This document shows, one piece after another, positions 1-64,000 of a stretch of DNA of 64,000 bases. A program made the translations under genes and the position numbers. The stretch spans positions 1 to 64,000 of the forward strand of contig NZ_JACHVB010000013.1 of assembly GCF_014230085.1 (NCBI RefSeq), written 5' to 3'. The notes beneath the pieces were generated by a model, which did not search any database, was not told where the DNA came from, and saw only the letters and a list, made by a program, of their open reading frames with translations. Position 1 is the first letter of the stretch. Every line of letters starts with the position of its first letter. This stretch comes from Ruficoccus amylovorans. GTDB taxonomy: Bacteria; Verrucomicrobiota; Verrucomicrobiia; Opitutales; Cerasicoccaceae.

Positions 1-52
1 TGGTCGGCCCCCACTTTTCGTACCAGAGCGATGAGACGCTGGCTGGGTAGGA

Positions 53-967
53 TTATGTTGGTTGGGTTATGGTTTGCGGGAGTGCTTGGTGCAGTGAGCC
101 CGTAGGGCGAACGGAGCCAAGCACTGCCTTGGTTTGATGCCAGAGTTTGGCAAAGGCGTCGGGGGATATAAAGCCCAAACGGCTGTGCGGATGCTGGCTG
201 TTGTATTTGCGTCGCCAGTTTTCGATGACGACGCGCGCTTCGGTCAGGGAGAGGAACCACTCCTGCTTGAGGCACTCGTCCTGCAGGCGGTTGTGGAAGC
301 TCTCCACGTGAGGGTTTTGCCAGGGCGAGCCCGGCTCGATGTAGAGGGTTTTGATGCGTTTGGATTCCAGGTAGTCCTTGGTCGCCGTAGCGATAAACTC
401 CGGCCCGTTGTCGGAACGGATGTGCTCGGGAGCACCGTGCTTGGCGATGGCTTTGTCCAAGGCCGCGACGATGTCGGCTGACTTCAGCCCGCGAGCCACC
501 GTCAGGCTGATGCACTGGCGGGTAAACTCGTCGATCAGACTGAGCACCCGCAGAGGCGCTCCATTGTCGGTGCGATCCGCCACGAAGTCCCAACTCCACA
601 CGTGCCGCGGATGCGTCGCCGCGGTCGGGATCTTGCCGGTGGACTTGCCCTGACGCCGTTGCCGGGGGCGCGGCGGCTTCACGCCCAGCCCTTCAGCCCG
701 GCGTACCTTTTGTACCAGCTTGCGGCTGACCTGCCAGCCTTCGTTGGCCAGCAGCGCTCGTACGCGACGATAACCGTAGCGCGGGTTGGTCCGGCTCACC
801 GCGATGATCGCACGCACGAGGCGAACCATCTTGTCGGTGGCGGTTTTAGCCCGGTAGCAGAAGCTCGACCAGTGCAGACGAAGATACCGACAGGCGGCCC
901 GTAACGAGCACGTTCCCGACTCGGCCACCTCGCGCACCGCTTCGCGCTTGTGCCCCGGGCTTACCAT
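53..967 (-). CDS. IS3-family transposase OrfB (DDE integrase domain)
   Basis: This 304-residue protein has an HTH-like segment (NPRYGYRRVRALL, about 61-90) followed by an rve-type catalytic core. The DDE triad is visible as D127 (WSWDFVAD), D186 (IRSDNGPEF) and E222 (NPHVESFHNRL). Length and triad spacing are normal and no internal stop is seen, so the element may still be active. Its start overlaps the end of orfA by 7 bases, so translation is probably by frameshift from orfA rather than from its own ATG. Confidence 0.92.
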   Translation of the reverse strand: MVSPGHKREAVREVAESGTCSLRAACRYLRLHWSSFCYRAKTATDKMVRLVRAIIAVSRTNPRYGYRRVRALLANEGWQVSRKLVQKVRRAEGLGVKPPRPRQRRQGKSTGKIPTAATHPRHVWSWDFVADRTDNGAPLRVLSLIDEFTRQCISLTVARGLKSADIVAALDKAIAKHGAPEHIRSDNGPEFIATATKDYLESKRIKTLYIEPGSPWQNPHVESFHNRLQDECLKQEWFLSLTEARVVIENWRRKYNSQHPHSRLGFISPDAFAKLWHQTKAVLGSVRPTGSLHQALPQTITQPT

Positions 968-1227
968 TTTTTTGCGTTTACCTGCTCCAGTACTTTGATG
1001 TTCAAAAGCTGGTCGGCCACCAGTTTCTTCAGCTCGGCGTTCTCGCGCTCAAGCTCCTTCAGACGCTTCACATCGCGCAGCTCCATCTGTCCGTACTTGC
1101 TCTTCCAACGATGGAAGCTCGCTTTGCTCACATTGTGCTCGCGGCAAACATCGTCCACGCTGCGGCCTTCGTCTGCCTCGCGCAGGAGCGCCACGATTTG
1201 CTCTTCGGTGTATCTCTTTCGTTTCAT
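961..1227 (-). CDS. IS3-family transposase OrfA
   Basis: This 88-residue protein has an N-terminal helix-turn-helix (RYTEEQIVALLREADEG to FHRWKSKYG, about residues 5-46) and a leucine-rich coiled coil (about 50-85). It is the DNA-binding part of an IS3 transposase. The end of the frame reads through seven A residues on the minus strand (967-973) and then TGG TAA, while orfB starts inside the same run. This is the usual arrangement for a programmed -1 frameshift giving an OrfAB fusion. The ATG at 1227 is chosen from family alignment (MKRKRYTEEQ). Confidence 0.9.
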   Translation of the reverse strand: MKRKRYTEEQIVALLREADEGRSVDDVCREHNVSKASFHRWKSKYGQMELRDVKRLKELERENAELKKLVADQLLNIKVLEQVNAKKW

Positions 1228-1291
1228 ACTTCTGGTCGGGTTCTACCCGCCAGGGTCTCAAACGCAATGGTACGATTCTAGGAGGTCACGC

Positions 1292-1330
1292 CAGATCAAC
1301 CCACGCTACGGTTATCGGCGGGTGGACTAG
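1292..1330 (+). pseudogene. Fragment of a second IS3 OrfB
   Basis: Immediately outside the right end of the IS, a plus-strand frame reads QINPRYGYRRVD and then TAG. This matches the conserved NPRYGYRRV segment of IS3 OrfB proteins but differs in DNA from the copy at about 770-800. It looks like a scrap of another IS3 element into which, or beside which, the complete one inserted. Only about 11 codons remain, so the assignment rests on a short motif. Confidence 0.45.
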
Positions 1331-1376
1331 GCCAGGTGTTCTTGCAACCAGTGGTAATAACTCTTGAAATCGAATA

Positions 1377-2381
1377 TTAAAGAGTCGCCCCATCAACCCA
1401 ACTACCATCAACATTTAATCCACGAACAACTTCCGGGACTCCAAAATTAGAAGTTTGCATATCAAGATGAAGCATATGCACCGCATGCCTACCTAATAAT
1501 TCCGCATTAGAATCAATACCTGCTATTGTTCCATCTGCATTTACCAAATCCAACGAGATAAAACCAAGCTCATCAGGGATGGAAACGCCACATTGCAGAA
1601 GCAAGCTGAATACATAATTTGCGCCCAACAAAACATCCGGTTTATAAGTAAACAACCATTTCTTCAACTCGTTCAAATCAGAATCTTGCTCCAAATAGAA
1701 AACTGGAATTCCAACACTCTTGGGATGATAAGCTTGAACCTCGACAAGATAACCCGCACGCCAAAGATTCGCAGAGAGTACATCATAAGTACGGCTCATA
1801 ATCAGTCCAGGTACACGATAGCCGTGATGCCTTAGGTGATGAAATGCCAGTCTCACACCTTGATATTCATCCGCACTTACATAATTAAATCTAGGCAAGA
1901 TTAATGCAGAACGATGAGCCACAACAGCGAACTTATCCCACTCAAGTTTTATGCGCGTTCTAGGTTTACGCTGATGCGGTAACACAATACCTCGAATGCC
2001 TCTAGTAAAAATAATTTGAGACATGCGCTTTGCAGTCATCTGCTTCTCTCCTAGCCAAAAATCTTCAATATTGTAACCAAACCGAAGCCCCTCATCCACC
2101 AAACCTTTGTGCATTTTTTGCAAAAAAAATGACTCCTTCCAACCATCACGCGTAGGCCAAGAAGTGACAAATCCGATAGCTGCTTTTACGACATGATTTC
2201 CTTTTCGATAATTACTCAATGACGATAAAGCTGGATCTGGCACATATCCCATCTCCTCAGCTAACGCCTTGATTCTTTCGCGTGTGGCTGAAGAGAGATT
2301 GCCTCGCCCCCTCAAAGCCATGGAAACCGAAGCGACACTCACTCCTGCAGCTTTTGCAATATCTAAAAGAGTTACACGCAT
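1377..2381 (-). CDS. LacI-family transcriptional regulator
   Basis: This 334-residue protein has the classic N-terminal LacI helix-turn-helix (TLLDIAKAAGVSVASVSMAL, about residues 4-23) with the hinge region after it. A periplasmic-binding-protein-like effector domain fills the rest (about 65-330), ending in the usual GLNVDGSWVDG-type tail. Such regulators normally repress sugar-utilisation genes and respond to a sugar ligand; the ligand cannot be read here. It lies 203 bases downstream of an SGNH hydrolase gene on the same strand. Base composition is visibly lower in GC than in the rest of the window, which suggests transfer together with its neighbours. Confidence 0.9.
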   Translation of the reverse strand: MRVTLLDIAKAAGVSVASVSMALRGRGNLSSATRERIKALAEEMGYVPDPALSSLSNYRKGNHVVKAAIGFVTSWPTRDGWKESFFLQKMHKGLVDEGLRFGYNIEDFWLGEKQMTAKRMSQIIFTRGIRGIVLPHQRKPRTRIKLEWDKFAVVAHRSALILPRFNYVSADEYQGVRLAFHHLRHHGYRVPGLIMSRTYDVLSANLWRAGYLVEVQAYHPKSVGIPVFYLEQDSDLNELKKWLFTYKPDVLLGANYVFSLLLQCGVSIPDELGFISLDLVNADGTIAGIDSNAELLGRHAVHMLHLDMQTSNFGVPEVVRGLNVDGSWVDGATL

Positions 2382-2584
2382 ACCTCACAATCAATATGTA
2401 ACGAAGGCGTATACTCAAGAAGCTTTTGCGCGTGCAGACTAAAATGCCCCGGGATCAACGACATTGAAAGCACAATGCCGAGCAGTCTTGCAATCTACAC
2501 ATGACGTAGTTCGACGTTTCTCGACAAGCTCGTCATCTAAGCGATTAAAGGCAGGGGTAACTGCGAATCAAAGCTTTACAACGT

Positions 2585-3697
2585 TCATTTGGTTATCGCC
2601 TTCAGGATAATATCCGCGTAAAGACGATGACCATAATCATTTGGATGATTTACACCATTACCTGAAAGAGAAAGGTAACCTTTCCGATCAACGAGGTAAT
2701 TCCACACAGAATAAACGTCACAGAACGCGACATCATTCTCATCGCAGTAGACCCTCATTGCTTGGTGAAATGGCTGGCGCCTATCCATTTTACTCATAGA
2801 CCAATCAGGGTTAGGAGTGATACCTGATACGACCAAAAACTCAGCATCGGAGTCCGATGTTTTGATAGCATCAATAATCCTCGATAATGTAATCACAAAG
2901 TCGCGTACAGACATATCGCTTGAGGCATCGTTCATTCCGAATGCAATGATAACTAAATCTGGGTTCTCTTTCACAACAGAACCGACTTGGGATTCAGCCC
3001 AAAAAATATTTTTTCCGCCTACCGACAAGTTCGCCACTTCAATACTTGACTTGCATTGCGAACCCAAACGATTGGCAACAAGTTCTATATACGGAGGCTG
3101 GTTCGGGAAAACGGGAGTCGTTGCCGAAGCATTCGCACCATGGGATATACTGTCACCTAGTAGGACAATTTTGACAGTCGAAGACTCCGCCAATCGTTGA
3201 TTAAACCGCTGGAGATATTTACACTGTGAACTCGGCAACGGACCATCCCAATCGCTCGAAGTGGTATACGTCACATTTACTTGCTTTGAATGAAACGTAT
3301 CCCTCTCTCCGTATTTTATAAGTCGACCTACTTCAATATGAGGCTGAGTACCACTTGCAGAATCAGTGGGGTAAACCTCAGACTCGTCGAGGTGCAGAAT
3401 TTTGCCTTTAATCGAAATTGAACGACCATTAATTGTAAACATACCGACGTCATACTCAACTGTGCCATTTACTGCACGAACAGAGATAATTTCATCAGGT
3501 TCAAATAGCAAATTTGCATAATATCCCCCGCTGGTATCTTCTCGAAACAGGACGGTTTCGTTTTGGATTAAGGAGCCTTGCTCCCACACTGGCAGCGATT
3601 GACCATTATCGCAAAGACTTGATCTAACGTCCAAAGCAGAGCTTATAGAAAACATACTTAGCATAACAGCAATAAATGTTAAATTATATTTATACAT
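2585..3697 (-). CDS. Secreted SGNH/GDSL-family hydrolase
   Basis: A 370-residue protein with an N-terminal signal peptide (about residues 1-22, hydrophobic stretch FIAVMLSMFSI). The SGNH blocks are visible: GDS at 181-183 with nucleophile S183, the glycine block SVGGKN near 225-230, GMND at 254-257, and D354-Y-G-H357 as the catalytic Asp/His. These enzymes are esterases, often deacetylating polysaccharides outside the cytoplasm. The open frame extends upstream to 3811, but the ATG at 3697 is preferred because it begins the signal peptide and lies just after the pseudopilin stop at 3714. About 120 residues between the signal peptide and the GDS block form an N-terminal accessory domain, as in two-domain carbohydrate esterases. 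The substrate is not known. Confidence 0.85.
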   Translation of the reverse strand: MYKYNLTFIAVMLSMFSISSALDVRSSLCDNGQSLPVWEQGSLIQNETVLFREDTSGGYYANLLFEPDEIISVRAVNGTVEYDVGMFTINGRSISIKGKILHLDESEVYPTDSASGTQPHIEVGRLIKYGERDTFHSKQVNVTYTTSSDWDGPLPSSQCKYLQRFNQRLAESSTVKIVLLGDSISHGANASATTPVFPNQPPYIELVANRLGSQCKSSIEVANLSVGGKNIFWAESQVGSVVKENPDLVIIAFGMNDASSDMSVRDFVITLSRIIDAIKTSDSDAEFLVVSGITPNPDWSMSKMDRRQPFHQAMRVYCDENDVAFCDVYSVWNYLVDRKGYLSLSGNGVNHPNDYGHRLYADIILKAITK

Positions 3698-3713
3698 AGG
3701 TCGTTCATCAGAT

Positions 3714-4382
3714 TCACTTCCAGCGATACCTTCGATCTGCATCTGCCCAACCATCTGAGAACACTCCAGACCTAGGACTGGACTCTGGCACAAACGTAGC
3801 AACAGAAGCATCTACCATAACAACATTTACGAGGTGTGAGCCGTGATCGCCATGCCATGATGTCGTGTTCCACGTAAAGCCGCGAGGATCCTGATACATT
3901 AGAGTCTCGCCATACAGAATAGTTCTGGATGGATACTCAATGTTAATAAGCTTAGGACCCTCCCCGACAATAAAACCAGCATCACCATTAAAATATAATG
4001 CTTGGTTTACCGCATAACTCGTTTTCTGGTAATCATAAATTCCAGTCTGCCATTCTATGTCACCGTCGCATAAGAATACGTCTGAATGTAGATCCAGGTA
4101 TCTATTCAGAGGCGCATCAGGGTACTTCTCACCGCCATAAGATGCCCAGTCCTGCGACATCATTGGTGCGAGTGATCCGCCACTCTCGTTAGAATAAGTT
4201 AACGTTGCTAAAGCAACCTGCCTAAGATTGTTTTGACACTTCACACTACGTGCTCGACTGGAGACTTTACCCATAGCTGAGATGATGATTGCTGCTAGAA
4301 TCGCTATAACTGCAATTGAAACGAGCAGTTCTAAAAGCGTAAAAGCTGAATAACGATGACGACTGATGGTGTACGTTCTCAT
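3714..4382 (-). CDS. Type IV pseudopilin-like protein with prepilin N-terminus
   Basis: This 222-residue protein starts with a basic leader followed by the prepilin cleavage/methylation motif. Cleavage is expected before F14 in SAFTLLELLVSI, with the conserved Glu at mature position 5 (E18) and a hydrophobic helix to about residue 38. The rest is a globular domain with scattered cysteines and a WHGDHGSHLVNVVMVDASV segment, close to the H-x-DG tail seen in PVC-group pseudopilins. It is probably exported by a PilD/type II-like system; the only such ATPase in this window is at 8454-10286. It sits between the CBM9-like lipoprotein and the SGNH hydrolase genes on one strand. A GTTAAA-CA-TTTAAC palindrome lies upstream at 4440-4453. 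Confidence 0.85.
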   Translation of the reverse strand: MRTYTISRHRYSAFTLLELLVSIAVIAILAAIIISAMGKVSSRARSVKCQNNLRQVALATLTYSNESGGSLAPMMSQDWASYGGEKYPDAPLNRYLDLHSDVFLCDGDIEWQTGIYDYQKTSYAVNQALYFNGDAGFIVGEGPKLINIEYPSRTILYGETLMYQDPRGFTWNTTSWHGDHGSHLVNVVMVDASVATFVPESSPRSGVFSDGWADADRRYRWK

Positions 4383-4636
4383 AAAATGTCGTGCATGTAA
4401 CTATGTGGAGTACAACAGCCACTCACAAGTCGCCAGCGAGTTAAACATTTAACTTAATGGGACTCTCCGAAGAAAGACGATCTCCCGCAGAATTAGATTT
4501 GAAAAAAGCAGACCCTGCGACGAGACCTCGTCAACTGAGCGCAGGTAGCTCGAATATCCGGAGTAACTGCGGCTTATCTCTCAATTCAAGAGTTCCAAGC
4601 AGATATTGTGAATTGGTAAATATCCTGAGATTTCAA

Positions 4637-5323
4637 TCACTCTATTTCCAACACCAGTTCCGCCCATTCATCAGGACGATGGAATGCGATGACAGGATGA
4701 GAAGCACTAGTCGAAAGGATAAGCGCATGATCACTAGCAGCATCATAACGACAAAAACTTCCTCTTAGGCGCAGCCCCTCTGAAAACCTCTCCAATCCAA
4801 GAACCTCCGGAGGTATTGCCATCGAGACTTTCCATCCGTTCTCTGACCGCGTTACATGGCTTGAAAATCCCACAGGGGCAACGAGCATCTCCTCAAAGGC
4901 CAAGGGGTCCGCTTCTGGCGAGAGTTGACCTTGGACATTTGGCTTGGCAACATGCATCCGAAAGTGATTAGGGGTAACGTGCAATTCAACATAATCGTCT
5001 CGGCCCTCGATCATGAGGAAAGCTTCAAAAACATCCCCGAGTTCCCACATCCTCTGGTTGTCTGCAGTCGCGGCACTCATCACGTCGGAATCAGTTAGCT
5101 GCGCATTGACAATCAGGGCGTCAGAACGCCAACTCAGCTCCACTATAGTGGGTTTAAAATTCGCGTCTAACTCATTGTTCCATGGCTGAGCGAGATTTAA
5201 AAAAACGGACGAGTTTTGTGGAATCGACAAAGCCATGTAATGGTTACTAGGCAGTATGGAGCACGCTCCTAGAAAAAATGCTACGATACAAAAACCAGTT
5301 GAAAGATGATTAATTCTGACCAT
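4637..5323 (-). CDS. Lipoprotein with CBM9-like sugar-binding domain
   Basis: This 228-residue protein has a lipobox (LGAC, acylated Cys at residue 21) after a hydrophobic signal. The remainder resembles the carbohydrate-binding family 9-like fold: a segment with WELGDVFEAFLMIEGRDDYVELHVTPNHFRMHV, then a GWKVSMAIPPEVLGL block and a terminal WAELVLE strand. Such lipoproteins are thought to hold sugars or polysaccharides at the cell surface. The ATG at 5323 is chosen because it places the signal sequence at the N-terminus; the frame stays open with non-ATG starts up to 5365. It is the first gene of the AT-rich cluster, with a 7-bp palindrome 47 bases upstream. Confidence 0.65.
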   Translation of the reverse strand: MVRINHLSTGFCIVAFFLGACSILPSNHYMALSIPQNSSVFLNLAQPWNNELDANFKPTIVELSWRSDALIVNAQLTDSDVMSAATADNQRMWELGDVFEAFLMIEGRDDYVELHVTPNHFRMHVAKPNVQGQLSPEADPLAFEEMLVAPVGFSSHVTRSENGWKVSMAIPPEVLGLERFSEGLRLRGSFCRYDAASDHALILSTSASHPVIAFHRPDEWAELVLEIE

Positions 5324-5369
5324 GCAGGTTGTTTTTAATTTTATAAATAGCTTAGACAGTCTCAATCTG

Positions 5370-5390
5370 CCCCCTGTTTAAGTCAGGGGG
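5370..5390. promoter_or_regulatory. Perfect palindrome upstream of the CBM9-like gene
   Basis: CCCCCTG and CAGGGGG flank a 7-base spacer (TTTAAGT), about 47 bases before the ATG at 5323. It stands out as GC-rich inside AT-rich DNA. It could be an operator or the stem of an upstream terminator; there is no T run on either side to favour the latter. Confidence 0.35.
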
Positions 5391-5554
5391 AGAATCCAAC
5401 TCTAATACGCAAGGGTGTGATGCAAATATGAGTTTCACGTATATGTGTGGTTCGGCACAAGGACATAGTACATTGTTCTCAACTCTCTGATTTATGCCAC
5501 GTAGCCTACGAATCGAAAAAGAAAATTGGGTCTATCGGAAAGTTATTCCAAGGG

Positions 5555-5760
5555 TGGCGTGACCTCCTAGAACCGTACCATTGCGTTTGAGCCCCTGGCG
5601 GGTAGAACCCGACCAGAACATGAAGCGAAAAAGATATACCGAAGAGCAGGTCGTGGCGATCTTGCGTGAGGCAGACGAAGGCCGTAACGTGGATGATGTG
5701 TGCCGCGAACACAATGTGAGTAAAGCGAACTTCCATCGTTGGAAGTCTAAGTATGGGCGA
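5555..5760 (+). mobile_element. Truncated IS3-family end, inverted relative to the 1-1293 copy
   Basis: The terminal repeat (TGGCGTGACCTCCTAGAA at 5555), the leader and the first half of orfA are retained and align with the minus strand of 1293 down to about 1090. Similarity stops at about 5758. The rest of orfA, all of orfB and the other terminal repeat are missing. The divergence from copy 1 (four residue differences in 46) shows that this is a related but distinct element rather than a recent duplicate. Confidence 0.8.
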
Positions 5761-5772
5761 CGTGCCCCCTGA
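5620..5772 (+). pseudogene. Truncated IS3 orfA
   Basis: It starts MKRKRYTEEQVVAILREADE and matches the complete OrfA through the HTH to WKSKYG. It then switches to RRAP and a stop where it joins the integrase remnant on the opposite strand. About 46 of 88 family residues are kept and the coiled coil is lost. It cannot produce a transposase. Confidence 0.85.
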
Positions 5773-6230
5773 ATCCGGCCATAGCCCCATCTGGTGTTTT
5801 CGACCGCGAATTTCAAGCAAAGCTCTCGAATCGCCTCCATGCGGCTCTGCCCGGCGGTCTTTACCCTCGTCTTGGCCGTGTATTTGAGCTGCACGAACCG
5901 GCGGTACCACGCATAAAGGGTCTCGGGCTTCACGAGGCTGGCGTACTGCATCAACTGCGCCCAACGGAGCTTTCTGCCCTTGATGGCCAGATTCCGGCGC
6001 TGGGCGTTGGTCAACCGAAGCTTCTTACCCGTCGCGTCGAACTGCTCCTTCAAAACACGGTTTTCTTCCAGCAGGTAGTCGATCACCAATTGCTGGCGAC
6101 GGCCAATCCAGCCCGCCATGAAGCCTAGAAACGTTGTCAGTTGCCTATTCAAGGCCGCACTTGTATCAATCCCATAAATCGCTGTCAACCGGCGGGTTCG
6201 AGTTACTGACCCTAAAAAGCGTACCCCCAC
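5770..6230 (-). pseudogene. N-terminal half of an integrase-type transposase
   Basis: The minus-strand frame encodes a segment typical of rve-integrase transposases: RRQQLVIDYLLEENRVLKEQ, then LRLTNAQRRNLAIKGR, ETLYAWYRRFV and ENTRWGYGRIQG. The catalytic DDE half should follow but is absent: the frame runs into antisense IS3 sequence at about 5770. The gene was therefore cut by the IS3 fragment or by a deletion starting from it. The start is uncertain: GTG at 6230 or ATG at 6119 are possible, and family similarity seems to begin near 6140. Confidence 0.75.
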
Positions 6231-6288
6231 GGCTCAACATTTCACGGCACAATCTTGACTTGAACAAAATTTTGCTCATCGTGTAGTA

Positions 6289-6561
6289 GTGGCCTTTGAA
6301 TGGGATGAGAACAAGAACGCGATCAATCAGGCAAAGCACGGCATCAGCTTTCAGGAAGCCCAACAGCTTTGGGACGATGCCGGACTGATTGTGTTGCCTT
6401 CGCGCTTCCCGGACGAAGACCGCTTTTTGGCCATCGGAGCCATTGATTCAAAACACTGGACAGCAATTTTTACCGAACGCGGGGAAGACATACGCATTAT
6501 CAGCGTGCGTCGTGCCCGCCAGAACGAAAGGGACCTCTATGAGCAGCACCAACCGCGATAA
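6289..6561 (+). CDS. BrnT-family toxin (DUF497)
   Basis: A 90-residue protein matching BrnT ribonuclease toxins: FEWDENKNAINQAKHGISF at the N-terminus, then RFLAIGAI..HWTAIFTERGEDIRIISVRRAR towards the C-terminus, including the conserved R-x-ISVRRAR block. BrnT toxins fold like RelE and block translation, and are held by a downstream antitoxin that represses the operon. The start is GTG at 6289. A TTGACT element at 6255-6260 could be a -35 box but no good -10 is seen. The downstream partner overlaps by 23 bases, as expected for a toxin-antitoxin pair, although that partner is not a standard BrnA. Confidence 0.85.
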   Translation: MAFEWDENKNAINQAKHGISFQEAQQLWDDAGLIVLPSRFPDEDRFLAIGAIDSKHWTAIFTERGEDIRIISVRRARQNERDLYEQHQPR

Positions 6562-6805
6562 TCTCGAAGAACGCTTTGACGATGGCGAGGACGTGCTCGG
6601 CTATTTCGAGACCGAGAGCGTCTTGAACATTCACCGACTTAAGGAGTTGTCTGCTATCGTGAACCTTTCCGCTCTGGCGCGGGAAGCGGGGATCAACGTG
6701 CACACCCTACAGACCAAAATTAAGCGCAATACTCCCCTCAGCGGTAAGGAAACTACTGCCCTGATTAAAGCTTTGAGGCGCTTTCACCTTGCGGCTGTTG
6801 CGTAA
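6539..6805 (+). CDS. Putative antitoxin, HTH type, partner of BrnT
   Basis: An 88-residue protein beginning MSSTNRDNLEERFDDGEDVL. The FDDGEDVLGYFE segment (about 12-24) resembles the N-terminus of CopG/BrnA-like antitoxins. The C-terminal half does not look like a ribbon-helix-helix: it reads VNLSALAREAGINVHTLQTK and then KETTALIKALRRF, a small helix-turn-helix resembling those of XRE-like antitoxins. The ATG at 6539 lies inside the end of brnT, so translation is probably coupled. Its last 99 bases overlap the convergent rep gene. The antitoxin role is inferred from position and size. Confidence 0.65.
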   Translation: MSSTNRDNLEERFDDGEDVLGYFETESVLNIHRLKELSAIVNLSALAREAGINVHTLQTKIKRNTPLSGKETTALIKALRRFHLAAVA

Positions 6806-7933
6806 TGCTTTCGCCTGCCCTCCCAAGACAATCGCCAGCTCCAGCGGTGTGGCATCGGGGAACGACTTGAGGAGATTCAGGGCGTGATAGGCCCATTTCT
6901 TGCCGAGGCGAAGGCAGAGGGCATCCATTGACTCGCACCCGAGGATGTGAGCGAGCTGGGCGACGAGCTTACGCCACTCCCTGCCGGTATCGAGCCATGC
7001 GAAACTTTGTGAGACGGCACGCCAGCCCCGCGAATAGCGGACCATGCGAGCACCCTTGAATTGCTCGCCCCGGAACTGGCTGCCCTTCTCCAGGTATTTG
7101 CCGACGTACTTGGCAATGCCTTCGGCGTTGGAGCGGATGGGCAGGAGTTCGCACCGGCCAAAGCCGTAGTGTCCGGCCACTTCTCGCAGGTGTGCCCAAA
7201 GGTGACGCAGTTCAGGGGAAGCCGTGGAGGCGTATTGCTTAAGCAGCGCATAAAAACGGGCAGCCTTGCCGTTGGTGCGGTATTCGTTCTGACACTCCCG
7301 AAAAGCCGTAAAATCAAAGCCTGTGCGAATATCCGTCTGGCAGACAACCACCAGATGGTAATGCACAGCCCCGCGTTTCTGGGGTTCGACCACGACAACC
7401 GAGGCCTCGAAGTTCTTGCCAAGGATGTTTGAGCGGAACGAATTGAAGTGGCGTTGCGCTTCGCGAAAGTCTGTCACGTTGTCGGCAAAGGTCAGGGTCA
7501 GGAAGCCCAACCGTTCGAGCCTGAAGTGATTGGCCATGTACTCGATATTCTTTTCCAGCGCGAAGTTCTTTTTGAGTTCACCCTGAGTGGGGGGACCAAA
7601 GCGCTGCTGTGTCCCGTCCGGCAGGTTGAGCCAGATCCGTTGCCCGTCAAACTTGTGGATCATTTCCGGCGGGTGCGGTCTCAGCGCATGGGCTACCTCT
7701 GTTATTGAGTTGTTTTTCTTTAGACAAGGAAGGGCGGCTGCGCCGCCCTCGGGGCCGCCGGGCAGTGCGGGCACGCCCTCCGGCGTGCTCCGCACTGCCC
7801 CGTCGGTCCCCGCGGGAGCTTGACAGCGATTCCCCTGCTCAATGTAATCAGCACCATTCGAGAGGTTTTCCACTTCCGATGTTTGCCCTTCGCCGTGTTG
7901 CCGCATGGCGGGGGCTTTTTTGTGGGGGCTCAA
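6707..7933 (-). CDS. HUH-type rolling-circle replication initiator (Rep-like)
   Basis: The 408-residue frame carries the three motifs of HUH endonucleases in order: motif 1 FLTLTF (144-149), the metal-binding H191-Y-H193 in GAVHYHLVVV, and the two-tyrosine motif Y276/Y280 in AKYVGKYLEK. These enzymes nick DNA and remain covalently attached during plasmid, phage or transposon replication. The start is uncertain. TTG at 7933 has a strong Shine-Dalgarno (GGGGGAGGTG, about 5 bases away), ATG at 7906 lacks one, and ATG at 7663 sits just before the conserved part. The first 80 residues are low-complexity and contain a large palindrome. The gene converges on and overlaps the antitoxin gene by 99 bases, suggesting both belong to one small mobile replicon that integrated. 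Confidence 0.75.
   Translation of the reverse strand: MSPHKKAPAMRQHGEGQTSEVENLSNGADYIEQGNRCQAPAGTDGAVRSTPEGVPALPGGPEGGAAALPCLKKNNSITEVAHALRPHPPEMIHKFDGQRIWLNLPDGTQQRFGPPTQGELKKNFALEKNIEYMANHFRLERLGFLTLTFADNVTDFREAQRHFNSFRSNILGKNFEASVVVVEPQKRGAVHYHLVVVCQTDIRTGFDFTAFRECQNEYRTNGKAARFYALLKQYASTASPELRHLWAHLREVAGHYGFGRCELLPIRSNAEGIAKYVGKYLEKGSQFRGEQFKGARMVRYSRGWRAVSQSFAWLDTGREWRKLVAQLAHILGCESMDALCLRLGKKWAYHALNLLKSFPDATPLELAIVLGGQAKALRNSRKVKAPQSFNQGSSFLTAEGSIALNFGL
7732..7800. repeat. Double hairpin inside the 5' part of rep
   Basis: A first hairpin is GGGCGGC-TGC-GCCGCCC (7732-7748). A second is much larger: GGGCAGTGCGGGCACGCC (7760-7777), loop CTCC, then GGCGTGC, one unpaired T, and CCGCACTGCCC (7782-7800). 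Paired arms of 18 bases are unlikely by chance. HUH initiators often nick at hairpins in or near their own gene, so this is a candidate double-strand origin. It could also be a transcription terminator in the region before the true rep start. Confidence 0.6.
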
Positions 7934-8042
7934 TGGGCACCTCCCCCGGTTGGCGGGTGATCGTCACAGGCTGGGCCTAGAGCCAGTCCCGCCGCCTGTT
8001 TCCGCGCTTGAGCAAGCGAGCCTTGAGGCACGCTGTCTTGCT

Positions 8043-8321
8043 CTACACGGGGCGGCTCCCCCTCGGCCCGACCAACCTCGACCAGCGCGAGAATCGACCG
8101 CCGTATGTGTGCCGGTAGGTCCGGCCATGCGTTCAGGACCTCGGCCAGCTCACCGAAGAATTTACCTCCGTCGAATATGCCGGGAGCGGCTTCGGGAGTT
8201 AACGCATTTCCCGAATTTTTGTTATCCCCTACCCTCGAATGGCTTGCGGAACCACGGGCGTGGGTTCGAGTCCAGTAACGACCACCATTTTGGTGGATAG
8301 CCTCGGGGCCGGAAAATGCGG
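8043..8321 (-). pseudogene. Open frame without a start codon, overlapping a tRNA-3'-end-like sequence
   Basis: On the minus strand a frame is open from after a TGA near 8322 to a TAG at 8043-8045. It reads WTRTHARGSASHS, KNSGNALTPEAAPG, then LAEVLNAWPDLPAHIRRSIL. No ATG, GTG or TTG occurs in frame at a useful place. On the plus strand the same DNA at about 8256-8286 reads GGTTCGAGTCC followed by CCACCA, like a T-loop and acceptor end, but the T stem does not pair. It looks like the decayed end of an integrated element, possibly at an attachment site. The rest of 7934-8453 shows nothing else I can name. Confidence 0.3.
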
Positions 8322-8453
8322 CAGTTCAGTTATGCGGCTCTCATCCTTGATCGTAAGATGTGTCAGGCGGGCCTAATCCCGCCCCTTGTATCCAAAGAAA
8401 GATAGGGTAATCAGCTAGAAGCAGGCAGCTCGCTTACCGCCAGAAGGTGCGGG

Positions 8454-10286
8454 CTATGGAGACTCCGCCCCCTGGCCGAGCTGAAGTTTGCGGTCGGCGC
8501 GGGCTTTGGCCTTGAGCTGGTCCTTGAGCTGGAACTCCTCGGCCATGGCTTCGAGGTCTTCGAGGTCGGGCGGGACGGTGGCGATGGCTTCCTCCATCGT
8601 GGTGATGCCAGAGCGGACTTTTTTCAGGCTGTCCTGATGCAGCGTGTACATGCCCGTGTACATGGCGATGCGCTTGATCTCGGCGGTTTCGACTTCCTTG
8701 TTGATCGCCTCAATGAGCAGTTCGGTTGTCTGCATCAGCTCGTGGATGCCGATTCGGCCACGGTAGCCCTTGCCGTTGCAACTCGGGCAGCCGGTGCGGT
8801 TGGCGCGGTAGATGTTGCCGTCGCCCTCCTTCCAGCCAAGCGCCTTGCCGAGGATGTCCAGCTCTCGCCCGACCGGCTCGTAGGACTGGCGGCAGGTTTT
8901 GCAGACCCGGCGCATGAGCCGCTGGGCGCAGACGCAGACCAGCGAGGCCGAGAGCATGAAAGGCTCGATACCCATGTCCGTCAGACGGGCAATGGTGCTC
9001 GGGGCGTCGTTCGTGTGAAGCGTGCTGAAAAGCATGTGTCCGGTCAGCGCGGCCTCGACCGCGATCCCGGCGGTTTCCTTGTCGCGGATTTCCCCGACCA
9101 GGATGACATCTGGGTCCTGACGCAGGAAAGAGCGCAGCGCGTTGGCAAAGGTGAGCCCGATCTTGCGCTGCATCTGCATCTGGCAGAGCCCATTGAGCGT
9201 GTACTCGATCGGGTCCTCGGCGGTGCGGATGCAGATTTCGGGCGAGTTGATCTCGTTGAGCGCGGAATAGAGCGTCATCGACTTACCCGAACCGGTGGGG
9301 CCGCAATGCAGGATCATCCCGTAGGGGCGCGTAATCAGGTCGCGGTAAATGGTGAGGTTTTCCTGCTCAAAGCCGAGCGCCGTCAGCGGCAAAGTCGATT
9401 TGGTCTTGTCAAGGATACGCATGACCGCGCCCTCGCCGTGGTTGAGCGGGGCGGTCGAGACGCGAAGGTCGATATTGATCGGCTTCTTGGTAAACTGCTG
9501 GAAAACGATACGCCCGTCCTGGGGGAGGCGTTTTTCGGCAATGTCGAGGTTGGACATGACCTTGAGGCGGGCCAGCAGCGCCCCGGCCACTTTGGGCGGG
9601 AGGGTGAGTTTTTCGTTGAGTACGCCGTCCACCCGCACGCGCACGCGGCAGCTTTTTTCCGAAGGCTCAATGTGGATGTCACTGCCACCGGAGTAGTAGG
9701 CATCCTCGATGATGCGGTTGGCGAGCTGGATGATGGGGGCGGACTCCTCGGCGTCGGCATCGTCGTCGATCTCGGACTCGGCCATCGAGAACTCGATGTC
9801 GAGCGCCTCGACCACATCACCGAAGCCCTCGGCTACGTGGATTTCGGGCGTGTCGTCTGATTTTAGGTGGTGCAGGATGTCGCGCTCAATGGCCAGCAGG
9901 GCGTGTACCTTGCGCCGTGTGATTTCCTGCACCCGGTTGCGAACGGAGAGGTCGAAAGGGTTGGCCAGAGCGATGACCATGTAGTCGCCGACCACACCGA
10001 CGGGGAGGATTTTGTTCTCCTTACAAAAGTCCTGATCGAGCCTTTCGAAGGTCCGATCATCACGCCGGTAATGGTGAGCGTTAAAGGGGCTCAGCCCGCA
10101 GGCCTGGCTCTTGGCCACCAGTAATTGGAACTCGCTGATCTCAAAGTCCTTCATCAGGAGCTTTTCGACTTCGTCGCCGGAGAGCTCCTTGTCGGTATGG
10201 ATGATCTGGTCGGCCTGCTGCTGGGTCAGGCGATTCAGGTCCTTGAGATTGTTGACGATCGCGGCCTGGATGCGTGCAAGAGCCAT
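8454..10286 (-). CDS. pilB: Type IV pilus/type II secretion assembly ATPase
   Basis: This 610-residue GspE/PilB ATPase powers pilin or pseudopilin polymerisation at the inner membrane. An N-terminal GspE N1 domain (about 50-145) precedes the motor domain. Walker A GPTGSGKS is at 329-336, the Asp box around 355-361 (RTAEDPIEY), Walker [10 protein letters not shown] at 394-402, and the His box [12 protein letters not shown] at about 416-427. The zinc tetracysteine is C462, C465, C500 and C503. Length is close to PilB proteins. The N-terminal [14 protein letters not shown] region differs from typical PilB and is richer in charged residues. The response regulator gene starts upstream on the same strand with a 28-base gap, so the two are probably co-transcribed. 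A choice between pilB and gspE is not certain. Confidence 0.9.
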
Positions 10287-10314
10287 GAGATGCGGGGTTG
10301 AAGAGGTTGGAGGC

Positions 10315-11667
10315 CTAGGCGGACGGGCTCAGTAATTCGGGATAAAGCAAACCGAGCTCATGGGGCTTGCGCGCGGCGGAGGCCAGGGCGGGCTCGACAC
10401 CGAGACGCTGGAGGAGCTTGCCCAAATCCTCGTCGGAGTCCTGAAGCATGAGCGTCAAAAGCGCATTCTGCTCGCGGCGCAGGTATTGCTTCAGCGTCAG
10501 TATATCGCCGTCCGGAGCTGTACGCCCCAGTCGGGTCAGGATAGCCGCAAGCTGAGCGCCCGTTACCGGGCCTTCCTCGGCCAGGGCAACCGTGCGCCGG
10601 ATCACATCCGAAAGCTCACGGTAGTTACCCGGCCAATCATAGCCGAGCAGGCATGCCAAGGCGTTGCCGGAGAGATTCGCGCGCCCCGGACGAGCGGACT
10701 TCTCAGCGTGCGTGCGCAGCAGGTACTGCGTGTAAACGGCCAGGTCGCTCAGGCGCTCTTTCAGCGGGGGCCAAACACTGTGCTTTTCCAGTAAAAGCTC
10801 TTTCAGCTCGGGGTTGATCCTGGGCGATCCCTCGAAGAAAAGCGATTCATCGATCAAATGGACGAAAAGGAAGGGCTCGGGCACTTCGCGAAAGACATCT
10901 ACCCAGGCCTCCTGCCGTTCGAAGCTGGCCTGCGCATAGCCGGACACGCCTACCACCGGACTGAAGCCCGGTTGCAGTCCGCGCAGGTAATCCCGCGTGC
11001 GCACGGAAACATCGGAGGCGACATCGACGAGGATGAGGCGGTCCGCCGGCTGCTCCTGCCAGCGGGAAATCTCTCGCAGCAGCAGCTCAAACTCGACTCC
11101 GGACGGGGCCTGGATAAAGACATGGGCCTGCTCGCGGGACGAGAGCCAGATCTCATCCAGAAACATCTGCATACCCGCGGACTCGTCCGCCACATAGCGG
11201 CTGTCATTGGGGTAACTGCGCACGTAGCTGCGCCCTTCGCGGTCGGCCACAGCGTCCTGCTGTGCGGCCTGGAGGCTTTTTTGGCGGTGAAATTCCTCTT
11301 CCGCCAAAGGCTGAACGAAACGCTTCACGTGCCCGAGGAAGTGCTGGATGTCGATGGGTTTTTCCAGCACCAGGGTCACGCTCATATTGGCGACCTTGAC
11401 CAGTTCGGGTGTGTTCATCAGGCCGGAGACGAGGATCACGGGCAGGTCGGGATTGATCTGGCGGGCCTTCTGGAGGAAGTCCGCTCCGTCCATGACCGGC
11501 ATCTTGTAATCGGAAATCACCAGGTCGTAACCATGTTCCTGCAAGGCCCGCAGAGCCACCTCTGGCTTGGTCGCGGAATCGACGAGAAAGTGATGCTGCT
11601 CCAATAGGGAATGCAGCATTTTTGCGTAATTTTCTTCGTCGTCGAGTACGAGTATCTTCTGCGGCAT
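10315..11667 (-). CDS. NtrC-like response regulator with degenerate AAA domain
   Basis: A 450-residue protein with an N-terminal receiver domain: KILVLDDEE with acidic D9/D10, phosphoacceptor D53 ([10 protein letters not shown]) and K103 (LEKP). The middle region has the layout of an NtrC AAA+ domain ([20 protein letters not shown], then [20 protein letters not shown]). However, it has no Walker A P-loop and no GAFTGA sigma-54 contact loop. It therefore should not hydrolyse ATP or activate sigma-54. The C-terminus lacks a clear Fis-type HTH. The ATG at 11667 is chosen because [12 protein letters not shown] is the natural start of a receiver. Its position before pilB suggests a role in pilus or secretion control, for example by protein contact. 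Confidence 0.8.
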
Positions 11668-11766
11668 AAGAAAACCGTGTGTCGCGGGATAGAGAGGTAT
11701 CTTACGCTGTCTTTCCCGCGTGGCAAGTGCCCAATGTCCCGAAACCGTCAATCTGGCTTCGGGACA

Positions 11767-11798
11767 CGACGAAAGTCACTGCAGGGAGACTTTCGTCG
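11767..11798. repeat. 11-bp perfect inverted repeat
   Basis: CGACGAAAGTC (11767-11777) and GACTTTCGTCG (11788-11798) with a 10-base loop, about 100 bases upstream of the response regulator start. It could be an operator for the pilB operon or part of a structured element; there is no adjacent T run. The rest of 11668-11881 shows no gene. Confidence 0.45.
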
Positions 11799-11881
11799 CG
11801 GGAAAAGGCACGACGGAAACAGGCCATGACCGAACCACGCTGCTCGCACAACTTTTCTCGCAACGCTCCCGAGAGTATCAT

Positions 11882-12064
11882 TAGTCAAGTTCCTGGTATA
11901 ATTTGGGGGTGCCAACTCAGTTTGGATGCTCCTCTGGGATTACTGCCTTCAGCGACGCTGAAGGCAGTAATCCCAGACGCGATGCGGCAGCATCGAAAGT
12001 GCAGACTTCGTCTGCTGCGGGGTTTGGGGCGCACAGCCCCCAAATTTAATGCATGAACTTGCTA
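11882..12064. repeat. MITE-like palindromic element, about 183 bp
   Basis: The ends form terminal inverted repeats of about 30 bases: the left end starts TAGTCAAGTTC and reaches AATTTGGGGG (11900-11909), and the right end read on the other strand starts TAGCAAGTTC and reaches AAATTTGGGGG (opposite of 12037-12047). Inside is a perfect 19-bp hairpin, TGGGATTACTGCCTTCAGC with a 3-base loop (11935-11975). Smaller hairpins follow: CGATGC-GGCA-GCATCG and GCAGAC-TTC-GTCTGC (12001-12015). It carries no coding capacity. The element ends 8 bases from the thiG stop codon. Confidence 0.6.
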
Positions 12065-12071
12065 CGGAACA

Positions 12072-12869
12072 CTAGCCGAGGAAGGCCGTCAGCGGGCTGG
12101 TGGGGACAGCCTTGCCCGACTGTGGTCCGAGACCCATCTCATAGGCGGCCCGACCGGCCTCGACGGCGTCGGCAAAGGCCCGTCCCATGCGGCACGGGTC
12201 CGAAGCCACCGCAATGGCGGTGTTGACCAGTACGGCGTCGGCCCCCATTTCGAGAGCGGCGGCGGCGTGGGAAGGTGCGCCCAGTCCGGCGTCCACCACG
12301 ACGGGCACGCGGGCCTGCTCAATGATGATCTCGATCTGCGCACGGGTTTCCAGCCCCCGGTTCGAGCCAATGGGCGAGCCCAGCGGCATGACCGCCGCAC
12401 AGCCGATGTCCTGCAGGCGGGCGGCCAGCACGGGGTCGGCGTTGATGTAAGGCAACACGGTCCAGCCCTCGTCCACCAGCACCTTGGCCGCCTTGTAGGT
12501 CTCGACCGGGTCAGGCAGCAGGTAGTTTGGGTCGGGGTGGATCTCCAGCTTGATCCACTGCGGCAGGCCCGCCGCCAGCGACAGCCGCGCCAGGCGCAGG
12601 GCCTCGTCGGCGTCCATTGCCCCGGCCGTGTTGGGCAGGAGCAGGTAGCGGTCGGGCTCCAGAAAATCGAGGATGTCCGCGAAGGGATCGGCCTTGGCTT
12701 CAAGGTTGGCTCGCTTGAGGGCGACGGTGACCAGTTCGGACCCGCAGGCCCGCAGCGCGTCGCGCATGGCCGTGTTGGAGGAGAATTTGCCGGTGCCGAC
12801 CAGCAGGCGGGAGTTAAAGCTCCGGCCCGCGATCTCAAGCGGTTGGCAGGATAAGGATTCTTTTGTCAT
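12072..12869 (-). CDS. thiG: Thiazole synthase
   Basis: This 265-residue ThiG makes the thiazole phosphate moiety of thiamine from 1-deoxy-xylulose 5-phosphate, dehydroglycine and the ThiS thiocarboxylate. The TIM barrel begins [11 protein letters not shown]. The Schiff-base lysine is K107 in [11 protein letters not shown]. Phosphate-binding turns are seen in [11 protein letters not shown] and [12 protein letters not shown]. Length is standard. No thiS, thiH or thiE is adjacent and no TPP aptamer is recognisable in the leader, so it appears isolated and divergently placed against the CDF transporter (137 bases between starts). Confidence 0.95.
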
Positions 12870-13006
12870 TGCTAATGGCCTTCGATGGGCAGCTCAGGGC
12901 ATGTTCGGACCGGAAAAACAAACATTCAAGCCTGCAAAAAATAATCCGCAGGTCTGTTATCCCAGCCTTGTCTCGGGCTGCCAGATCCGTGAAAGATTAG
13001 ACTCTC

Positions 13007-13939
13007 ATGGAGAAAAAGCAAGAGGGTCTGCGCATAACCTGGCTCAGCGTCTGGATGAATATCTCGCTGGGGGCACTCAAGTGTGTAGTCGGCTTTTTCG
13101 CGCACTCCTCCGCGCTCATCGCCGACGGCCTGCATTCGCTGGTGGACCTCTCGACCGACGTGGTGGCCCTCTTCGGCCTGAAAATGGCGGCCAAACCCCG
13201 CGACGACAACCACCCCTACGGCCACCACCGCTTTTCCAGCCTGTGCTCGCTTTTCATCGGGCTGGCTCTACTGGGCTTCTGCGCGGGGTTGATTATCAGC
13301 TCTGTCCACGAACTGATCGACGGTGACGCCACCGACCCGACCTGGCCCGCTTTGGCGGCGGCAGCAGCCTCGCTCGCGGCCAAGGAGTGGCTCTTTCTGC
13401 GCACCCGCAGCATCGCCCGCAGGGAAAAGTCCCGCCTGCTCATGGCCAACGCCCTGCACCACCGCACAGACTCGCTTTCCTCGGCCCTCGTGCTCGTCGC
13501 GCTGATCGCGATTCTCATCGCCGGACCGCAGTTGGCCTTCCTTGACAAGCTCGTCGGGATCATCCTCGGCGGCTGGCTCGGCGTGGAGGCGGTAAAAATC
13601 ATCGCCCAGACCTGCAATGACCTGCTCGACGCCGCCCCCTCCCGTGAAGTTATCAACGACATTCGCGAGCACATCCTGCCCGTACCGGGCGCGGTCGGCT
13701 ACCACCAGTTCCGGGCACGCCGGGTGGGTGACATGATCGACGTAGACCTGCACCTGCAAGTCAATGGCAGCCTGAGCGTGGACGAAGGCCATGAAATCGC
13801 CCGCCGGGTCCGCGAGAACATCCTTTCCCGCCACAGTGAAGTCATTGACGTTCTGATACATGTGGAGCCAGACAGCGAGGAGCATCTGCGCCAGTACGGA
13901 GTCTCCGACCTCGACCAGTCCGACAAGCCCGTGCCATAG
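13007..13939 (+). CDS. Cation diffusion facilitator family transporter
   Basis: A 310-residue inner-membrane CDF protein that exports divalent metals (zinc, iron, manganese or similar) by proton antiport. The metal sites of the membrane domain are visible as D40 with H43-SLV-D47 in TM2 and H151-HRT-D155 in TM5. Six membrane segments span about residues 12-205. A cytoplasmic ferredoxin-like domain (about 210-295) contains FRARRVGDMIDVDLHLQV and VIDVLIHVEP. The H/D set in both helices suggests zinc or iron rather than manganese, but this is inference. The gene stands alone, divergent from thiG. Confidence 0.92.
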   Translation: MEKKQEGLRITWLSVWMNISLGALKCVVGFFAHSSALIADGLHSLVDLSTDVVALFGLKMAAKPRDDNHPYGHHRFSSLCSLFIGLALLGFCAGLIISSVHELIDGDATDPTWPALAAAAASLAAKEWLFLRTRSIARREKSRLLMANALHHRTDSLSSALVLVALIAILIAGPQLAFLDKLVGIILGGWLGVEAVKIIAQTCNDLLDAAPSREVINDIREHILPVPGAVGYHQFRARRVGDMIDVDLHLQVNGSLSVDEGHEIARRVRENILSRHSEVIDVLIHVEPDSEEHLRQYGVSDLDQSDKPVP

Positions 13940-14089
13940 GAAGTCCCCCGGCACCCGCCACTCCGTGCCTTTTTGTCCTGAATCCGGCAAGTTCAGCGTA
14001 CCTCCCGGGCGCAAAACGAGGCCTTTACCTCAGGAGGAGAATGAAGCCTTCGCATACTTGCCAAAGGCGGGCTTTTATGCCATTCTCAT

Positions 14090-14126
14090 GGAACTTTCTC
14101 CCCTCGTTAAGGTTCTCTTACTCTAA
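14090..14126 (+). promoter_or_regulatory. Candidate ECF-type promoter before the sigma factor gene
   Basis: GGAACTT (14090-14096) matches the -35 consensus used by many ECF sigma factors. TCTCT lies 17 bases further on (14114-14118), with a better-matching TCTAA at 14122-14126 but with spacing too long. ECF sigma factors often transcribe their own genes from such promoters. This is a motif match only. Confidence 0.3.
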
Positions 14127-14141
14127 CCGATTGCTATTGTT

Positions 14142-14732
14142 ATGGAGACTCCACCCGCTGATCAGGTTCTGGTTGCCCGCGTCAAGGACGGCGACAACGG
14201 CGCCTTTGGTGAAATCGTGACCCTCTACTGGGACCGGATTTTCGCCCGCGCCTTCCAGCTCCTCAAAAACCGCGAAGACGCCGAAGAGGTCACGCAGGAC
14301 ACCTTTATCCGTGCCCAGAAAGGGCTCGAAAATTTCCGTGGCGATTCCGCCTTTTCGACCTGGCTTTACCAGATCGCCACCAACCTCGCCCACAACCGCT
14401 ACTGGTACTGGTGGCGGCGCAAGCGCAGCGCGTCCTTTTCCCTGGATCAGAATCTGACTCAGGACAGCGACGCCACCCTGGCCGATGTCCTCCCTGCCGA
14501 AGGCGAAGACCCCGGCGAAGCCACGCTGACCCAGGAGTTCGTGGACCGCGTTTCGAGCTGCATGCAGCAGCTTAATGAAAAGCACCGCGAAATCCTCGTC
14601 CTGCGCAACGTCCACAACCTCTCCTACGAAGAAATCGCCGAAGAGCTGCGCATCAGCGTAGGAACGGTTAAAAGTCGCATCGCCCGCGCCCGCGAAAGCC
14701 TCCGCGAGCAGATGGGGAGTGATTTTAAATGA
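14142..14732 (+). CDS. RNA polymerase ECF sigma factor
   Basis: This 196-residue sigma-70 family protein has region 2 (about 10-80: FGEIVTLYWDRIFARAFQLL, EDAEEVTQDTFIRA, FSTWLYQIATNLAHN) and region 4 (about 135-190: LNEKHREILVLRNVHNLSYE, IAEELRISVGTVKSRIARAR). The linker is acidic. It is close to RpoE-type ECF factors. Its stop overlaps the start of the next gene by 4 bases (ATGA), which encodes a likely membrane anti-sigma factor. The signal it responds to cannot be read. Confidence 0.93.
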   Translation: METPPADQVLVARVKDGDNGAFGEIVTLYWDRIFARAFQLLKNREDAEEVTQDTFIRAQKGLENFRGDSAFSTWLYQIATNLAHNRYWYWWRRKRSASFSLDQNLTQDSDATLADVLPAEGEDPGEATLTQEFVDRVSSCMQQLNEKHREILVLRNVHNLSYEEIAEELRISVGTVKSRIARARESLREQMGSDFK

Positions 14733-15445
14733 CCGACAGCCGCTTTGAGCAGCTAGTCAACCTCTACCTCGACAAGGAAATTTCCCCCGAGGGCTTTGCT
14801 GCACTCAAAAAGGAACTGGCCAGCAGCGCCGAGCGCCGCGCCACCTTTCAGCAGTACCGCAGCCTCCGCGCCGCCGAAAGCCAGATCATCCGCGACAGCT
14901 ATGTGCCCGATCCGGCTGACGACATCATCCCCGAGCCCTCACGCTCGCAAAAGCTGTTCGCCTACCTGACCCAGATCGGGGGGATGGCGGCCGCCGTGGC
15001 CCTGTCCGTGGGGGCGTTTATTTATGTGACCCGCAGCGACTCGCTCCAACTGGACACCATCGCCCGCGACGTCTCCCAACTGCGCGACAAACTCGACGCC
15101 CGACAGATCGTCGTGGTGATGGAGTCGGCCCCGTCGCGTGAGCAGCTCATCCAGCGGCTGATGAGCCTGAAAAACAGCAACCCGCACGCCGTCGTCGCCA
15201 CCCGTATAGGTGAGCAACAGGCTTGGGTCGTGACCCCCGTCATGAAGTATGAGGTGGTCTCGCAAAATAATCCCTTTGCCGTGCTCGAAGCCGGCCAGCC
15301 GGCTTCCATTGAGGAAATGGCCATGCGCATGAGCTGCCTGCGCCAGATGGCTGAACTGCCCGGCACTTCAGCCACCATCACCCTCCCCGCCGAGGAACAG
15401 ATGATGGACTATCCGCCACTCATGGCCTCGTCTGAGGGGTACTGA
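14729..15445 (+). CDS. Putative membrane-anchored anti-sigma factor
   Basis: This 238-residue protein has an N-terminal segment typical of anti-sigma domains (RFEQLVNLYLDKEISPEGFAALKKEL, about 5-30), without the CHxxC zinc motif. One membrane helix lies at about 80-100 (GGMAAAVALSVGAFIYV). The periplasmic part of about 135 residues has no family I recognise. Translational coupling to the ECF sigma gene and the topology support the call. It would hold the sigma factor at the membrane until an envelope signal arrives. Confidence 0.7.
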   Translation: MTDSRFEQLVNLYLDKEISPEGFAALKKELASSAERRATFQQYRSLRAAESQIIRDSYVPDPADDIIPEPSRSQKLFAYLTQIGGMAAAVALSVGAFIYVTRSDSLQLDTIARDVSQLRDKLDARQIVVVMESAPSREQLIQRLMSLKNSNPHAVVATRIGEQQAWVVTPVMKYEVVSQNNPFAVLEAGQPASIEEMAMRMSCLRQMAELPGTSATITLPAEEQMMDYPPLMASSEGY

Positions 15446-15467
15446 TAAAAGGCTTTTCAGATCAAGC

Positions 15468-15570
15468 TTTTCAACAGGAAGCTCGGAAAAAACGCAAAGA
15501 AAGACAGGAGGCATCCCATTCCTGACTTCCCGGCCTTTTTGTTAAATCCCTGATTTATCAAGTCTGCTTG
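15468..15570. repeat. Dispersed intergenic repeat, family B (copy 1)
   Basis: Imperfect inverted arms TTTTCAACAGGAAGCTCGG and CCCGGCCTTTTTGTTAAAT flank about 50 bases, ending GATTTATCAAGTCTGCTTGG. The same end layout recurs at 23757-23868 and 33110-33160. It lies in the 247-base gap between two genes that end facing each other, and has no coding potential. Confidence 0.6.
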
Positions 15571-15604
15571 GAAGTGGACTCACCCAACCGACACGACCAC
15601 TTAT

Positions 15605-15629
15605 CTCCGTGCCTTTGTGCCTCCGTGTG
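15605..15629 (-). repeat. Dispersed intergenic repeat, family A (copy 1)
   Basis: The plus strand reads CTCCGTGCCTTTGTGCCTCC, the reverse complement of the GAGGCACAAAGGCACGGAG motif repeated elsewhere in the window (23621, 23931, 28061, 29336, 29391 and 33073). It is intergenic and non-coding. Confidence 0.6.
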
Positions 15630-15692
15630 AGCCTCTTCATTCGACCACCCGGTGGCTTACGGGGCAACTTCCCTGCCCAGCCGATCCGTCGC

Positions 15693-17087
15693 TCAGTCAG
15701 CCGGGTCCGCTTTGGAAGCATCGTCCCCGGCCTGGCGGCGTTCTGCCTTGAGAGCCTTCCACTTTTCGAGGCGTTCGGCCAGCGCGGCCTCCGCGCCGTA
15801 GTGGCTGGGCAAATACAAAGGCAGCGGATCGACCATGTACTCCTGCCCCGAAATGTGGTCCGGGCTATCATGGGAATACATATACGCGTCACCGTGGCCG
15901 AGTTGCTTACCGACCTTGCTGTGGCTGTCGCGCAACCAGAGCGGCACGGGCTGGACGGGGCCTTCCTTGATCGCACGACGGGCGCGAAAAATCGCCTCGG
16001 TGGCGGAGTTGCTTTTCGGGCACAGCGCGAGAAAAAGCGTGCAATGGCTCAGGGTGAGCGCCGCCTCCGGCATTCCGATGAACTCGACCGCCTGGAGCGC
16101 GGCGGTGGCCAGTGGCAGGGCACGTGAATCGGCCAGCCCAATGTCCTCGGAGGCGAGGATAATAAGCCGCCGGGCGATGAAGCGCGGGTCTTCCCCACCC
16201 TCGACCATCTTGGCCAGCCAGTAGAGAGCGGCGTCGGGATCGGAGCCGCGCACGCTCTTGATAAAGGCGGAAATCGTGTCGTAGTGCTCGTCCTCGTCAG
16301 CGTCGTAGCGGATCTGCCGCTCCCGGGCGAAAACCTCCAGCTCGGCCGGGGTGATCTCGCTCCCGGTCGGCTGGCTGAGCACGAGCGTTTCCAAAGCGTT
16401 GAGCGCACGGCGCATGTCACCATCGCAGAGCCGGGCCAACCCGATGAGCACCGCGTCCCCGGCTGTGCAGCGCGTTGAGCCGAGACCGCGCTCGCCATCC
16501 TCCAACGCCCGGCGCAGGAGCGCCACGGTGGCCGACTCGGGCAGAGGCTCCAGCCGGAAAAGGTGGCTGCGCGACAGCAGCGGGTCGATGATGTAAAAGC
16601 CCGGGTTGTGCGTGGTCGCGCCGATGAGCCGGATGTTGCCCGCCTCCACGTCCGGCAGGAGGAGGTCTTGCTGTGCCTTGTTGAAGCGATGAATCTCGTC
16701 GATGAAAAGGATCGTCTCGTGCGCGCTGTCGTAGCGAGCCATGCGGAGCACGTCGCGCAGTTCGGCCACGTTGGACATGACGGCGTTGAGCCGTACACAC
16801 TTGGCCCCCGTTTCCTGCGCGATGACCTCGGCCAACGTGGTCTTGCCACAGCCGGGCGGGCCGTAGAAAAGCAGGCTCCCGAAGGTGTCGGTCTTGACCA
16901 GCTTGGGCAGCAGCGAACCTTTGCCCAGCAGGTGCTCCTGCCCCAGCACTTCGGAGAGGTCGCGCGGACGCATGCGCACCGCCAGCGGGCGGCGACGCTG
17001 CACGGCGGAGACCGGCGAACCCGGTTCGCCCTCGCCCTCACCGCAGGCGGAATTTTCAAAGAGACTGGACTGGAAATTATCGCTCAA
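15693..17087 (-). CDS. rarA: Replication-associated recombination protein A (MgsA/RarA)
   Basis: This AAA+ ATPase acts at stalled replication forks. Counting from the chosen start, the conserved RPLAVRMRPRDLSEVLGQ is at about 33-50, Walker A GPPGCGKT at 76-83 and Walker B ILFIDEIHRF at about 120-129. The sensor segment SRSHLFRLEPL and the C-terminal RarA tetramerisation region (SEDIGLADSRALPLATAAL, LPLYLPSHYG) follow. No ATG fits. TTG at 17087 gives MSDNFQSSLFEN, which resembles the family N-terminus, but no Shine-Dalgarno is obvious. The frame stays open upstream to 17252, across the start of the divergent glucosidase gene. Length would be 464 residues, normal for the family. Confidence 0.88.
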   Translation of the reverse strand: MSDNFQSSLFENSACGEGEGEPGSPVSAVQRRRPLAVRMRPRDLSEVLGQEHLLGKGSLLPKLVKTDTFGSLLFYGPPGCGKTTLAEVIAQETGAKCVRLNAVMSNVAELRDVLRMARYDSAHETILFIDEIHRFNKAQQDLLLPDVEAGNIRLIGATTHNPGFYIIDPLLSRSHLFRLEPLPESATVALLRRALEDGERGLGSTRCTAGDAVLIGLARLCDGDMRRALNALETLVLSQPTGSEITPAELEVFARERQIRYDADEDEHYDTISAFIKSVRGSDPDAALYWLAKMVEGGEDPRFIARRLIILASEDIGLADSRALPLATAALQAVEFIGMPEAALTLSHCTLFLALCPKSNSATEAIFRARRAIKEGPVQPVPLWLRDSHSKVGKQLGHGDAYMYSHDSPDHISGQEYMVDPLPLYLPSHYGAEAALAERLEKWKALKAERRQAGDDASKADPAD

Positions 17088-17265
17088 GCTGGCGTGAAAC
17101 TTTGTGCACGTATTAAAACTTTGCCAGCCAAAATTCGACCCGAACTCGCCCAAGGGCAAGCGCGAGTAAAAAACTTTCGCCTTGGCCCGCGAATTTCCCG
17201 CTGCCATGCTTTTGTCACATGCCCGCCCGGGTTTCTCTCTTTTCAAGCACACGCCTCACCCCGCC

Positions 17266-19950
<2,685 letters not shown>

Positions 19951-20032
19951 GTAACCATGTCCCTTGCATTATCACCGGAGAATTTTATGCCGATGCCCGC
20001 GATTCGTCCGGTAGGCTTTTGGCCGACTCGCT

Positions 20033-20110
20033 ATAGGCTGCGCCTATCGTAGTCATAATAGAATAGACTAGGCAGATGTCTTCCCCGGCTTGACAGCGGG
20101 AGCAAGCCGG
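20033..20110. promoter_or_regulatory. Two palindromes upstream of the peroxiredoxin gene
   Basis: ATAGGC-TGC-GCCTAT (20033-20047) and CCGGCTTG-N10-CAAGCCGG (20085-20110) lie 63-140 bases before the peroxiredoxin ATG. Peroxiredoxin genes are often under OxyR or PerR control, but neither palindrome matches those consensus sites well. The rest of the 222-base gap after the glucosidase gene shows no gene. Confidence 0.35.
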
Positions 20111-20172
20111 ATTCGATGTTGGGCTTCGGTCGGCACCAACCGCCGCCACTTCATACCAATACGCATATAGAC

Positions 20173-20799
20173 ATGTCAGTTCTAGTAGGAAAAAAAGCTC
20201 CGAACTTTAACGCCGCCGCCTGTGTCAAGGGGCAGATCGTCGAGAACTTCACCCTCGACCAGTTCCTGGGGGACAAGTACGTGGTCCTGTTCTTCTACCC
20301 GAAGGACTTCACCTTCGTGTGCCCGACCGAGCTGATTGCTTTCCAGGACGCGCTCGGCCAATTCGAGGAGCGCAACGTGCAGGTCATCGGCTGCTCGACC
20401 GACACCGAGCAGTGCCACTGGGCATGGGTCAACACCCCGCGCAAGCAGGGCGGCATCGAAGGGGTCGAGTACCCGATCGTGGCCGACACCAACAAGACCA
20501 TTTCCTCGGCCTATGACGTGCTCACCGGCGACTACGACATCGACGTGGACGGCAGCCTCGTGGCCAGCGGCGAACTTGTCGCCTACCGCGGCCTGTTCCT
20601 GATCGACAAGGAAGGCGTCGTGCGCCACCAGATCGTCAACGACCTGCCGCTGGGCCGCAGCATCGCCGAGGCCATCCGCATGGTGGACGCGCTCCAGCAC
20701 TTCGAGCAGTTCGGCGAAGTCTGCCCGATGAACTGGGAAAAGGGCAAGGAAGCCATGAACGCCACCCACGAAGGTGTGGCCGAGTACCTCAGCAAATAA
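20173..20799 (+). CDS. 2-Cys peroxiredoxin (AhpC/Prx1 type)
   Basis: This 208-residue thiol peroxidase reduces hydrogen peroxide and organic peroxides. The peroxidatic C50 lies in FYPKDFTFVCPTE and the resolving C184 in GEVCPMNW, the typical 2-Cys Prx1/AhpC pair. The family arginine is in YRGLFLID. Length is standard. The ATG at 20173 (MSVLVGKKAPNF) is the family start; the frame is open upstream. A thioredoxin reductase gene follows 95 bases later, after a terminator, so the pair forms a peroxide-detoxifying module likely bridged by a thioredoxin encoded elsewhere. Confidence 0.95.
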   Translation: MSVLVGKKAPNFNAAACVKGQIVENFTLDQFLGDKYVVLFFYPKDFTFVCPTELIAFQDALGQFEERNVQVIGCSTDTEQCHWAWVNTPRKQGGIEGVEYPIVADTNKTISSAYDVLTGDYDIDVDGSLVASGELVAYRGLFLIDKEGVVRHQIVNDLPLGRSIAEAIRMVDALQHFEQFGEVCPMNWEKGKEAMNATHEGVAEYLSK

Positions 20800-20806
20800 C
20801 CATTTA

Positions 20807-20856
20807 ACGGCCCGCCCATACGCGGCGCTAATGCCCCGCGGGGTGGGCCGTTTTTC
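20807..20856 (+). terminator. Rho-independent terminator after the peroxiredoxin gene
   Basis: AACGGCCCGCCC (20807-20818) pairs with GGGTGGGCCGTT (20842-20853), followed by a T run (20852-20856). The stem is GC-rich and begins 7 bases after the stop codon. Confidence 0.85.
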
Positions 20857-20894
20857 CTTTCCAATTCTTCCCCCAAAGCCCTTAAATTCGCATC

Positions 20895-21836
20895 ATGGAA
20901 AACGTCATCATCATCGGGACCGGCTGCGCCGGCCTGACCGCCGCCATTTACGCCGCCCGTGCCAACCTGGAGCCGCTCGTGATTGAGGGCACCCAGCCCG
21001 GCGGCCAGCTCACCACCACCTCCGAGGTGGAAAACTTTCCCGGCTTCCCCGAGGGGATCGACGGCTACACCCTGACCGATAACATCCGCAAACAAGCCGC
21101 CCGCTTTGGGGCGAAGTTTGCCAGCGACGTGATCGGGTCCGTCGAACTCAAGGGCGACGTAAAAATCCTCAAGTCCTCCGGCAAGACCTACGAGACCCGT
21201 ACGCTCATCATCGCCACTGGCGCCCGCCCGCGCCTGCTCGGCATCCCCGGCGAACAGGAGATGTACGGCGGCAAGGGCGTTACCACCTGTGCCACCTGCG
21301 ACGGTGCCTTCTACCGGGGCATGGAGGTGATCGTGGTTGGCGGTGGTGACTCGGCCTGTGAAGAGGCACTTTTCCTCACCCGTTTCGCCAGCAAGGTCAC
21401 CATCCTGCACCGCCGCGACGAGTTCCGCGCCTCCAAGATCATGGCCGATCGCACCCTCGCCCACGACAAGATCGAGGTCCGCTGGAACACGGTCCCCGAG
21501 GAAGTCCTCGCGGATGAGTCCGGCAACATGCGCGCCGTGCGCGTCAAGGACGTCAAAAGCGGCGCAGTCTCCGAGATCGAGGCCAAGGGCTTCTTTATCG
21601 CCATCGGGCACATCCCCAACACGGCATTCCTGGGCGACGAAATCCCCACCGACGAAGACGGCTACATCGTCTCCAACCACGCCAGCGGCGTGCACACCGA
21701 GATCGAGGGCGTCTATGTCGCCGGTGATTGCTCGGACCACGTTTACCGCCAGGCCATCACCGCCGCCGGGATGGGCTGCCGCGCCGCCATCTCCGCCGAG
21801 CGCTACCTGACGGACAAGTTCGGCGTCGGCGCGTAA
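20895..21836 (+). CDS. trxB: Thioredoxin-disulfide reductase
   Basis: This 313-residue FAD/NADPH enzyme reduces thioredoxin. FAD-binding [10 protein letters not shown] starts at residue 8, the redox pair C132-AT-C135 is in [10 protein letters not shown], the NADPH fold [10 protein letters not shown] is at about 149-158, and the C-terminal FAD motif [20 protein letters not shown] is present. Length is standard. The FAD motif has GTGCAG rather than the common GxGPAG. It supports the neighbouring peroxiredoxin. Confidence 0.96.
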
Positions 21837-21869
21837 GCGACCGGTCCCAAGTAGCTTTGAGGGTTATAC

Positions 21870-21900
21870 GAGAGGGTGTTTTTTCAAAAAACACCCTCTC
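21870..21900. terminator. Long perfect inverted repeat after trxB, likely bidirectional terminator
   Basis: GAGAGGGTGTTTTTT and AAAAAACACCCTCTC are perfect 15-base arms around a single C. The T/A run is inside the stem, as in some bidirectional terminators. It begins 34 bases after the trxB stop. Two smaller hairpins follow in the gap: GGAAC-TTC-GTTCC at 21927-21939 and GCGGC-TACGC-GCCGC near 21996-22010. Confidence 0.6.
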
Positions 21901-22043
21901 TCGCTCTCACCCAAAACGTTTGAGACGGAACTTCGTTCCTTCGCAAGAACCGTAAAGCTTCAACCCTGGAGAGAAGCGGTATGATGATGTCCAGTGCGGC
22001 TACGCGCCGCAAATTTGGTTTGTGCCAGTGACAGAGCCTGCCC

Positions 22044-22268
22044 ATGCTCGCCGCCATGTTCAACAAAATGGTCCTCGCTCTCTTCCCGGTTTGCCTGCTC
22101 GCGGGCTGCGCACAATTTGAAAAAAACGTCGAAGCCGACGAAAACGCTCCCAAGGTCCAAACCCTCGACGCCAACCAGTCGCAGCAAGTGGAAGACTGGG
22201 CTGGCAACGGCCAGATCAACGCCTACGAGGCCGAGCAGATGCAGGAGTCGATCAACGGCGGGCAATAA
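22044..22268 (+). CDS. Small lipoprotein of unknown function
   Basis: A 74-residue frame with a signal peptide and a lipobox (CLLAGC, acylated Cys at residue 22, counted from ATG 22044). The mature part is short, acidic and Gln/Asn-rich (QSQQVEDWAGNGQINAYEAEQ). The start may instead be the ATG at 22056 (MFNKMVLALFPVC). I do not recognise the mature part. It lies between trxB and queC on the same strand. Confidence 0.6.
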   Translation: MLAAMFNKMVLALFPVCLLAGCAQFEKNVEADENAPKVQTLDANQSQQVEDWAGNGQINAYEAEQMQESINGGQ

Positions 22269-22366
22269 GCTTCGCCGCGCCACAGGATCGCCCTCGCGTT
22301 TATCATCGACTCGGGGGCGATTTCCGGCACGATACGTTCTTCCCTGCTAGGAAATTCCCAGGGGCC

Positions 22367-22386
22367 GGGCGGCACGGATGCCGCCC
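22367..22386 (+). promoter_or_regulatory. Leader hairpin before queC
   Basis: GGGCGGC-ACGGAT-GCCGCCC ends 17 bases before the queC ATG. It may be a leftover terminator stem of the upstream gene or a leader control element. It has neither the pseudoknot layout nor the A-rich tail of a preQ1-I riboswitch. Confidence 0.35.
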
Positions 22387-22403
22387 GCACACTGAATTTC
22401 ACC

Positions 22404-23114
22404 ATGAATGCGATAGTAGTTTATTCCGGCGGTCTGGACTCGACCGTACTTTTATATGAGCTGTTGAAAAACGGCCACGAGGTGGCCGCGCTCTCCGTCA
22501 ACTACGGCCAGCGCCACGACAAGGAGATCACCTGCGCCGCCGCCCTCTGCCAGCTGCTCGGGATCGAGCATCGGGTGGCCGACCTGAGCGGCGTCGTCAG
22601 CCTGCTTGGCGGCTCCAGCCTGACCGATCCGGCCATCGCCGTGCCCGAGGGGCACTATGCGGAGGAGTCGATGAAGCAGACCGTCGTCCCCAACCGCAAC
22701 ATGATCCTGCTTTCCCTCGCGGCGGGCTGGGCCATTTCCCGCAAGGCCGATTGCGTCGCCTACGCCGCCCATGCCGGGGACCACGCCATCTATCCCGACT
22801 GCCGGGAAGAGTTCACCGACGCCCTGGACAAGACCATCCGCATGGCCGACTGGCACGAGGTCTTCGTCCACCGGCCCTACGTCCAGATGACCAAGGCCGG
22901 CATCGTCGCCCGGGGTGCAGAGCTGGGTGTGCCTTTTGAAAAAACCTGGTCCTGCTACCAGGGCGGCGACAAGCACTGCGGCCGCTGCGGCACCTGCATC
23001 GAGCGCCGGGAGGCCTTCCACCTGGCCGGCGTCGAAGACCCCACCCCCTACGCCGACAACGCCCCCGCCCTCGCCGACCTTATCGCTAACGACTGGAACC
23101 TGCCGCCATGCTGA
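22404..23114 (+). CDS. queC: 7-cyano-7-deazaguanine synthase
   Basis: This 236-residue enzyme turns 7-carboxy-7-deazaguanine into preQ0 with ATP and ammonia, in queuosine synthesis. The PP-loop SGGLDST is at 8-14. The zinc site is C184, C192, C195 and C198 in [15 protein letters not shown]. Length is standard. Its stop overlaps the queD start by 7 bases, so the two are translationally coupled. No queE or queF is nearby. Confidence 0.96.
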
Positions 23115-23542
23115 CCTGCCGCAAAAGTTTTACCGACATCCCCTTCGCCCACCGCCAGCACTGCCACGACGGGCACTGCGCGCTCCTGCACGGGCACAAT
23201 TGGACGCTCCACGTGACCTTCGCCTGTTCCGCCCCCGACGCCAACGGCTTCGTGGTTGACTTCGGCAAACTCAAGTACCTGCGCGCCTGGATCGACGAAA
23301 ACCTCGACCACGCCTGCGTGCTCAACGAGGACGACCCGTTGCGCGAGCAACTCGTCAGCGGCTGCCCCGAGGCGTTCAAGGTCTATCTGGTCGCAAGCTG
23401 CTCCTGCGAAGGACTGGCCATGCACCTGCACGGTGTCTTCGACCGGCTCGTGCGGGCCGACTCCGGTGGTCGCGCCTGGGTCACGGAAGTCACCGTGGAC
23501 GAGGACTCGAAAAACTCCGCCACCTACCGCGCGGCGGATTGA
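23108..23542 (+). CDS. queD: 6-carboxytetrahydropterin synthase
   Basis: This 144-residue member of the PTPS family converts dihydroneopterin triphosphate to 6-carboxytetrahydropterin in queuosine synthesis. Zinc ligands are H15, H28 and H30 (FAHRQ and LLHGHNW), with the catalytic cysteine C24 ([10 protein letters not shown]). The ATG lies inside the end of queC, supporting a queCD operon. Slightly longer than E. coli QueD (about 121 residues), with an insertion around [17 protein letters not shown]. Confidence 0.92.
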
Positions 23543-23620
23543 GCGGGCGGAAATACCTGTGGGGGCGTTACTGCCCGGCGGGTAAACCGGTGAGTCTCGT
23601 TGAGTGCTGATGCCTTTTTT

Positions 23621-23650
23621 TCACCGCAGAGGCACAAAAGGCACAGAGGC
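23621..23650 (+). repeat. Dispersed intergenic repeat, family A (copy 2)
   Basis: It reads TCACCGCAGAGGCACAAAAG and then GCACAGAGGC. It is inverted relative to the copy at 23931, and the pair brackets most of the 482-base gap between queD and plsY. No gene is seen in that gap. Confidence 0.7.
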
Positions 23651-23756
23651 TTGTTTGTCCGCGTGCGTTGCGCATTTCAATAGCCCGTCGTAACCCCCTG
23701 ATTCAGACCGTTGTATACTGAAATGATAAAATCGGTAAGCCTCCTGTTGTGACTGT

Positions 23757-23868
23757 TTTTTTTTAACAGGAAGGACGGGAAGTGAGGAAGGCTACTCTTC
23801 CGAGCTCACTTGGCGTTCTTTCCGACCTTCCCGTTAAAACTCTCACATTATCAATGTCTCTTGGAAGC
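23757..23868. repeat. Dispersed intergenic repeat, family B (copy 2)
   Basis: Arms TTTTAACAGGAAGGACGGGA and CCGACCTTCCCGTTAAAA form an imperfect inverted repeat around about 35 bases. After them comes CACATTATCAATGTCTCTTGG, matching the end of the copy at 15468-15570. The left arm also matches the reverse complement of 33110-33152. Confidence 0.65.
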
Positions 23869-23930
23869 TGGTATAAGTGGTCTATTATACAACCCCAGGG
23901 CCATTGTGGTTGTAGCATTCCCTGAAGATA

Positions 23931-23957
23931 ATCTCTGCGTCTTTGCGTCTCTGCGGT
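23931..23957 (-). repeat. Dispersed intergenic repeat, family A (copy 3)
   Basis: The plus strand reads ATCTCTGCGTCTTTGCGTCT and then CTGCGGT, so the motif ACCGCAGAGACGCAAAGACG lies on the minus strand. It adjoins the plsY terminator and its A-run end merges with the terminator T-run. Confidence 0.65.
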
Positions 23958-23989
23958 AAAAAAAGCCCGTCCACTTCTGCGGAACGGGC
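23958..23989 (-). terminator. Rho-independent terminator after serA-plsY
   Basis: On the minus strand GCCCGT (23989-23984) and ACGGGC (23970-23965) form a stem around TCCGCAGAAGTGG, followed by seven T residues. It begins 36 bases after the plsY stop. Confidence 0.85.
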
Positions 23990-24024
23990 AATAAAAACGA
24001 GCGCGACCAAAGCAGCCGCCAACG

Positions 24025-24633
24025 CTATTTCTTCACGAAACGGTTTTCCGTGCCCTTGAGCAGGCGCTGGATATTTGAGCGGTGGCGCACAACGATGAGC
24101 ACCGCCAGCGCGACGAGGAAAACCATCAACCAGGTGTCGTGGACAAAGAACAGCCCGCAGACCGGTAGGCTAATGCCAAAGGCCAGCGAGGCCAGCGACA
24201 CATAGCGGGTGGTGTAGAAAAACACGACCCAGGCCACGATCCCCAGCCCGAGCACGATCGGCGCGAGCGCGAGCAGGCCGCCCATGGTGGTGGCCACGCC
24301 CTTTCCGCCCTTGAAGCCCAGAAACAGCGAGAAACTGTGCCCGAGAATGGCCGCGATCAGCCCGACAATGCCGAGGTGGACCGGCTCACTGGCTCCCACA
24401 AAGGGCAGCAACGGCCAACCAGCCGCCACCAGCCCCTTGAGGAAATCCAGGGCGAAACACAGGTTCCCGGCCCGCTTGCCCAGCACACGCTTGACGTTCG
24501 TCGCGCCGGGGTTGCAACTGCCCTCCCGAAGAATATCGACGCCCATGCGACGGGCGATGATCACGGCGAAGGACACCGATCCGATGAGGTAGCCGACGAG
24601 GGCCACTCCGATGATTTCGATCAGGTTGGGCAT
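24025..24633 (-). CDS. plsY: Acyl-phosphate:glycerol-3-phosphate acyltransferase
   Basis: This 202-residue inner-membrane enzyme makes lysophosphatidic acid from acyl phosphate and glycerol 3-phosphate, the first step of phospholipid synthesis. PlsY signatures are visible: GYLIGSVSFAVIIAR, REGSCNPGATNVKRVLG (the GSxNxGxTN-type motif), LDFLKG and GFKGGKGVATTMG. The ATG at 24633 is 30 bases after the serA stop, so the genes probably form an operon ended by the terminator at 23958-23989. Confidence 0.93.
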   Translation of the reverse strand: MPNLIEIIGVALVGYLIGSVSFAVIIARRMGVDILREGSCNPGATNVKRVLGKRAGNLCFALDFLKGLVAAGWPLLPFVGASEPVHLGIVGLIAAILGHSFSLFLGFKGGKGVATTMGGLLALAPIVLGLGIVAWVVFFYTTRYVSLASLAFGISLPVCGLFFVHDTWLMVFLVALAVLIVVRHRSNIQRLLKGTENRFVKK

Positions 24634-24663
24634 GGGGAGAGAACGCTGCGTATCCGGAAACAA

Positions 24664-26268
24664 CTACAACTCGATGATCCTGAACTTCAGGATCGCCTCG
24701 TGCTTGAGGATGTCGGCCTGCGCCTTTTCCGAGGGCACGCTGTCAAGCTCGAACACACTGATCGCCCAGCCTTCGCCACGGTCGCGGCTCAGGGACATAC
24801 TGGCGATGTTGACATTGTCCTTGCCCAGCTCGGTGCCGAGGAAGCCCACGATGCCAGGTACGTCCTTGTTCTTGAAAACAAGCAGAATGCCGCTGGTGGT
24901 CGCTTCGACACCGTGTCCGTCGATGCTGACGATGCGCGGATTTTGCACCTTGCCAAAGAGCGTGCCGGAAGCAGTCCGGGTCTTGCCGTCGGCGCAGAGG
25001 GCCTGCACCTCGACCAGTTCGGTGTACTCGGCCTCCTGGTTGCTCTTGACCGTCTCCAGCTCGATACCGAGTTCCTGAAGCTTCTTCGGGGCGTTAACGT
25101 CGTTAACGTGGTCGGAAATCTTACGCATGAACCCGCGCAGCACGGCCCGGTCGAGCGGGAGTGTGTCCAGCGAAGTGATCTTGCCGGTGTAGGTGATGCG
25201 GAGCTTGACCACGTTGGGCGGAGCAAGCTGCTGCACAAAGCTGCCCAAAGCCTGCCCCAGCGTGAGGTAGGGCTGGAGCACTTCGAGGCTCTTGGAGTCC
25301 ACCGAGGGCATGTTGATGGCGTTGCGGACCATCCCGCCCTGAAGGGCTTCGGCGATCTGGTGGGCGATTTCCACCCCGACGCTTTCCTGAGCTTCCTTGG
25401 TGGAGGCGCCCAGGTGCGGAGTCAGCACGAGCTTGTCGAGGCCGCGCAGTTCGCTGTCCTCAGCCAGCGGTTCGCTCTCGTAAACGTCCAGCCCGGCTGC
25501 GGCGACCTTGCCGCTCTTGATGGCCTCGGCCAGCGCCGACTCCTTGATGATGCCGCCACGGGCGACATTGAAGAGGCGCACGCCGTCCTTCATCTTGGCG
25601 AAGGCGGACTCGTCGATCATGTACTTGGTGTCGGCCGTCAGCGGCATGTGCACAGTGATGTAGTCCGACTGGCTCAGCACCTCGTCGAGCTCGACCTTCT
25701 TGATGCCCAACGCGTCGGCGCGGGACTCGGTCAGGTACGGGTCGAAAGCCAGCACCTTCATATTAAAGGCGATGGCGCGCTTGGCCACTTCGGCCCCGAT
25801 GCGGCCCAAGCCACAAACGCCGAGCGTCTTGCCGTTAAGCTCGCAACCGGAGTACAGCTTGCGGTCCCAGCGGCCCGCCTTCATGGAGGCGGCGGCCTGC
25901 GCAATCGGCCGCGTGCCGCAAAGCATGTGCGTAAAGGTCAGTTCCGCGGTGGCGATAGTGTTGCCGCCGGGCGTGTTCATGACGATGATACCGCGCTCCG
26001 TGGCGGCCTCGATGTCGATGTTGTCCACCCCGACCCCGGCACGGCCAACGACCTTGAGCTTGGGGGCCACGGCGATGATGTCCGCGGAGATCCTTGTTTC
26101 GGAGCGCACGGCGACGCCTTCGACGTCTCCGATGAGCTGCTTGACTTGTTCGGGGGACGCCTTCCAGTCTGGAATGACCTCCCAGGCCACGACGACCTCG
26201 AAGCCAGGCTGCTGTTTCAGGTATTCGATCCCGATGGACGATATTTTGTCGGCTACCAGTATTTTCAT
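24664..26268 (-). CDS. serA: D-3-phosphoglycerate dehydrogenase
   Basis: This 534-residue enzyme catalyses the first step of serine synthesis. The NAD motif GLGRIG is at 153-158; catalytic residues are R237 (NVARGGI), E266 (YESEPL) and H285 (LTPHLGAST). An allosteric substrate-binding domain (about 320-450) and a C-terminal ACT domain (about 455-530, VSIDGHGVEATTSGILLVFK region) follow, so this is the long form with likely serine feedback. The ATG at 26268 starts MKILVADKISSIG. Confidence 0.96.
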   Translation of the reverse strand: MKILVADKISSIGIEYLKQQPGFEVVVAWEVIPDWKASPEQVKQLIGDVEGVAVRSETRISADIIAVAPKLKVVGRAGVGVDNIDIEAATERGIIVMNTPGGNTIATAELTFTHMLCGTRPIAQAAASMKAGRWDRKLYSGCELNGKTLGVCGLGRIGAEVAKRAIAFNMKVLAFDPYLTESRADALGIKKVELDEVLSQSDYITVHMPLTADTKYMIDESAFAKMKDGVRLFNVARGGIIKESALAEAIKSGKVAAAGLDVYESEPLAEDSELRGLDKLVLTPHLGASTKEAQESVGVEIAHQIAEALQGGMVRNAINMPSVDSKSLEVLQPYLTLGQALGSFVQQLAPPNVVKLRITYTGKITSLDTLPLDRAVLRGFMRKISDHVNDVNAPKKLQELGIELETVKSNQEAEYTELVEVQALCADGKTRTASGTLFGKVQNPRIVSIDGHGVEATTSGILLVFKNKDVPGIVGFLGTELGKDNVNIASMSLSRDRGEGWAISVFELDSVPSEKAQADILKHEAILKFRIIEL

Positions 26269-26604
26269 GGCAAAGGGTGGGAGTTAATCGTGGCTCCCGA
26301 AAAATGCAACCCCTGAGAGGGCGCGGGCAAAAATCGCCTGTTTTCACGGCGGCCAGACGTCGAAATTCCTGCGCGGAGTGCTTTTCTGTGGCGGGATGGG
26401 CTGGCAGGATTGTACGGTTGACGACGAAAAAGCCCGGGGCGGGCGGTCCGGGGGCTTTTTACCTTTTATCCGGCCAGCGCAAAGATGTCGGCGGGAAATT
26501 TGTACCATTCAATACGATAGCCCTCGTCCACCGGGTGAAAGTTTCGCTGCCGGGACGCATTTTTCCCTTTGCAGAAGCCGCCAGAGTCCTACCCTGAAGG
26601 GTTC
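26269..26604. other. Intergenic region between serA and ffh, with one hairpin
   Basis: No convincing gene is seen between these divergent starts. A stem AAAAAGCCC (26427-26435) to GGGCTTTTT (26452-26460) has an A run before and a T run after it. It therefore reads as a terminator on either strand. Neither flanking gene ends here, so it may be a leader attenuator for serA or ffh, or the end of a small transcript. GGGAG-N10-CTCCC near 26279-26298 lies in the serA leader. Confidence 0.4.
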
Positions 26605-27999
26605 ATGCTCGAAAACCTGACCGACCGCATGTCGAAAGCCCTGCGCAACCTGCGCGGCATCGGCAAACTGACCGAAGAGAACATGGCAGAAGCCCTCAAG
26701 GAGGTGCGCACCGCCCTGCTCTCGGCTGATGTGCACTTCAAGGTCGCGCGGCAGTTCGTGGAGGATGTCAAGGCCGCCGCCATGGGGCAGGAGGTGCTGG
26801 CCAGCGTCACCCCCGGACAGCAGATCGTCAAAATCATCAATGACGAACTGGTCAAACTGCTCGGCGAAGGCGCGGGCCAACTGCTGGACAAGAAGCCTCT
26901 GCGCATCATGCTCGTCGGCCTCCACGGCTCCGGCAAGACCACCACCTCGGCCAAGCTCGCCAAGCGCCTGGCCAAGGAAGGCTACCGTCCCGCCCTCGTC
27001 GGTTGCGACATCTACCGCCCCGCCGCCATCGACCAGCTTGAGACCCTTTGCCGTCAGGAGAACTTTCGCTGCTACACCGACCGCAACTCCAAAGACGTGC
27101 CTAAGATCGGCCGCGCCGGGATGGAGTGGGCCAAGGAACAGGACGCAAACCTGATCATTTTCGACACCGCCGGGCGGCTCCAGATCGACCACGACCTGAT
27201 CGAGGAAGTCAAAAAGCTACGCGACAAGATCGTCCCCGACGAGGTGCTGCTCGTGGCCGACGCCGCGCTCGGTCAGGAGGCCGTCAACGTCGCCCAGCAC
27301 TTCAACGACGCGGTCCACCTGACCGGCATCGTTCTGACCAAGCTCGACGGCGACGCCCGCGGGGGCGCGGCCCTCTCCATGAAGACCATCACTGGCGTGC
27401 CCATCAAGTTCATGGGTACGGGCGAGAAGATGGACGACTTTGAGATCTTCCACGCCGACCGCATGGCCCAGCGCATCCTCGGGATGGGCGATGTCGTCTC
27501 GCTGGTTGAAAAGGCACAGGAAAACATCGACGAGAAAGAAGCCCAGCGCCTGGCCGAGAAAATGCAGCGCGCGGAGTTCGACTTCGAGGACTTCCTCGCG
27601 CAGATGCGCCAGGTCAAAAAGATGGGCTCCATCGGTTCCCTGATGAAAATGATGCCCGGCATGAGCGGGATCGAAATCGGCGACGCCGAGGAGAACCGGC
27701 TCAAACAGACCGAGGCCATCATCCTGTCCATGACCGTGCAGGAGCGCCGCAAACCGATGATCCTCAACGCCAGCCGCCGCAAGCGTATCGCTGACGGCTC
27801 CGGCACCTCGGTGCGCGATGTCAACCAGCTCATCAAGCAGTTTGGCCAGATGCGCAAGATGATGAAAATGATGGGCGGTTCCAAGGGACGCAAGTTGATG
27901 AAAAAGTTCGGCGGTATGGGCGGCGGCAAAGGCGGCATGCCCGACCTCTCCGGCCTCGGAGGCGGAGGTAAGGGCCTGCCTCCCGGCCTTGGTCTGTAG
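26605..27999 (+). CDS. ffh: Signal recognition particle protein
   Basis: This 464-residue SRP54 homologue targets nascent membrane proteins. The N domain starts [20 protein letters not shown]. The G domain has GLHGSGKT (105-112), [21 protein letters not shown] and [10 protein letters not shown]. The methionine-rich M domain (about 310-430) has [11 protein letters not shown] and [18 protein letters not shown] for RNA binding. The C-terminal tail is Gly/Lys-rich. The ATG at 26605 fits the family start. No 4.5S RNA gene was recognised nearby. Confidence 0.96.
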
Positions 28000-28060
28000 G
28001 CGTCTGCCGGTTAGGATCTAGAATAACTCAAGTGAGCGCCCTCCATCCATAGCGGCAGCG

Positions 28061-28093
28061 CTCTGTGCCCCCTGTGTCCTCTGTGGTTAAATA
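28061..28093 (-). repeat. Dispersed intergenic repeat, family A (copy 4)
   Basis: The plus strand reads CTCTGTGCCCCCTGTGTCCT and then CTGTGGTTAAATA, nearly identical to the copy at 29391-29423. It lies between ffh and alr. Confidence 0.7.
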
Positions 28094-28180
28094 AAAAAAC
28101 AAGCCGGGAGCGAAAATAACGAGGCGTTTTCATTGCTTCGTTGCGTGGCGAGGGCGGGCGTGTTCTGCTTATGTCCACGC

Positions 28181-29314
28181 ATGAAAAAATATCGTTGCTG
28201 GGCGGAAATCGACATGGGAGCGCTGGAGCGCAACCTCGGACGGATCAGGGCGGCACTGCCGCCACACATGCAGTATGTGGCCGTGGTCAAAGCCGACGCC
28301 TACGGGCACGGCATGCCCCGAATGGTCACCCGGTTGATGCAGAGCGGGGCCAGCATGTTTGCCGTGGCCAACGTCTACGAGGCCGCCGAGTTGCGCGAAA
28401 TCGGACGCGGGTGGCCGATCCTCGTTCTCGGGCCTGTCCTGCCCGAAGAGGAGGACCACCTGGCCGAGTACGAGCTAACCGCCACCGTCTCCACTGCCGA
28501 GGAAGTCTCCCGTCTCAGTGCCGCCGGAGAGCGCGCCCGTACCCGGCTCCCCGTCCACATGGTCATCGACACCGGGATGGGCCGTCTCGGCGTGTGGCAT
28601 GAGCAGGTGGTCGAGCTTTACCGGCAAATCATGGACTCGCCCCACCTGCGATTGGCCGGGATTTTTACCCATTTTGCCAGTGCCGATACCGACCCGGACT
28701 TCACCGGCTTGCAGAGCCGCCGCTTTCTGCAGGCGCTCAAGTCCCTCCCTGATCTCGATACGCGCCCGCTGCTCATCCACGCCCACAACAGCGCCGGTCT
28801 GGAAACGCTGAGCCCGGACTCGCCCTTCAACGCGGTCCGCGTCGGGCTGCTGCAATTCGGCTGCCTGCCCAGCCCGAACTCCATCCTCGCCTCCCTCAAG
28901 CCCGAACCGGTGCTGGGCTTTCACACCCGCATCGGCATCATCAAGCATCTGCCCGCCGGAACCGGGATCAGCTACGGGCAGACCTTCCACCTGCAGCGTG
29001 ACTCCCGCCTCGGCGTCATCACCGCCGGTTACGGCGACGGCCTGCCGACCACCGCCAGCAACCGGGCTCAGGTCATCATTCAGGGGAAACGCTGCCCGGT
29101 ATTGGGCCGGGTGACGATGGACCAGACCATTGTTGACCTGACCGACAACCCTGAGGCCGCCCCCGGCGACAAAGTCACGCTGATTGGGCGGCAGGGGGAC
29201 GAATCCATCGATGTGCAGGAATTCAGCAACTGGGCCGACTGCGTCCCGTGGGAAGCCTTCTGCTCCATCACCAAACGGGTTCCCCGCCTCTACCGCACCT
29301 CGCGCGAGATTTGA
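28181..29314 (+). CDS. alr: Alanine racemase
   Basis: This 377-residue PLP enzyme makes D-alanine for peptidoglycan. The PLP lysine K37 lies in [10 protein letters not shown] and the catalytic Tyr Y265 in GISYGQTF. Also visible are THFASAD, the substrate-side HNSAG and GYGDGLP near the C-terminal domain. The ATG at 28181 gives [11 protein letters not shown], the usual start; the frame is open upstream. It is flanked on both sides by family A repeats. Confidence 0.95.
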
Positions 29315-29335
29315 GGGCCGTAAAAAAATCCTATC

Positions 29336-29364
29336 GCCACAAAAACACAAGAAGACACGAAAAC
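29336..29364 (+). repeat. Dispersed intergenic repeat, family A (copy 5, diverged)
   Basis: It reads CGCCACAAAAACACAAGAAG and then ACACGAAAA, resembling the ACCGCAGAGGCACAAAGG motif with A substitutions. It is oppositely oriented to the copy 30 bases further on. Confidence 0.45.
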
Positions 29365-29390
29365 GATCCAGGGGCTTATCCCTTTAAAAA

Positions 29391-29423
29391 AGCTCTGTGC
29401 CCTTTGTGCTCTCTGTGGTTAAT
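29391..29423 (-). repeat. Dispersed intergenic repeat, family A (copy 6)
   Basis: The plus strand reads AGCTCTGTGCCCTTTGTGCT and then CTCTGTGGTTAAT. Twenty or more positions match the copy at 28061-28093. Confidence 0.7.
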
Positions 29424-29441
29424 AAATAACCTGCGTTATTT

Positions 29442-30032
29442 TCAGAAACCGCCGTCACCGGCACTCCCGATGGGGCTGGCCGTTGCCTTAACGGTTTCGT
29501 CACGCACTGCTTCGGGGAAACCGCGCAGGGCCATTTCCGCGGCGTAGGAGAAATCCGAAGTCGTGCTGGTCGAGGCTTGCACGCTCCAGCTCGACATCGA
29601 GCTCCACAGGACTTGACCGCTGCCACCGAGCACTTCCACCCCCAGACGGCCCATCATTTGGCTGCCGGACTGGTAAAGGGACTGCTCATAGCTGACCGGT
29701 TCGGAGTTCTTCAGGGCCGGGTTGCGCTGCTCGTAGAAGCTCCAGCCGGGCAGAATGGTCATATCGGCCGGTTCCGAAGTGGGAACTTCCCGGTAGCCGA
29801 GGGCTTCGAGCCGGCGGGCCACCATCTCCTGAGTCAGCACGACTGCATCCTGCTGGTTGCGTGAACCGAAGTGGCTGAGCGAGCCGCTGACATCCCCCAT
29901 GTGGAAGGTTTCCATTGAGGCGATTACTCCGGCGTTCTCGGAGGTGTTGACAGTATCGCAGCCGTTGAAGGCGAAAACAGCGATCAAGGCGGCAGTCAGG
30001 GAAAGGAACGAAGAGCGGATGGGGTTGCGCAT
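29442..30032 (-). CDS. Lipoprotein, possibly DUF4136-like
   Basis: A 196-residue protein with a signal peptide and lipobox (FNGC, acylated Cys at residue 25). The mature part has a stretch reading VVLTQEMVARRLEALGYREV and then ADMTILPGWSFYEQR, followed by LGVEVLGGSGQVLWSS. This pattern resembles DUF4136-type lipoproteins (an aligned helix ending in GYREV, then a strand DxxV). The C-terminus is Ser/Ala-rich. The function is unknown; it is a single gene facing alr. Confidence 0.6.
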   Translation of the reverse strand: MRNPIRSSFLSLTAALIAVFAFNGCDTVNTSENAGVIASMETFHMGDVSGSLSHFGSRNQQDAVVLTQEMVARRLEALGYREVPTSEPADMTILPGWSFYEQRNPALKNSEPVSYEQSLYQSGSQMMGRLGVEVLGGSGQVLWSSMSSWSVQASTSTTSDFSYAAEMALRGFPEAVRDETVKATASPIGSAGDGGF

Positions 30033-30130
30033 AAGAATTATTTACGTTTTGCGTTTGTGAGATTTGTGGTTAAAATAACAGGACGACTATTGGAACTAAA
30101 TCTGACGACTGAGGTTAATACTAACTAGCG

Positions 30131-31621
30131 GTGACTACGAGCATAAAAAACCTCACGCCGCGCCAGGCTTGGCAGGCATTGCCTCCCGACGAGTGGGGCG
30201 AAGACGAAACGCGGCATTTGCTGCGGCGGGCCGGTTTTTCTTCCACGACCGACGAGGTCGAGCGGGTGCGCAAGCAGGGGCTCAAGGCTACCCTGGACCA
30301 GTGGTTCGGCCAGTTCTCCCCCATGCCCCGCCCCGAGGACACCCGCCTCTACACGGAACAAAACCCGGCCATGTCGGCCATGATCCGTGAAACCAAAGAC
30401 GAGGAAGAAAAGCGCAAACTCAGACGCGAACAGCGTCAGCAGCGCACCGCCGCCTACCAGGATTTCGGCATGCGCTGGCTCCAGTTCGCCCGCGAGCCCG
30501 CCCACTCGGTGCAGGAGAAGTACGTTCTTTTCCTGCAGGATATTTTCGTGGTGGACCGGCAGAGCATTCAGGAATCCGACCGGCTCTATAACCATCAGGC
30601 GCTCCTGCGCTCCAAGGGGCTCGGCCCCTACCCCGACCTGGCCAAGGCGGTCAGCCGCTCGCCGGCCATGATCAAGTACCTCAATCTCGACCGCAGCACC
30701 AAGGGCGCTCCGAACGAGAACTTCGCCCGCGAGCTGTTCGAGCTGTTCACACTGGGCGAGGGCAACTACAGCGAGCAGGACATCAAGCAGGCCGCCCGCG
30801 CCTTCACCGGCTACCGGATTGACAAGGAGGGTTTCAAGTTCGTCGAGAAGTACCACGACAACGGCGAAAAGACCGTCTTTGGCCAGACCGGCAATTTTTC
30901 CGGCGACGAGGTCATCGACCTGGTGTACACCCAACCGGCAGCCCGTACCTTCGTTCCGCGCGAGATGGTGAAGTTCTACCTCAGTGAGGCATCCCTTCCG
31001 GAACCGTTCGTCAATGAGCTGGGCCAGTCCTGGGCCGCTCGAAAATTCGACATGAGCTTCCTGCTCAAGACCTTCTTTGCCAGCCGGATCTTTTACGCCC
31101 CCGAGTACCGGATGAACCTGATCAAAAGCCCCATACAGTATTACCTGGGCATGTATCAGGACAACGGGCTGGACATCCCCCCGCTGATTAACCGTACCCT
31201 CAGCCCCCTCCGCGCCATGGGGCAGGAGTTCTTCAACCCTCCCAACGTCCGCGGTTGGGTAGGAGGCCGCCACTGGATCAACGCCACCACTCTGGAGGCC
31301 CGCCGTCAACTTGCGCAGACGATTTTCTGGGGCATAAACGAGGACCAGCTCAATGCTGATGCGCTGGCCGACCTCAACGAGTTCCGTGCCGCCGGATACA
31401 AGAACTTCCATCTCTCTGGCGCGGACATGAAGTACCTTTACGACAAGACTCCGAGCTACGTTGCCAATCACCTGTGCCAGACCTACCTGCCACAGATGCC
31501 GAGCGAGAAATTCCGGCTGTACCTCGAAGACCACCTGGCCAAAAACGCCGGGGGCAAGTACAAGTGCGTCCGCGAAGTCATCCAGGCCATCCTCCAGTCC
31601 CCCCAGTATCAACTCTGTTAA
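30131..31621 (+). CDS. DUF1800 family protein
   Basis: A 496-residue protein with the DUF1800 layout: an N-terminal ETRHLLRRAGFSSTTDEVERV, then VQEKYVLFLQDIFVVD, the hallmark NENFARELFELFTLGEGNYSE and then ARAFTGYRI (about 196-232), and a C-terminal PPNVRGWVGGRHWIN. The start is GTG at 30131. It lies 9 bases before a DUF1501 gene. These two families occur as a conserved pair in PVC bacteria and others, probably acting outside the cytoplasm; the biochemical role is not established. This protein lacks an obvious signal peptide of its own. Confidence 0.9.
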   Translation: MTTSIKNLTPRQAWQALPPDEWGEDETRHLLRRAGFSSTTDEVERVRKQGLKATLDQWFGQFSPMPRPEDTRLYTEQNPAMSAMIRETKDEEEKRKLRREQRQQRTAAYQDFGMRWLQFAREPAHSVQEKYVLFLQDIFVVDRQSIQESDRLYNHQALLRSKGLGPYPDLAKAVSRSPAMIKYLNLDRSTKGAPNENFARELFELFTLGEGNYSEQDIKQAARAFTGYRIDKEGFKFVEKYHDNGEKTVFGQTGNFSGDEVIDLVYTQPAARTFVPREMVKFYLSEASLPEPFVNELGQSWAARKFDMSFLLKTFFASRIFYAPEYRMNLIKSPIQYYLGMYQDNGLDIPPLINRTLSPLRAMGQEFFNPPNVRGWVGGRHWINATTLEARRQLAQTIFWGINEDQLNADALADLNEFRAAGYKNFHLSGADMKYLYDKTPSYVANHLCQTYLPQMPSEKFRLYLEDHLAKNAGGKYKCVREVIQAILQSPQYQLC

Positions 31622-31630
31622 AGGTCCGCC

Positions 31631-32872
31631 ATGAACGATCCCTGCCCCCGCCTGCCGCTGACCCGTCGCGAATTCCTGCGCTCCTCCGCCAGCGGACTGG
31701 GGCTGCTCGCCTTCAGCGGCTTCGTCCCGGCCTTTCTGACCCGCGCCGCCGCCGCCCAGGTGCCCGCCGCCGAGCGCGACCGCAGCATCCTCGTGCTCGT
31801 CCAGCTCGCCGGCGGTAACGACGGGCTGAACACCGTCATCCCCTTTGCCGACGACCATTATTACAACCTGCGGCCCAAGCTCGGTATCCCGGCCAACAAG
31901 GTTATCCGTCTCGACGACCTGACCGGCCTGCACCCGGCGATGGGTAAGATGAGCGAGCTGTGGAAGGACGGCAAACTCTCCATCGTCCAGAACGTCGGCT
32001 ATCCTAACCCGAACCGCAGCCACTTCCGCTCGACCGAAATCTGGGAAACGGCGGTGGACAGCGACCAGACCACCCAGACCGGCTGGATCGGACGCTACTT
32101 CGACGCCGAGTGCTCAGGTAAGCCCAGTTCCTCCGAGCCCAACGCCGTCCACATAGGCGACGAGATGCCGCAGTCCTGCCAGTCCTCCGTCCCGCACAAT
32201 ATTTTCGGCATGCCCGCCAACGGCTCCGTCGGCAAGGCCGCCGACCGCGAGATCGACCTGCTCGAAGACGTCATCGAGGCATCCTCCAACTCCGGCAACG
32301 CCGGCTACCTCCAGCACACCCTGATGGACACCATCGTGACGCAGCGCCAGGTCAACGACGTGCTGGGTAAATACAAGCCCCTCGCCAAGTACCCCGGCAG
32401 CAGCCTCGGCCAGTCGCTCCAGCGCGTGGCCGCGCTCATTGCCGCCGGGCTGGAGACCCGCGTTTACTTCGTGCGCCAGGGCAGCTACGATACCCACGCC
32501 AACCAGTCCGGACGCCACCAGCAGCTCCTCGGCGACCTCTCCGCTGCGCTGGCGGCATTCCAGTTCGACCTGGAGCGGCACAAGTTGCAGGACCAGGTCC
32601 TGACCATGACTTTTTCCGAGTTCGGACGCCGCCCGAGTGAAAATGCCAGCATCGGGACCGATCACGGGACCGCCGCGCCGCTCTTTGTCATGGGCGCGGG
32701 CGTCAAAAACCCCCTCGTCGGCACCCGACCCGATCTCAACGTGAAGAAGAATCAGGACCTCACCTACACGACCGACTTCCGGCAGGTCTATTCCACGGTG
32801 TTGAAAAACTGGATGCAGGCCGACCCGTCCAAGGTGATCGAACGCCCCTTCAAGTCGATGAATTTCGTTTGA
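31631..32872 (+). CDS. DUF1501 family protein with Tat signal
   Basis: A 413-residue protein with a twin-arginine signal (TRREFLRSSASGLGLLAFSG, about residues 11-30), so it is exported folded. The DUF1501 (sulfatase-like fold) blocks are LVQLAGGNDGLNTVIPF, the NPNRSHFRSTEIWETA segment, GSYDTHANQSGRH and FSEFGRRPSENASIGTDHGT. Metal ligands would be in the GGNDG and TDHGTAAP motifs. It is coupled to the DUF1800 gene. Confidence 0.92.
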   Translation: MNDPCPRLPLTRREFLRSSASGLGLLAFSGFVPAFLTRAAAAQVPAAERDRSILVLVQLAGGNDGLNTVIPFADDHYYNLRPKLGIPANKVIRLDDLTGLHPAMGKMSELWKDGKLSIVQNVGYPNPNRSHFRSTEIWETAVDSDQTTQTGWIGRYFDAECSGKPSSSEPNAVHIGDEMPQSCQSSVPHNIFGMPANGSVGKAADREIDLLEDVIEASSNSGNAGYLQHTLMDTIVTQRQVNDVLGKYKPLAKYPGSSLGQSLQRVAALIAAGLETRVYFVRQGSYDTHANQSGRHQQLLGDLSAALAAFQFDLERHKLQDQVLTMTFSEFGRRPSENASIGTDHGTAAPLFVMGAGVKNPLVGTRPDLNVKKNQDLTYTTDFRQVYSTVLKNWMQADPSKVIERPFKSMNFV

Positions 32873-32903
32873 GCCTGCCCGCCGTTTCGGCCAGTTTTCC
32901 GGT

Positions 32904-32996
32904 ATGCTCCTCAAACTCACCCGCCGCGAAGCCGCCGCCCTCAGTGTGCTCGTCCTGCTGCTCGGCCTCGGCCTGGTGGCCGCGCTTGTGTTTTAA
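32904..32996 (+). CDS. Possible 30-residue single-span membrane peptide
   Basis: ATG at 32904 opens a frame to TAA at 32994-32996. The product starts with a basic stretch (MLLKLTRREA) and then has a run of Val/Leu/Ala long enough for one membrane helix. It follows the DUF1501 gene by 31 bases on the same strand. The LTRREA start resembles N-termini of ComEA-like proteins, but nothing follows. Coding status is unproven: the sequence is short and no strong Shine-Dalgarno is seen. Confidence 0.35.
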   Translation: MLLKLTRREAAALSVLVLLLGLGLVAALVF

Positions 32997-33072
32997 AGCG
33001 GTCGGAAATAAAGCCTCCTCGCAATGCGACGACGGCACGACTTTGCTTTGCGGATTGACCGGTTCTTTTTTT

Positions 33073-33102
33073 TAAAACCGCAAAGGCACAAAGTCGCAAA
33101 GG
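33073..33102 (+). repeat. Dispersed intergenic repeat, family A (copy 7)
   Basis: It reads TAAAACCGCAAAGGCACAAA and then GTCGCAAAGG after a T9 run. It belongs with the other copies of this motif. No gene is seen between 32997 and 33296. Confidence 0.65.
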
Positions 33103-33109
33103 ACTGGAA

Positions 33110-33160
33110 GCATCGCCTTCCTTACTTTCCGGCCTTCCTGTTAAATCTCCTAAATGTCAA
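33110..33160 (-). repeat. Dispersed intergenic repeat, family B (copy 3)
   Basis: The minus strand reads ATTTAACAGGAAGGCCGGAA, then AGTAAGGAAGGCGATGC. It closely matches the 23757 copy (TTTTAACAGGAAGGACGGGA, AGTGAGGAAGGCTACTC). The AAATGTCAA end is shared as well. It directly follows a family A copy. Confidence 0.65.
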
Positions 33161-33296
33161 ACTGGGTGAGGAATGAGATAGGCCCATCGAACCCTGAGTG
33201 TACTCGATGGGGCAATGCCGCCAGAGTTCCGTGATCATTTCTGTAGACCTTCGGCGACGCTTGCCAAGCGGACAGTTTCCACCATGCTTATGGGCT

Positions 33297-33935
33297 ATGC
33301 TCACCCGCTCCCTTTTCGCCCTGCTGGCCTCCGCTTGCGCCCTCGCACCGCTTCACGCCCAGACCGACGCCACCGCGCAGGAAAACAGCGCCCTTGTGTC
33401 CTCCCCGGTGACTCAGGACGAGTCTCCCGCCGAGCGGACGGCCCGACTCAACGCCGTGCTCGACCGCTACCAGGGCCGTTGGGTGGGCACGATTGAAATC
33501 CGCAGCCTGACCCGCGTCATCCAGACCATCCAGATTGAGCAACAATACTGGTGGGACGAGATCGACGGTATCAAAGTGCTCAAGGGCCAGGCCGTGCTCG
33601 CCTCGATGGGCACACTCTCCGCTTCCGAATCTCGTACCTATATTGAGGCTGGAAACATTTATTCGGAAACCGACCAGGAGGGACGCCAGCACTTCTTTAT
33701 CGGCAAAGTCAGCGACGACGGGCGCAAAATCAGTTGGCTCCCGGCAGACGACGCCGACCCGCTCGCGCGCAAAGTGACCGACACGTTTTCGGACGGCCCG
33801 GAAGGCCCCGTCCTCACGGTTGAGGGCTACGAGGAAGTCCCGGTCGGCGACAACCGTGCCCTGCTCACCATGCGCGGCGAACTCAAGCGCGCCGGCGATA
33901 TGAGCCACGGCCCCCTGGCCATGCCTCAGCGCTAG
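33297..33935 (+). CDS. Secreted protein of unknown function
   Basis: A 212-residue protein with a clear signal peptide (LTRSLFALLASACALAPLHA, cleavage near residue 21). A 125-residue domain beginning LDRYQGRWVGTIEIRSL continues with beta-rich segments such as QYWWDEIDGIKVLKGQAVLA and YIEAGNIYSETDQEGRQHFF. The pattern suggests a lipocalin-like or DUF1579-like barrel, but I cannot name a family. The ATG at 33297 begins the signal peptide; the frame is open upstream to 33198. Confidence 0.65.
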   Translation: MLTRSLFALLASACALAPLHAQTDATAQENSALVSSPVTQDESPAERTARLNAVLDRYQGRWVGTIEIRSLTRVIQTIQIEQQYWWDEIDGIKVLKGQAVLASMGTLSASESRTYIEAGNIYSETDQEGRQHFFIGKVSDDGRKISWLPADDADPLARKVTDTFSDGPEGPVLTVEGYEEVPVGDNRALLTMRGELKRAGDMSHGPLAMPQR

Positions 33936-33972
33936 GCTGTGTGGGCGACGTGAGATAATCTGAAGACACGGC

Positions 33973-34767
33973 CTAAAGATTAAAGAACGCCTCGGTGTTG
34001 GCCGTAGCGATAGCGGCGAGTTCCTCCGGCGACACGCCCAATTCCCCGGCGATGAACGCCGCCGTATCGCGCACCATAAAGGGTTCGCAGGGTTTTCCTC
34101 GATGAGGCACCGGCGCCAGGTAGGGCGCGTCCGTCTCCACCATCAGTCGGTCCAGCCCCTGCCCGCGGCACGCTTCGCGCACCTCGGGAGCATTCTTGTA
34201 AGTGACGATCCCGGTAAAGGAGCCGCGCCCGCCGCGCTCGTTGAGCATCCGCATCGGCCCGGCCCCGTCCACAAAGCAGTGAAAAACCACGCGCTCCCAC
34301 GGAAAGCCGCACTCGTCGATCACGGCGAGGCTGGCCTCGAAGGCATGGCGCGAGTGGACAACCACCGGCATGTCCAGCTCCTTCGCCAACTGGAGCTGCC
34401 GCCGGAAAGCCTTGTCCTGCCAGACCATGACGGCGGCGGCCTCCTCGGCATTGCCGGGCAGGCGGAAGCGGTCCAGCCCGATCTCGCCTACCGCCACCGG
34501 GCGGGGGCCATTTTTCCAGTACTGCGGGAGCATTTCGACCTGCTCCTCCCAATCCGCGCCCACATCGGAGGGATGCAGCCCGGCGGCCCAGTAAATCCGG
34601 CCGGGGTGCTCCGCCGCCAATTGCTGGTAGAGCGGCCAGTCGTCCTTGCCGGTTCCAATCGCGATCAGCCGGCCAACCCCGGCCTCGGCCGCACGGGCGA
34701 GCACGGCATCCAGCTCTCCCTGCCGGTAAAAACGCTCCAGGTGGCAATGGCTGTCGATCAATTCCAT
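33973..34767 (-). CDS. TatD-family metal-dependent hydrolase
   Basis: A 264-residue TIM-barrel DNase-like enzyme. Metal ligands are H7 and H9 (DSHCHL), E in VAVGEIGLDR, H in VVVHSRHAF, H in VFHCFVDG, and D in VETDAPYLAP. Family members are 3'-5' DNA exonucleases/hydrolases. The ATG at 34767 (MELIDSHCHL) is the family start. It converges with the secreted-protein gene and diverges from the lytic transglycosylase. Confidence 0.93.
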   Translation of the reverse strand: MELIDSHCHLERFYRQGELDAVLARAAEAGVGRLIAIGTGKDDWPLYQQLAAEHPGRIYWAAGLHPSDVGADWEEQVEMLPQYWKNGPRPVAVGEIGLDRFRLPGNAEEAAAVMVWQDKAFRRQLQLAKELDMPVVVHSRHAFEASLAVIDECGFPWERVVFHCFVDGAGPMRMLNERGGRGSFTGIVTYKNAPEVREACRGQGLDRLMVETDAPYLAPVPHRGKPCEPFMVRDTAAFIAGELGVSPEELAAIATANTEAFFNL

Positions 34768-34967
34768 TGCCCCGACCATTGGCATTCACCCCCGGCATTC
34801 CAAGCCTGAATCGCGTCTCCGCCGGACAGTTTTCACTGTCCTCTCTGGACGAGCCAGCCCGAGTGCGCGGTTTAAGAAACGCTATTTCGCTGACAAAGCG
34901 CGGGGCCTTCTCTTCAATGCGCGTCACACCCTCATCGAATGCTCTCCCTGAGCCTCCGACCAAGCGC

Positions 34968-35513
34968 ATGAAGCAATTTCTAAAGAAACTGATTAACCAC
35001 CCCACCTGGTTCTGCCTAACCTGCCTCACCCTGGGCTCCCTCACTGGCCTGCTCAACGGTCTCTCCTCCCGGCCCTCCGCCCCCCGCCCCGCGACACCGG
35101 AACGCGTCTGGAGGTACATTGCCCAAGAAGCGCCCAAGCGCGGGATCGACCCTCAGTTCGTGTACGCCATCGCCTGGGCCGAGAGCAGCCTCAACCCGCG
35201 GGCCAGTTCCGGCTACGCCAACGGGATGATGCAGCTCAGCGAAATCGCCTGGGACGAAGTCAGCAACACCTCCTACCAACTGGCCTGGAACTGGCACACC
35301 AATGTCTATGTCGCCATTGACTACCTCGCTTTCTGCAAAAACTTTCTGGAGCAAAACGGGCACTTCTCCTATCCCCTGCTGGCTGCCTGCTACCGCTACG
35401 GCCCCTACAAGGTCAAGGCCGCCAACTACTCGCTGAGCCAGCTCCCCGCCCCCTCCAACAGGATTTACCAGCAGCTCTTCGCCGGTAACACCGCGCCGGT
35501 CAAGACTCCGTAG
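34968..35513 (+). CDS. Membrane-anchored lytic transglycosylase-like protein
   Basis: A 181-residue protein with one N-terminal membrane segment (WFCLTCLTLGSLTGLL, about residues 14-30) and an SLT domain. The catalytic Glu is E72 in YAIAWAESSLNP, followed by GYANGMMQLSEIAWDEV. This family cleaves peptidoglycan glycan strands. The ATG at 34968 is chosen because it starts the membrane segment; the frame is open upstream. The enzyme is shorter than Slt70 and close to small MltE/EmtA types. Confidence 0.85.
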   Translation: MKQFLKKLINHPTWFCLTCLTLGSLTGLLNGLSSRPSAPRPATPERVWRYIAQEAPKRGIDPQFVYAIAWAESSLNPRASSGYANGMMQLSEIAWDEVSNTSYQLAWNWHTNVYVAIDYLAFCKNFLEQNGHFSYPLLAACYRYGPYKVKAANYSLSQLPAPSNRIYQQLFAGNTAPVKTP

Positions 35514-35639
35514 CCGAGCCTCCTCAGTGAACAACGCCTCCGGCAGCCCCCCGCTGCCGGCGAAAAGCGAGCGGCAAATTCAGTCGCCAGCCGGGCGAAC
35601 TTTCGCCACCATGCGGTGTTAGACCCCTGCGCGATCACC

Positions 35640-37259
35640 ATGAAAAAAGCGCTTTCTCTCACCGCCGCCCTCCTCCTGCTCACTCTCAGCGCGTGGGTGG
35701 CCTGGTCGCTGGGACGCTCCTCGCGTGAAGCACCGTCCGGCCCGTCCGCTTTACAGCCGGAAGCAGTTTTCACTCCGAACGCGGACACCGGTTTCTCGCC
35801 CGCTGTTTCCACCGCCCCCTCAACACCCGCCGGACTCGCCACCCCCGATTATCCGCCACCGCCGCCCGGGGCGATTCGCGGCGAGGTGGCGCTGGTTTTT
35901 GACAGCCAGGCCGAGTATCAGCAGGCCCTGGCCTGGCTGCGCGAACAGGGGATCGACATCCTCAACACCCTGCCCGGCCTCAACGCCATCCGCATCGGCA
36001 CCACCGACCCGGCCTGGAAACGCCTCGGCGCCAGCCCCGGCCAGGTGGGGTATAATTTCCCCATCGCGCCGCCTCCACCGGTCGGCGACTCGCCCTACCT
36101 CAACGCGGCCAACCTCGGCTTCGGCGAGACCGTGCTGAGCTTTCTCGGCGTGCCCGAGCCAGACCCGCGCTGGGGCCAAGGGGTGACCGTGGCCGTGCTC
36201 GACTCCGGCGTGATGAGCGACCATGTCAACCTGGAGGACGCCCGCATCCTTTCTCCCGAGCGCGTCGGCCAGAGCGATCCCGTCGGGCACGGAACGGCGG
36301 TGGCCTCACTGATCGCCGGGCAGGACTCCCCCGTCCTCGGGCTGGCCGCGGGCACGACCATCCTAAGCCTGCCCGTGCTCAATGACGACGGCCTCAGTGA
36401 CACCTTTCGCGTCTCGGCGGCAGTGGTTCAGGCGGTCGATCTGGGGGCGCGGGTCATCAGCATGAGCCTCGGTGCCTATGGCGACAGCGCGGTCCTGAGA
36501 CAAGCGATCAAGTATGCCCGCGAACACGGGGTCGTACTCGTTGCCTCGGTCGGCAACGACGGAGCCGGGCAGGTCGCCTACCCCGCCGCCTACGACGGGG
36601 TGCTCGCGGTGGCGGCGGTTGACGCGCTTTCGCAGCCTGCCTCCTTCTCCAACTACGGCCCGCAAGTGGACATCGCCGCGCCCGGCGTGCAGGTGCCGGT
36701 GGCGTGGACCGGCGATCGCTTTGCCAGCGTCTCGGGCACCTCGTTCAGCACCCCGCTCGTGGCGGCCGCCGTCGCGCTCGTGCTCCAGCAAGACCCCCGC
36801 CTGAGCGGTCCCGAAGCCGTTCGTGTCGTCCTCGACAACGCCAACGATGCCGCCCTGCCTGGCAAGGACGAGTTCACCGGCGAGGGTGTGCTCAACATTG
36901 AGCGCATCCTCGAGCGCAACCGGCGCGGCGTATTCGATGCCGCCGTGGCCAGCTACAACCTCCCGACCGAACCGCTGGCCGGAGCGGACAACCAGATCGA
37001 CATCACGGTGGAAAATCGCGGCACCGAGTACCTCAGTCAGGTTCAGTTGAATGTCCAGGTCGGCGAGCAGCGCGAAAGCTACTTTCTCGGGGCGCTCAAG
37101 CCGGGCGAGATCGCCACCCAGCCGGTCCCGGTCAGCACCAAACTGCTCTCCGCCGGGACTGGTGTCGAGATCCGGGCCTCCGTCAGCATCAACGGCGAGG
37201 ACTCCCACCCCGCCAACGACTCACGCACGGAGACTCTTCTGCTGCAAACCGCGGAATAA
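35640..37259 (+). CDS. Secreted S8 subtilisin-like serine protease
   Basis: A 539-residue protein with a signal/anchor (ALSLTAALLLLTLSAWVAWSL, about residues 4-24) and a proline-rich linker. An I9-like propeptide region (about 80-145) precedes the subtilase domain. The triad is D188 (VAVLDSGVM), H217 (GHGTAVASL) and S368 (SGTSFSTP); the oxyanion Asn is N306. A C-terminal CARDB-like domain (about 440-535, NQIDITVENRGTEYLSQVQL) follows. The ATG at 35640 starts the signal. It is followed in the same frame, after its TAA, by an arabinofuranosidase-like remnant. Confidence 0.92.
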   Translation: MKKALSLTAALLLLTLSAWVAWSLGRSSREAPSGPSALQPEAVFTPNADTGFSPAVSTAPSTPAGLATPDYPPPPPGAIRGEVALVFDSQAEYQQALAWLREQGIDILNTLPGLNAIRIGTTDPAWKRLGASPGQVGYNFPIAPPPPVGDSPYLNAANLGFGETVLSFLGVPEPDPRWGQGVTVAVLDSGVMSDHVNLEDARILSPERVGQSDPVGHGTAVASLIAGQDSPVLGLAAGTTILSLPVLNDDGLSDTFRVSAAVVQAVDLGARVISMSLGAYGDSAVLRQAIKYAREHGVVLVASVGNDGAGQVAYPAAYDGVLAVAAVDALSQPASFSNYGPQVDIAAPGVQVPVAWTGDRFASVSGTSFSTPLVAAAVALVLQQDPRLSGPEAVRVVLDNANDAALPGKDEFTGEGVLNIERILERNRRGVFDAAVASYNLPTEPLAGADNQIDITVENRGTEYLSQVQLNVQVGEQRESYFLGALKPGEIATQPVPVSTKLLSAGTGVEIRASVSINGEDSHPANDSRTETLLLQTAE

Positions 37260-37438
37260 GTCCTTTTTCCCCATCCCAATTCTCAGACCGGCCTGACCGT
37301 GGATATAAGCCGTAGCGCCTCCCAACCGGTTTCGCCCTGGCTCTTTGGCAAATTCTCCAAGCACCTTGGCAACAACATCTACGGCGGGCCCTGGTCCGAA
37401 GCGCTCGCCCCCCTCAGCCTGGCCGCTATCTCCTGTTA
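37260..37438 (+). pseudogene. N-terminal remnant of a GH51 alpha-L-arabinofuranosidase
   Basis: In the same frame as the S8 gene and directly after its stop codon, the DNA reads LTVDISRSASQPVSPWLFGK and then FSKHLGNNIYGGPWSEAL, ending at a TAG at 37436-37438. This matches the start of GH51 arabinofuranosidases (substrate pocket motif G-x-F-x-x-HLG-x-x-IYGG). The catalytic barrel is missing, so only a scrap of about 45 codons remains. Its last codon adjoins the convergent histidine kinase gene. Confidence 0.6.
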
Positions 37439-38614
37439 GCGGGACTCGAGCATGCGCATGCGGCGGTGGCGCTGCGGGAAGCGCAGGCTGATGACAGTTC
37501 CCGTGCCGGGCTTGCTGTCGATGCCGATCTGGCCGCCGTGATCGCGCATGATGCGCTGGACGACCATCATCCCCAGGCCGTGGCCGCCGGATTTGCTCGT
37601 GTAGTAGGGCTGGAAAACCCGGGGCAAATCCTGCTGCGAGATCCCGACCCCGGTGTCGGCGAAAATGAGCGTCACGTAATCGTCGTCGGCGTGGGCGGTG
37701 ATCTTGAGATCGCCTCCGGCGTCCATCGCCTCCATCGCGTTTTTGGTGATGTTGAAAAACACCTGCTTGAGCTGCTCGGGGTCGGCCATGACCGGCGGCA
37801 GGTCTGCCCGTACCTCGACATCGACGTGGATGTTGAGATTGTGTAATTCGGGGCCCTGGAGATTGAGCACGTCGTAGAGGGTTTCGATCAGGTCCGTCTC
37901 GCGCAGGTCCGGCGGCTGCGGGCGGATGGCCTGGAGAAAGTGCGTGATGATCCCGTCCAGCCGCTGCACCTCGTTGGTGCAGGCTTCGAGCGAGGATTTG
38001 ATTTTTTCCGTAGCGGGCTCGCGCCCCAACCGGGAGAGCTGGCGACGCATGAGCTGGAGGTGAATGTTGATTGAGTTAAGCGGGTTGCCCAGTTCATGGG
38101 CGACTCCCGCGGCGAGATCGAAGATAGACGAGATGCGCTCGTTGGCGATGCGCTCCTCCGTGGTTGTCTTCTCCTCGGTGATGTCGGAAATGATGATCGC
38201 GTAACGCAGTTGGCGCTCCTCCTCCTCCTCGGTCTCGAAGGGCACCACGTAGAGCCGCACGAAACGCGGCTCCGGATAGGTGATCTCAAGTTCGCGCGAG
38301 GAGGCGGGCATCATGGCCGGGCTGGCCTCACGGTCGAAATCGAGGATCTGGCTCAAATCGGGCATGACCTTCCAAAGCACGGCGTGCCCGAGGTCTTTCT
38401 CCTTCAGCCCGATGAGGTGCGCGGCGGCGGCGTTGGCGTACTCGACTCGCCCCGATTGGTCCACCACGAGGATGCCCTCCTGAATGGTGTTGAAAACTGT
38501 CTCCAGCAAGCCGCGTTCGCGGACGAGGCGGCGCACGAGGGTAGCCAGATTGTCCGAATCCAAGTCGTCAATCCGGCCAAGAATGCGGTCAAGGTGGGTG
38601 CTTTTCTCTGGCAT
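37436..38614 (-). CDS. PAS-containing sensor histidine kinase (NtrB-like)
   Basis: A 392-residue cytoplasmic kinase: a PAS domain (about 36-145, [20 protein letters not shown]), a HisKA domain with phosphoacceptor H173 ([11 protein letters not shown]), and a HATPase with an N box ([14 protein letters not shown]), DTGVGI and GGHGLGM. The coiled segment before HisKA is acidic and glutamate-rich. No membrane segment is seen, so it senses an internal signal. The ATG at 38614 is 4 bases after the coaB stop (38619), so it is probably co-translated with it. No response regulator is adjacent. Confidence 0.92.
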
Positions 38615-38618
38615 CGGC

Positions 38619-39275
38619 TCAGTGAACAAAGTGGTAGGCGTTGAGGTAGCCGATCAACTGGTGGGCAATGTCGGTCTTGGCTCCGGGACCGAAGGCGAGC
38701 TTCTCGCCGTCGCTGCCAATGAGCAGCACATCGTTGCGGTCGGACTCGAAGGCGCTCCTGGCCCCGCCAACCCGATTGGCCACGATCCAGTCGAGTTTTT
38801 TCTCGGCCAGCTTACGACGCGCGTAGGCCTCGACATTCTGTGTCTCGGCCGCGAAGCCGATCACGATCTGCCCCGGTTGTTTCCCGGCGGCCACGGTTTT
38901 GAGAATGTCCTCGACCGGCTCGAACTCCACCGTGAGCGCGAGCTCGTCCTTTTTCACCTTGTCGGGGAAACGCCGTTTCGGACGCATGTCGCAAACCGCC
39001 GCCACTTTGATCAGGATATTGCAGAGCGGAAAAAGCTCCTGCACGGCGGCGAGCATTTCTCGTCCCGTGACCACCGGCACGACTTCCACCCCTTCGGGTG
39101 CGGGCAGGGCCACCGGCCCGCTGACCAGGTCCACCCGCCAACCGGCGTCACGGGCGGCAGCGGCGAGGGCGTAGCCCATTTTTCCACTGGAAGGATTACT
39201 GATAAAGCGGACCGGGTCGAAGTACTCACGAGTGGGGCCGGCGGTGATCAGGCAACGGATAGGGCTTGCGTTCAT
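38619..39275 (-). CDS. coaB: Phosphopantothenate--cysteine ligase (stand-alone CoaB)
   Basis: A 218-residue enzyme of coenzyme A synthesis, forming phosphopantothenoylcysteine. Motifs seen are [20 protein letters not shown] and [10 protein letters not shown] at the N-terminus, [14 protein letters not shown] in the middle, GFAAET and [14 protein letters not shown] near the end. In many bacteria it is fused to the CoaC decarboxylase; here it is separate and no coaC is nearby. Its stop is 4 bases before the histidine kinase start. Confidence 0.88.
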
Positions 39276-39304
39276 ACGAGGCAGCAGGAAGGTTGTCCCC
39301 AAGC

Positions 39305-40066
39305 ATGAGCGACACCGCCCAAGAGTCCACTCCAAAGCCAGCCTCCGAGCGCAGGGAAAACCCCTGGCTGAACCTCATTTTCAACCTCGCCGCCCCCATC
39401 CTGCTACTGACCAAGGGCGACAAGTGGTTCGGCTTCCTCAGCGACTCGCAGGTGCTGATCGCGGCGCTGGCCTTCCCCATCGGCTACTTTCTGTACGATC
39501 TGAAGATCCGCAAAAAGGTCAACGGCCTCTCCATCCTCGGCTTTATCAGCGTGCTGCTGACCGGCGGCATCGGCCTGCTCAAGCTCAGCCCGATGGTCTT
39601 CGCGGTCAAGGAAACACTCCTGCCGCTGATCTTCGGCGTGGCCGTCGTCGCCTCGCTCAAGACGAAAAAGCCCGTCATCCGGATGTTCCTGCTCAACCCG
39701 ACCGTGATGGAGACCGAGAAGCTCGAAGCCCATCTGGACACCCCTGAAAAGCAGTCCGTCTTTCAGGACATCCTCGTGCGCTGCACCTGGATTTTCGCCT
39801 CGTCGTTTCTGGTCAGCGCGGCGGTCAACTTCACCGTCACACGTCTGGTGGTCAAGACCGACCCGAACATCGACCAGGCCGCCTACAACGCCGAACTGGG
39901 CACCCAGACCTGGATCACCTGGGTCGTCATGACCGTGCTCACCCTGCCGCTGATGTTCCTGGCCATGTGGTACTTGTTCAAGCGCATCCGCGAGCTGACC
40001 GGCCTCGGCATGGAAGACCTCCTGGTGGACCCCAAAAAACAGGCCGCCGTCAAAGCCGGAAGCTGA
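39305..40066 (+). CDS. VC0807-type inner-membrane protein
   Basis: A 253-residue polytopic protein with about six membrane segments. The N-terminal half ([50 protein letters not shown]) matches the VC0807/septation-protein-A-like family, whose function is unknown. The ATG at 39305 is divergent from coaB with a 29-base gap between starts. Confidence 0.8.
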
Positions 40067-40075
40067 GTTCCCGCC

Positions 40076-40483
40076 CTACCCCTCCGCGTCCGGCAACTCC
40101 CCGGCGGGCAGATACCAGTCCGGGGCTTCGTCCCGGCACATGACGAGCCGGGGCCGCAGGCCTGGCGGCGAGTCGATCAATCCGGCGGGAACGACATAAA
40201 CCTTCCCCGAGCGCCCGATATGGGGCAGGAACGACCCGCAGCTACGACAAAACCAGACCGGAAAGCCCGGGTTCGCCCGCTGCTCGACGAAGCGCCCGAT
40301 CAAGGACTCACCCCGTGTCCAGATCAGCCCGTCGAGCGGGACAATCAAGTTTGAGGCATGGGCGCTTCCGGTCGCTTTGCGGCAGCTTTCACAGAAGCAG
40401 TAGCGGAAGTCCAGCGGCTCCGACCTCACGGAAAAGGCCACTCCCCCGCACAGGCACGATCCCGTCAACGGCAACGTTGTCAT
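40076..40483 (-). CDS. GFA family zinc protein
   Basis: A 135-residue protein related to glutathione-dependent formaldehyde-activating enzyme. The zinc cysteines are C10/C12, C29/C31/C34 and C79/C82. Length is standard. Most members of this family are not formaldehyde-activating enzymes and their activity is unclear. The ATG at 40483 is preferred to GTG at 40489. Confidence 0.88.
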   Translation of the reverse strand: MTTLPLTGSCLCGGVAFSVRSEPLDFRYCFCESCRKATGSAHASNLIVPLDGLIWTRGESLIGRFVEQRANPGFPVWFCRSCGSFLPHIGRSGKVYVVPAGLIDSPPGLRPRLVMCRDEAPDWYLPAGELPDAEG

Positions 40484-40544
40484 GCCCACGATTCTACAGC
40501 AATCCGCCTGAAAAGAACAGGAGCAGAATTGGAATTTTCAACCG

Positions 40545-40594
40545 CGGAAACAAAAATGCTCCGGCCATCCTGCGGGGCAGGCGGACCGGAGCAT
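40545..40594 (-). terminator. Rho-independent terminator after gltA
   Basis: ATGCTCCGG (40556-40564) and CCGGAGCAT (40586-40594) form a perfect 9-bp stem. On the minus strand the stem is followed by TTTTTGTTTCC (40555-40545). It begins 37 bases after the gltA stop. Confidence 0.9.
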
Positions 40595-40631
40595 GAGAAA
40601 AATCCGTGTATCGGAATGGGCGCGGCGAGGC

Positions 40632-41933
40632 TTACTCGGCGACCTTGGCGCGATCCTTCATCATGATGTAGTCGCGCTTGTTCTTGCCGATGTAGATCTG
40701 GCGCGGACGGTGGATACGGCCTGTGCCTTCGGCGATTTCCTTCCAGTTGGCGATCCAGCCCGGCATGCGCCCGATGGAGAAGATGACCGTGAACATGTCC
40801 AGCGGGATGCCGATGGCCTCAAGGATGATACCGCTGTAGAAGTCCACGTTCGGGTACAGCTTGCGGTCCACGAAGTAAGAGTCGTTGAGGGCCTTTTCTT
40901 CGAGGCGGCGGGCGATGTCCAGCAGCGGGTTTTTCTTGTTCAGGGCGGCGAAGACCTTTTCGCAGATTTCGCCAAGAATGCGGGCGCGCGGGTCGTAGTT
41001 TTTGTAAACACGGTGCCCGAAGCCCATCAGGCGGGCTTCGCCGCGCTTGGCGGCCTCGATGAAGCGGCTGCCGTCATCCCCGGATTCGTGGATCTTCTGG
41101 AGCATGCTGACCACGGCCATGTTGGCCCCACCGTGGAGCGGACCCCACAGGGCGCAGACCCCGGCCGAGACCGAGGCAAAAAGGTTGGCCCCGCCGCTGG
41201 CGACCATGCGCACGGTCGAGGTGCTGCAATTCTGCTCGTGGTCGGCGTGGAGGAGGAGGATCAGGTCGAGCGCCTTGACCACGTCGTCGTGCGGGACGTA
41301 GTCGTGGTAGGGCTCGGAGAAGAGCATGTGCAGGAAGTTCTGGCAGTAGCCCATGCTGTGCTTCGGGTAAACGAAGGGCAGGCCGCTCTTCATGCGGTAG
41401 GACATGGCCGCGAGGGTGCGGACCTTGGAAAGCAGGAGCGAGGCGGCCTCGTCGAAGCACTCCAGGTCGCGCTCACGGTTGTTGGTCGCCATCTCGGGGT
41501 AGTAGCAGCCCAGGGAGTTCAGCATGGCCGAAAGCATGGCCATCGGATGCGAACTGTGCGGGAAGCCTTCGAAGATGCGGTGCATGCCGACATCGATGCG
41601 GGCGTTGCGCAAGACCCGGCCGGAGAATTCCGTCATCTGGCGGCGCTGGGGCAGTTCGCCGTAAATGATCAGGTAGGCCGCCTCAATGAAGGTCGAGCTT
41701 TCCGCCAATTGCTCGATGGGATAGCCGCGGTAGCGCAGGATGCCTTTTTCACCGTTGATGAAGGTGATCGAGCTTTCGCAGGAGCCCGTATTGCCATAGC
41801 CTTCGTCATAGGTGATGTATCCGCTCTTCGAGCGCAGGGTTCGCGTGTCAATCGCCTTCTCGCCTTCGGTTCCTTCCATCAGGGGGAAGGTGTAATTCTC
41901 ATTAGCGATACGAATAGTGGCGGTGTCTTCCAT
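40632..41933 (-). CDS. gltA: Citrate synthase
   Basis: This 433-residue enzyme makes citrate from oxaloacetate and acetyl-CoA. Catalytic residues are H267 (PLHGGANM), H307 ([13 protein letters not shown]) and D364 (NVDFYSG). Length and the N-terminal domain point to the hexameric Gram-negative type II form. The ATG at 41933 ([14 protein letters not shown]) is preferred to the upstream frame start. The gene follows hisH by 54 bases on the same strand, an unusual partner, and ends at a strong terminator. Confidence 0.96.
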
Positions 41934-41987
41934 GAGCAATTCTTGTTAGTAACTGGGTTGATAACGTAGGTAAAGTAATACGTCTCT

Positions 41988-42617
41988 TTAGAGAGATTTC
42001 ACGAAATTGGCATACATTTGCAAGCCTTTGGCCTGACTTTTTTCCGGGTGAAACTGGGTTGCATAGCAGTTCCCATGCGCGATGGCGCTGACAAAGGGGT
42101 AGCCATACGCAGTTTCTCCCCAGACCAGCCCCTGCTCCGCGGTCTCGACATGGTAGCTGTGCACGAAGTAAAACTGGTCGCGCTCAAGATCGATCCCGTC
42201 GGTCAACGGGGGCGGACTGCCCCGAAAACGCACGGCGTTCCAGCCCATGTGCGGGATTTTGTACTCGGGGCCGAGCCGGAAGCGTTTCACCCGCCCCGGA
42301 AAGATGCCCAGCCCCGCCGTGTCACCCTCCTCCGAGTGCTCGAAAAGCGTTTGCAGCCCCAGGCAGATGCCGAAAAAGGGCCGGTCCTGCGCGATCCATT
42401 CGCGGATTGTCTGAGCCCAGCCGGTCTTCTCCAGACGGGCCATGCAGTGCGGGATGGCTCCCTGCCCCGGGAAAACCACGGCGGCGCTCTCCTCCACCCC
42501 GTCCGGCGTGGCCGCCAGACGGATTTGCGCACCAGCGCATTCCCAGGCGCGGCAGACGCTGCGCAGGTTTCCCATCTCGGGGTCGATCACTGTAACGATT
42601 GGGGCTTTATCCCTCAT
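41988..42617 (-). CDS. hisH: Imidazole glycerol phosphate synthase glutaminase subunit
   Basis: This 209-residue class I amidotransferase supplies ammonia to HisF in histidine synthesis. The triad is C85 ([11 protein letters not shown]), H190 and E192 (FHPEKSQ). The PGQGAIP and PHMGWN motifs are normal. No hisF or hisA lies beside it; they must be elsewhere. Confidence 0.95.
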
Positions 42618-42697
42618 GAGCCCTCCAACCTGCGCGCCCGCAACGACTTTGTCAAATCCGGGTTCACGCGAAAGCCGCTCCGGTGGCTAACCCGGCG

Positions 42698-43225
42698 TCA
42701 GTTCACCCCTGCTTTCGCCCGCCTAAAGTAAACCCATGCCAAGCCCAACCCGCTCAAAACCGGAGCCAACAGATAAGCAACCAGTTGCGTCGTCTGGGTG
42801 ATCAGGATTTCAGGTGTCGAGTCAGGATACAATTCCGGCGGAAACGGCAGCAAATCATGTTCGTTCAGCAAAGGAGCGAGTTGCCCGGTCGAAACCGCTA
42901 TCAACTCCAGCAACAGGAGCAGAACGAGAACGGTCAGGAAAACCCCGCCAGGCTCCGCCCTTACCCGTTGTCCCAGGCGAGCCGCCGCGTACATCAAATA
43001 CCCCAGCACCAGTCCCGGTCCAAACGTCGCCATCACGGCAAACCCAAGGGCCAGCAGGGTGATGTTCTCCGTGTCGAAGATCGCGGGATGGAATTCCGTA
43101 AAATGCCGCGCGCTGACCCGTATCAGGTATTGGTCATGCAAAATCCCGTACGCCACCACCATCGCCGCCGTTCCCAGGACAATCTTGAAAAACGCCGGAT
43201 ACTCAGCTTTGAGGATGAGACGCAT
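42698..43225 (-). CDS. Membrane protein of unknown function
   Basis: A 175-residue protein with about four membrane helices (approximately 12-30, 55-80, 95-112 and 145-165). I do not recognise the family. It lies between hisH and hisB on the same strand, so it may be co-transcribed with the his genes, but nothing in it suggests a link to histidine synthesis. Confidence 0.65.
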   Translation of the reverse strand: MRLILKAEYPAFFKIVLGTAAMVVAYGILHDQYLIRVSARHFTEFHPAIFDTENITLLALGFAVMATFGPGLVLGYLMYAAARLGQRVRAEPGGVFLTVLVLLLLLELIAVSTGQLAPLLNEHDLLPFPPELYPDSTPEILITQTTQLVAYLLAPVLSGLGLAWVYFRRAKAGVN

Positions 43226-43309
43226 GCCGCTTATAGATAAAAAGCTGCCCGTACAGTCCGCTCACCACGCGTGGGGCATAGTCGCTCCAACCCGCCTTCC
43301 TCCGGGGTA

Positions 43310-43370
43310 GCCGCCTTTCTGGCGGCGTAGGGGGACCCCGTCCCCCTCATAGCCACCGGGTGCAACCCGG
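43310..43370. repeat. Three tandem hairpins after hisB
   Basis: GCCGCC-TTTCT-GGCGGC (43310-43326), GGGGGA-CCCCG-TCCCCC (43330-43346) and CCGGGT-GCA-ACCCGG (43356-43370) follow each other with gaps of 3 and 9 bases. Each is a perfect 6-bp stem. They begin one base from the hisB stop (43372). No T runs follow, so they look like an RNA structure or a repeat element rather than simple terminators. Confidence 0.6.
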
Positions 43371-43371
43371 C

Positions 43372-43980
43372 CTAGGTGAGGAGGCCCTTGGTGCTGGGGA
43401 GGCTGTCGGCCTGGCGCGGGTCAACCCGCGTAGCCATATCGAGCGCGCGTGCAAAGCCCTTGAAGAGCGCTTCGGCCACGTGGTGCGGCTCCTCGCCGTA
43501 CTCGAGGCAGAGGTGCAGGTTCGCGCCGCAACTGTTGGCGAAGGCCTGGAAAAACTCCTTGAAGAGCGCGATGTTGAAGTCGCGGACAAAGAGCACGGGC
43601 GCCTCCACCTTATAGACGAACAGCGGGCGGTTGCTCAAATCGAGCGCGACGCGCACCAGCGTTTCGTCCATCGGCAGGAGGAAAAACCCGTAGCGCACGA
43701 TGCCCTTCTTATCGCCAAGGGCTTCCTTGAACGCTTCCCCCAACACAATGCCGAGGTCTTCCACCGTGTGGTGGTAATCCACCGCGATGTCGCCGGAGGC
43801 CGTCACCGTGAGGTCAAACAGCCCATGCCGGGCAAAGAGGTCGAGCATGTGGTCCACGAACGGGATGCCGGTATCGATCTCGGCCTTGCCGCTGCCGTCG
43901 AGGCAGAGGCTCAGCGAGATGTCGGTCTCCTTGGTCGTGCGTTTCCGCTCGGAGCGGCGTTCTAATTGATTTTCAGCCAT
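43372..43980 (-). CDS. hisB: Imidazoleglycerol-phosphate dehydratase
   Basis: This 202-residue enzyme catalyses step 6 of histidine synthesis. Manganese-binding motifs are visible: [29 protein letters not shown] and [17 protein letters not shown]. It is the single-function form, without the phosphatase domain found in enterobacteria. Its ATG lies 18 bases inside the end of hisC, so translation is coupled. The frame stays open upstream in hisC. Confidence 0.95.
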
Positions 43981-45068
43981 GAATCGACGGCATCGCGGTA
44001 GCGCTGCATTTCTTTTTCGGTGCCCAGAGTGACGCGCAGGAAGCTCTGAGTCAAGGGATGCTTCGGGAAGTAACGCACCAGCACGCGGCGGGCACAGAGG
44101 GCGTTGTAAAGGCTCTCGGCCACCTGCGGCCCGGACTGTCCCGCACTGTTCCTGGGCTCCACGAAGTGGAAATTCGTCGCGGAGGCGTAGCAGAACCAGC
44201 CCTTGAAGGCGTACCACTCGGCCATCTGCGAGCGCACGGTGAGGATATCCGCCGTCACCTGCCGGTAGTACGCACCGTCTCCGAGCGCGGCCAGTGCCCC
44301 GGCCTGGGCGAGGCGGTCGAGGTTGTAGCTCTCGCGCACGCGGTCGAGCACCTCAATGATTTCCGCCGAGGCCAGCGCGTAGCCGACGCGCAGTCCGGCC
44401 AGCGAAAAGGCCTTGGAAAAACTCCGCACAATAACCACGTTCGGGTGCCTCGCCAACAGCGCGACCGCATCCTCGCCGGCAAAGGGCGCGTAGGTCTCGT
44501 CGATGACAAGGATCCCCTCGAAAGCCGAGGCCGCGGCCTCCACCTCCTTGCGGGTAAACCCCACCCCGGTGGGCGCGTTAGGCGAGGTAAGGAAAAAGAT
44601 GTTCGCCCCGCAATCGCCAATGGCTTTGGGGTCAAGTTTCATCGAGCGGTCAAAGGCCACCTCGATCATTTTCGCCTGCTGGACCTCGGCCAGCACCTCG
44701 TAGAGCGAATAGCTCGGCACCGTCATCCCGGCCGCGCGCTCCGGCCCGGCAAAGGCGCGCATGAGCAGGTTGAGCACGTCGTCCGCCCCGTTACCGGCCA
44801 GCACCTGGTCGGGCTTGAGCCCGTGGTGCGCCGCCAGCGCCTGGCGCAGCGGGATCGACAAGGGGTTCGGATAAAGCCGCAGGCGCGTGCCCTCCCCGTC
44901 CAGCTCGCCCCGGATCGCCTCCAGCACCTTCGGGCTGGGCGGATACGGGTTCTCATTGGTGTTGAGCTTGACCCAGTCGCCGCCCGAAGGCTGCTGACCG
45001 GGTACATACGCGTGCAGGCGCCGGATGTGGGGATTGGCGCGGGAAAGAGGATTATAGCCCTTGCTCAT
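43962..45068 (-). CDS. hisC: Histidinol-phosphate aminotransferase
   Basis: This 368-residue PLP aminotransferase has its PLP lysine at K219 in [27 protein letters not shown] near the N-terminus, TSPNAPTGV and the C-terminal [11 protein letters not shown] are typical of HisC. The start overlaps the hisD stop by 4 bases, and its end overlaps hisB. Confidence 0.96.
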
Positions 45069-46369
45069 GACTCAAGGCGTATCTTGAGCGAACGGCTGTG
45101 CGCGTCAAGCTGCTCCATCTCGCCGAAGGCCTCGACCGTCGGCCAGGCCTTGGCCCCGCTGCGCTGGTCGTAGCAGACGATGCTCGTGCGCCGCATGAAA
45201 TCCCAAACCTGGAGACCGCTGAAGAAACGGCCCGTGCGGTCGGTCGGCAGGGTGTGGCTCGGCCCGGCCACGAAGTCGCCCAGCACGGTCGGTGTGTACC
45301 CGCCCAGGAGCATGGCCCCTGCCGTGGTGATCGAGCGGATCAGCTTGCGTTCCTTGCCCTTCTCCACCTGGAGTTCCAGGTGCTCGGGGGCGATGAGGTT
45401 GGCAGCCTCGGCGGCCTGCTCCAGCGAGCTGACCTTGACCGCCGTGTAGTGCTTTTTCAATACGGCCTTGATCTTCTCGGCGTGCGAAAGCGAAACGACC
45501 TGTTTCTTCATCTCGGTCTCAACGGCGTTGATAACCTTTTCCGAGGTCGAGACGAGGTAAACCTTTTCCTTGCCCGTGCCGTGCTCGGCCTGGGCCAGCA
45601 GGTCAGAAGCGATAAAGGCCGGGTTGGCGGAGGCGTCGGCCACGACCAGGATCTCGCTCGGGCCGGGTAGCAGGTCCACCCCGACCTGCCCAAAAAGCTG
45701 GCGCTTGGCCTCCATCACGTAGGCATTGCCGGGGCCGTAAACCTTATCCACGCGCGGGATGGTCTTCGTGCCGAAGGCCATCGCGGCCATCGCCTGGACG
45801 CCGCCGACCTTGTAAACTTCCTTCACCCCGCAGTAGTGCAGCGCGGCCAGCAGGCCAGGGTTCACCGAACCATCGGCCTGAGGCGGTGTACACACGACCA
45901 TATTCGGGACACCCGCGAGCTTGGCGGGGATGGCCGACATGATGACAGTCGAGACCAGCGGCACCTGCCCGCCGGGGATGTAGAGACCGGCCCGCTCAAT
46001 CGGGTAAAACTCCTCCCCCACGGTGGCGCCGTGGCGGTTCTTGGCGCGCCAGGCTTTGGGCAGCGTGCGCCGGTGGAAATCGCTCACCCCGGCGATGGAC
46101 TCGCGGATGGCCTTGCGGCGGGCGGGTGTCAGGGTCTTTGGCGCGGCCTTGATTTCTGCGGGGTCAACTCGCAGCTCGGACGCCTTAAGCTGCGCCCGGT
46201 CGAACTTCTCGGTGTAGCGCAGCACGGCCTTGTCGCCCAGCTTGCTGACGGCGTCGAGGATCTCGCGGACCGTGGAGGCGACGGAGGTGTCGCTGAGCGC
46301 CTTTTCGCGCTCCTTGATCAGCCGGGCCGGAACCCCCGGCGCGTCATAGTTAAGAAATTTTCCTGCCAT
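45065..46369 (-). CDS. hisD: Histidinol dehydrogenase
   Basis: This 434-residue zinc enzyme catalyses the last two steps of histidine synthesis. Motifs: VPLVSTVIMSAIPAKLAGV, GPGNAYVMEAKRQLFG, DLLPGPSEILVVADASANP, AQAEHGTGKEKVYLV and IAPEHLELQ. Length is standard. Its ATG overlaps the stop of the upstream LolA-like gene by one base, suggesting a common transcript. Confidence 0.96.
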   Translation of the reverse strand: MAGKFLNYDAPGVPARLIKEREKALSDTSVASTVREILDAVSKLGDKAVLRYTEKFDRAQLKASELRVDPAEIKAAPKTLTPARRKAIRESIAGVSDFHRRTLPKAWRAKNRHGATVGEEFYPIERAGLYIPGGQVPLVSTVIMSAIPAKLAGVPNMVVCTPPQADGSVNPGLLAALHYCGVKEVYKVGGVQAMAAMAFGTKTIPRVDKVYGPGNAYVMEAKRQLFGQVGVDLLPGPSEILVVADASANPAFIASDLLAQAEHGTGKEKVYLVSTSEKVINAVETEMKKQVVSLSHAEKIKAVLKKHYTAVKVSSLEQAAEAANLIAPEHLELQVEKGKERKLIRSITTAGAMLLGGYTPTVLGDFVAGPSHTLPTDRTGRFFSGLQVWDFMRRTSIVCYDQRSGAKAWPTVEAFGEMEQLDAHSRSLKIRLES

Positions 46370-47112
46370 TAGGGCTTCAGTGAAGCGGGTATGGCGGGAA
46401 AATCAAAGATAGAATCATCAACCGGCTCGTTTATCAGAATCTTTTCAAAGACCACCGAGCGAATCAAATCCCCCTCCTCGTCGTAGGTATCGACTTTTCT
46501 CGGGAAAACAATGCCGTCCACGGTTACGCTGTCGCTCTCGATCATCTCCTGATTGCTCTCGCCGTTGATAGTGGAGACGAGCTCGTAGTTGTCCTTGGCA
46601 AAGTAGCGGATATAGAACAGGCCGCAGGCGTAGGAGAAGCGGATCTTGTAGCAATCCCGCCCCCGCACCTGCTGCGTGCCCTCAAGTGTGATCTCACCGC
46701 CTGTGCGGTGGAACGGCCCCTCGAAGAAGTACAGGTTTTCGGCCGCGTTGGCCAGCAGTCGGCGCACGCGGTTGGAGTCGAGTACGATAACTCCGCTCTT
46801 GAATTTGTCCTCTTTGTTGACGATTTCGACAAAGCCCTCGAAACCGTTGACGCCAGTCGAACGCTTCAGGGTGGGCGAATCGACGACCAACAGTTGCTTG
46901 TCCGGCTTCTTGAAAGTCAGCACGAGCGAGTCCTGCGCTTCGCCATCGGGACCATAAACCCGCCCCTCGTAGCGCAGCGTCTGCACCGCCTCCAGCTTCT
47001 TCTCCGGCCCGAGCCGCTCACGCGCCTTGGTTAGAATATTTTCCACCTCGCCCCCGAAAGCGGCTGAGGTGAATACGAAGGCAAAAATGAGGAGGGTATG
47101 GTAACGGGTCAT
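46369..47112 (-). CDS. Exported LolA-like protein of unknown function
   Basis: A 247-residue protein with a signal peptide (LLIFAFVFTSAAFG, cleavage near residue 20). It has a LolA-like beta pattern: VQTLRYEGRVYGPDGEAQDS, then LVLTFKKPDKQLLVVDSPTL, later YFFEGPFHRTGGEITLEG, and a C-terminal FPRKVDTYDEEGDLIRSVVF. Such folds bind lipid or lipoprotein in the periplasm. It ends in a one-base overlap with hisD, so it is at the head of the his gene row. Confidence 0.65.
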   Translation of the reverse strand: MTRYHTLLIFAFVFTSAAFGGEVENILTKARERLGPEKKLEAVQTLRYEGRVYGPDGEAQDSLVLTFKKPDKQLLVVDSPTLKRSTGVNGFEGFVEIVNKEDKFKSGVIVLDSNRVRRLLANAAENLYFFEGPFHRTGGEITLEGTQQVRGRDCYKIRFSYACGLFYIRYFAKDNYELVSTINGESNQEMIESDSVTVDGIVFPRKVDTYDEEGDLIRSVVFEKILINEPVDDSIFDFPAIPASLKP

Positions 47113-47149
47113 GGTGAATTCAATCCAATAGGCCTATACTGACAATGTG

Positions 47150-47181
47150 TGAAACAAAAAGTGCCCTCCGTTTTACCGGAG
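47150..47181 (-). terminator. Probable terminator after guaA
   Basis: On the minus strand CTCCG-GTAAAA-CGGAG (47181-47166) is followed by GGCACTTTTTG. The stem is short and the T run is 5 bases away, so it is only a moderate match. It lies 11 bases after the guaA stop. Confidence 0.5.
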
Positions 47182-47191
47182 CAGCCCCTTC

Positions 47192-48730
<1,539 letters not shown>

Positions 48731-48744
48731 GGATGCTTCTTAAC

Positions 48745-48978
48745 TCAGAATTTCAATTTGGCGTTTTCAAACCCGCAATGCGGGCAGCGAGAGACTTCGC
48801 GCGTGCCGCGCTCCGAGTAGAGCGTGCCACACTTGATACAATGAAAGGTATGCCGGACGCGAATGCGCTCGTATAGCCGAACATCCCGGCGGTCGTAGTA
48901 GAACCACAGGCCGAGGATGACCGCCATGCCAGCGCTGACGTAGAGAAATGTGAATACAGAGAAATCAATGTCGATCAC
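48745..48978 (-). CDS. Membrane-anchored zinc-ribbon protein
   Basis: A 77-residue protein with one N-terminal membrane helix (FTFLYVSAGMAVILGLWFYY, about residues 8-27) and a C-terminal zinc ribbon with two Cys pairs (CIKCGTLY and CPHCGF). The start is GTG at 48978. The function is unknown. It sits between the ribosomal operon terminator and guaA, where zinc ribbons could serve in redox or protein contact. Confidence 0.7.
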   Translation of the reverse strand: MIDIDFSVFTFLYVSAGMAVILGLWFYYDRRDVRLYERIRVRHTFHCIKCGTLYSERGTREVSRCPHCGFENAKLKF

Positions 48979-48984
48979 GTCCGG

Positions 48985-49025
48985 CTAAAAGCAAAGCGAC
49001 GCGCTCCGGCAGGGAGGCGCGTCGC
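48985..49025 (-). terminator. Terminator at the end of the ribosomal operon
   Basis: GCGACGCGC (48996-49004) and GCGCGTCGC (49017-49025) form a perfect 9-bp stem. On the minus strand it is followed by TTTGCTTTTAG. It begins 36 bases after the rplQ stop, marking the end of the S10-spc-alpha transcript. Confidence 0.75.
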
Positions 49026-49060
49026 AGTGGAAAGGTTTCATGCCCGGCACGAAAGCGGCG

Positions 49061-49618
49061 TTACTTCTTTTCCTCGCTGTCTTCGGCTTTGGCTTCGGCA
49101 GCTTCGGCCTCTTCGGCAGGAGCCTCCTCAACGGCGGCTTCTTCGGCCTTGGCTTCCTTGGCGGCAGCCTTCTTGCCCTTGGCAGGCGCCTTCTTGGCAC
49201 CGCTCTTGCGCTTGGACTTCTTGGCGTAGCCCTCGTCGTCAGCGGCGATCAGCTCAATCAGGGCCATGTCGGCGGCGTCACCGATACGGGGGATGAGCTT
49301 ATAGATGCGGATGTAGCCGCCGTTGCGGCTGGCGAATTCGCTGGCGCGCTCGTCGAAGAGCTTCTTGACAGCGTCCACGTCGCGGATGCGAGCGATGGCC
49401 AGGCGGCGGTAGTGAAGCTTACGGGCCGGATCTTCGGTGGCGGCTGCTTTGCAGGCCAGCGTGATCAGCTTTTCGGCGAAGGGGCGCAGGGCCTTGGCCT
49501 TGGACAAGGTCGTCTTGATGCGGCCGTGCGTGAACAGAGCCGTCGCGAGATTTGCCATGAGCGCGCTGCGGTGGGCCGTTTTGACCCCGAGGACGTGCCG
49601 GTGTTTGTTATGGCGCAT
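49061..49618 (-). CDS. rplQ: Ribosomal protein L17 with long acidic/basic tail
   Basis: 185 residues. The first 120 match L17 ([20 protein letters not shown], then [20 protein letters not shown]). About 62 further residues form a low-complexity Ala/Lys/Glu tail ([20 protein letters not shown] and then Glu-rich [10 protein letters not shown]). It is the last gene of the operon, directly after rpoA, and is followed by a terminator. Confidence 0.95.
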
Positions 49619-49641
49619 GACTTAAAGATGTATGAGTAAGG

Positions 49642-50697
49642 TTATTCGCTGATGGTTTTTTCCAGAAGACGCTCGTCGAGCTTCATCCCGAGGGACAGAC
49701 CGAGCTGCTCGAGCTTGGCCTTGATCTCGTTGAGGGACTTCTTACCGAAATTACGGTACTTGAGCATTTCCTGCTCGGTCTTCATTGCCAGTTCGCCGAC
49801 GGTGGTGATGTTGGCGTTGTTCAGGCAATTAGCCGCACGAACGGAGAGCTCGATTTCGTTGACGCTCATGTTAAGCAGCTTGCGCAGGCGGTTCTGCTCT
49901 TCGCTGATCTGCTTGCTTTCGCTTTCGAACTCGACCCGCTCCTGGCTGACCTCGTCGAAGACGTCTAGGTGGTGACGCAGAATGGCTGCGGCTTCCTTGA
50001 GCGCGTCGTCCGGGCTGATGCGCCCATCGGTCTGCACTTCGAGGATGAGCCGGTCGTAGTCGGTCATCTGGCCCACACGGGTGTTTTCCACCGAGTACTT
50101 GACCAGGCGAACCGGGCTGAAAAGCGAGTCAATCGGAATCAGGCCGATGATCTGCTCTTCGCGCTTGTTTTCGTCGGCGGTGCAGAAACCGCGACCAACC
50201 TTGACTTCGATCTCGGCCAGGAAGCGGCGCTTCTTGTCGAGATGGCAAATGACGTGATCGGGATTGAGGACCTTGACGTTCGAGTCTTCACGGATGTCAC
50301 CGGCAGTGACGGGGCCTTCCTTGTCCACGTCAATAAGAAGGCGGGCGCCTTCGCGACGATGGCAAAGCAGGAGGACTTTCTTCAGGTTCAGGACGATGTC
50401 GGTGACATCTTCGACCACGCCGTCGATGCTCTGGAACTCGTGATCGACGCCGTCAATCTTGATGCTGCTGATGGCGGCACCTTCGATCGAGCTAAGCAGG
50501 ACGCGGCGAAGGGAGTTGCCGATGGTGTGCCCGTAGCCGGTTTCAAACGGCTCGGCGGTGAAGGCGGCATACGTGTCGGTGGCGGTGGCCTCATCCTTGA
50601 CCAGCCGCTTGGGAAGCTCAAACTTGCCCAGGCGTTTGAGCGAGTTGGCGGGAGCGGAATTCTGGTCGGCGACGGTGGCTTCTTCGACAGTGCTCAT
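49642..50697 (-). CDS. rpoA: RNA polymerase alpha subunit
   Basis: 351 residues. The N-terminal dimerisation domain has EPFETGYGHTIGNSLRRVLL and SIEGAAISSIKIDGVDHEF. The C-terminal domain (about 270-335) has ELSVRAANCLNNANITTVGE and KSLNEIKAKLEQLGLSLGM. About 20 extra residues precede the usual start. It is in the alpha operon between rpsD and rplQ, as in most bacteria. Confidence 0.97.
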   Translation of the reverse strand: MSTVEEATVADQNSAPANSLKRLGKFELPKRLVKDEATATDTYAAFTAEPFETGYGHTIGNSLRRVLLSSIEGAAISSIKIDGVDHEFQSIDGVVEDVTDIVLNLKKVLLLCHRREGARLLIDVDKEGPVTAGDIREDSNVKVLNPDHVICHLDKKRRFLAEIEVKVGRGFCTADENKREEQIIGLIPIDSLFSPVRLVKYSVENTRVGQMTDYDRLILEVQTDGRISPDDALKEAAAILRHHLDVFDEVSQERVEFESESKQISEEQNRLRKLLNMSVNEIELSVRAANCLNNANITTVGELAMKTEQEMLKYRNFGKKSLNEIKAKLEQLGLSLGMKLDERLLEKTISE

Positions 50698-50763
50698 AGG
50701 TATAAAGGAATGGGTGATTTTTTAAGGAGAAACAGCGGTAAACCGCACCAGTTACGGTACGGT

Positions 50764-51372
50764 TTAGCGGCTGTAGAACTCAACGATGACCTGCAGGTTG
50801 ATGCCCTGCTCCATCTCCTCGGCGACGGGGAGGCGGTTGGCCGTGGCGCGAAGCGCGTCGTGGTCGAGAGCGAGCCAAGCCGGGATCGTGCGGTACTGGC
50901 TGTCTTCCAGATTGCGGGTGGCAAGCTGGCGCGAAGAAGTACGGTCGCGCACTTCGATGATGTCGCCCGGCTTCACTTCGTAGCTGGCGATGTCAACCTT
51001 GTGGCCGTTGACCTGAATGTGACCGTGGCAGACGAACTGACGGGCAGCCTGGCGTGAACGGGCCAGCCCAAGCTGGTAGATCACATTGTCGAGGCGCGTT
51101 TCGAGCAGTTGGAGGAAAATTTCACCGGTCACACCGCGCTGGGCCTTGGCCTTGTCGAAGGTGCGGCGGAACTGCTTTTCCGTCAGGCCGTACATGTAGC
51201 GCAACTTCTGCTTTTCGTTCAGACCGGTCGAAAAGTCCGAGGTCTTGCGGCGCAGGCGCGGGCCGTGGATGCCGGGAGGGTGCGGCTTGCGTTCGAACGC
51301 CTTGCTGGGCGCGAAGATCGCCTGACCGAAGCGGCGATTGATGCGGGTGGTAGGTCCGGTATAACGAGCCAT
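50764..51372 (-). CDS. rpsD: Ribosomal protein S4
   Basis: 202 residues, normal length. The S4 domain has LETRLDNVIYQLGLARSRQA and ARQFVCHGHIQVNGHKVDI. The N-terminal zinc-type cysteines are absent (C- form), typical of many bacteria. In the alpha operon it is placed between rpsK and rpoA. Confidence 0.97.
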   Translation of the reverse strand: MARYTGPTTRINRRFGQAIFAPSKAFERKPHPPGIHGPRLRRKTSDFSTGLNEKQKLRYMYGLTEKQFRRTFDKAKAQRGVTGEIFLQLLETRLDNVIYQLGLARSRQAARQFVCHGHIQVNGHKVDIASYEVKPGDIIEVRDRTSSRQLATRNLEDSQYRTIPAWLALDHDALRATANRLPVAEEMEQGINLQVIVEFYSR

Positions 51373-51452
51373 GTGGTGTAATCTATCTGATTGGCAGTCG
51401 GGTTAAGCCCGCCGGCTTGCCATCCCCGGCGGAAAGTGTGAAAAGAAATGAA

Positions 51453-51992
51453 TTAGACGCGGCGACGCTTCGGAGCGCGGCAACCGTTGTGGGGGATCGG
51501 GGTCACGTCAACAATGGTGAGGACGTTCAGCCCGAGGGACTGGAGAGCTCGGATGGCCGAGTCGCGGCCCATGCCGGGACCCTTGACCTTGACGGTCACT
51601 TCCTTCAGTCCGTGCGACATAGCGACGCGGCCGGCGTCCTGCGTCACGACCTGAGCGGCGTAAGCGGTGGACTTACGGGAGCCGCGGAAGTTGCACTTGC
51701 CTGAGCTGGACCAGGAGATCACGTTACCGGCGCCGTCGGAGAAGGTCACCTTCGTGTTGTTGAAGGTAGCCAGGATGTGGCAGACACCGCTGTGGATGTT
51801 CTTGCTGCCCTTGGCCTTGCGGATTTTGATATCACCGAGGCCTTCGCTCAGGAGATCCTGGGCGGTCGGCTGCGAGGACTTGGATTCCTCGACCTTGGCG
51901 GCTTCGGTTTCAGCAGCCTCAGGCTTGGAGGCTTCCGCCTGTTGGGAGACTTCTTCCGCCGCGGCGGCCTTTTTGTTTTCTTCTTCGCTCAT
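51453..51992 (-). CDS. rpsK: Ribosomal protein S11 with acidic N-terminal extension
   Basis: 179 residues against about 129 usual. The conserved part begins near [20 protein letters not shown] and ends in [12 protein letters not shown]. About 52 residues precede it, rich in Glu, Ala and Lys ([20 protein letters not shown]). The ATG at 51992 is 16 bases after rpsM. The extension is part of the only plausible frame start. Confidence 0.95.
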
Positions 51993-52008
51993 GGATGGAC
52001 CAGAAAAG

Positions 52009-52383
52009 TTATTTCTTCTTAATCACGCCAACGGTGCGGCGGGCGCCCTTACGGGTACGGGCGTTGGTTTGGGTACGCTGGCCACGGACAGGCAGACCGC
52101 GCTGGTGGCGGATGCCGCGGTAGCAGCGGATGGCCTGGAGGCGCTTCAGGTTGCCGGTGACTTCACGACGCAGGTCACCCTCGACCTTGAAGCCCTTCTG
52201 AGTGATGAGGTTGACGACCTTGTTAAGGTCTTCTTCGCTCAGCTCATGGGCGCGGACGTTCGGATCGATGCCGGCTTCCTCGCACAGCAGGCGGGCGCGA
52301 CGAGGGCCCACTCCATAAATGTATTGGAGTGAGTACTCGATCTTTTTGTTGGCAGGGATATCTACACCTAGTAAACGCGGCAT
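52009..52383 (-). CDS. rpsM: Ribosomal protein S13
   Basis: 124 residues, normal. Motifs: [20 protein letters not shown], then [19 protein letters not shown] and [12 protein letters not shown]. It lies 72 bases after the map stop. That gap is too short for infA or rpmJ, which usually stand here. Confidence 0.97.
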
Positions 52384-52455
52384 AAAATGCTAAAGTTGAT
52401 GGATCCTGGAATTTGGGAAAACGGGAAGACTAACAAAAATTTCCGGATTGCAAAG

Positions 52456-53244
52456 TTATTTTTTCGGAATTGTTAAGATTTCCGGTTCGTTTTCAGTGAT
52501 GAGCACGGTGTGCTCGTAGTGAGCAGCCGGTTCGCCGTCCTTGGTGAGGGCGGTCCAGCCGTTATTGGACATACGGATGGCGGGCTTGCCGGCGTTGACC
52601 ATTGGCTCTATGGCCAGAGTCATGCCGGGGCGCAGACGCTCTCCGGTGTTGCGGCGTCCGTAGTTCGGAATCTGAGGCTCCTCATGCATGCCGGTACCGA
52701 CGCCGTGGCCGACAAAGTCGCGCACCACCGAATACCCCTGTCCCTCGACGTAGCGTTGGACGGCGTTGGAAATGTCCCCCACCCGCTTGCCGGGCCGGGC
52801 CATTTCCAAGCCCTTGTAAAAGGACTCTTCGGTTGTGCGCACGAGGCGCTTCATTTCGTCGCTCCCCTCCCCCACGATGACCGTGCGGGCGTTGTCACCG
52901 ATCCAGCCGTTGAAACGGACGACAACATCGACGGTGATGTTGTCCCCCTCGGCCAGAACGGTTTTGAGCGATCCGATGCCATGCACCACCTCGTCGTTAA
53001 CCGACAGGCAGGTGTAGGCGGGAAAAACTTTGTGCCCGAGCGTGTAGTTGTAGCACGCACTCTCGGCACCCATCTCATCCATCAGGCGACGGCCTTCCTG
53101 GTCGAGATCGTAGGTGTTGACGCCGGGTTTGACCAACTGACAGAGCTTGTCCAGCACCGTGGCGGCTACGGCACAGACCTCGCGCATGGCGAGAATCTCG
53201 GCCGCGGTCTTCACGGGGGGCTGGTATCCGGCTCGGCGCAACAT
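52456..53244 (-). CDS. map: Methionine aminopeptidase, type I
   Basis: 262 residues. This enzyme removes the start Met from proteins. Metal ligands: two Asp in FNGWIGDNARTV and upstream, H in DFVGHGVGTGMHEEP, E in LAIEPMVN and E in the HYEHTVLITENEPE end. It lies 6 bases after secY in the spc operon, a frequent position. Confidence 0.96.
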   Translation of the reverse strand: MLRRAGYQPPVKTAAEILAMREVCAVAATVLDKLCQLVKPGVNTYDLDQEGRRLMDEMGAESACYNYTLGHKVFPAYTCLSVNDEVVHGIGSLKTVLAEGDNITVDVVVRFNGWIGDNARTVIVGEGSDEMKRLVRTTEESFYKGLEMARPGKRVGDISNAVQRYVEGQGYSVVRDFVGHGVGTGMHEEPQIPNYGRRNTGERLRPGMTLAIEPMVNAGKPAIRMSNNGWTALTKDGEPAAHYEHTVLITENEPEILTIPKK

Positions 53245-53250
53245 GATAAA

Positions 53251-54753
53251 TTAGAGCGCCTGGGTACGCAGCACCCAGCACACAATACCGACCACGAAGA
53301 GTATGCCGAGCATGATCCAGAAGGTGCCCAGGTTCTTGAGTTCGGAGGAATCCACCATCTGGCGGGTGCGTGAGCTGGAGCGCGAACGGCTACGGCCCTT
53401 CTTGAGGAAGCCGTCGTAATGGCGCTGGAGCAAATAGGTTTCGACCTGACGCATGGTGTCGAGCATGACACCCACGGCGATCAGCGTACCGGTACCACCG
53501 AAGAACAGGGCGATGTCCTGCGGAATCCGCTGGGTCGCCATGATCAGGTTCGGGAACAGGGCGATCACGGTCAGGAAAATAGCACCGGCCAGGGTCAGGC
53601 GGGTCATGACGAAGTCGAGGAAGCGGGCCGTCGGCTCACCGGGGCGTACGCCGGGGATGTAGCCGCCGTTTTTCTTCAGGTCGTCGGCGATCTGGATCGG
53701 TTTGAACATGATCGAGACCCAGAAATAGCTAAAGCCCATGATCAGCACAGCCTCGGTGATGTAATACCCCACCCCGGTCATGCTGAAAGTGTTGGCCAGG
53801 TTTTCGAGAAAGGCGCTGTTGAAGACACCCGCCAGGCTGCTCAGGATTTGAGCCGGGAATAGCATGATGGCGCTGGCGAAGATGACCGGCATAACACCGG
53901 AGTAGTTCACCTTCAGCGGCAGGAACGAGCTTTGCCCGCCGAAGACCTTTCGGCCCACGACACGTTTGGCGTACTGGACCGGTATTTTTCGTACCGCCTG
54001 TGTGACGGCCACGATACCGGCTACTACGGCCACAAACAGGATAAGCATCAATACTGCCTTGGGCACACTCATACTGGCTTCGGCCCCGGCCTTCGCCGTG
54101 ACCAGACGCCAGGCCGACACCACCGCGCTCGGGAAGCGGGCCAGAATACCGATCGTGATCAGCAGTGAAATACCGTTGCCAATCCCGTTCTGGGTAATCT
54201 GTTCCCCGATCCACATCAGCAGAATGGTGCCGGCGGTCAGGAAGATCGTAGAGGTGATGAGGAACCAGGTCGGGTCGATCATCACAATCGCCCCCCACTG
54301 GTTGACATCGAAGCCCTGGAAAACGCGGTCCGGATAGCGGATCAGCGCGAGGTTCAGCAGCAGGCCCTGCACAACCGCGATACCAATAGTGAGGTAGCGG
54401 GTGTACTGGGTGATTTTTTGCCGCCCGATTTCGCCCTCCTGCTGGAGGCGGGCGAGGGTCGGAACCACCGCCGCCATCAACTGCAAGATGATCGACGCGC
54501 TAATGTACGGCATGATGCCCAGGGCAAACACGGCCCCGTTTAGCAGAGCGCCCCCCGTGAACATGTTATAAAGTCCCAAGACCCCGTCAGTGGCGGAGGC
54601 CTGGAACTCGAAGAAGTTCTGAAGCGGCTTCGGATTAAACCCGGGCAATGGAATGGCCGCGCCCACGCGGGCAACGAACACCATGCCGAAGGTGAAGAGA
54701 ATCCGGCTCCGCAGTTCGGGGATCTTTAAACAGTTGAGGAAAGCGTTAAGCAT
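53251..54753 (-). CDS. secY: Preprotein translocase subunit SecY with C-terminal extension
   Basis: 500 residues against about 435-450 usual. The ten membrane helices of SecY are present: PLPGFNPKPLQNFF near the plug, LGIMPYISASIILQLM, NGISLLITIGI, IPVQYAKR and GGYIPGVRPGEPT. After the usual end (RHYDGFLKKGRS) come about 47 more residues: a Ser/Arg-rich stretch (RSRSRSSSRTRQ), a linker, and a further hydrophobic helix (NLGTFWIMLGILFVVGIVCW). The ATG at 54753 fits the family. It lies between rplO and map. Confidence 0.95.
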   Translation of the reverse strand: MLNAFLNCLKIPELRSRILFTFGMVFVARVGAAIPLPGFNPKPLQNFFEFQASATDGVLGLYNMFTGGALLNGAVFALGIMPYISASIILQLMAAVVPTLARLQQEGEIGRQKITQYTRYLTIGIAVVQGLLLNLALIRYPDRVFQGFDVNQWGAIVMIDPTWFLITSTIFLTAGTILLMWIGEQITQNGIGNGISLLITIGILARFPSAVVSAWRLVTAKAGAEASMSVPKAVLMLILFVAVVAGIVAVTQAVRKIPVQYAKRVVGRKVFGGQSSFLPLKVNYSGVMPVIFASAIMLFPAQILSSLAGVFNSAFLENLANTFSMTGVGYYITEAVLIMGFSYFWVSIMFKPIQIADDLKKNGGYIPGVRPGEPTARFLDFVMTRLTLAGAIFLTVIALFPNLIMATQRIPQDIALFFGGTGTLIAVGVMLDTMRQVETYLLQRHYDGFLKKGRSRSRSSSRTRQMVDSSELKNLGTFWIMLGILFVVGIVCWVLRTQAL

Positions 54754-54798
54754 CGGTGCAGCAGTGTTGAGGTCACAGGCCGAAGGCCCGGAGGGAGT

Positions 54799-55272
54799 TT
54801 ACTCCCCCTTCGCAGGCGCTTCCTCGGCGGGCTGGGTCAGGATGACCTTGCCGCCGGCGGCTTCGATCTTCTGCTTGGCGCTTTCGGAGAACTTGTCCGC
54901 CGTCACCGTGATGGCGCGGGTCAGCTCACCGTGGCCAAGCACCTTGACCAGCTTCGACTTGCGGGCGACGATACCAGCCTTCTTCAGGCTTTCGACGGTG
55001 ATCTCGGTCGCGTCGAGCTTTTCGAGCACGCTGACGTTCACAGCTTCGTATTCCTTGCGGAACTTGTAGTTGTTGAAGCCGCGGTGCGGAAGCGTCCGGT
55101 ACAACGGGATCTGGCCACCCTCAAAACCGGGGCGAATGCTCGCGCCCGAACGGGCCTTTTGACCTTTTTGGCCACGACCGGAGGTCTTGCCCAGACCGGT
55201 GCCGGGGCCGATGCCCTTGCGCTTCTTGCGATGGGTAGCGCCGGGATTGTTGCTCAGGGAATGAAGTTTCAT
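54799..55272 (-). CDS. rplO: Ribosomal protein L15
   Basis: 157 residues. Motifs: MKLHSLSNNPGATHRKKRKG, GRGQKGQKARSGASIRPGFE, GGQIPLYRTLPHRGFNN and ITVTADKFSESAKQKIEAAG. It follows rpsE directly by 33 bases; rpmD (L30), usually between them, is not there. Confidence 0.96.
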   Translation of the reverse strand: MKLHSLSNNPGATHRKKRKGIGPGTGLGKTSGRGQKGQKARSGASIRPGFEGGQIPLYRTLPHRGFNNYKFRKEYEAVNVSVLEKLDATEITVESLKKAGIVARKSKLVKVLGHGELTRAITVTADKFSESAKQKIEAAGGKVILTQPAEEAPAKGE

Positions 55273-55305
55273 GATAAGGGATTTCCTCTCGTAGACGAAT
55301 GGATA

Positions 55306-55932
55306 TTAAGCCAGCGTTGCAGCCGGCTCTTCCTTCTTGGTGCCAGCCTGCTTGATCCGGGCGATCTGCTCGGCACTGCGCAGTTGGCGAAGACCCTCCA
55401 GGGTGGCATTAACCATAGCGCCGGGGTTGTTCGACCCGAGCGACTTGGACAGCACGTCCTGAATGCCGACAGCTTCGAGCACGGCACGGATACCGCCACC
55501 GGCGATGACACCGGTACCTTCGGAGGCCGGGCGCAGGATAACGAGACCGCCGTCATGCTCACCGCGCACTTCGTGCGGGATGGTGCGGCCCTTCAGGCAA
55601 ATGTCTTCCTGGTTGGCGCGGGCACGCTCGGTACCCTTGCGGATGGCTTCGGGAACTTCCTTGGCCTTGCCGTAGCCGATGCCGACCTTGCCCTTGCCGT
55701 CGCCGGAGACGACCAGCGCGGCAAAGCTGAAGCGACGGCCGCCCTTGACGACCTTGGCGCAACGGTTGATGTGGACGACCTTCTCGACGTACTGCTGTTC
55801 TTCAACCGGCTCGGAAGCGCGCTCGCGACGGGGTCCGCGACCGCGACCAGGGCCACCACGGCCTTGGCCGCCACGGCCCTGTCCACCGCGGTTGCGCTCA
55901 TGGGGGTTGTTGCTGCTGGGCTGATTACTCAT
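55306..55932 (-). CDS. rpsE: Ribosomal protein S5 with RGG-rich N-terminal extension
   Basis: 208 residues against about 166 usual. The conserved S5 part starts [20 protein letters not shown], with the dsRBD-like domain and [20 protein letters not shown]. The first 45 residues are an extension with repeated Arg/Gly units ([20 protein letters not shown]) followed by Arg/Glu-rich sequence. The frame is open from the ATG at 55932 only. Confidence 0.95.
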
Positions 55933-55947
55933 GCTGATATAAATGGG

Positions 55948-56310
55948 TTAGAATTCGAGACCGGCTTCGCGAGCGGCGTCGGCGAAAGCCTTGATGCAGC
56001 CATGATAGCGACGACCGGCGCGGTCGAACACAACGCTCTGCACACCTGCGCTCTTGGCCTTTTCGCCGATGGTCTTGCCAAGCTTGGCGGCACCTTCGAG
56101 GTTGGGCTTGATTTCGCTCTCGCGCAGAGCCTTGTCCATGGACGAGGCCGAGGCCACGGTGTGGCCGACGGTGTCGTCGATGCACTGGGCATAGACATGC
56201 TGGTGCGAAAAACGCACGACCAGACGGGGCCGTTCGGCGGTGCCTTGGATTTTCTTGCGGATGCGCCAGCGGCGCTTTTGCAACAGTTCGCGTTTCTTCT
56301 GAAGTTTCAT
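55948..56310 (-). CDS. rplR: Ribosomal protein L18
   Basis: 120 residues, normal. Motifs: RRIRKKIQGTAERPRLVVRF, SHQHVYAQCIDDTVGHTVAS and a C-terminal FDRAGRRYHGCIKAFADAAR. It binds 5S rRNA with L5. It sits between rplF and rpsE. Confidence 0.96.
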   Translation of the reverse strand: MKLQKKRELLQKRRWRIRKKIQGTAERPRLVVRFSHQHVYAQCIDDTVGHTVASASSMDKALRESEIKPNLEGAAKLGKTIGEKAKSAGVQSVVFDRAGRRYHGCIKAFADAAREAGLEF

Positions 56311-56321
56311 GGGTCGTGCGA

Positions 56322-56858
56322 TTAAGCGGTTTTCTTACCTTCCTTGCGGCGGACGTATTCGCCAACGATGCGGACACCCTTGCCCTTGTAGGGCTCGACG
56401 GGCTTGAAGCCCTTGATGTCGGCGGCGACCTGGCCGACCACCTGCTTGTCGCAGCCTTCGACCGTTACCTTGGTGCCGGCGTCGATGGTAATGGTAATAC
56501 CCTCGGGGATGGCGTAGTTGATCGGGTGCGAGTAGCCCAGGGCCAAGTCGAGCATCTTGCCATTGAGGACGGCTTTAAAACCGACGCCCTCGATTTCGAG
56601 CTTCTTGACGTAGGGTTCCTGCACGCCGGCGACCATACCGTTGATGATGGAACGGGCGGTGCCGTACATCGCGTTGGCGTGGCGGCTGTCATCCTTGGGC
56701 GAGACGATCACGTTGCCGTCTTCGACCTTGATACTGACGCAGCTTTCAAAGGTCTTGGTGAGCTTGCCCTTGGGGCCTTCCACCGCGACTTCCGATCCGT
56801 TAACGGTCACTTTGACCTTTTCAGGAACGGCAACCGGGAGTTTTCCGATTCTGCTCAT
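56322..56858 (-). CDS. rplF: Ribosomal protein L6
   Basis: 178 residues, normal. Two L6 repeats, beginning MSRIGKLPVAVPEKVKVTVN, with GVGFKAVLNGKMLDLALGYS and the C-terminal KPVEPYKGKGVRIVGEYVRR. It sits between rpsH and rplR. Confidence 0.97.
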   Translation of the reverse strand: MSRIGKLPVAVPEKVKVTVNGSEVAVEGPKGKLTKTFESCVSIKVEDGNVIVSPKDDSRHANAMYGTARSIINGMVAGVQEPYVKKLEIEGVGFKAVLNGKMLDLALGYSHPINYAIPEGITITIDAGTKVTVEGCDKQVVGQVAADIKGFKPVEPYKGKGVRIVGEYVRRKEGKKTA

Positions 56859-56895
56859 GAGGAAAAAAGTATGTTATTAATTGAAGTGAGTGTGA

Positions 56896-57294
56896 TTACC
56901 AGACCTTGCAGATGACCTCGCCGCCGACTTTTTCACGGCGCGCGTCGCGATCACTGAGGATACCCTTGGAGGTGGTAAGAATGGAGGTGCCGAGTCCGCC
57001 GAGCACGCGCGGAATATCCGTGTGCTTGGCATAGAGGCGGCGGCCGGGCTTGCTGTAGCGCTCGATGCCGACGATCGCCGAGGAGGCGTCAACGTACTTG
57101 AGCGTAATAATAAGGTTGCGTTGTCCCTTGACCTCTTCGACCTCGCTCACATCGCTGACGTAGCCGTCGCGAAGGAGAATCTGGGCGATGCCGGCACGCA
57201 GCTTGGAATAGCGGACCGTGCAGGTATCCTTGCCCGCAGCGCTGGCGTTGCGGAGGTTGGTCAGGAAGTCACCGATGGTGTCGTGTACTGCCAT
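56896..57294 (-). CDS. rpsH: Ribosomal protein S8
   Basis: 132 residues, normal. Motifs: DTIGDFLTNLRNASAAGKDT, IVGIERYSKPGRRLYAKHTD and IPRVLGGLGTSILTTSKGIL. It sits between rpsN and rplF. Confidence 0.97.
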   Translation of the reverse strand: MAVHDTIGDFLTNLRNASAAGKDTCTVRYSKLRAGIAQILLRDGYVSDVSEVEEVKGQRNLIITLKYVDASSAIVGIERYSKPGRRLYAKHTDIPRVLGGLGTSILTTSKGILSDRDARREKVGGEVICKVW

Positions 57295-57316
57295 TGTCTG
57301 TGTCGTGCTTGGAGGT

Positions 57317-57622
57317 TTACCAGGAGGATTTGGTCACACCGGGAATGTGGCCGTGCGAGGCCAGTTCGCGGAACGTGATACGGGACAGGCCGTACTTGCG
57401 GATATAGGCGCGCGGACGACCGGTGACGTTGCAGCGGTTGCGGACGCGGATCGGAGAGGAGTTGCGCGGCAGCTTGCTGAGCTTGCGCTGGGCTTCCCAG
57501 AATTCCTCGTCGGTGGTGGCGGGATTGGCGAGGGTCGCCTTGAGTTCCGCGCGCTTGGCCGCGTACTTTTCGACGAGGCGTTCGCGCTTCTTGTTGCGGG
57601 CAATGGAGCTTTTCTTGGCCAT
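57317..57622 (-). CDS. rpsN: Ribosomal protein S14, long form
   Basis: 101 residues. This is the zinc-free long form: [20 protein letters not shown] at the N-terminus and [41 protein letters not shown] at the end. It lacks the CxxC pairs of the short form. Confidence 0.97.
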
Positions 57623-57631
57623 GCTTGTAAA

Positions 57632-58219
57632 TTAGTTGGCGGTGGCAGCCGCGGTCTGGGAAGAGGGTTTGCGGAAGGGCATGCCGAGCAGCTTGAGCAG
57701 CTCGCGGCCTTCCTTGTCGGACGAGGCGGAGGTCACGATGGTGATGTCCATCCCGATGGATTCGCGCCCGGAGGTGTCGTGGCTGATTTCGGGGAAGATG
57801 GTCGAGTCGGAAATGCCGATCGAGTAGTTCCCGCTGCCATCGAACTTCTGCGAGACACCGCGGAAGTCGCGGATGTTCGGCAGGGCGATGTTGATGAAAC
57901 GCAGGAGGAAGTCGTACATCTTGCTGCCACGCAGAGTGACGGCGACGCCGTTGGGCATGCCTTCGCGCAGCTTGAAGTTCGACACGCTCTTGCGGGCCTT
58001 CGTGACGACGGCCTGCTGGCCGGCGATGGAGGTGATCTCCTTCTGGACTTCGGCCACCCAGTTCTTGTCGCGGGAGGCGTTCAGGCCGGAGTTGATGACG
58101 ACCTTCTCCACCTTCGGTACCTGATGCACATTCTTATAGCCGAGGCTCTTGAGCAATTCGGGGACGACGGTGTCGAGATAGGCCTTCTTAAGGGTCGGGA
58201 CGTATGCGGTATTTTGCAT
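57632..58219 (-). CDS. rplE: Ribosomal protein L5
   Basis: 195 residues. Motifs: KVEKVVINSGLNASRDKNWV, RKSVSNFKLREGMPNGVAVT and DITIVTSASSDKEGRELLKL. The ATG at 58219 is supported by a Shine-Dalgarno (AAGGAGACC) at a good distance. An upstream GTG at 58243 would overlap the rplX stop and is less likely. The C-terminal SSQTAAATAN tail is short and low-complexity. Confidence 0.96.
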   Translation of the reverse strand: MQNTAYVPTLKKAYLDTVVPELLKSLGYKNVHQVPKVEKVVINSGLNASRDKNWVAEVQKEITSIAGQQAVVTKARKSVSNFKLREGMPNGVAVTLRGSKMYDFLLRFINIALPNIRDFRGVSQKFDGSGNYSIGISDSTIFPEISHDTSGRESIGMDITIVTSASSDKEGRELLKLLGMPFRKPSSQTAAATAN

Positions 58220-58242
58220 GACTATGGGTCTCCTTGGCGGCA

Positions 58243-58494
58243 CTAGGCGCTCTTGCGGCTGTCGTAACGGTCAGCCTTCATGACGTTTGAGTAGTGGACG
58301 GAGCCTTCGCGCTCGACGATACCCGCATCCGGGTCGTTTTCCTTGGTCGCCTTGCGATGGCGCTTGACCATGTTCACGCCCTCAATGACGACGCGTTCCT
58401 GTTCGCGCAGCACTTCGAGGACCTTGCCGCGCTGCCCCTTATGGGCGCCGGCGATGACGACGACTTCGTCTCCACGTTTGATTTTGTACTTCAT
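58243..58494 (-). CDS. rplX: Ribosomal protein L24
   Basis: 83 residues, slightly short. The KOW domain is clear: IKRGDEVVVIAGAHKGQRGK and VLEVLREQERVVIEGVNMVK. The usual C-terminal part (about 20 residues) is shortened. Confidence 0.95.
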   Translation of the reverse strand: MKYKIKRGDEVVVIAGAHKGQRGKVLEVLREQERVVIEGVNMVKRHRKATKENDPDAGIVEREGSVHYSNVMKADRYDSRKSA

Positions 58495-58515
58495 CTTCGT
58501 GTGTGGTGCCGGGGG

Positions 58516-58881
58516 TTAGAGGACTTCCGGAGCGAGGGAAATGATCTTCATGAACTTCTTCGAACGAAGCTCACGGGCGACCGGCCCGAAGATACGAGTC
58601 CCCTTGGGGTTGCCGTTGGCGTCAATGATGACGCACGCATTCGTGTCGAAGCGCAGGTAGCTGCCATCCGCACGGCGGATCGGCGCCTTGGTGCGCACTA
58701 CCACGGCCTTGGCGACCGTGCCCTTTTTGACCGAGGCTTCCGGGGTGCTGTCCTTGATCGTGACGACGATCGTATCGCCCACCGAAGCGGTCTTTTTACT
58801 CTGGCCGAGTCGCCGGATCATCATGGCCTCTTTGGCCCCGGTGTTGTCGGCGACTTCCAGTCTGCTTTCTTGCTGAATCAT
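58516..58881 (-). CDS. rplN: Ribosomal protein L14
   Basis: 121 residues, normal. Motifs: [40 protein letters not shown] and [20 protein letters not shown]. It sits between rpsQ and rplX. Confidence 0.97.
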
Positions 58882-58943
58882 TGCGGGTTCCGTTTAAATT
58901 GTGAAGTGTTAAATCGGCTTCCGGCTGTAGGGGGCTGAAGCCC

Positions 58944-59228
58944 TTAGCCGATGCTCCCGACGACGGGGGCCTTTTCGAGTACCTTGACCACACGCCAGCG
59001 CTTGAGCTTGCTCAGCGGGCGGGTTTCCATGATCTCCACCTTGTCACCGATGTTACACTCATTCTTTTCATCATGAGCGTGAACGACGGTCTTGCGCTTA
59101 ACCTCCTTGCGGTACAGCGGGTGGGCAATCTTGTAGAAGAAGGTGACCTTGATGGACTTGTCGCCGGTACGGCTGGTGACAACACCAACGAGGTCCTTGC
59201 GGTTATTGCGTGTGCTCTCTTCGGACAT
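58944..59228 (-). CDS. rpsQ: Ribosomal protein S17
   Basis: 94 residues. OB-fold motifs: [40 protein letters not shown] and [20 protein letters not shown]. It sits between rpmC and rplN. Confidence 0.96.
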
Positions 59229-59245
59229 GGTCGTATGAAAAGGGG

Positions 59246-59443
59246 TTAGGCAGTGGCGGTGGATTTGGCCTTCAGGAAGGTCTCCAGCCGGGCGATGTCG
59301 CGGCGCAGGGTGCGTAGCTCGCTGGGCTTTTCAACCTGTCCGGCCTGCTTGCGCACGCGCAACTCGACGAGCTCCTGGCGTGTGTCACGGAGCTTCTTTT
59401 TGATCTCGTCGATGCTCAATTCGCGTATTTCTGCGGGTTTCAT
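59246..59443 (-). CDS. rpmC: Ribosomal protein L29
   Basis: 65 residues, normal. It starts [20 protein letters not shown] and ends with a helical [15 protein letters not shown] segment. It sits between rplP and rpsQ. Confidence 0.95.
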
Positions 59444-59475
59444 GGGAAAATGGTGTTTAACCGGATGTTGCTGGG

Positions 59476-59904
59476 TTAGTACTGTTCGAGCTCTTCGCGG
59501 CTGAGGAAGCGGCAGCGGAAAGGTAGCTTGCCGTCGGCCAGGCGCATGGCCTCGCGGGCGAGAGTCTGGCTGGTGCCGCCGACTTCAAAGAGGACGGTAC
59601 CGGGCTTGACCACGGCGCACCAGTACTCGACGGAGCCCTTACCCTTACCCTGGCGGGTTTCGGCGGGCTTCTTGGTCACCGGCTTGTGCGGGAACACGCG
59701 CAGCCACATCTTGCCTTTACGCTTGAGGTGGCGGTTGATGGCCACACGGGCGGCTTCGAGCTGCGAGGCGGTCATCTTGCCCCGCTCGAGGGACTGGATG
59801 CCGAATTCGCCGAAAGCGAGCGTATCACAGCCCTTGGCGTTGCCACGAATGCGGCCCTTGTGGACCTTGCGGTATTTGGTTTTGGAGGGAAGGAGCTTGG
59901 CCAT
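59476..59904 (-). CDS. rplP: Ribosomal protein L16
   Basis: 142 residues, normal. Motifs: LPSKTKYRKVHKGRIRGNAK, WLRVFPHKPVTKKPAETRQG, KGKGSVEYWCAVVKPGTVLF. It sits between rpsC and rpmC. Confidence 0.97.
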   Translation of the reverse strand: MAKLLPSKTKYRKVHKGRIRGNAKGCDTLAFGEFGIQSLERGKMTASQLEAARVAINRHLKRKGKMWLRVFPHKPVTKKPAETRQGKGKGSVEYWCAVVKPGTVLFEVGGTSQTLAREAMRLADGKLPFRCRFLSREELEQY

Positions 59905-59916
59905 GACGAATGATGC

Positions 59917-60552
59917 TTAGAGGGTATCCACGCCCATGGGGTTACAGATCCAGCACTTGATGCCGATCTTCCCGTAGACGGTGTCGGCTTCGGTGAAGCC
60001 GTAGTCGATGTTTTCACGGAGCGTGTGCAAGGGCACGCGGCCCATGCGCTGCTGCTCGGTGCGGGCGATTTCCGCGCCCATCAGACGGCCCGAGCACTGG
60101 ATACGGATACCTTCGGCACCCATGCTCATGGTGGTCTGGATCGCCTTCTTCATGGCGCGGCGGAAAGAGATGCGGCGCTCGAGCTGGAGAGCGACGTTTT
60201 CGGCCACGAGTTGGGCGACCACGTCAGGCTTCTTGATCTCCTGAATGTCGAGCATGATGTCGCGGCCGGTGAGCTTCTGGAGCTCGTCCTTGAGCTTTTC
60301 CAGTTCGCTGCCCTTGCGGCCGATGACGATCCCGGGACGGGCGGTGAAGAGCTTGATACGGACCTTGGGGCCGGCACGCTCGATGAACACGCGCGGCACC
60401 GCTGCGTACTTCATCTTCTTCTTGAGGAACTGGCGGATCTTCTGGTCCTCGGCGACATAGGCCGGGAAGCTCTTCTTGTCCGCGTACCAGCGTGAATCCC
60501 AGTTACGGCGGACACTGAGGCGGAAACCGATCGGATTGACTTTTTGTCCCAT
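59917..60552 (-). CDS. rpsC: Ribosomal protein S3
   Basis: 211 residues, slightly short of the usual 220-235. The KH domain has [10 protein letters not shown]-type sequence ([20 protein letters not shown]). The C-terminal domain includes [20 protein letters not shown] and [14 protein letters not shown]. The basic tail found in other S3 proteins is missing. Confidence 0.97.
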
Positions 60553-60554
60553 GA

Positions 60555-60920
60555 TTATTGCTCTTTAGAATTGGCCGCGGGCGAAGCCACTTCGTCCGTC
60601 AGGACGATGCGAATGTGGCTGGTGCGCTTGCGAATGGGGTGTGCGGAACCGCGACCCACCGGACGGAAACGCTTGAAGGCCGGGCCTTCTTCCACCAGGC
60701 AGCGCTTCACGATCAGGTCGTCGGAGGAAAGGTTGTTGTTGTTTTCCGCGTTAGCGATGGCGCTGGTCAGCGTCTTGGCGATGAGCCGGGCGGATTTACG
60801 CGGGATGAAGCGAAGCAGATCGAGCGCTTCGGCCGCGGGGCGTCCCTGTACCTGACGGGCCACTTCGCGGACCTTCTTCGGGGACATGCGGGTGTACTTG
60901 GTTAGAGCCTGAACTTCCAT
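60555..60920 (-). CDS. rplV: Ribosomal protein L22
   Basis: 121 residues, normal. Motifs: [40 protein letters not shown] and a C-terminal [20 protein letters not shown]. It usually follows rpsS directly; here a further gene lies between them. Confidence 0.97.
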
Positions 60921-60932
60921 GCTGGTTGCAAT

Positions 60933-61340
60933 TTAAATATTAATCGTCTTGATGCTGACGCCGTCGCCGGAGCGGATGGCTTCGCCGGATTCGAGGTTGA
61001 GGATGAGGCCGGCGGCGCGGTTACCGCGCACATCGACCAGGATCAGGTCGGCCACGTTCTGTCCCGAGCGGCTCACCTGGCAAACCATGCCGAGGCGAAA
61101 CCCCTGATCCAGACCGTTGTTGAGGATGACCACATCGGTGACGCTGGTCTGCGCCACCCCGAAGACCGTCGTGCGGCCCGTCGGGTAAATCGAATTTTCG
61201 ACAAACAAGGGGCGTTCGGCAACGGCCTTGGCCGGTGCGTCAGCACTCCCCTGCTCCACGGCGGCGTCCTGCGCGCGGCTCACCGCACTCCCGGCCATCA
61301 GCAGGGAGAAAAGAGCGATGAGTTGTGCGCGCTTGAACAT
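60933..61340 (-). CDS. Exported protein of unknown function inside the S10 operon
   Basis: A 135-residue protein with a typical signal peptide (FKRAQLIALFSLLMAGSAVS, cleavage near residue 23, SRA-QD). The mature part is a small beta-rich domain: SIYPTGRTTVFGVAQTSVTD and then LNNGLDQGFRLGMVCQVSR, ending GEAIRSGDGVSIKTINI. The G-x-x-x-G-x-x-x-G-M-x-x-x-V pattern resembles the small barrels that end some envelope proteins (FlgT or MreC type), a weak likeness only. The ATG at 61340 lies 10 bases after the rpsS stop and the stop is 12 bases before rplV, so it is co-transcribed with ribosomal genes. The open frame continues upstream into rpsS but has no signal peptide there. Confidence 0.8.
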   Translation of the reverse strand: MFKRAQLIALFSLLMAGSAVSRAQDAAVEQGSADAPAKAVAERPLFVENSIYPTGRTTVFGVAQTSVTDVVILNNGLDQGFRLGMVCQVSRSGQNVADLILVDVRGNRAAGLILNLESGEAIRSGDGVSIKTINI

Positions 61341-61350
61341 GTGTGGATGA

Positions 61351-61620
61351 CTACTTCTTGGTGTGCGGCTGGTGTCCCTTGAAGCTGCGGGTCGGAGCGA
61401 ACTCGCCGAGCTTGTGGCCAACCATGTTTTCGGTCACGTGGACGGGGATGAAGCCTTTGCCATTGTGAACGTTGATGTTGAGGCCGACAAAGTCCGGGGT
61501 GATGGTGGAGCGGCGTGACCAGGTCTGGAAAGGCTTGTGTGTGCCTTCGGCCTGGGCCTTTTCCACTTTATCCATCAGCTTCGGATCGACGAAGAAGCCT
61601 TTCTTGATTGAACGTGCCAT
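61351..61620 (-). CDS. rpsS: Ribosomal protein S19
   Basis: 89 residues, normal. Motifs: [40 protein letters not shown] and [19 protein letters not shown]. It sits between rplB and the exported-protein gene. Confidence 0.97.
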
Positions 61621-61641
61621 ATCGTAAAAATCGTTGTCGGG

Positions 61642-62490
61642 TTACTTGCGCTTGAACTTCTTGCCGTTGCGACGGACAAGGATCATGGAGTTCGAGGGCT
61701 TGGACTTGGTGCGGGTCGGGAAGCCCTTCGAGAGCTGGCCCCAAGGCGAAACAGGATGGCCACCACCGGAGGTCTTGGCTTCACCACCACCCATCGGGTG
61801 ATCGACAGGGTTCATAGCGACACCACGGACGCGGGGGCGCTTGCCCTTCCAGCGGTTACGACCGGCCTTACCGATGCTGACACTTTCGTGCTCCTCGTTA
61901 CCGACGCGACCGACAGTGGCGCGGCAATCAGAGTGGACCATGCGGATTTCTCCGGAGGGCAGCTTGATCGTGGCACGCTTGCCTTCGATCGAAATGAGCG
62001 AGGCGGACTGACCGGCGGAACGAGCGATCTGGGCTCCGCGACCGGGCTGCATCTCGATCGCGTGGATCGTGGTGGCCGGCGGGATCATCTTGAGCGGCAC
62101 GCACAGGCCGGGCGTGAATTCCTCGACCGGGCTGTTGGTGCTCAGCAGCTTGTCGCCTACCTTCAGCCCGCGTGGGCAAAGGATGTAGCGCTTTTCGCCG
62201 TCCTCAAACTTGAGCAGGGCAATGTTCGCGCTGCGGTTCGGGTCGTACTCGATGGAGACAATCTCAGCCGGGATGTCCAGCTTGTCACGACGGAAGTCGA
62301 TGATACGGTAAAGGCGCTTGTGGCCACCTCCGCGACGGCGAGAAGTGATGCGGCCGTAGTTGTTACGGCCCTTCTTGCGGTGACGCGAGACGGTGAGGCT
62401 CTTTTCCGGATTGTTCTTGGCGAGTTCCTGGCGGCTTTTGCTATGAAAGCGCTGTGAGGGTGTAATGGGTTTGGTCTTTACAATGGCCAT
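61642..62490 (-). CDS. rplB: Ribosomal protein L2
   Basis: 282 residues, normal. Motifs: [40 protein letters not shown], and the conserved histidine region [19 protein letters not shown]. It sits between rplW and rpsS. Confidence 0.98.
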
Positions 62491-62510
62491 GGCTTTCGCG
62501 GCTGAAAAGG

Positions 62511-62801
62511 TTAGACGGTCTCGATGGATTCACCCTGCTGAAGGGTGACGATGGCTTTCTTCATGTCGGGGGTCTTGCCGTACTGGCCGCGAACGGTGCG
62601 GCTGCGCTTGTTCTTGCCCTTGACAGTGAAGATGTTCACGCGGGCGACCTTGACGTTGTAGAGCTTCTCTACGGCCTCGGCCACATCGGTGCGTTTGGAT
62701 TGCGGATACACCTCGAAGACGTGCTGATTCAGGTTCGCTTCGAGCTGGGCGGACTTCTCGGTCACGCGCTTTTCCTTGATGACTTTATCGGGTGAAATCA
62801 T
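62511..62801 (-). CDS. rplW: Ribosomal protein L23
   Basis: 96 residues, normal. Motifs: [20 protein letters not shown] and [20 protein letters not shown]. It sits between rplD and rplB. Confidence 0.96.
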
Positions 62802-62813
62802 GGCTTGAGTTCC

Positions 62814-63443
62814 TTAGCGTTGGTTGGCGCGTTCGAGGATGCGGTTAAAGCCTTCTTCGCTGGCGACGATCTTGTCGAAGCGCATCAGGTCCCAGGCGTT
62901 GATCGAGTCAGCGTCCACAATGTAGACGCGGTCGATATTACGCGCAGCCAGAGCGGCGTTGTCGTTGAACTCGCTGTCAACGATGAGCACCTTGCCCTTG
63001 GGCTGGATCTTGCCGATGAGGCTGTTGAAGAGCTTGGTCTTGGGCTGCTCGACTTCGAACTTTTCGATCAGGTCGAGGCCGCCTTCGGAAGCCTTGTTGA
63101 ACAGAGCGCGCTTGAACGCGAGGGTCTTGACACGCTTGTTGATGTGCTTCGACCAGTCGCGGACCTTCGGGCCGTGGGCGACGCCACCACCGACGAAGAT
63201 CGGAGCGCCGCGGTCGCCGTGACGGGCGTTACCGGTGCCCTTCTGGCGGTAGACCTTCTTGCCGGTGCGGTTAACATCGGAGCGGGTCTTCGCCTTGGCG
63301 GTGCCCTGACGGTTGTTGGCCTGGTAGGCCACGATCACGTCCTTGAGCGCCTGGAGGCCCTTGTTGCCTTCGAACGCCGGGAAGTTGTCAAAATCCTTCT
63401 CCGTGCTGGAGGAAGCGTCTGCGGAATATACCTTGAATTTCAT
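62814..63443 (-). CDS. rplD: Ribosomal protein L4
   Basis: 209 residues, normal. Motifs: KTRSDVNRTGKKVYRQKGTG, NARHGDRGAPIFVGGGVAHG and VLIVDSEFNDNAALAARNID. It sits between rplC and rplW. Confidence 0.97.
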   Translation of the reverse strand: MKFKVYSADASSSTEKDFDNFPAFEGNKGLQALKDVIVAYQANNRQGTAKAKTRSDVNRTGKKVYRQKGTGNARHGDRGAPIFVGGGVAHGPKVRDWSKHINKRVKTLAFKRALFNKASEGGLDLIEKFEVEQPKTKLFNSLIGKIQPKGKVLIVDSEFNDNAALAARNIDRVYIVDADSINAWDLMRFDKIVASEEGFNRILERANQR

Positions 63444-63461
63444 AGCTGGCGTCCCCTTCCC

Positions 63462-64000
63462 TTACTTCTGCTTCTTGGTTTTGATCGCCTTGCGGATGAA
63501 CACCGTGCCGCCCTTGGGGCCGTGCACGCTGCCGCGGATCAGGATCAGGTTCTGGTCCTCGATGATACGGACGATATCGAGATTCTGGGTGGTACGACGG
63601 GCATTGCCCATGTGACCGGGCATTTTCTTGCCCTTGATGACCTCACCGGGCCACTGGCACATCCCGTAGGAACCACCGCGGCGGTGCATCATGGAGCCGT
63701 GAGAAGCGGGCGAACCGGCAAAGCCGTGGCGCTTCATGACGCCCTGGAAACCATGACCCTTGGTCGTGCCGATGACATCAACCTTCTGGCCTTCCTCGAA
63801 ACGAGTAACGGTGAGGGCGTCGCCGAGGCTGACCTCTTCCCCGTCGGGGATGAATTCGCAAATGTCGGTGACTGCCTCGACTCCTGCCTTTTTCAGGTGG
63901 CCCTTGATGGGCTTGGAGACGCGGTGGGCCTTCTGGTCCACACCGAAACCGATCTGGATGGCATCGTAACCATCCTTGCCGTCGGCAGTCTTGATTTGAA
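63462..64000 (-). CDS. rplC: Ribosomal protein L3 (5' end outside the window)
   Basis: The minus-strand frame is open to the window edge and reads IKTADGKDGYDAIQIGFGV before VDQKAHRVSKPIKGHLKKAG, followed by FQGVMKRHGFAGSPASHGS and KMPGHMGNARRTTQNLDIVR. About 180 of an expected 205-210 residues are present. The start and the rest of the operon head (rpsJ and upstream) lie beyond the window. Confidence 0.97.
   Translation of the reverse strand, partial: QIKTADGKDGYDAIQIGFGVDQKAHRVSKPIKGHLKKAGVEAVTDICEFIPDGEEVSLGDALTVTRFEEGQKVDVIGTTKGHGFQGVMKRHGFAGSPASHGSMMHRRGGSYGMCQWPGEVIKGKKMPGHMGNARRTTQNLDIVRIIEDQNLILIRGSVHGPKGGTVFIRKAIKTKKQK

Follow-up and report, generated by a model that had tools for sequence, protein, structure and literature searches.

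Few gene orders are as stable as those of ribosomal protein operons, and how bacteria match the growth of their envelope to the synthesis of ribosomes is an open question. In the window, by which we mean the whole stretch of 64,000 nucleotides of Ruficoccus amylovorans DNA analysed here, a gene for a 135-residue protein, here called X, is lodged between the ribosomal protein genes rpsS and rplV. An initial annotation proposed that a signal-bearing protein made together with ribosomal proteins might couple the state of the envelope with growth rate. The locus raises the question of what X is, how long it has held its place and what might have kept it there. At roughly even odds (about 0.5), we favour the reading that X is a periplasmic coil-barrel scaffold or adaptor, an old and vertically inherited passenger of the S10 operon that is made in step with the ribosomes.

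The X gene in the S10 operon

The open reading frame (ORF) coordinates agree with the initial annotation in placing X 10 bases behind rpsS and 12 bases ahead of rplV, in an S10/spc gene order that is otherwise ordinary, namely L4-L23-L2-S19-X-L22-S3-L16-L29-S17-L14-L24-L5-S14-S8-L6-L18-S5-L15-SecY (gene names assigned by eye). The features discussed here are the following.

61642..62490, minus strand: rplB (uL2), upstream of rpsS, from gene order
61351..61620, minus strand: rpsS (uS19), upstream neighbour of X, from ORF and gene order
60933..61340, minus strand: X, a 135-aa protein with a predicted signal sequence, linker and six-stranded barrel and of no named family, from ORF, homology searches, AlphaFold2 and dN/dS
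61269..61340, minus strand: putative signal sequence of X, about residues 1-24, with a putative cleavage site near SRA|Q placed by eye and a low-confidence AlphaFold2 helix at residues 5-25
61074..61139, minus strand: best-conserved stretch of X, residues 68-89 (TDVVILNNGLDQGFRLGMVCQV), from the member alignment
60945..61181, minus strand: predicted barrel domain of X, about residues 54-132, from the AlphaFold2 model and fold searches
60555..60920, minus strand: rplV (uL22), downstream neighbour, beside which X remains in genomes with a split operon
59917..60552, minus strand: rpsC (uS3), next in the operon after rplV, from gene order

X is single-copy in the source genome at E<=1. Between 60500 and 61700 no terminator-like site was found (1.7 are expected in shuffled sequence), nor any promoter-like site on the operon strand, and the segment 53000-64000 holds no Rfam match at the gathering score. 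Because no terminator-like site interrupts this interval, X and rplV would share a transcript, and the placement makes it probable that X is co-transcribed with the ribosomal protein genes, as had been supposed. As for translation, a simple rule found a Shine-Dalgarno-like tetramer upstream of only 3 of the 20 operon genes from rplD to secY, X included (53251-63443), these being rplD, rplW and rplO, so that the ribosomal genes of the source genome may mostly start translation without one. In the same stretch, rplE (57632-58243) has an apparent GTG start that touches the end of rplX (58243).

For a non-ribosomal gene among ribosomal protein genes, secY of the spc operon (53251-54753 in the window) is a precedent; like X, it is an export-side gene kept in such an operon. 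However, secY makes the translocon and is, to our knowledge, near-universal, whereas the search for X covered one phylum and the product of X looks exported.

Architecture and predicted export of X

The N-terminus of X carries K/R residues followed by a hydrophobic stretch and, by eye, the possible cleavage site. Signal sequences were judged by simple sequence rules, and a crude rule of this kind found one in 63 of 70 family members, which upholds the signal-bearing protein of the initial annotation; an N-terminal hydrophobic segment is present in 54 of the 59 phylum-level X ORFs, the other five failing the rule with uncertain start codons. At one locus (L243), the X frame lacks a signal sequence and an overlapping upstream frame starts hydrophobic. 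It has to be considered that X might not be exported at all, its N-terminus being a membrane anchor or misread and the protein a ribosome tether or a tether between membrane and ribosome. The ribosomal neighbours of X and the five failing ORFs would suit such a role, but the signal-like N-terminus is widespread and the weak profile likeness of X is to envelope proteins, and we regard it as highly improbable.

An AlphaFold2 model built from 8 sequences reached a pLDDT of 74 and a pTM of 0.59 overall, with block means of 81-95 over residues 51-130, and in it six strands (56-63, 70-73, 86-91, 94-105, 108-116 and 127-130) make up the barrel that had been anticipated from the sequence. The most-kept residues among 44 aligned members, in window numbering, are G76 (44/44), G84 (43/44), G125 (43/44), G80 (40/44) and D126 (36/44).

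Within the order, X measures 105-141 aa in 45 of 52 distinct loci, the others reaching 187 aa at most, and consists of a signal sequence, a linker and a single barrel, the coil being absent in the Opitutales forms. The ORFs of the class and phylum range from 134 to 501 aa (quartiles 234 and 284, with uncertain starts), and most of them are longer than the order-level forms and have a coil-like stretch placed after the signal and before the barrel; the identity of the long forms to the window protein is 13-26%. The coil-like stretch gives weak matches to coiled-coil families, and all those listed lie below the cut-off. Such a coil followed by a barrel, placed with highly expressed genes, could also describe a periplasmic folding factor whose amounts follow protein export. 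This seems improbable to us, as the listed matches include no known periplasmic chaperone and the Opitutales forms do without the coil.

Remote likeness to known barrels

At E<=10, neither Pfam nor NCBIfam gives a match to the window protein, and its relatives have no family match over the cut-off among the matches listed, which are in part the best 25 of 51 and the best 25 of 37 families, given without cut-offs. Judged by its sequences, X would thus be a family without a Pfam or NCBIfam match over the cut-off among the matches listed, and this appears to be its first description.

The modelled barrel does have known cousins, since it resembles the barrels of FlgT and of the F1/V1-ATPase crown. 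Foldseek placed a G1-ATPase chain first (E 2e-3) and FlgT (3w1e) second (E 8e-3), followed mainly by F1/V1-ATPase chains, with nothing below E 1e-3. VIA-align 2 ranked 8z5n_0 of the flagellar LPHT ring first (Z 10.6, 82 aligned residues, rmsd 3.6); from the name of the ring we take this chain to be FlgT. F1/V1-ATPase chains followed at Z of about 10, within Z 1 of 8z5n_0 and hence tied with it, and the aligned range of FlgT, 113-377, spans more than one domain. Small barrels of this kind are common, and a likeness to FlgT or MreC does not have to mean that X does the same work.

Each of these cousins differs from X in ways that matter. The N-terminal barrels of the alpha, beta, A and B subunits of the F1/V1-ATPases superpose on the X model with an rmsd of about 2 over 67-73 residues, whereas X is short, signal-bearing and without a nucleotide-binding domain. 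FlgT, the Vibrio flagellar T-ring protein, is among the best fold matches to the model (3w1e, 8z5n) and may share the barrel, but the cut-off of its FlgT_C family (PF16538) is reached by no scanned X member (best E 0.028, 15.3 bits against 27); the window protein does not match PF16538 at E<=10, and at least 3 of 44 members do so at E<=0.1 among the matches listed. FlgT_C matches at E<=0.01 occur in 31 of 194 phylum genomes, 6 of them over the cut-off, and none lies at rplV in the 17 of these 31 genomes where the place of rplV is known (hand count).

The likeness to the rod-shape protein MreC (PF04085) came from the phylum-wide X profile, which, searched against solved structures, aligned weakly with MreC over the coil and the first half of the barrel (E 0.003). 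Two NCBIfam MreC models match two X members each (best E 0.0016-0.0018 among the matches listed), but no Pfam or NCBIfam cut-off is reached, one member match standing at 17.5 bits against a cut-off of 385. MreC is built of a coiled coil followed by barrels; coil-type matches in X are weak, occur in the long class and phylum forms and are absent from the window form. As a separate mreC was found in 12 of 14 genomes checked, including the source genome, where it lies on another contig (G000:C20:212808-213266), a displaced MreC was ruled out as the identity of X. The same profile aligned weakly with TsaP, the LysM protein at the type IV pilus secretin, over the linker and the first half of the barrel (E 0.18), and the order-level profile touched 6ve2, a LysM protein, at E 0.4; this C-terminal likeness (E 0.18-0.4) is not significant, and the window protein, unlike TsaP, has no LysM match in Pfam at E<=10.

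Distribution in the order, class and phylum

Matches to X at E<=0.01 were found in 28 of 54 genomes of the genus, family and order, and X sits between rpsS and rplV in 27 of the first 29 relative loci, at identities down to 21%. An order profile matched 139 of 273 order genomes (E<=0.01) and 137 of the 337 from the phylum (E<=1e-3), both counts taking in matches at other sites in the genome, L028 and L029 among them. In the 51 loci taken as best matches (L030-L080, partly from the same genomes as the first 29), rpsS precedes and rplV follows X without exception. Outside the operon, coil-plus-barrel proteins occur at L028:952-1902 and L029:1492-2211, and PF16538-positive proteins of about 300 aa (L149-L153) may belong with them.

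To the family we assign an ORF directly upstream of rplV, on the same strand, that matches the X barrel profile, as the window gene does. From the class and phylum, 80 genomes were chosen, 55 for a profile match and 25 for none, and rplV was found in 79 of them (G509 gave no match). Such an X ORF lies directly upstream of rplV in 59 of these 79, a proportion that is enriched for matches and is not a phylum frequency. By hand count, this comprises 49 of the 54 genomes picked for a match and 10 of the 25 picked for none. The survey was scored by a profile holding some of the rows scored; the order-only profile reaches E<1e-3 in 49 of the 59 slot ORFs. Among the 55 genomes with a profile match, the 46 with a listed place were compared and 9 left out, and the match lies 18-186 bases upstream of rplV on the same strand in 42 of the 46. 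In the other four it is not beside rplV; an X ORF nonetheless fills the slot in two of these (G475, G523), and the remaining two (G279, G496) have a short rpsS-rplV gap.

These loci answer two doubts that had accompanied the initial annotation, since relatives occupy the slot well beyond this strain and the same junctions recur in them (27 of the first 29 loci), which leaves no room for an assembly error. The range that it named, Opitutae genomes, was drawn too small, X being found across the class and phylum as well; an Opitutae-only gene is ruled out by these loci.

X is common and not universal, and it was lost or never gained in the genomes that lack it. The other 20 of the 79 genomes comprise 15 in which rpsS and rplV are less than 200 bases apart without an ORF of 60 aa, four that lack both rpsS and X at that place, and one with a 313-base gap and no X. 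In the order, 66 genomes with no or a weak match were examined, six of them without an rplV match; X occupies the slot in none of the remaining 60, where 59 gaps are below 200 bases and one is of 218 bases. Some X-less genomes are of about 1 Mb, and in Chlamydia rpsS and rplV presumably stand side by side. That so many genomes lack X means that it is dispensable there and has no shared indispensable role, and that any coupling of envelope and growth through it is likewise not indispensable.

Within family f14, some X-less genomes keep a gap of 80-145 bases between rpsS and rplV and others one of 17-37 bases; where X is present, 66-92 bases separate it from rplV in six loci (the loci concerned being L094, L095, L099, L102, L104, L105, L107 and L111); the leftover may hold a regulatory element.

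X stays with rplV where the operon is split

In 28 of the 79 class and phylum genomes (L233-L243, L244-L271), the S10 operon has split between rpsS and rplV, leaving the genes as far as rpsS at one site and rplV, rpsC and rplP at another. For 24 of the 59 genomes with X directly upstream of rplV, the stretch read contained no rpsS; it was about 1.6 kb long in 15 of the 24 and up to 3.5 kb in nine (two of these nine end at a contig end). In five of the nine, the genes before X were recognised by eye as topoisomerase I (twice), uracil-DNA glycosylase, a HisI-like protein, and acetate kinase with phosphotransacetylase; the frames in the other four were uninterpretable, and none matched a ribosomal protein of the query set. 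All 28 genomes checked, the 24 with X and the four without it, have rpsS elsewhere, on another contig in 23 and on the same contig, 37 kb to 2.1 Mb away, in five. There, L2 comes before it in all 28 and L23 in 27 of 28, and the 0.7-1.5 kb that follow rpsS contain no L22 in any of them; the rplV of the split loci is followed by uS3 and L16 in nine of nine. The break in the operon, then, falls between rpsS and X, which leaves X as the first gene of the half that carries rplV. The X-rplV link thus outlives the rpsS-rplV link.

A signal-bearing ORF that immediately precedes rplV, and that comes first in the rplV half where the operon has split, recalls export-sensing leaders such as SecM and MifM; if X were one, the pull of the export machinery on its nascent chain would set the translation of rplV and the genes behind it. 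Several observations make this a most improbable account of X. The conservation of X sits in the folded domain, and the conserved C-terminal arrest motif of such leaders is absent from the 44 aligned members, in which no residue behind D126 is kept in 60%, although KT near the end is common within the order. In addition, the spacing between X and rplV varies from about 0 to 165 bases across the slot survey, and whole lineages do without X.

Selection, descent and codon use

Against three genomes of the same genus, X gave dN/dS values of 0.22, 0.23 and 0.19, well under 1 and about 1.6 to 4 times the 0.05-0.12 of the ribosomal genes beside it. This shows purifying selection on X, and the decay of the frame in relatives that would have spoken against the initial annotation did not appear. 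A chance ORF or an assembly artefact was ruled out by these values together with the gene order in relatives. Over 79 loci, with L137 excluded as a false ORF, the distances of X track those of uS3 (Spearman 0.76, with 0 of 999 permutations as high) and of L22 (0.68), the value for L22 against uS3 being 0.81, which fits vertical inheritance in place. The codon adaptation of X is middling, 0.595 against 0.52-0.78 in 18 ribosomal protein genes, and 9 of 39 other ORFs in the window score as high.

It is conceivable, if on balance rather unlikely, that the place of X is historical, that is, that X is an envelope protein tolerated as an ancient insertion and merely given steady, strong expression, without linking envelope to growth. 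The middling codon adaptation would agree with this, as would the empty slot in all 60 order genomes with no or a weak match and the short rpsS-rplV gap in 15 of the 79 genomes of the phylum sample. However, across class and phylum X has stayed in the slot even as the long forms diverged to an identity of 13-26% with the window protein, and X is still beside rplV in the 24 genomes from which rpsS moved away.

Discussion

The scaffold reading can be put as a sequence of steps. X would be an old passenger gene of the Verrucomicrobiota S10 operon, inherited vertically, whose product is presumably exported to the periplasm. There, its C-terminal barrel might dock on an envelope structure or self-assemble at it, with a coil-like arm before the barrel in most class and phylum forms, and with the Opitutales forms being probably little more than the barrel. 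If X is read from one transcript with rplV, rpsC and rplP, its output would be proportional to ribosome synthesis, and a scaffold or adaptor of the growing envelope would thereby keep pace with growth. From gene order, signal-like N-termini and the modelled fold, we infer the export, the co-transcription, the scaffold role and the growth-linked dosage, and with them a coupling of envelope and growth through X. More boldly, and with considerable doubt, we speculate that an envelope scaffold was wired into the ribosome operon in the ancestor of the Verrucomicrobiota, a single transcript then setting both ribosome number and the capacity for envelope building, that selection kept X by rplV after the operon broke, and that the X-less lineages, some with genomes of about 1 Mb and others forming part of f14, manage otherwise.

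As far as searches of open-licence full texts go, in which no published description of the gene was found, the family, its slot and its loyalty to rplV are undescribed, and a description in print elsewhere is possible. The signature protein CT421.2 of the PVC group is likewise conserved and without an assigned function, and one report proposes it as a clade marker of about 53 to more than 80 aa (PMC3444138); the window X, at 135 aa, was compared with it by length. A transposon study of Verrucomicrobium spinosum reports 644 essential genes and counts 100 of 618 essential proteins as being of unknown function (PMC12283558).

That X has stayed so long among ribosome genes suggests that the cell may provision envelope building and ribosome making jointly. 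As such, X, which is probably exported and has long been kept in a ribosomal protein operon, offers a concrete handle on how the envelope is matched to the ribosomes, and its slot is usable as a gene-order marker for the Verrucomicrobiota.
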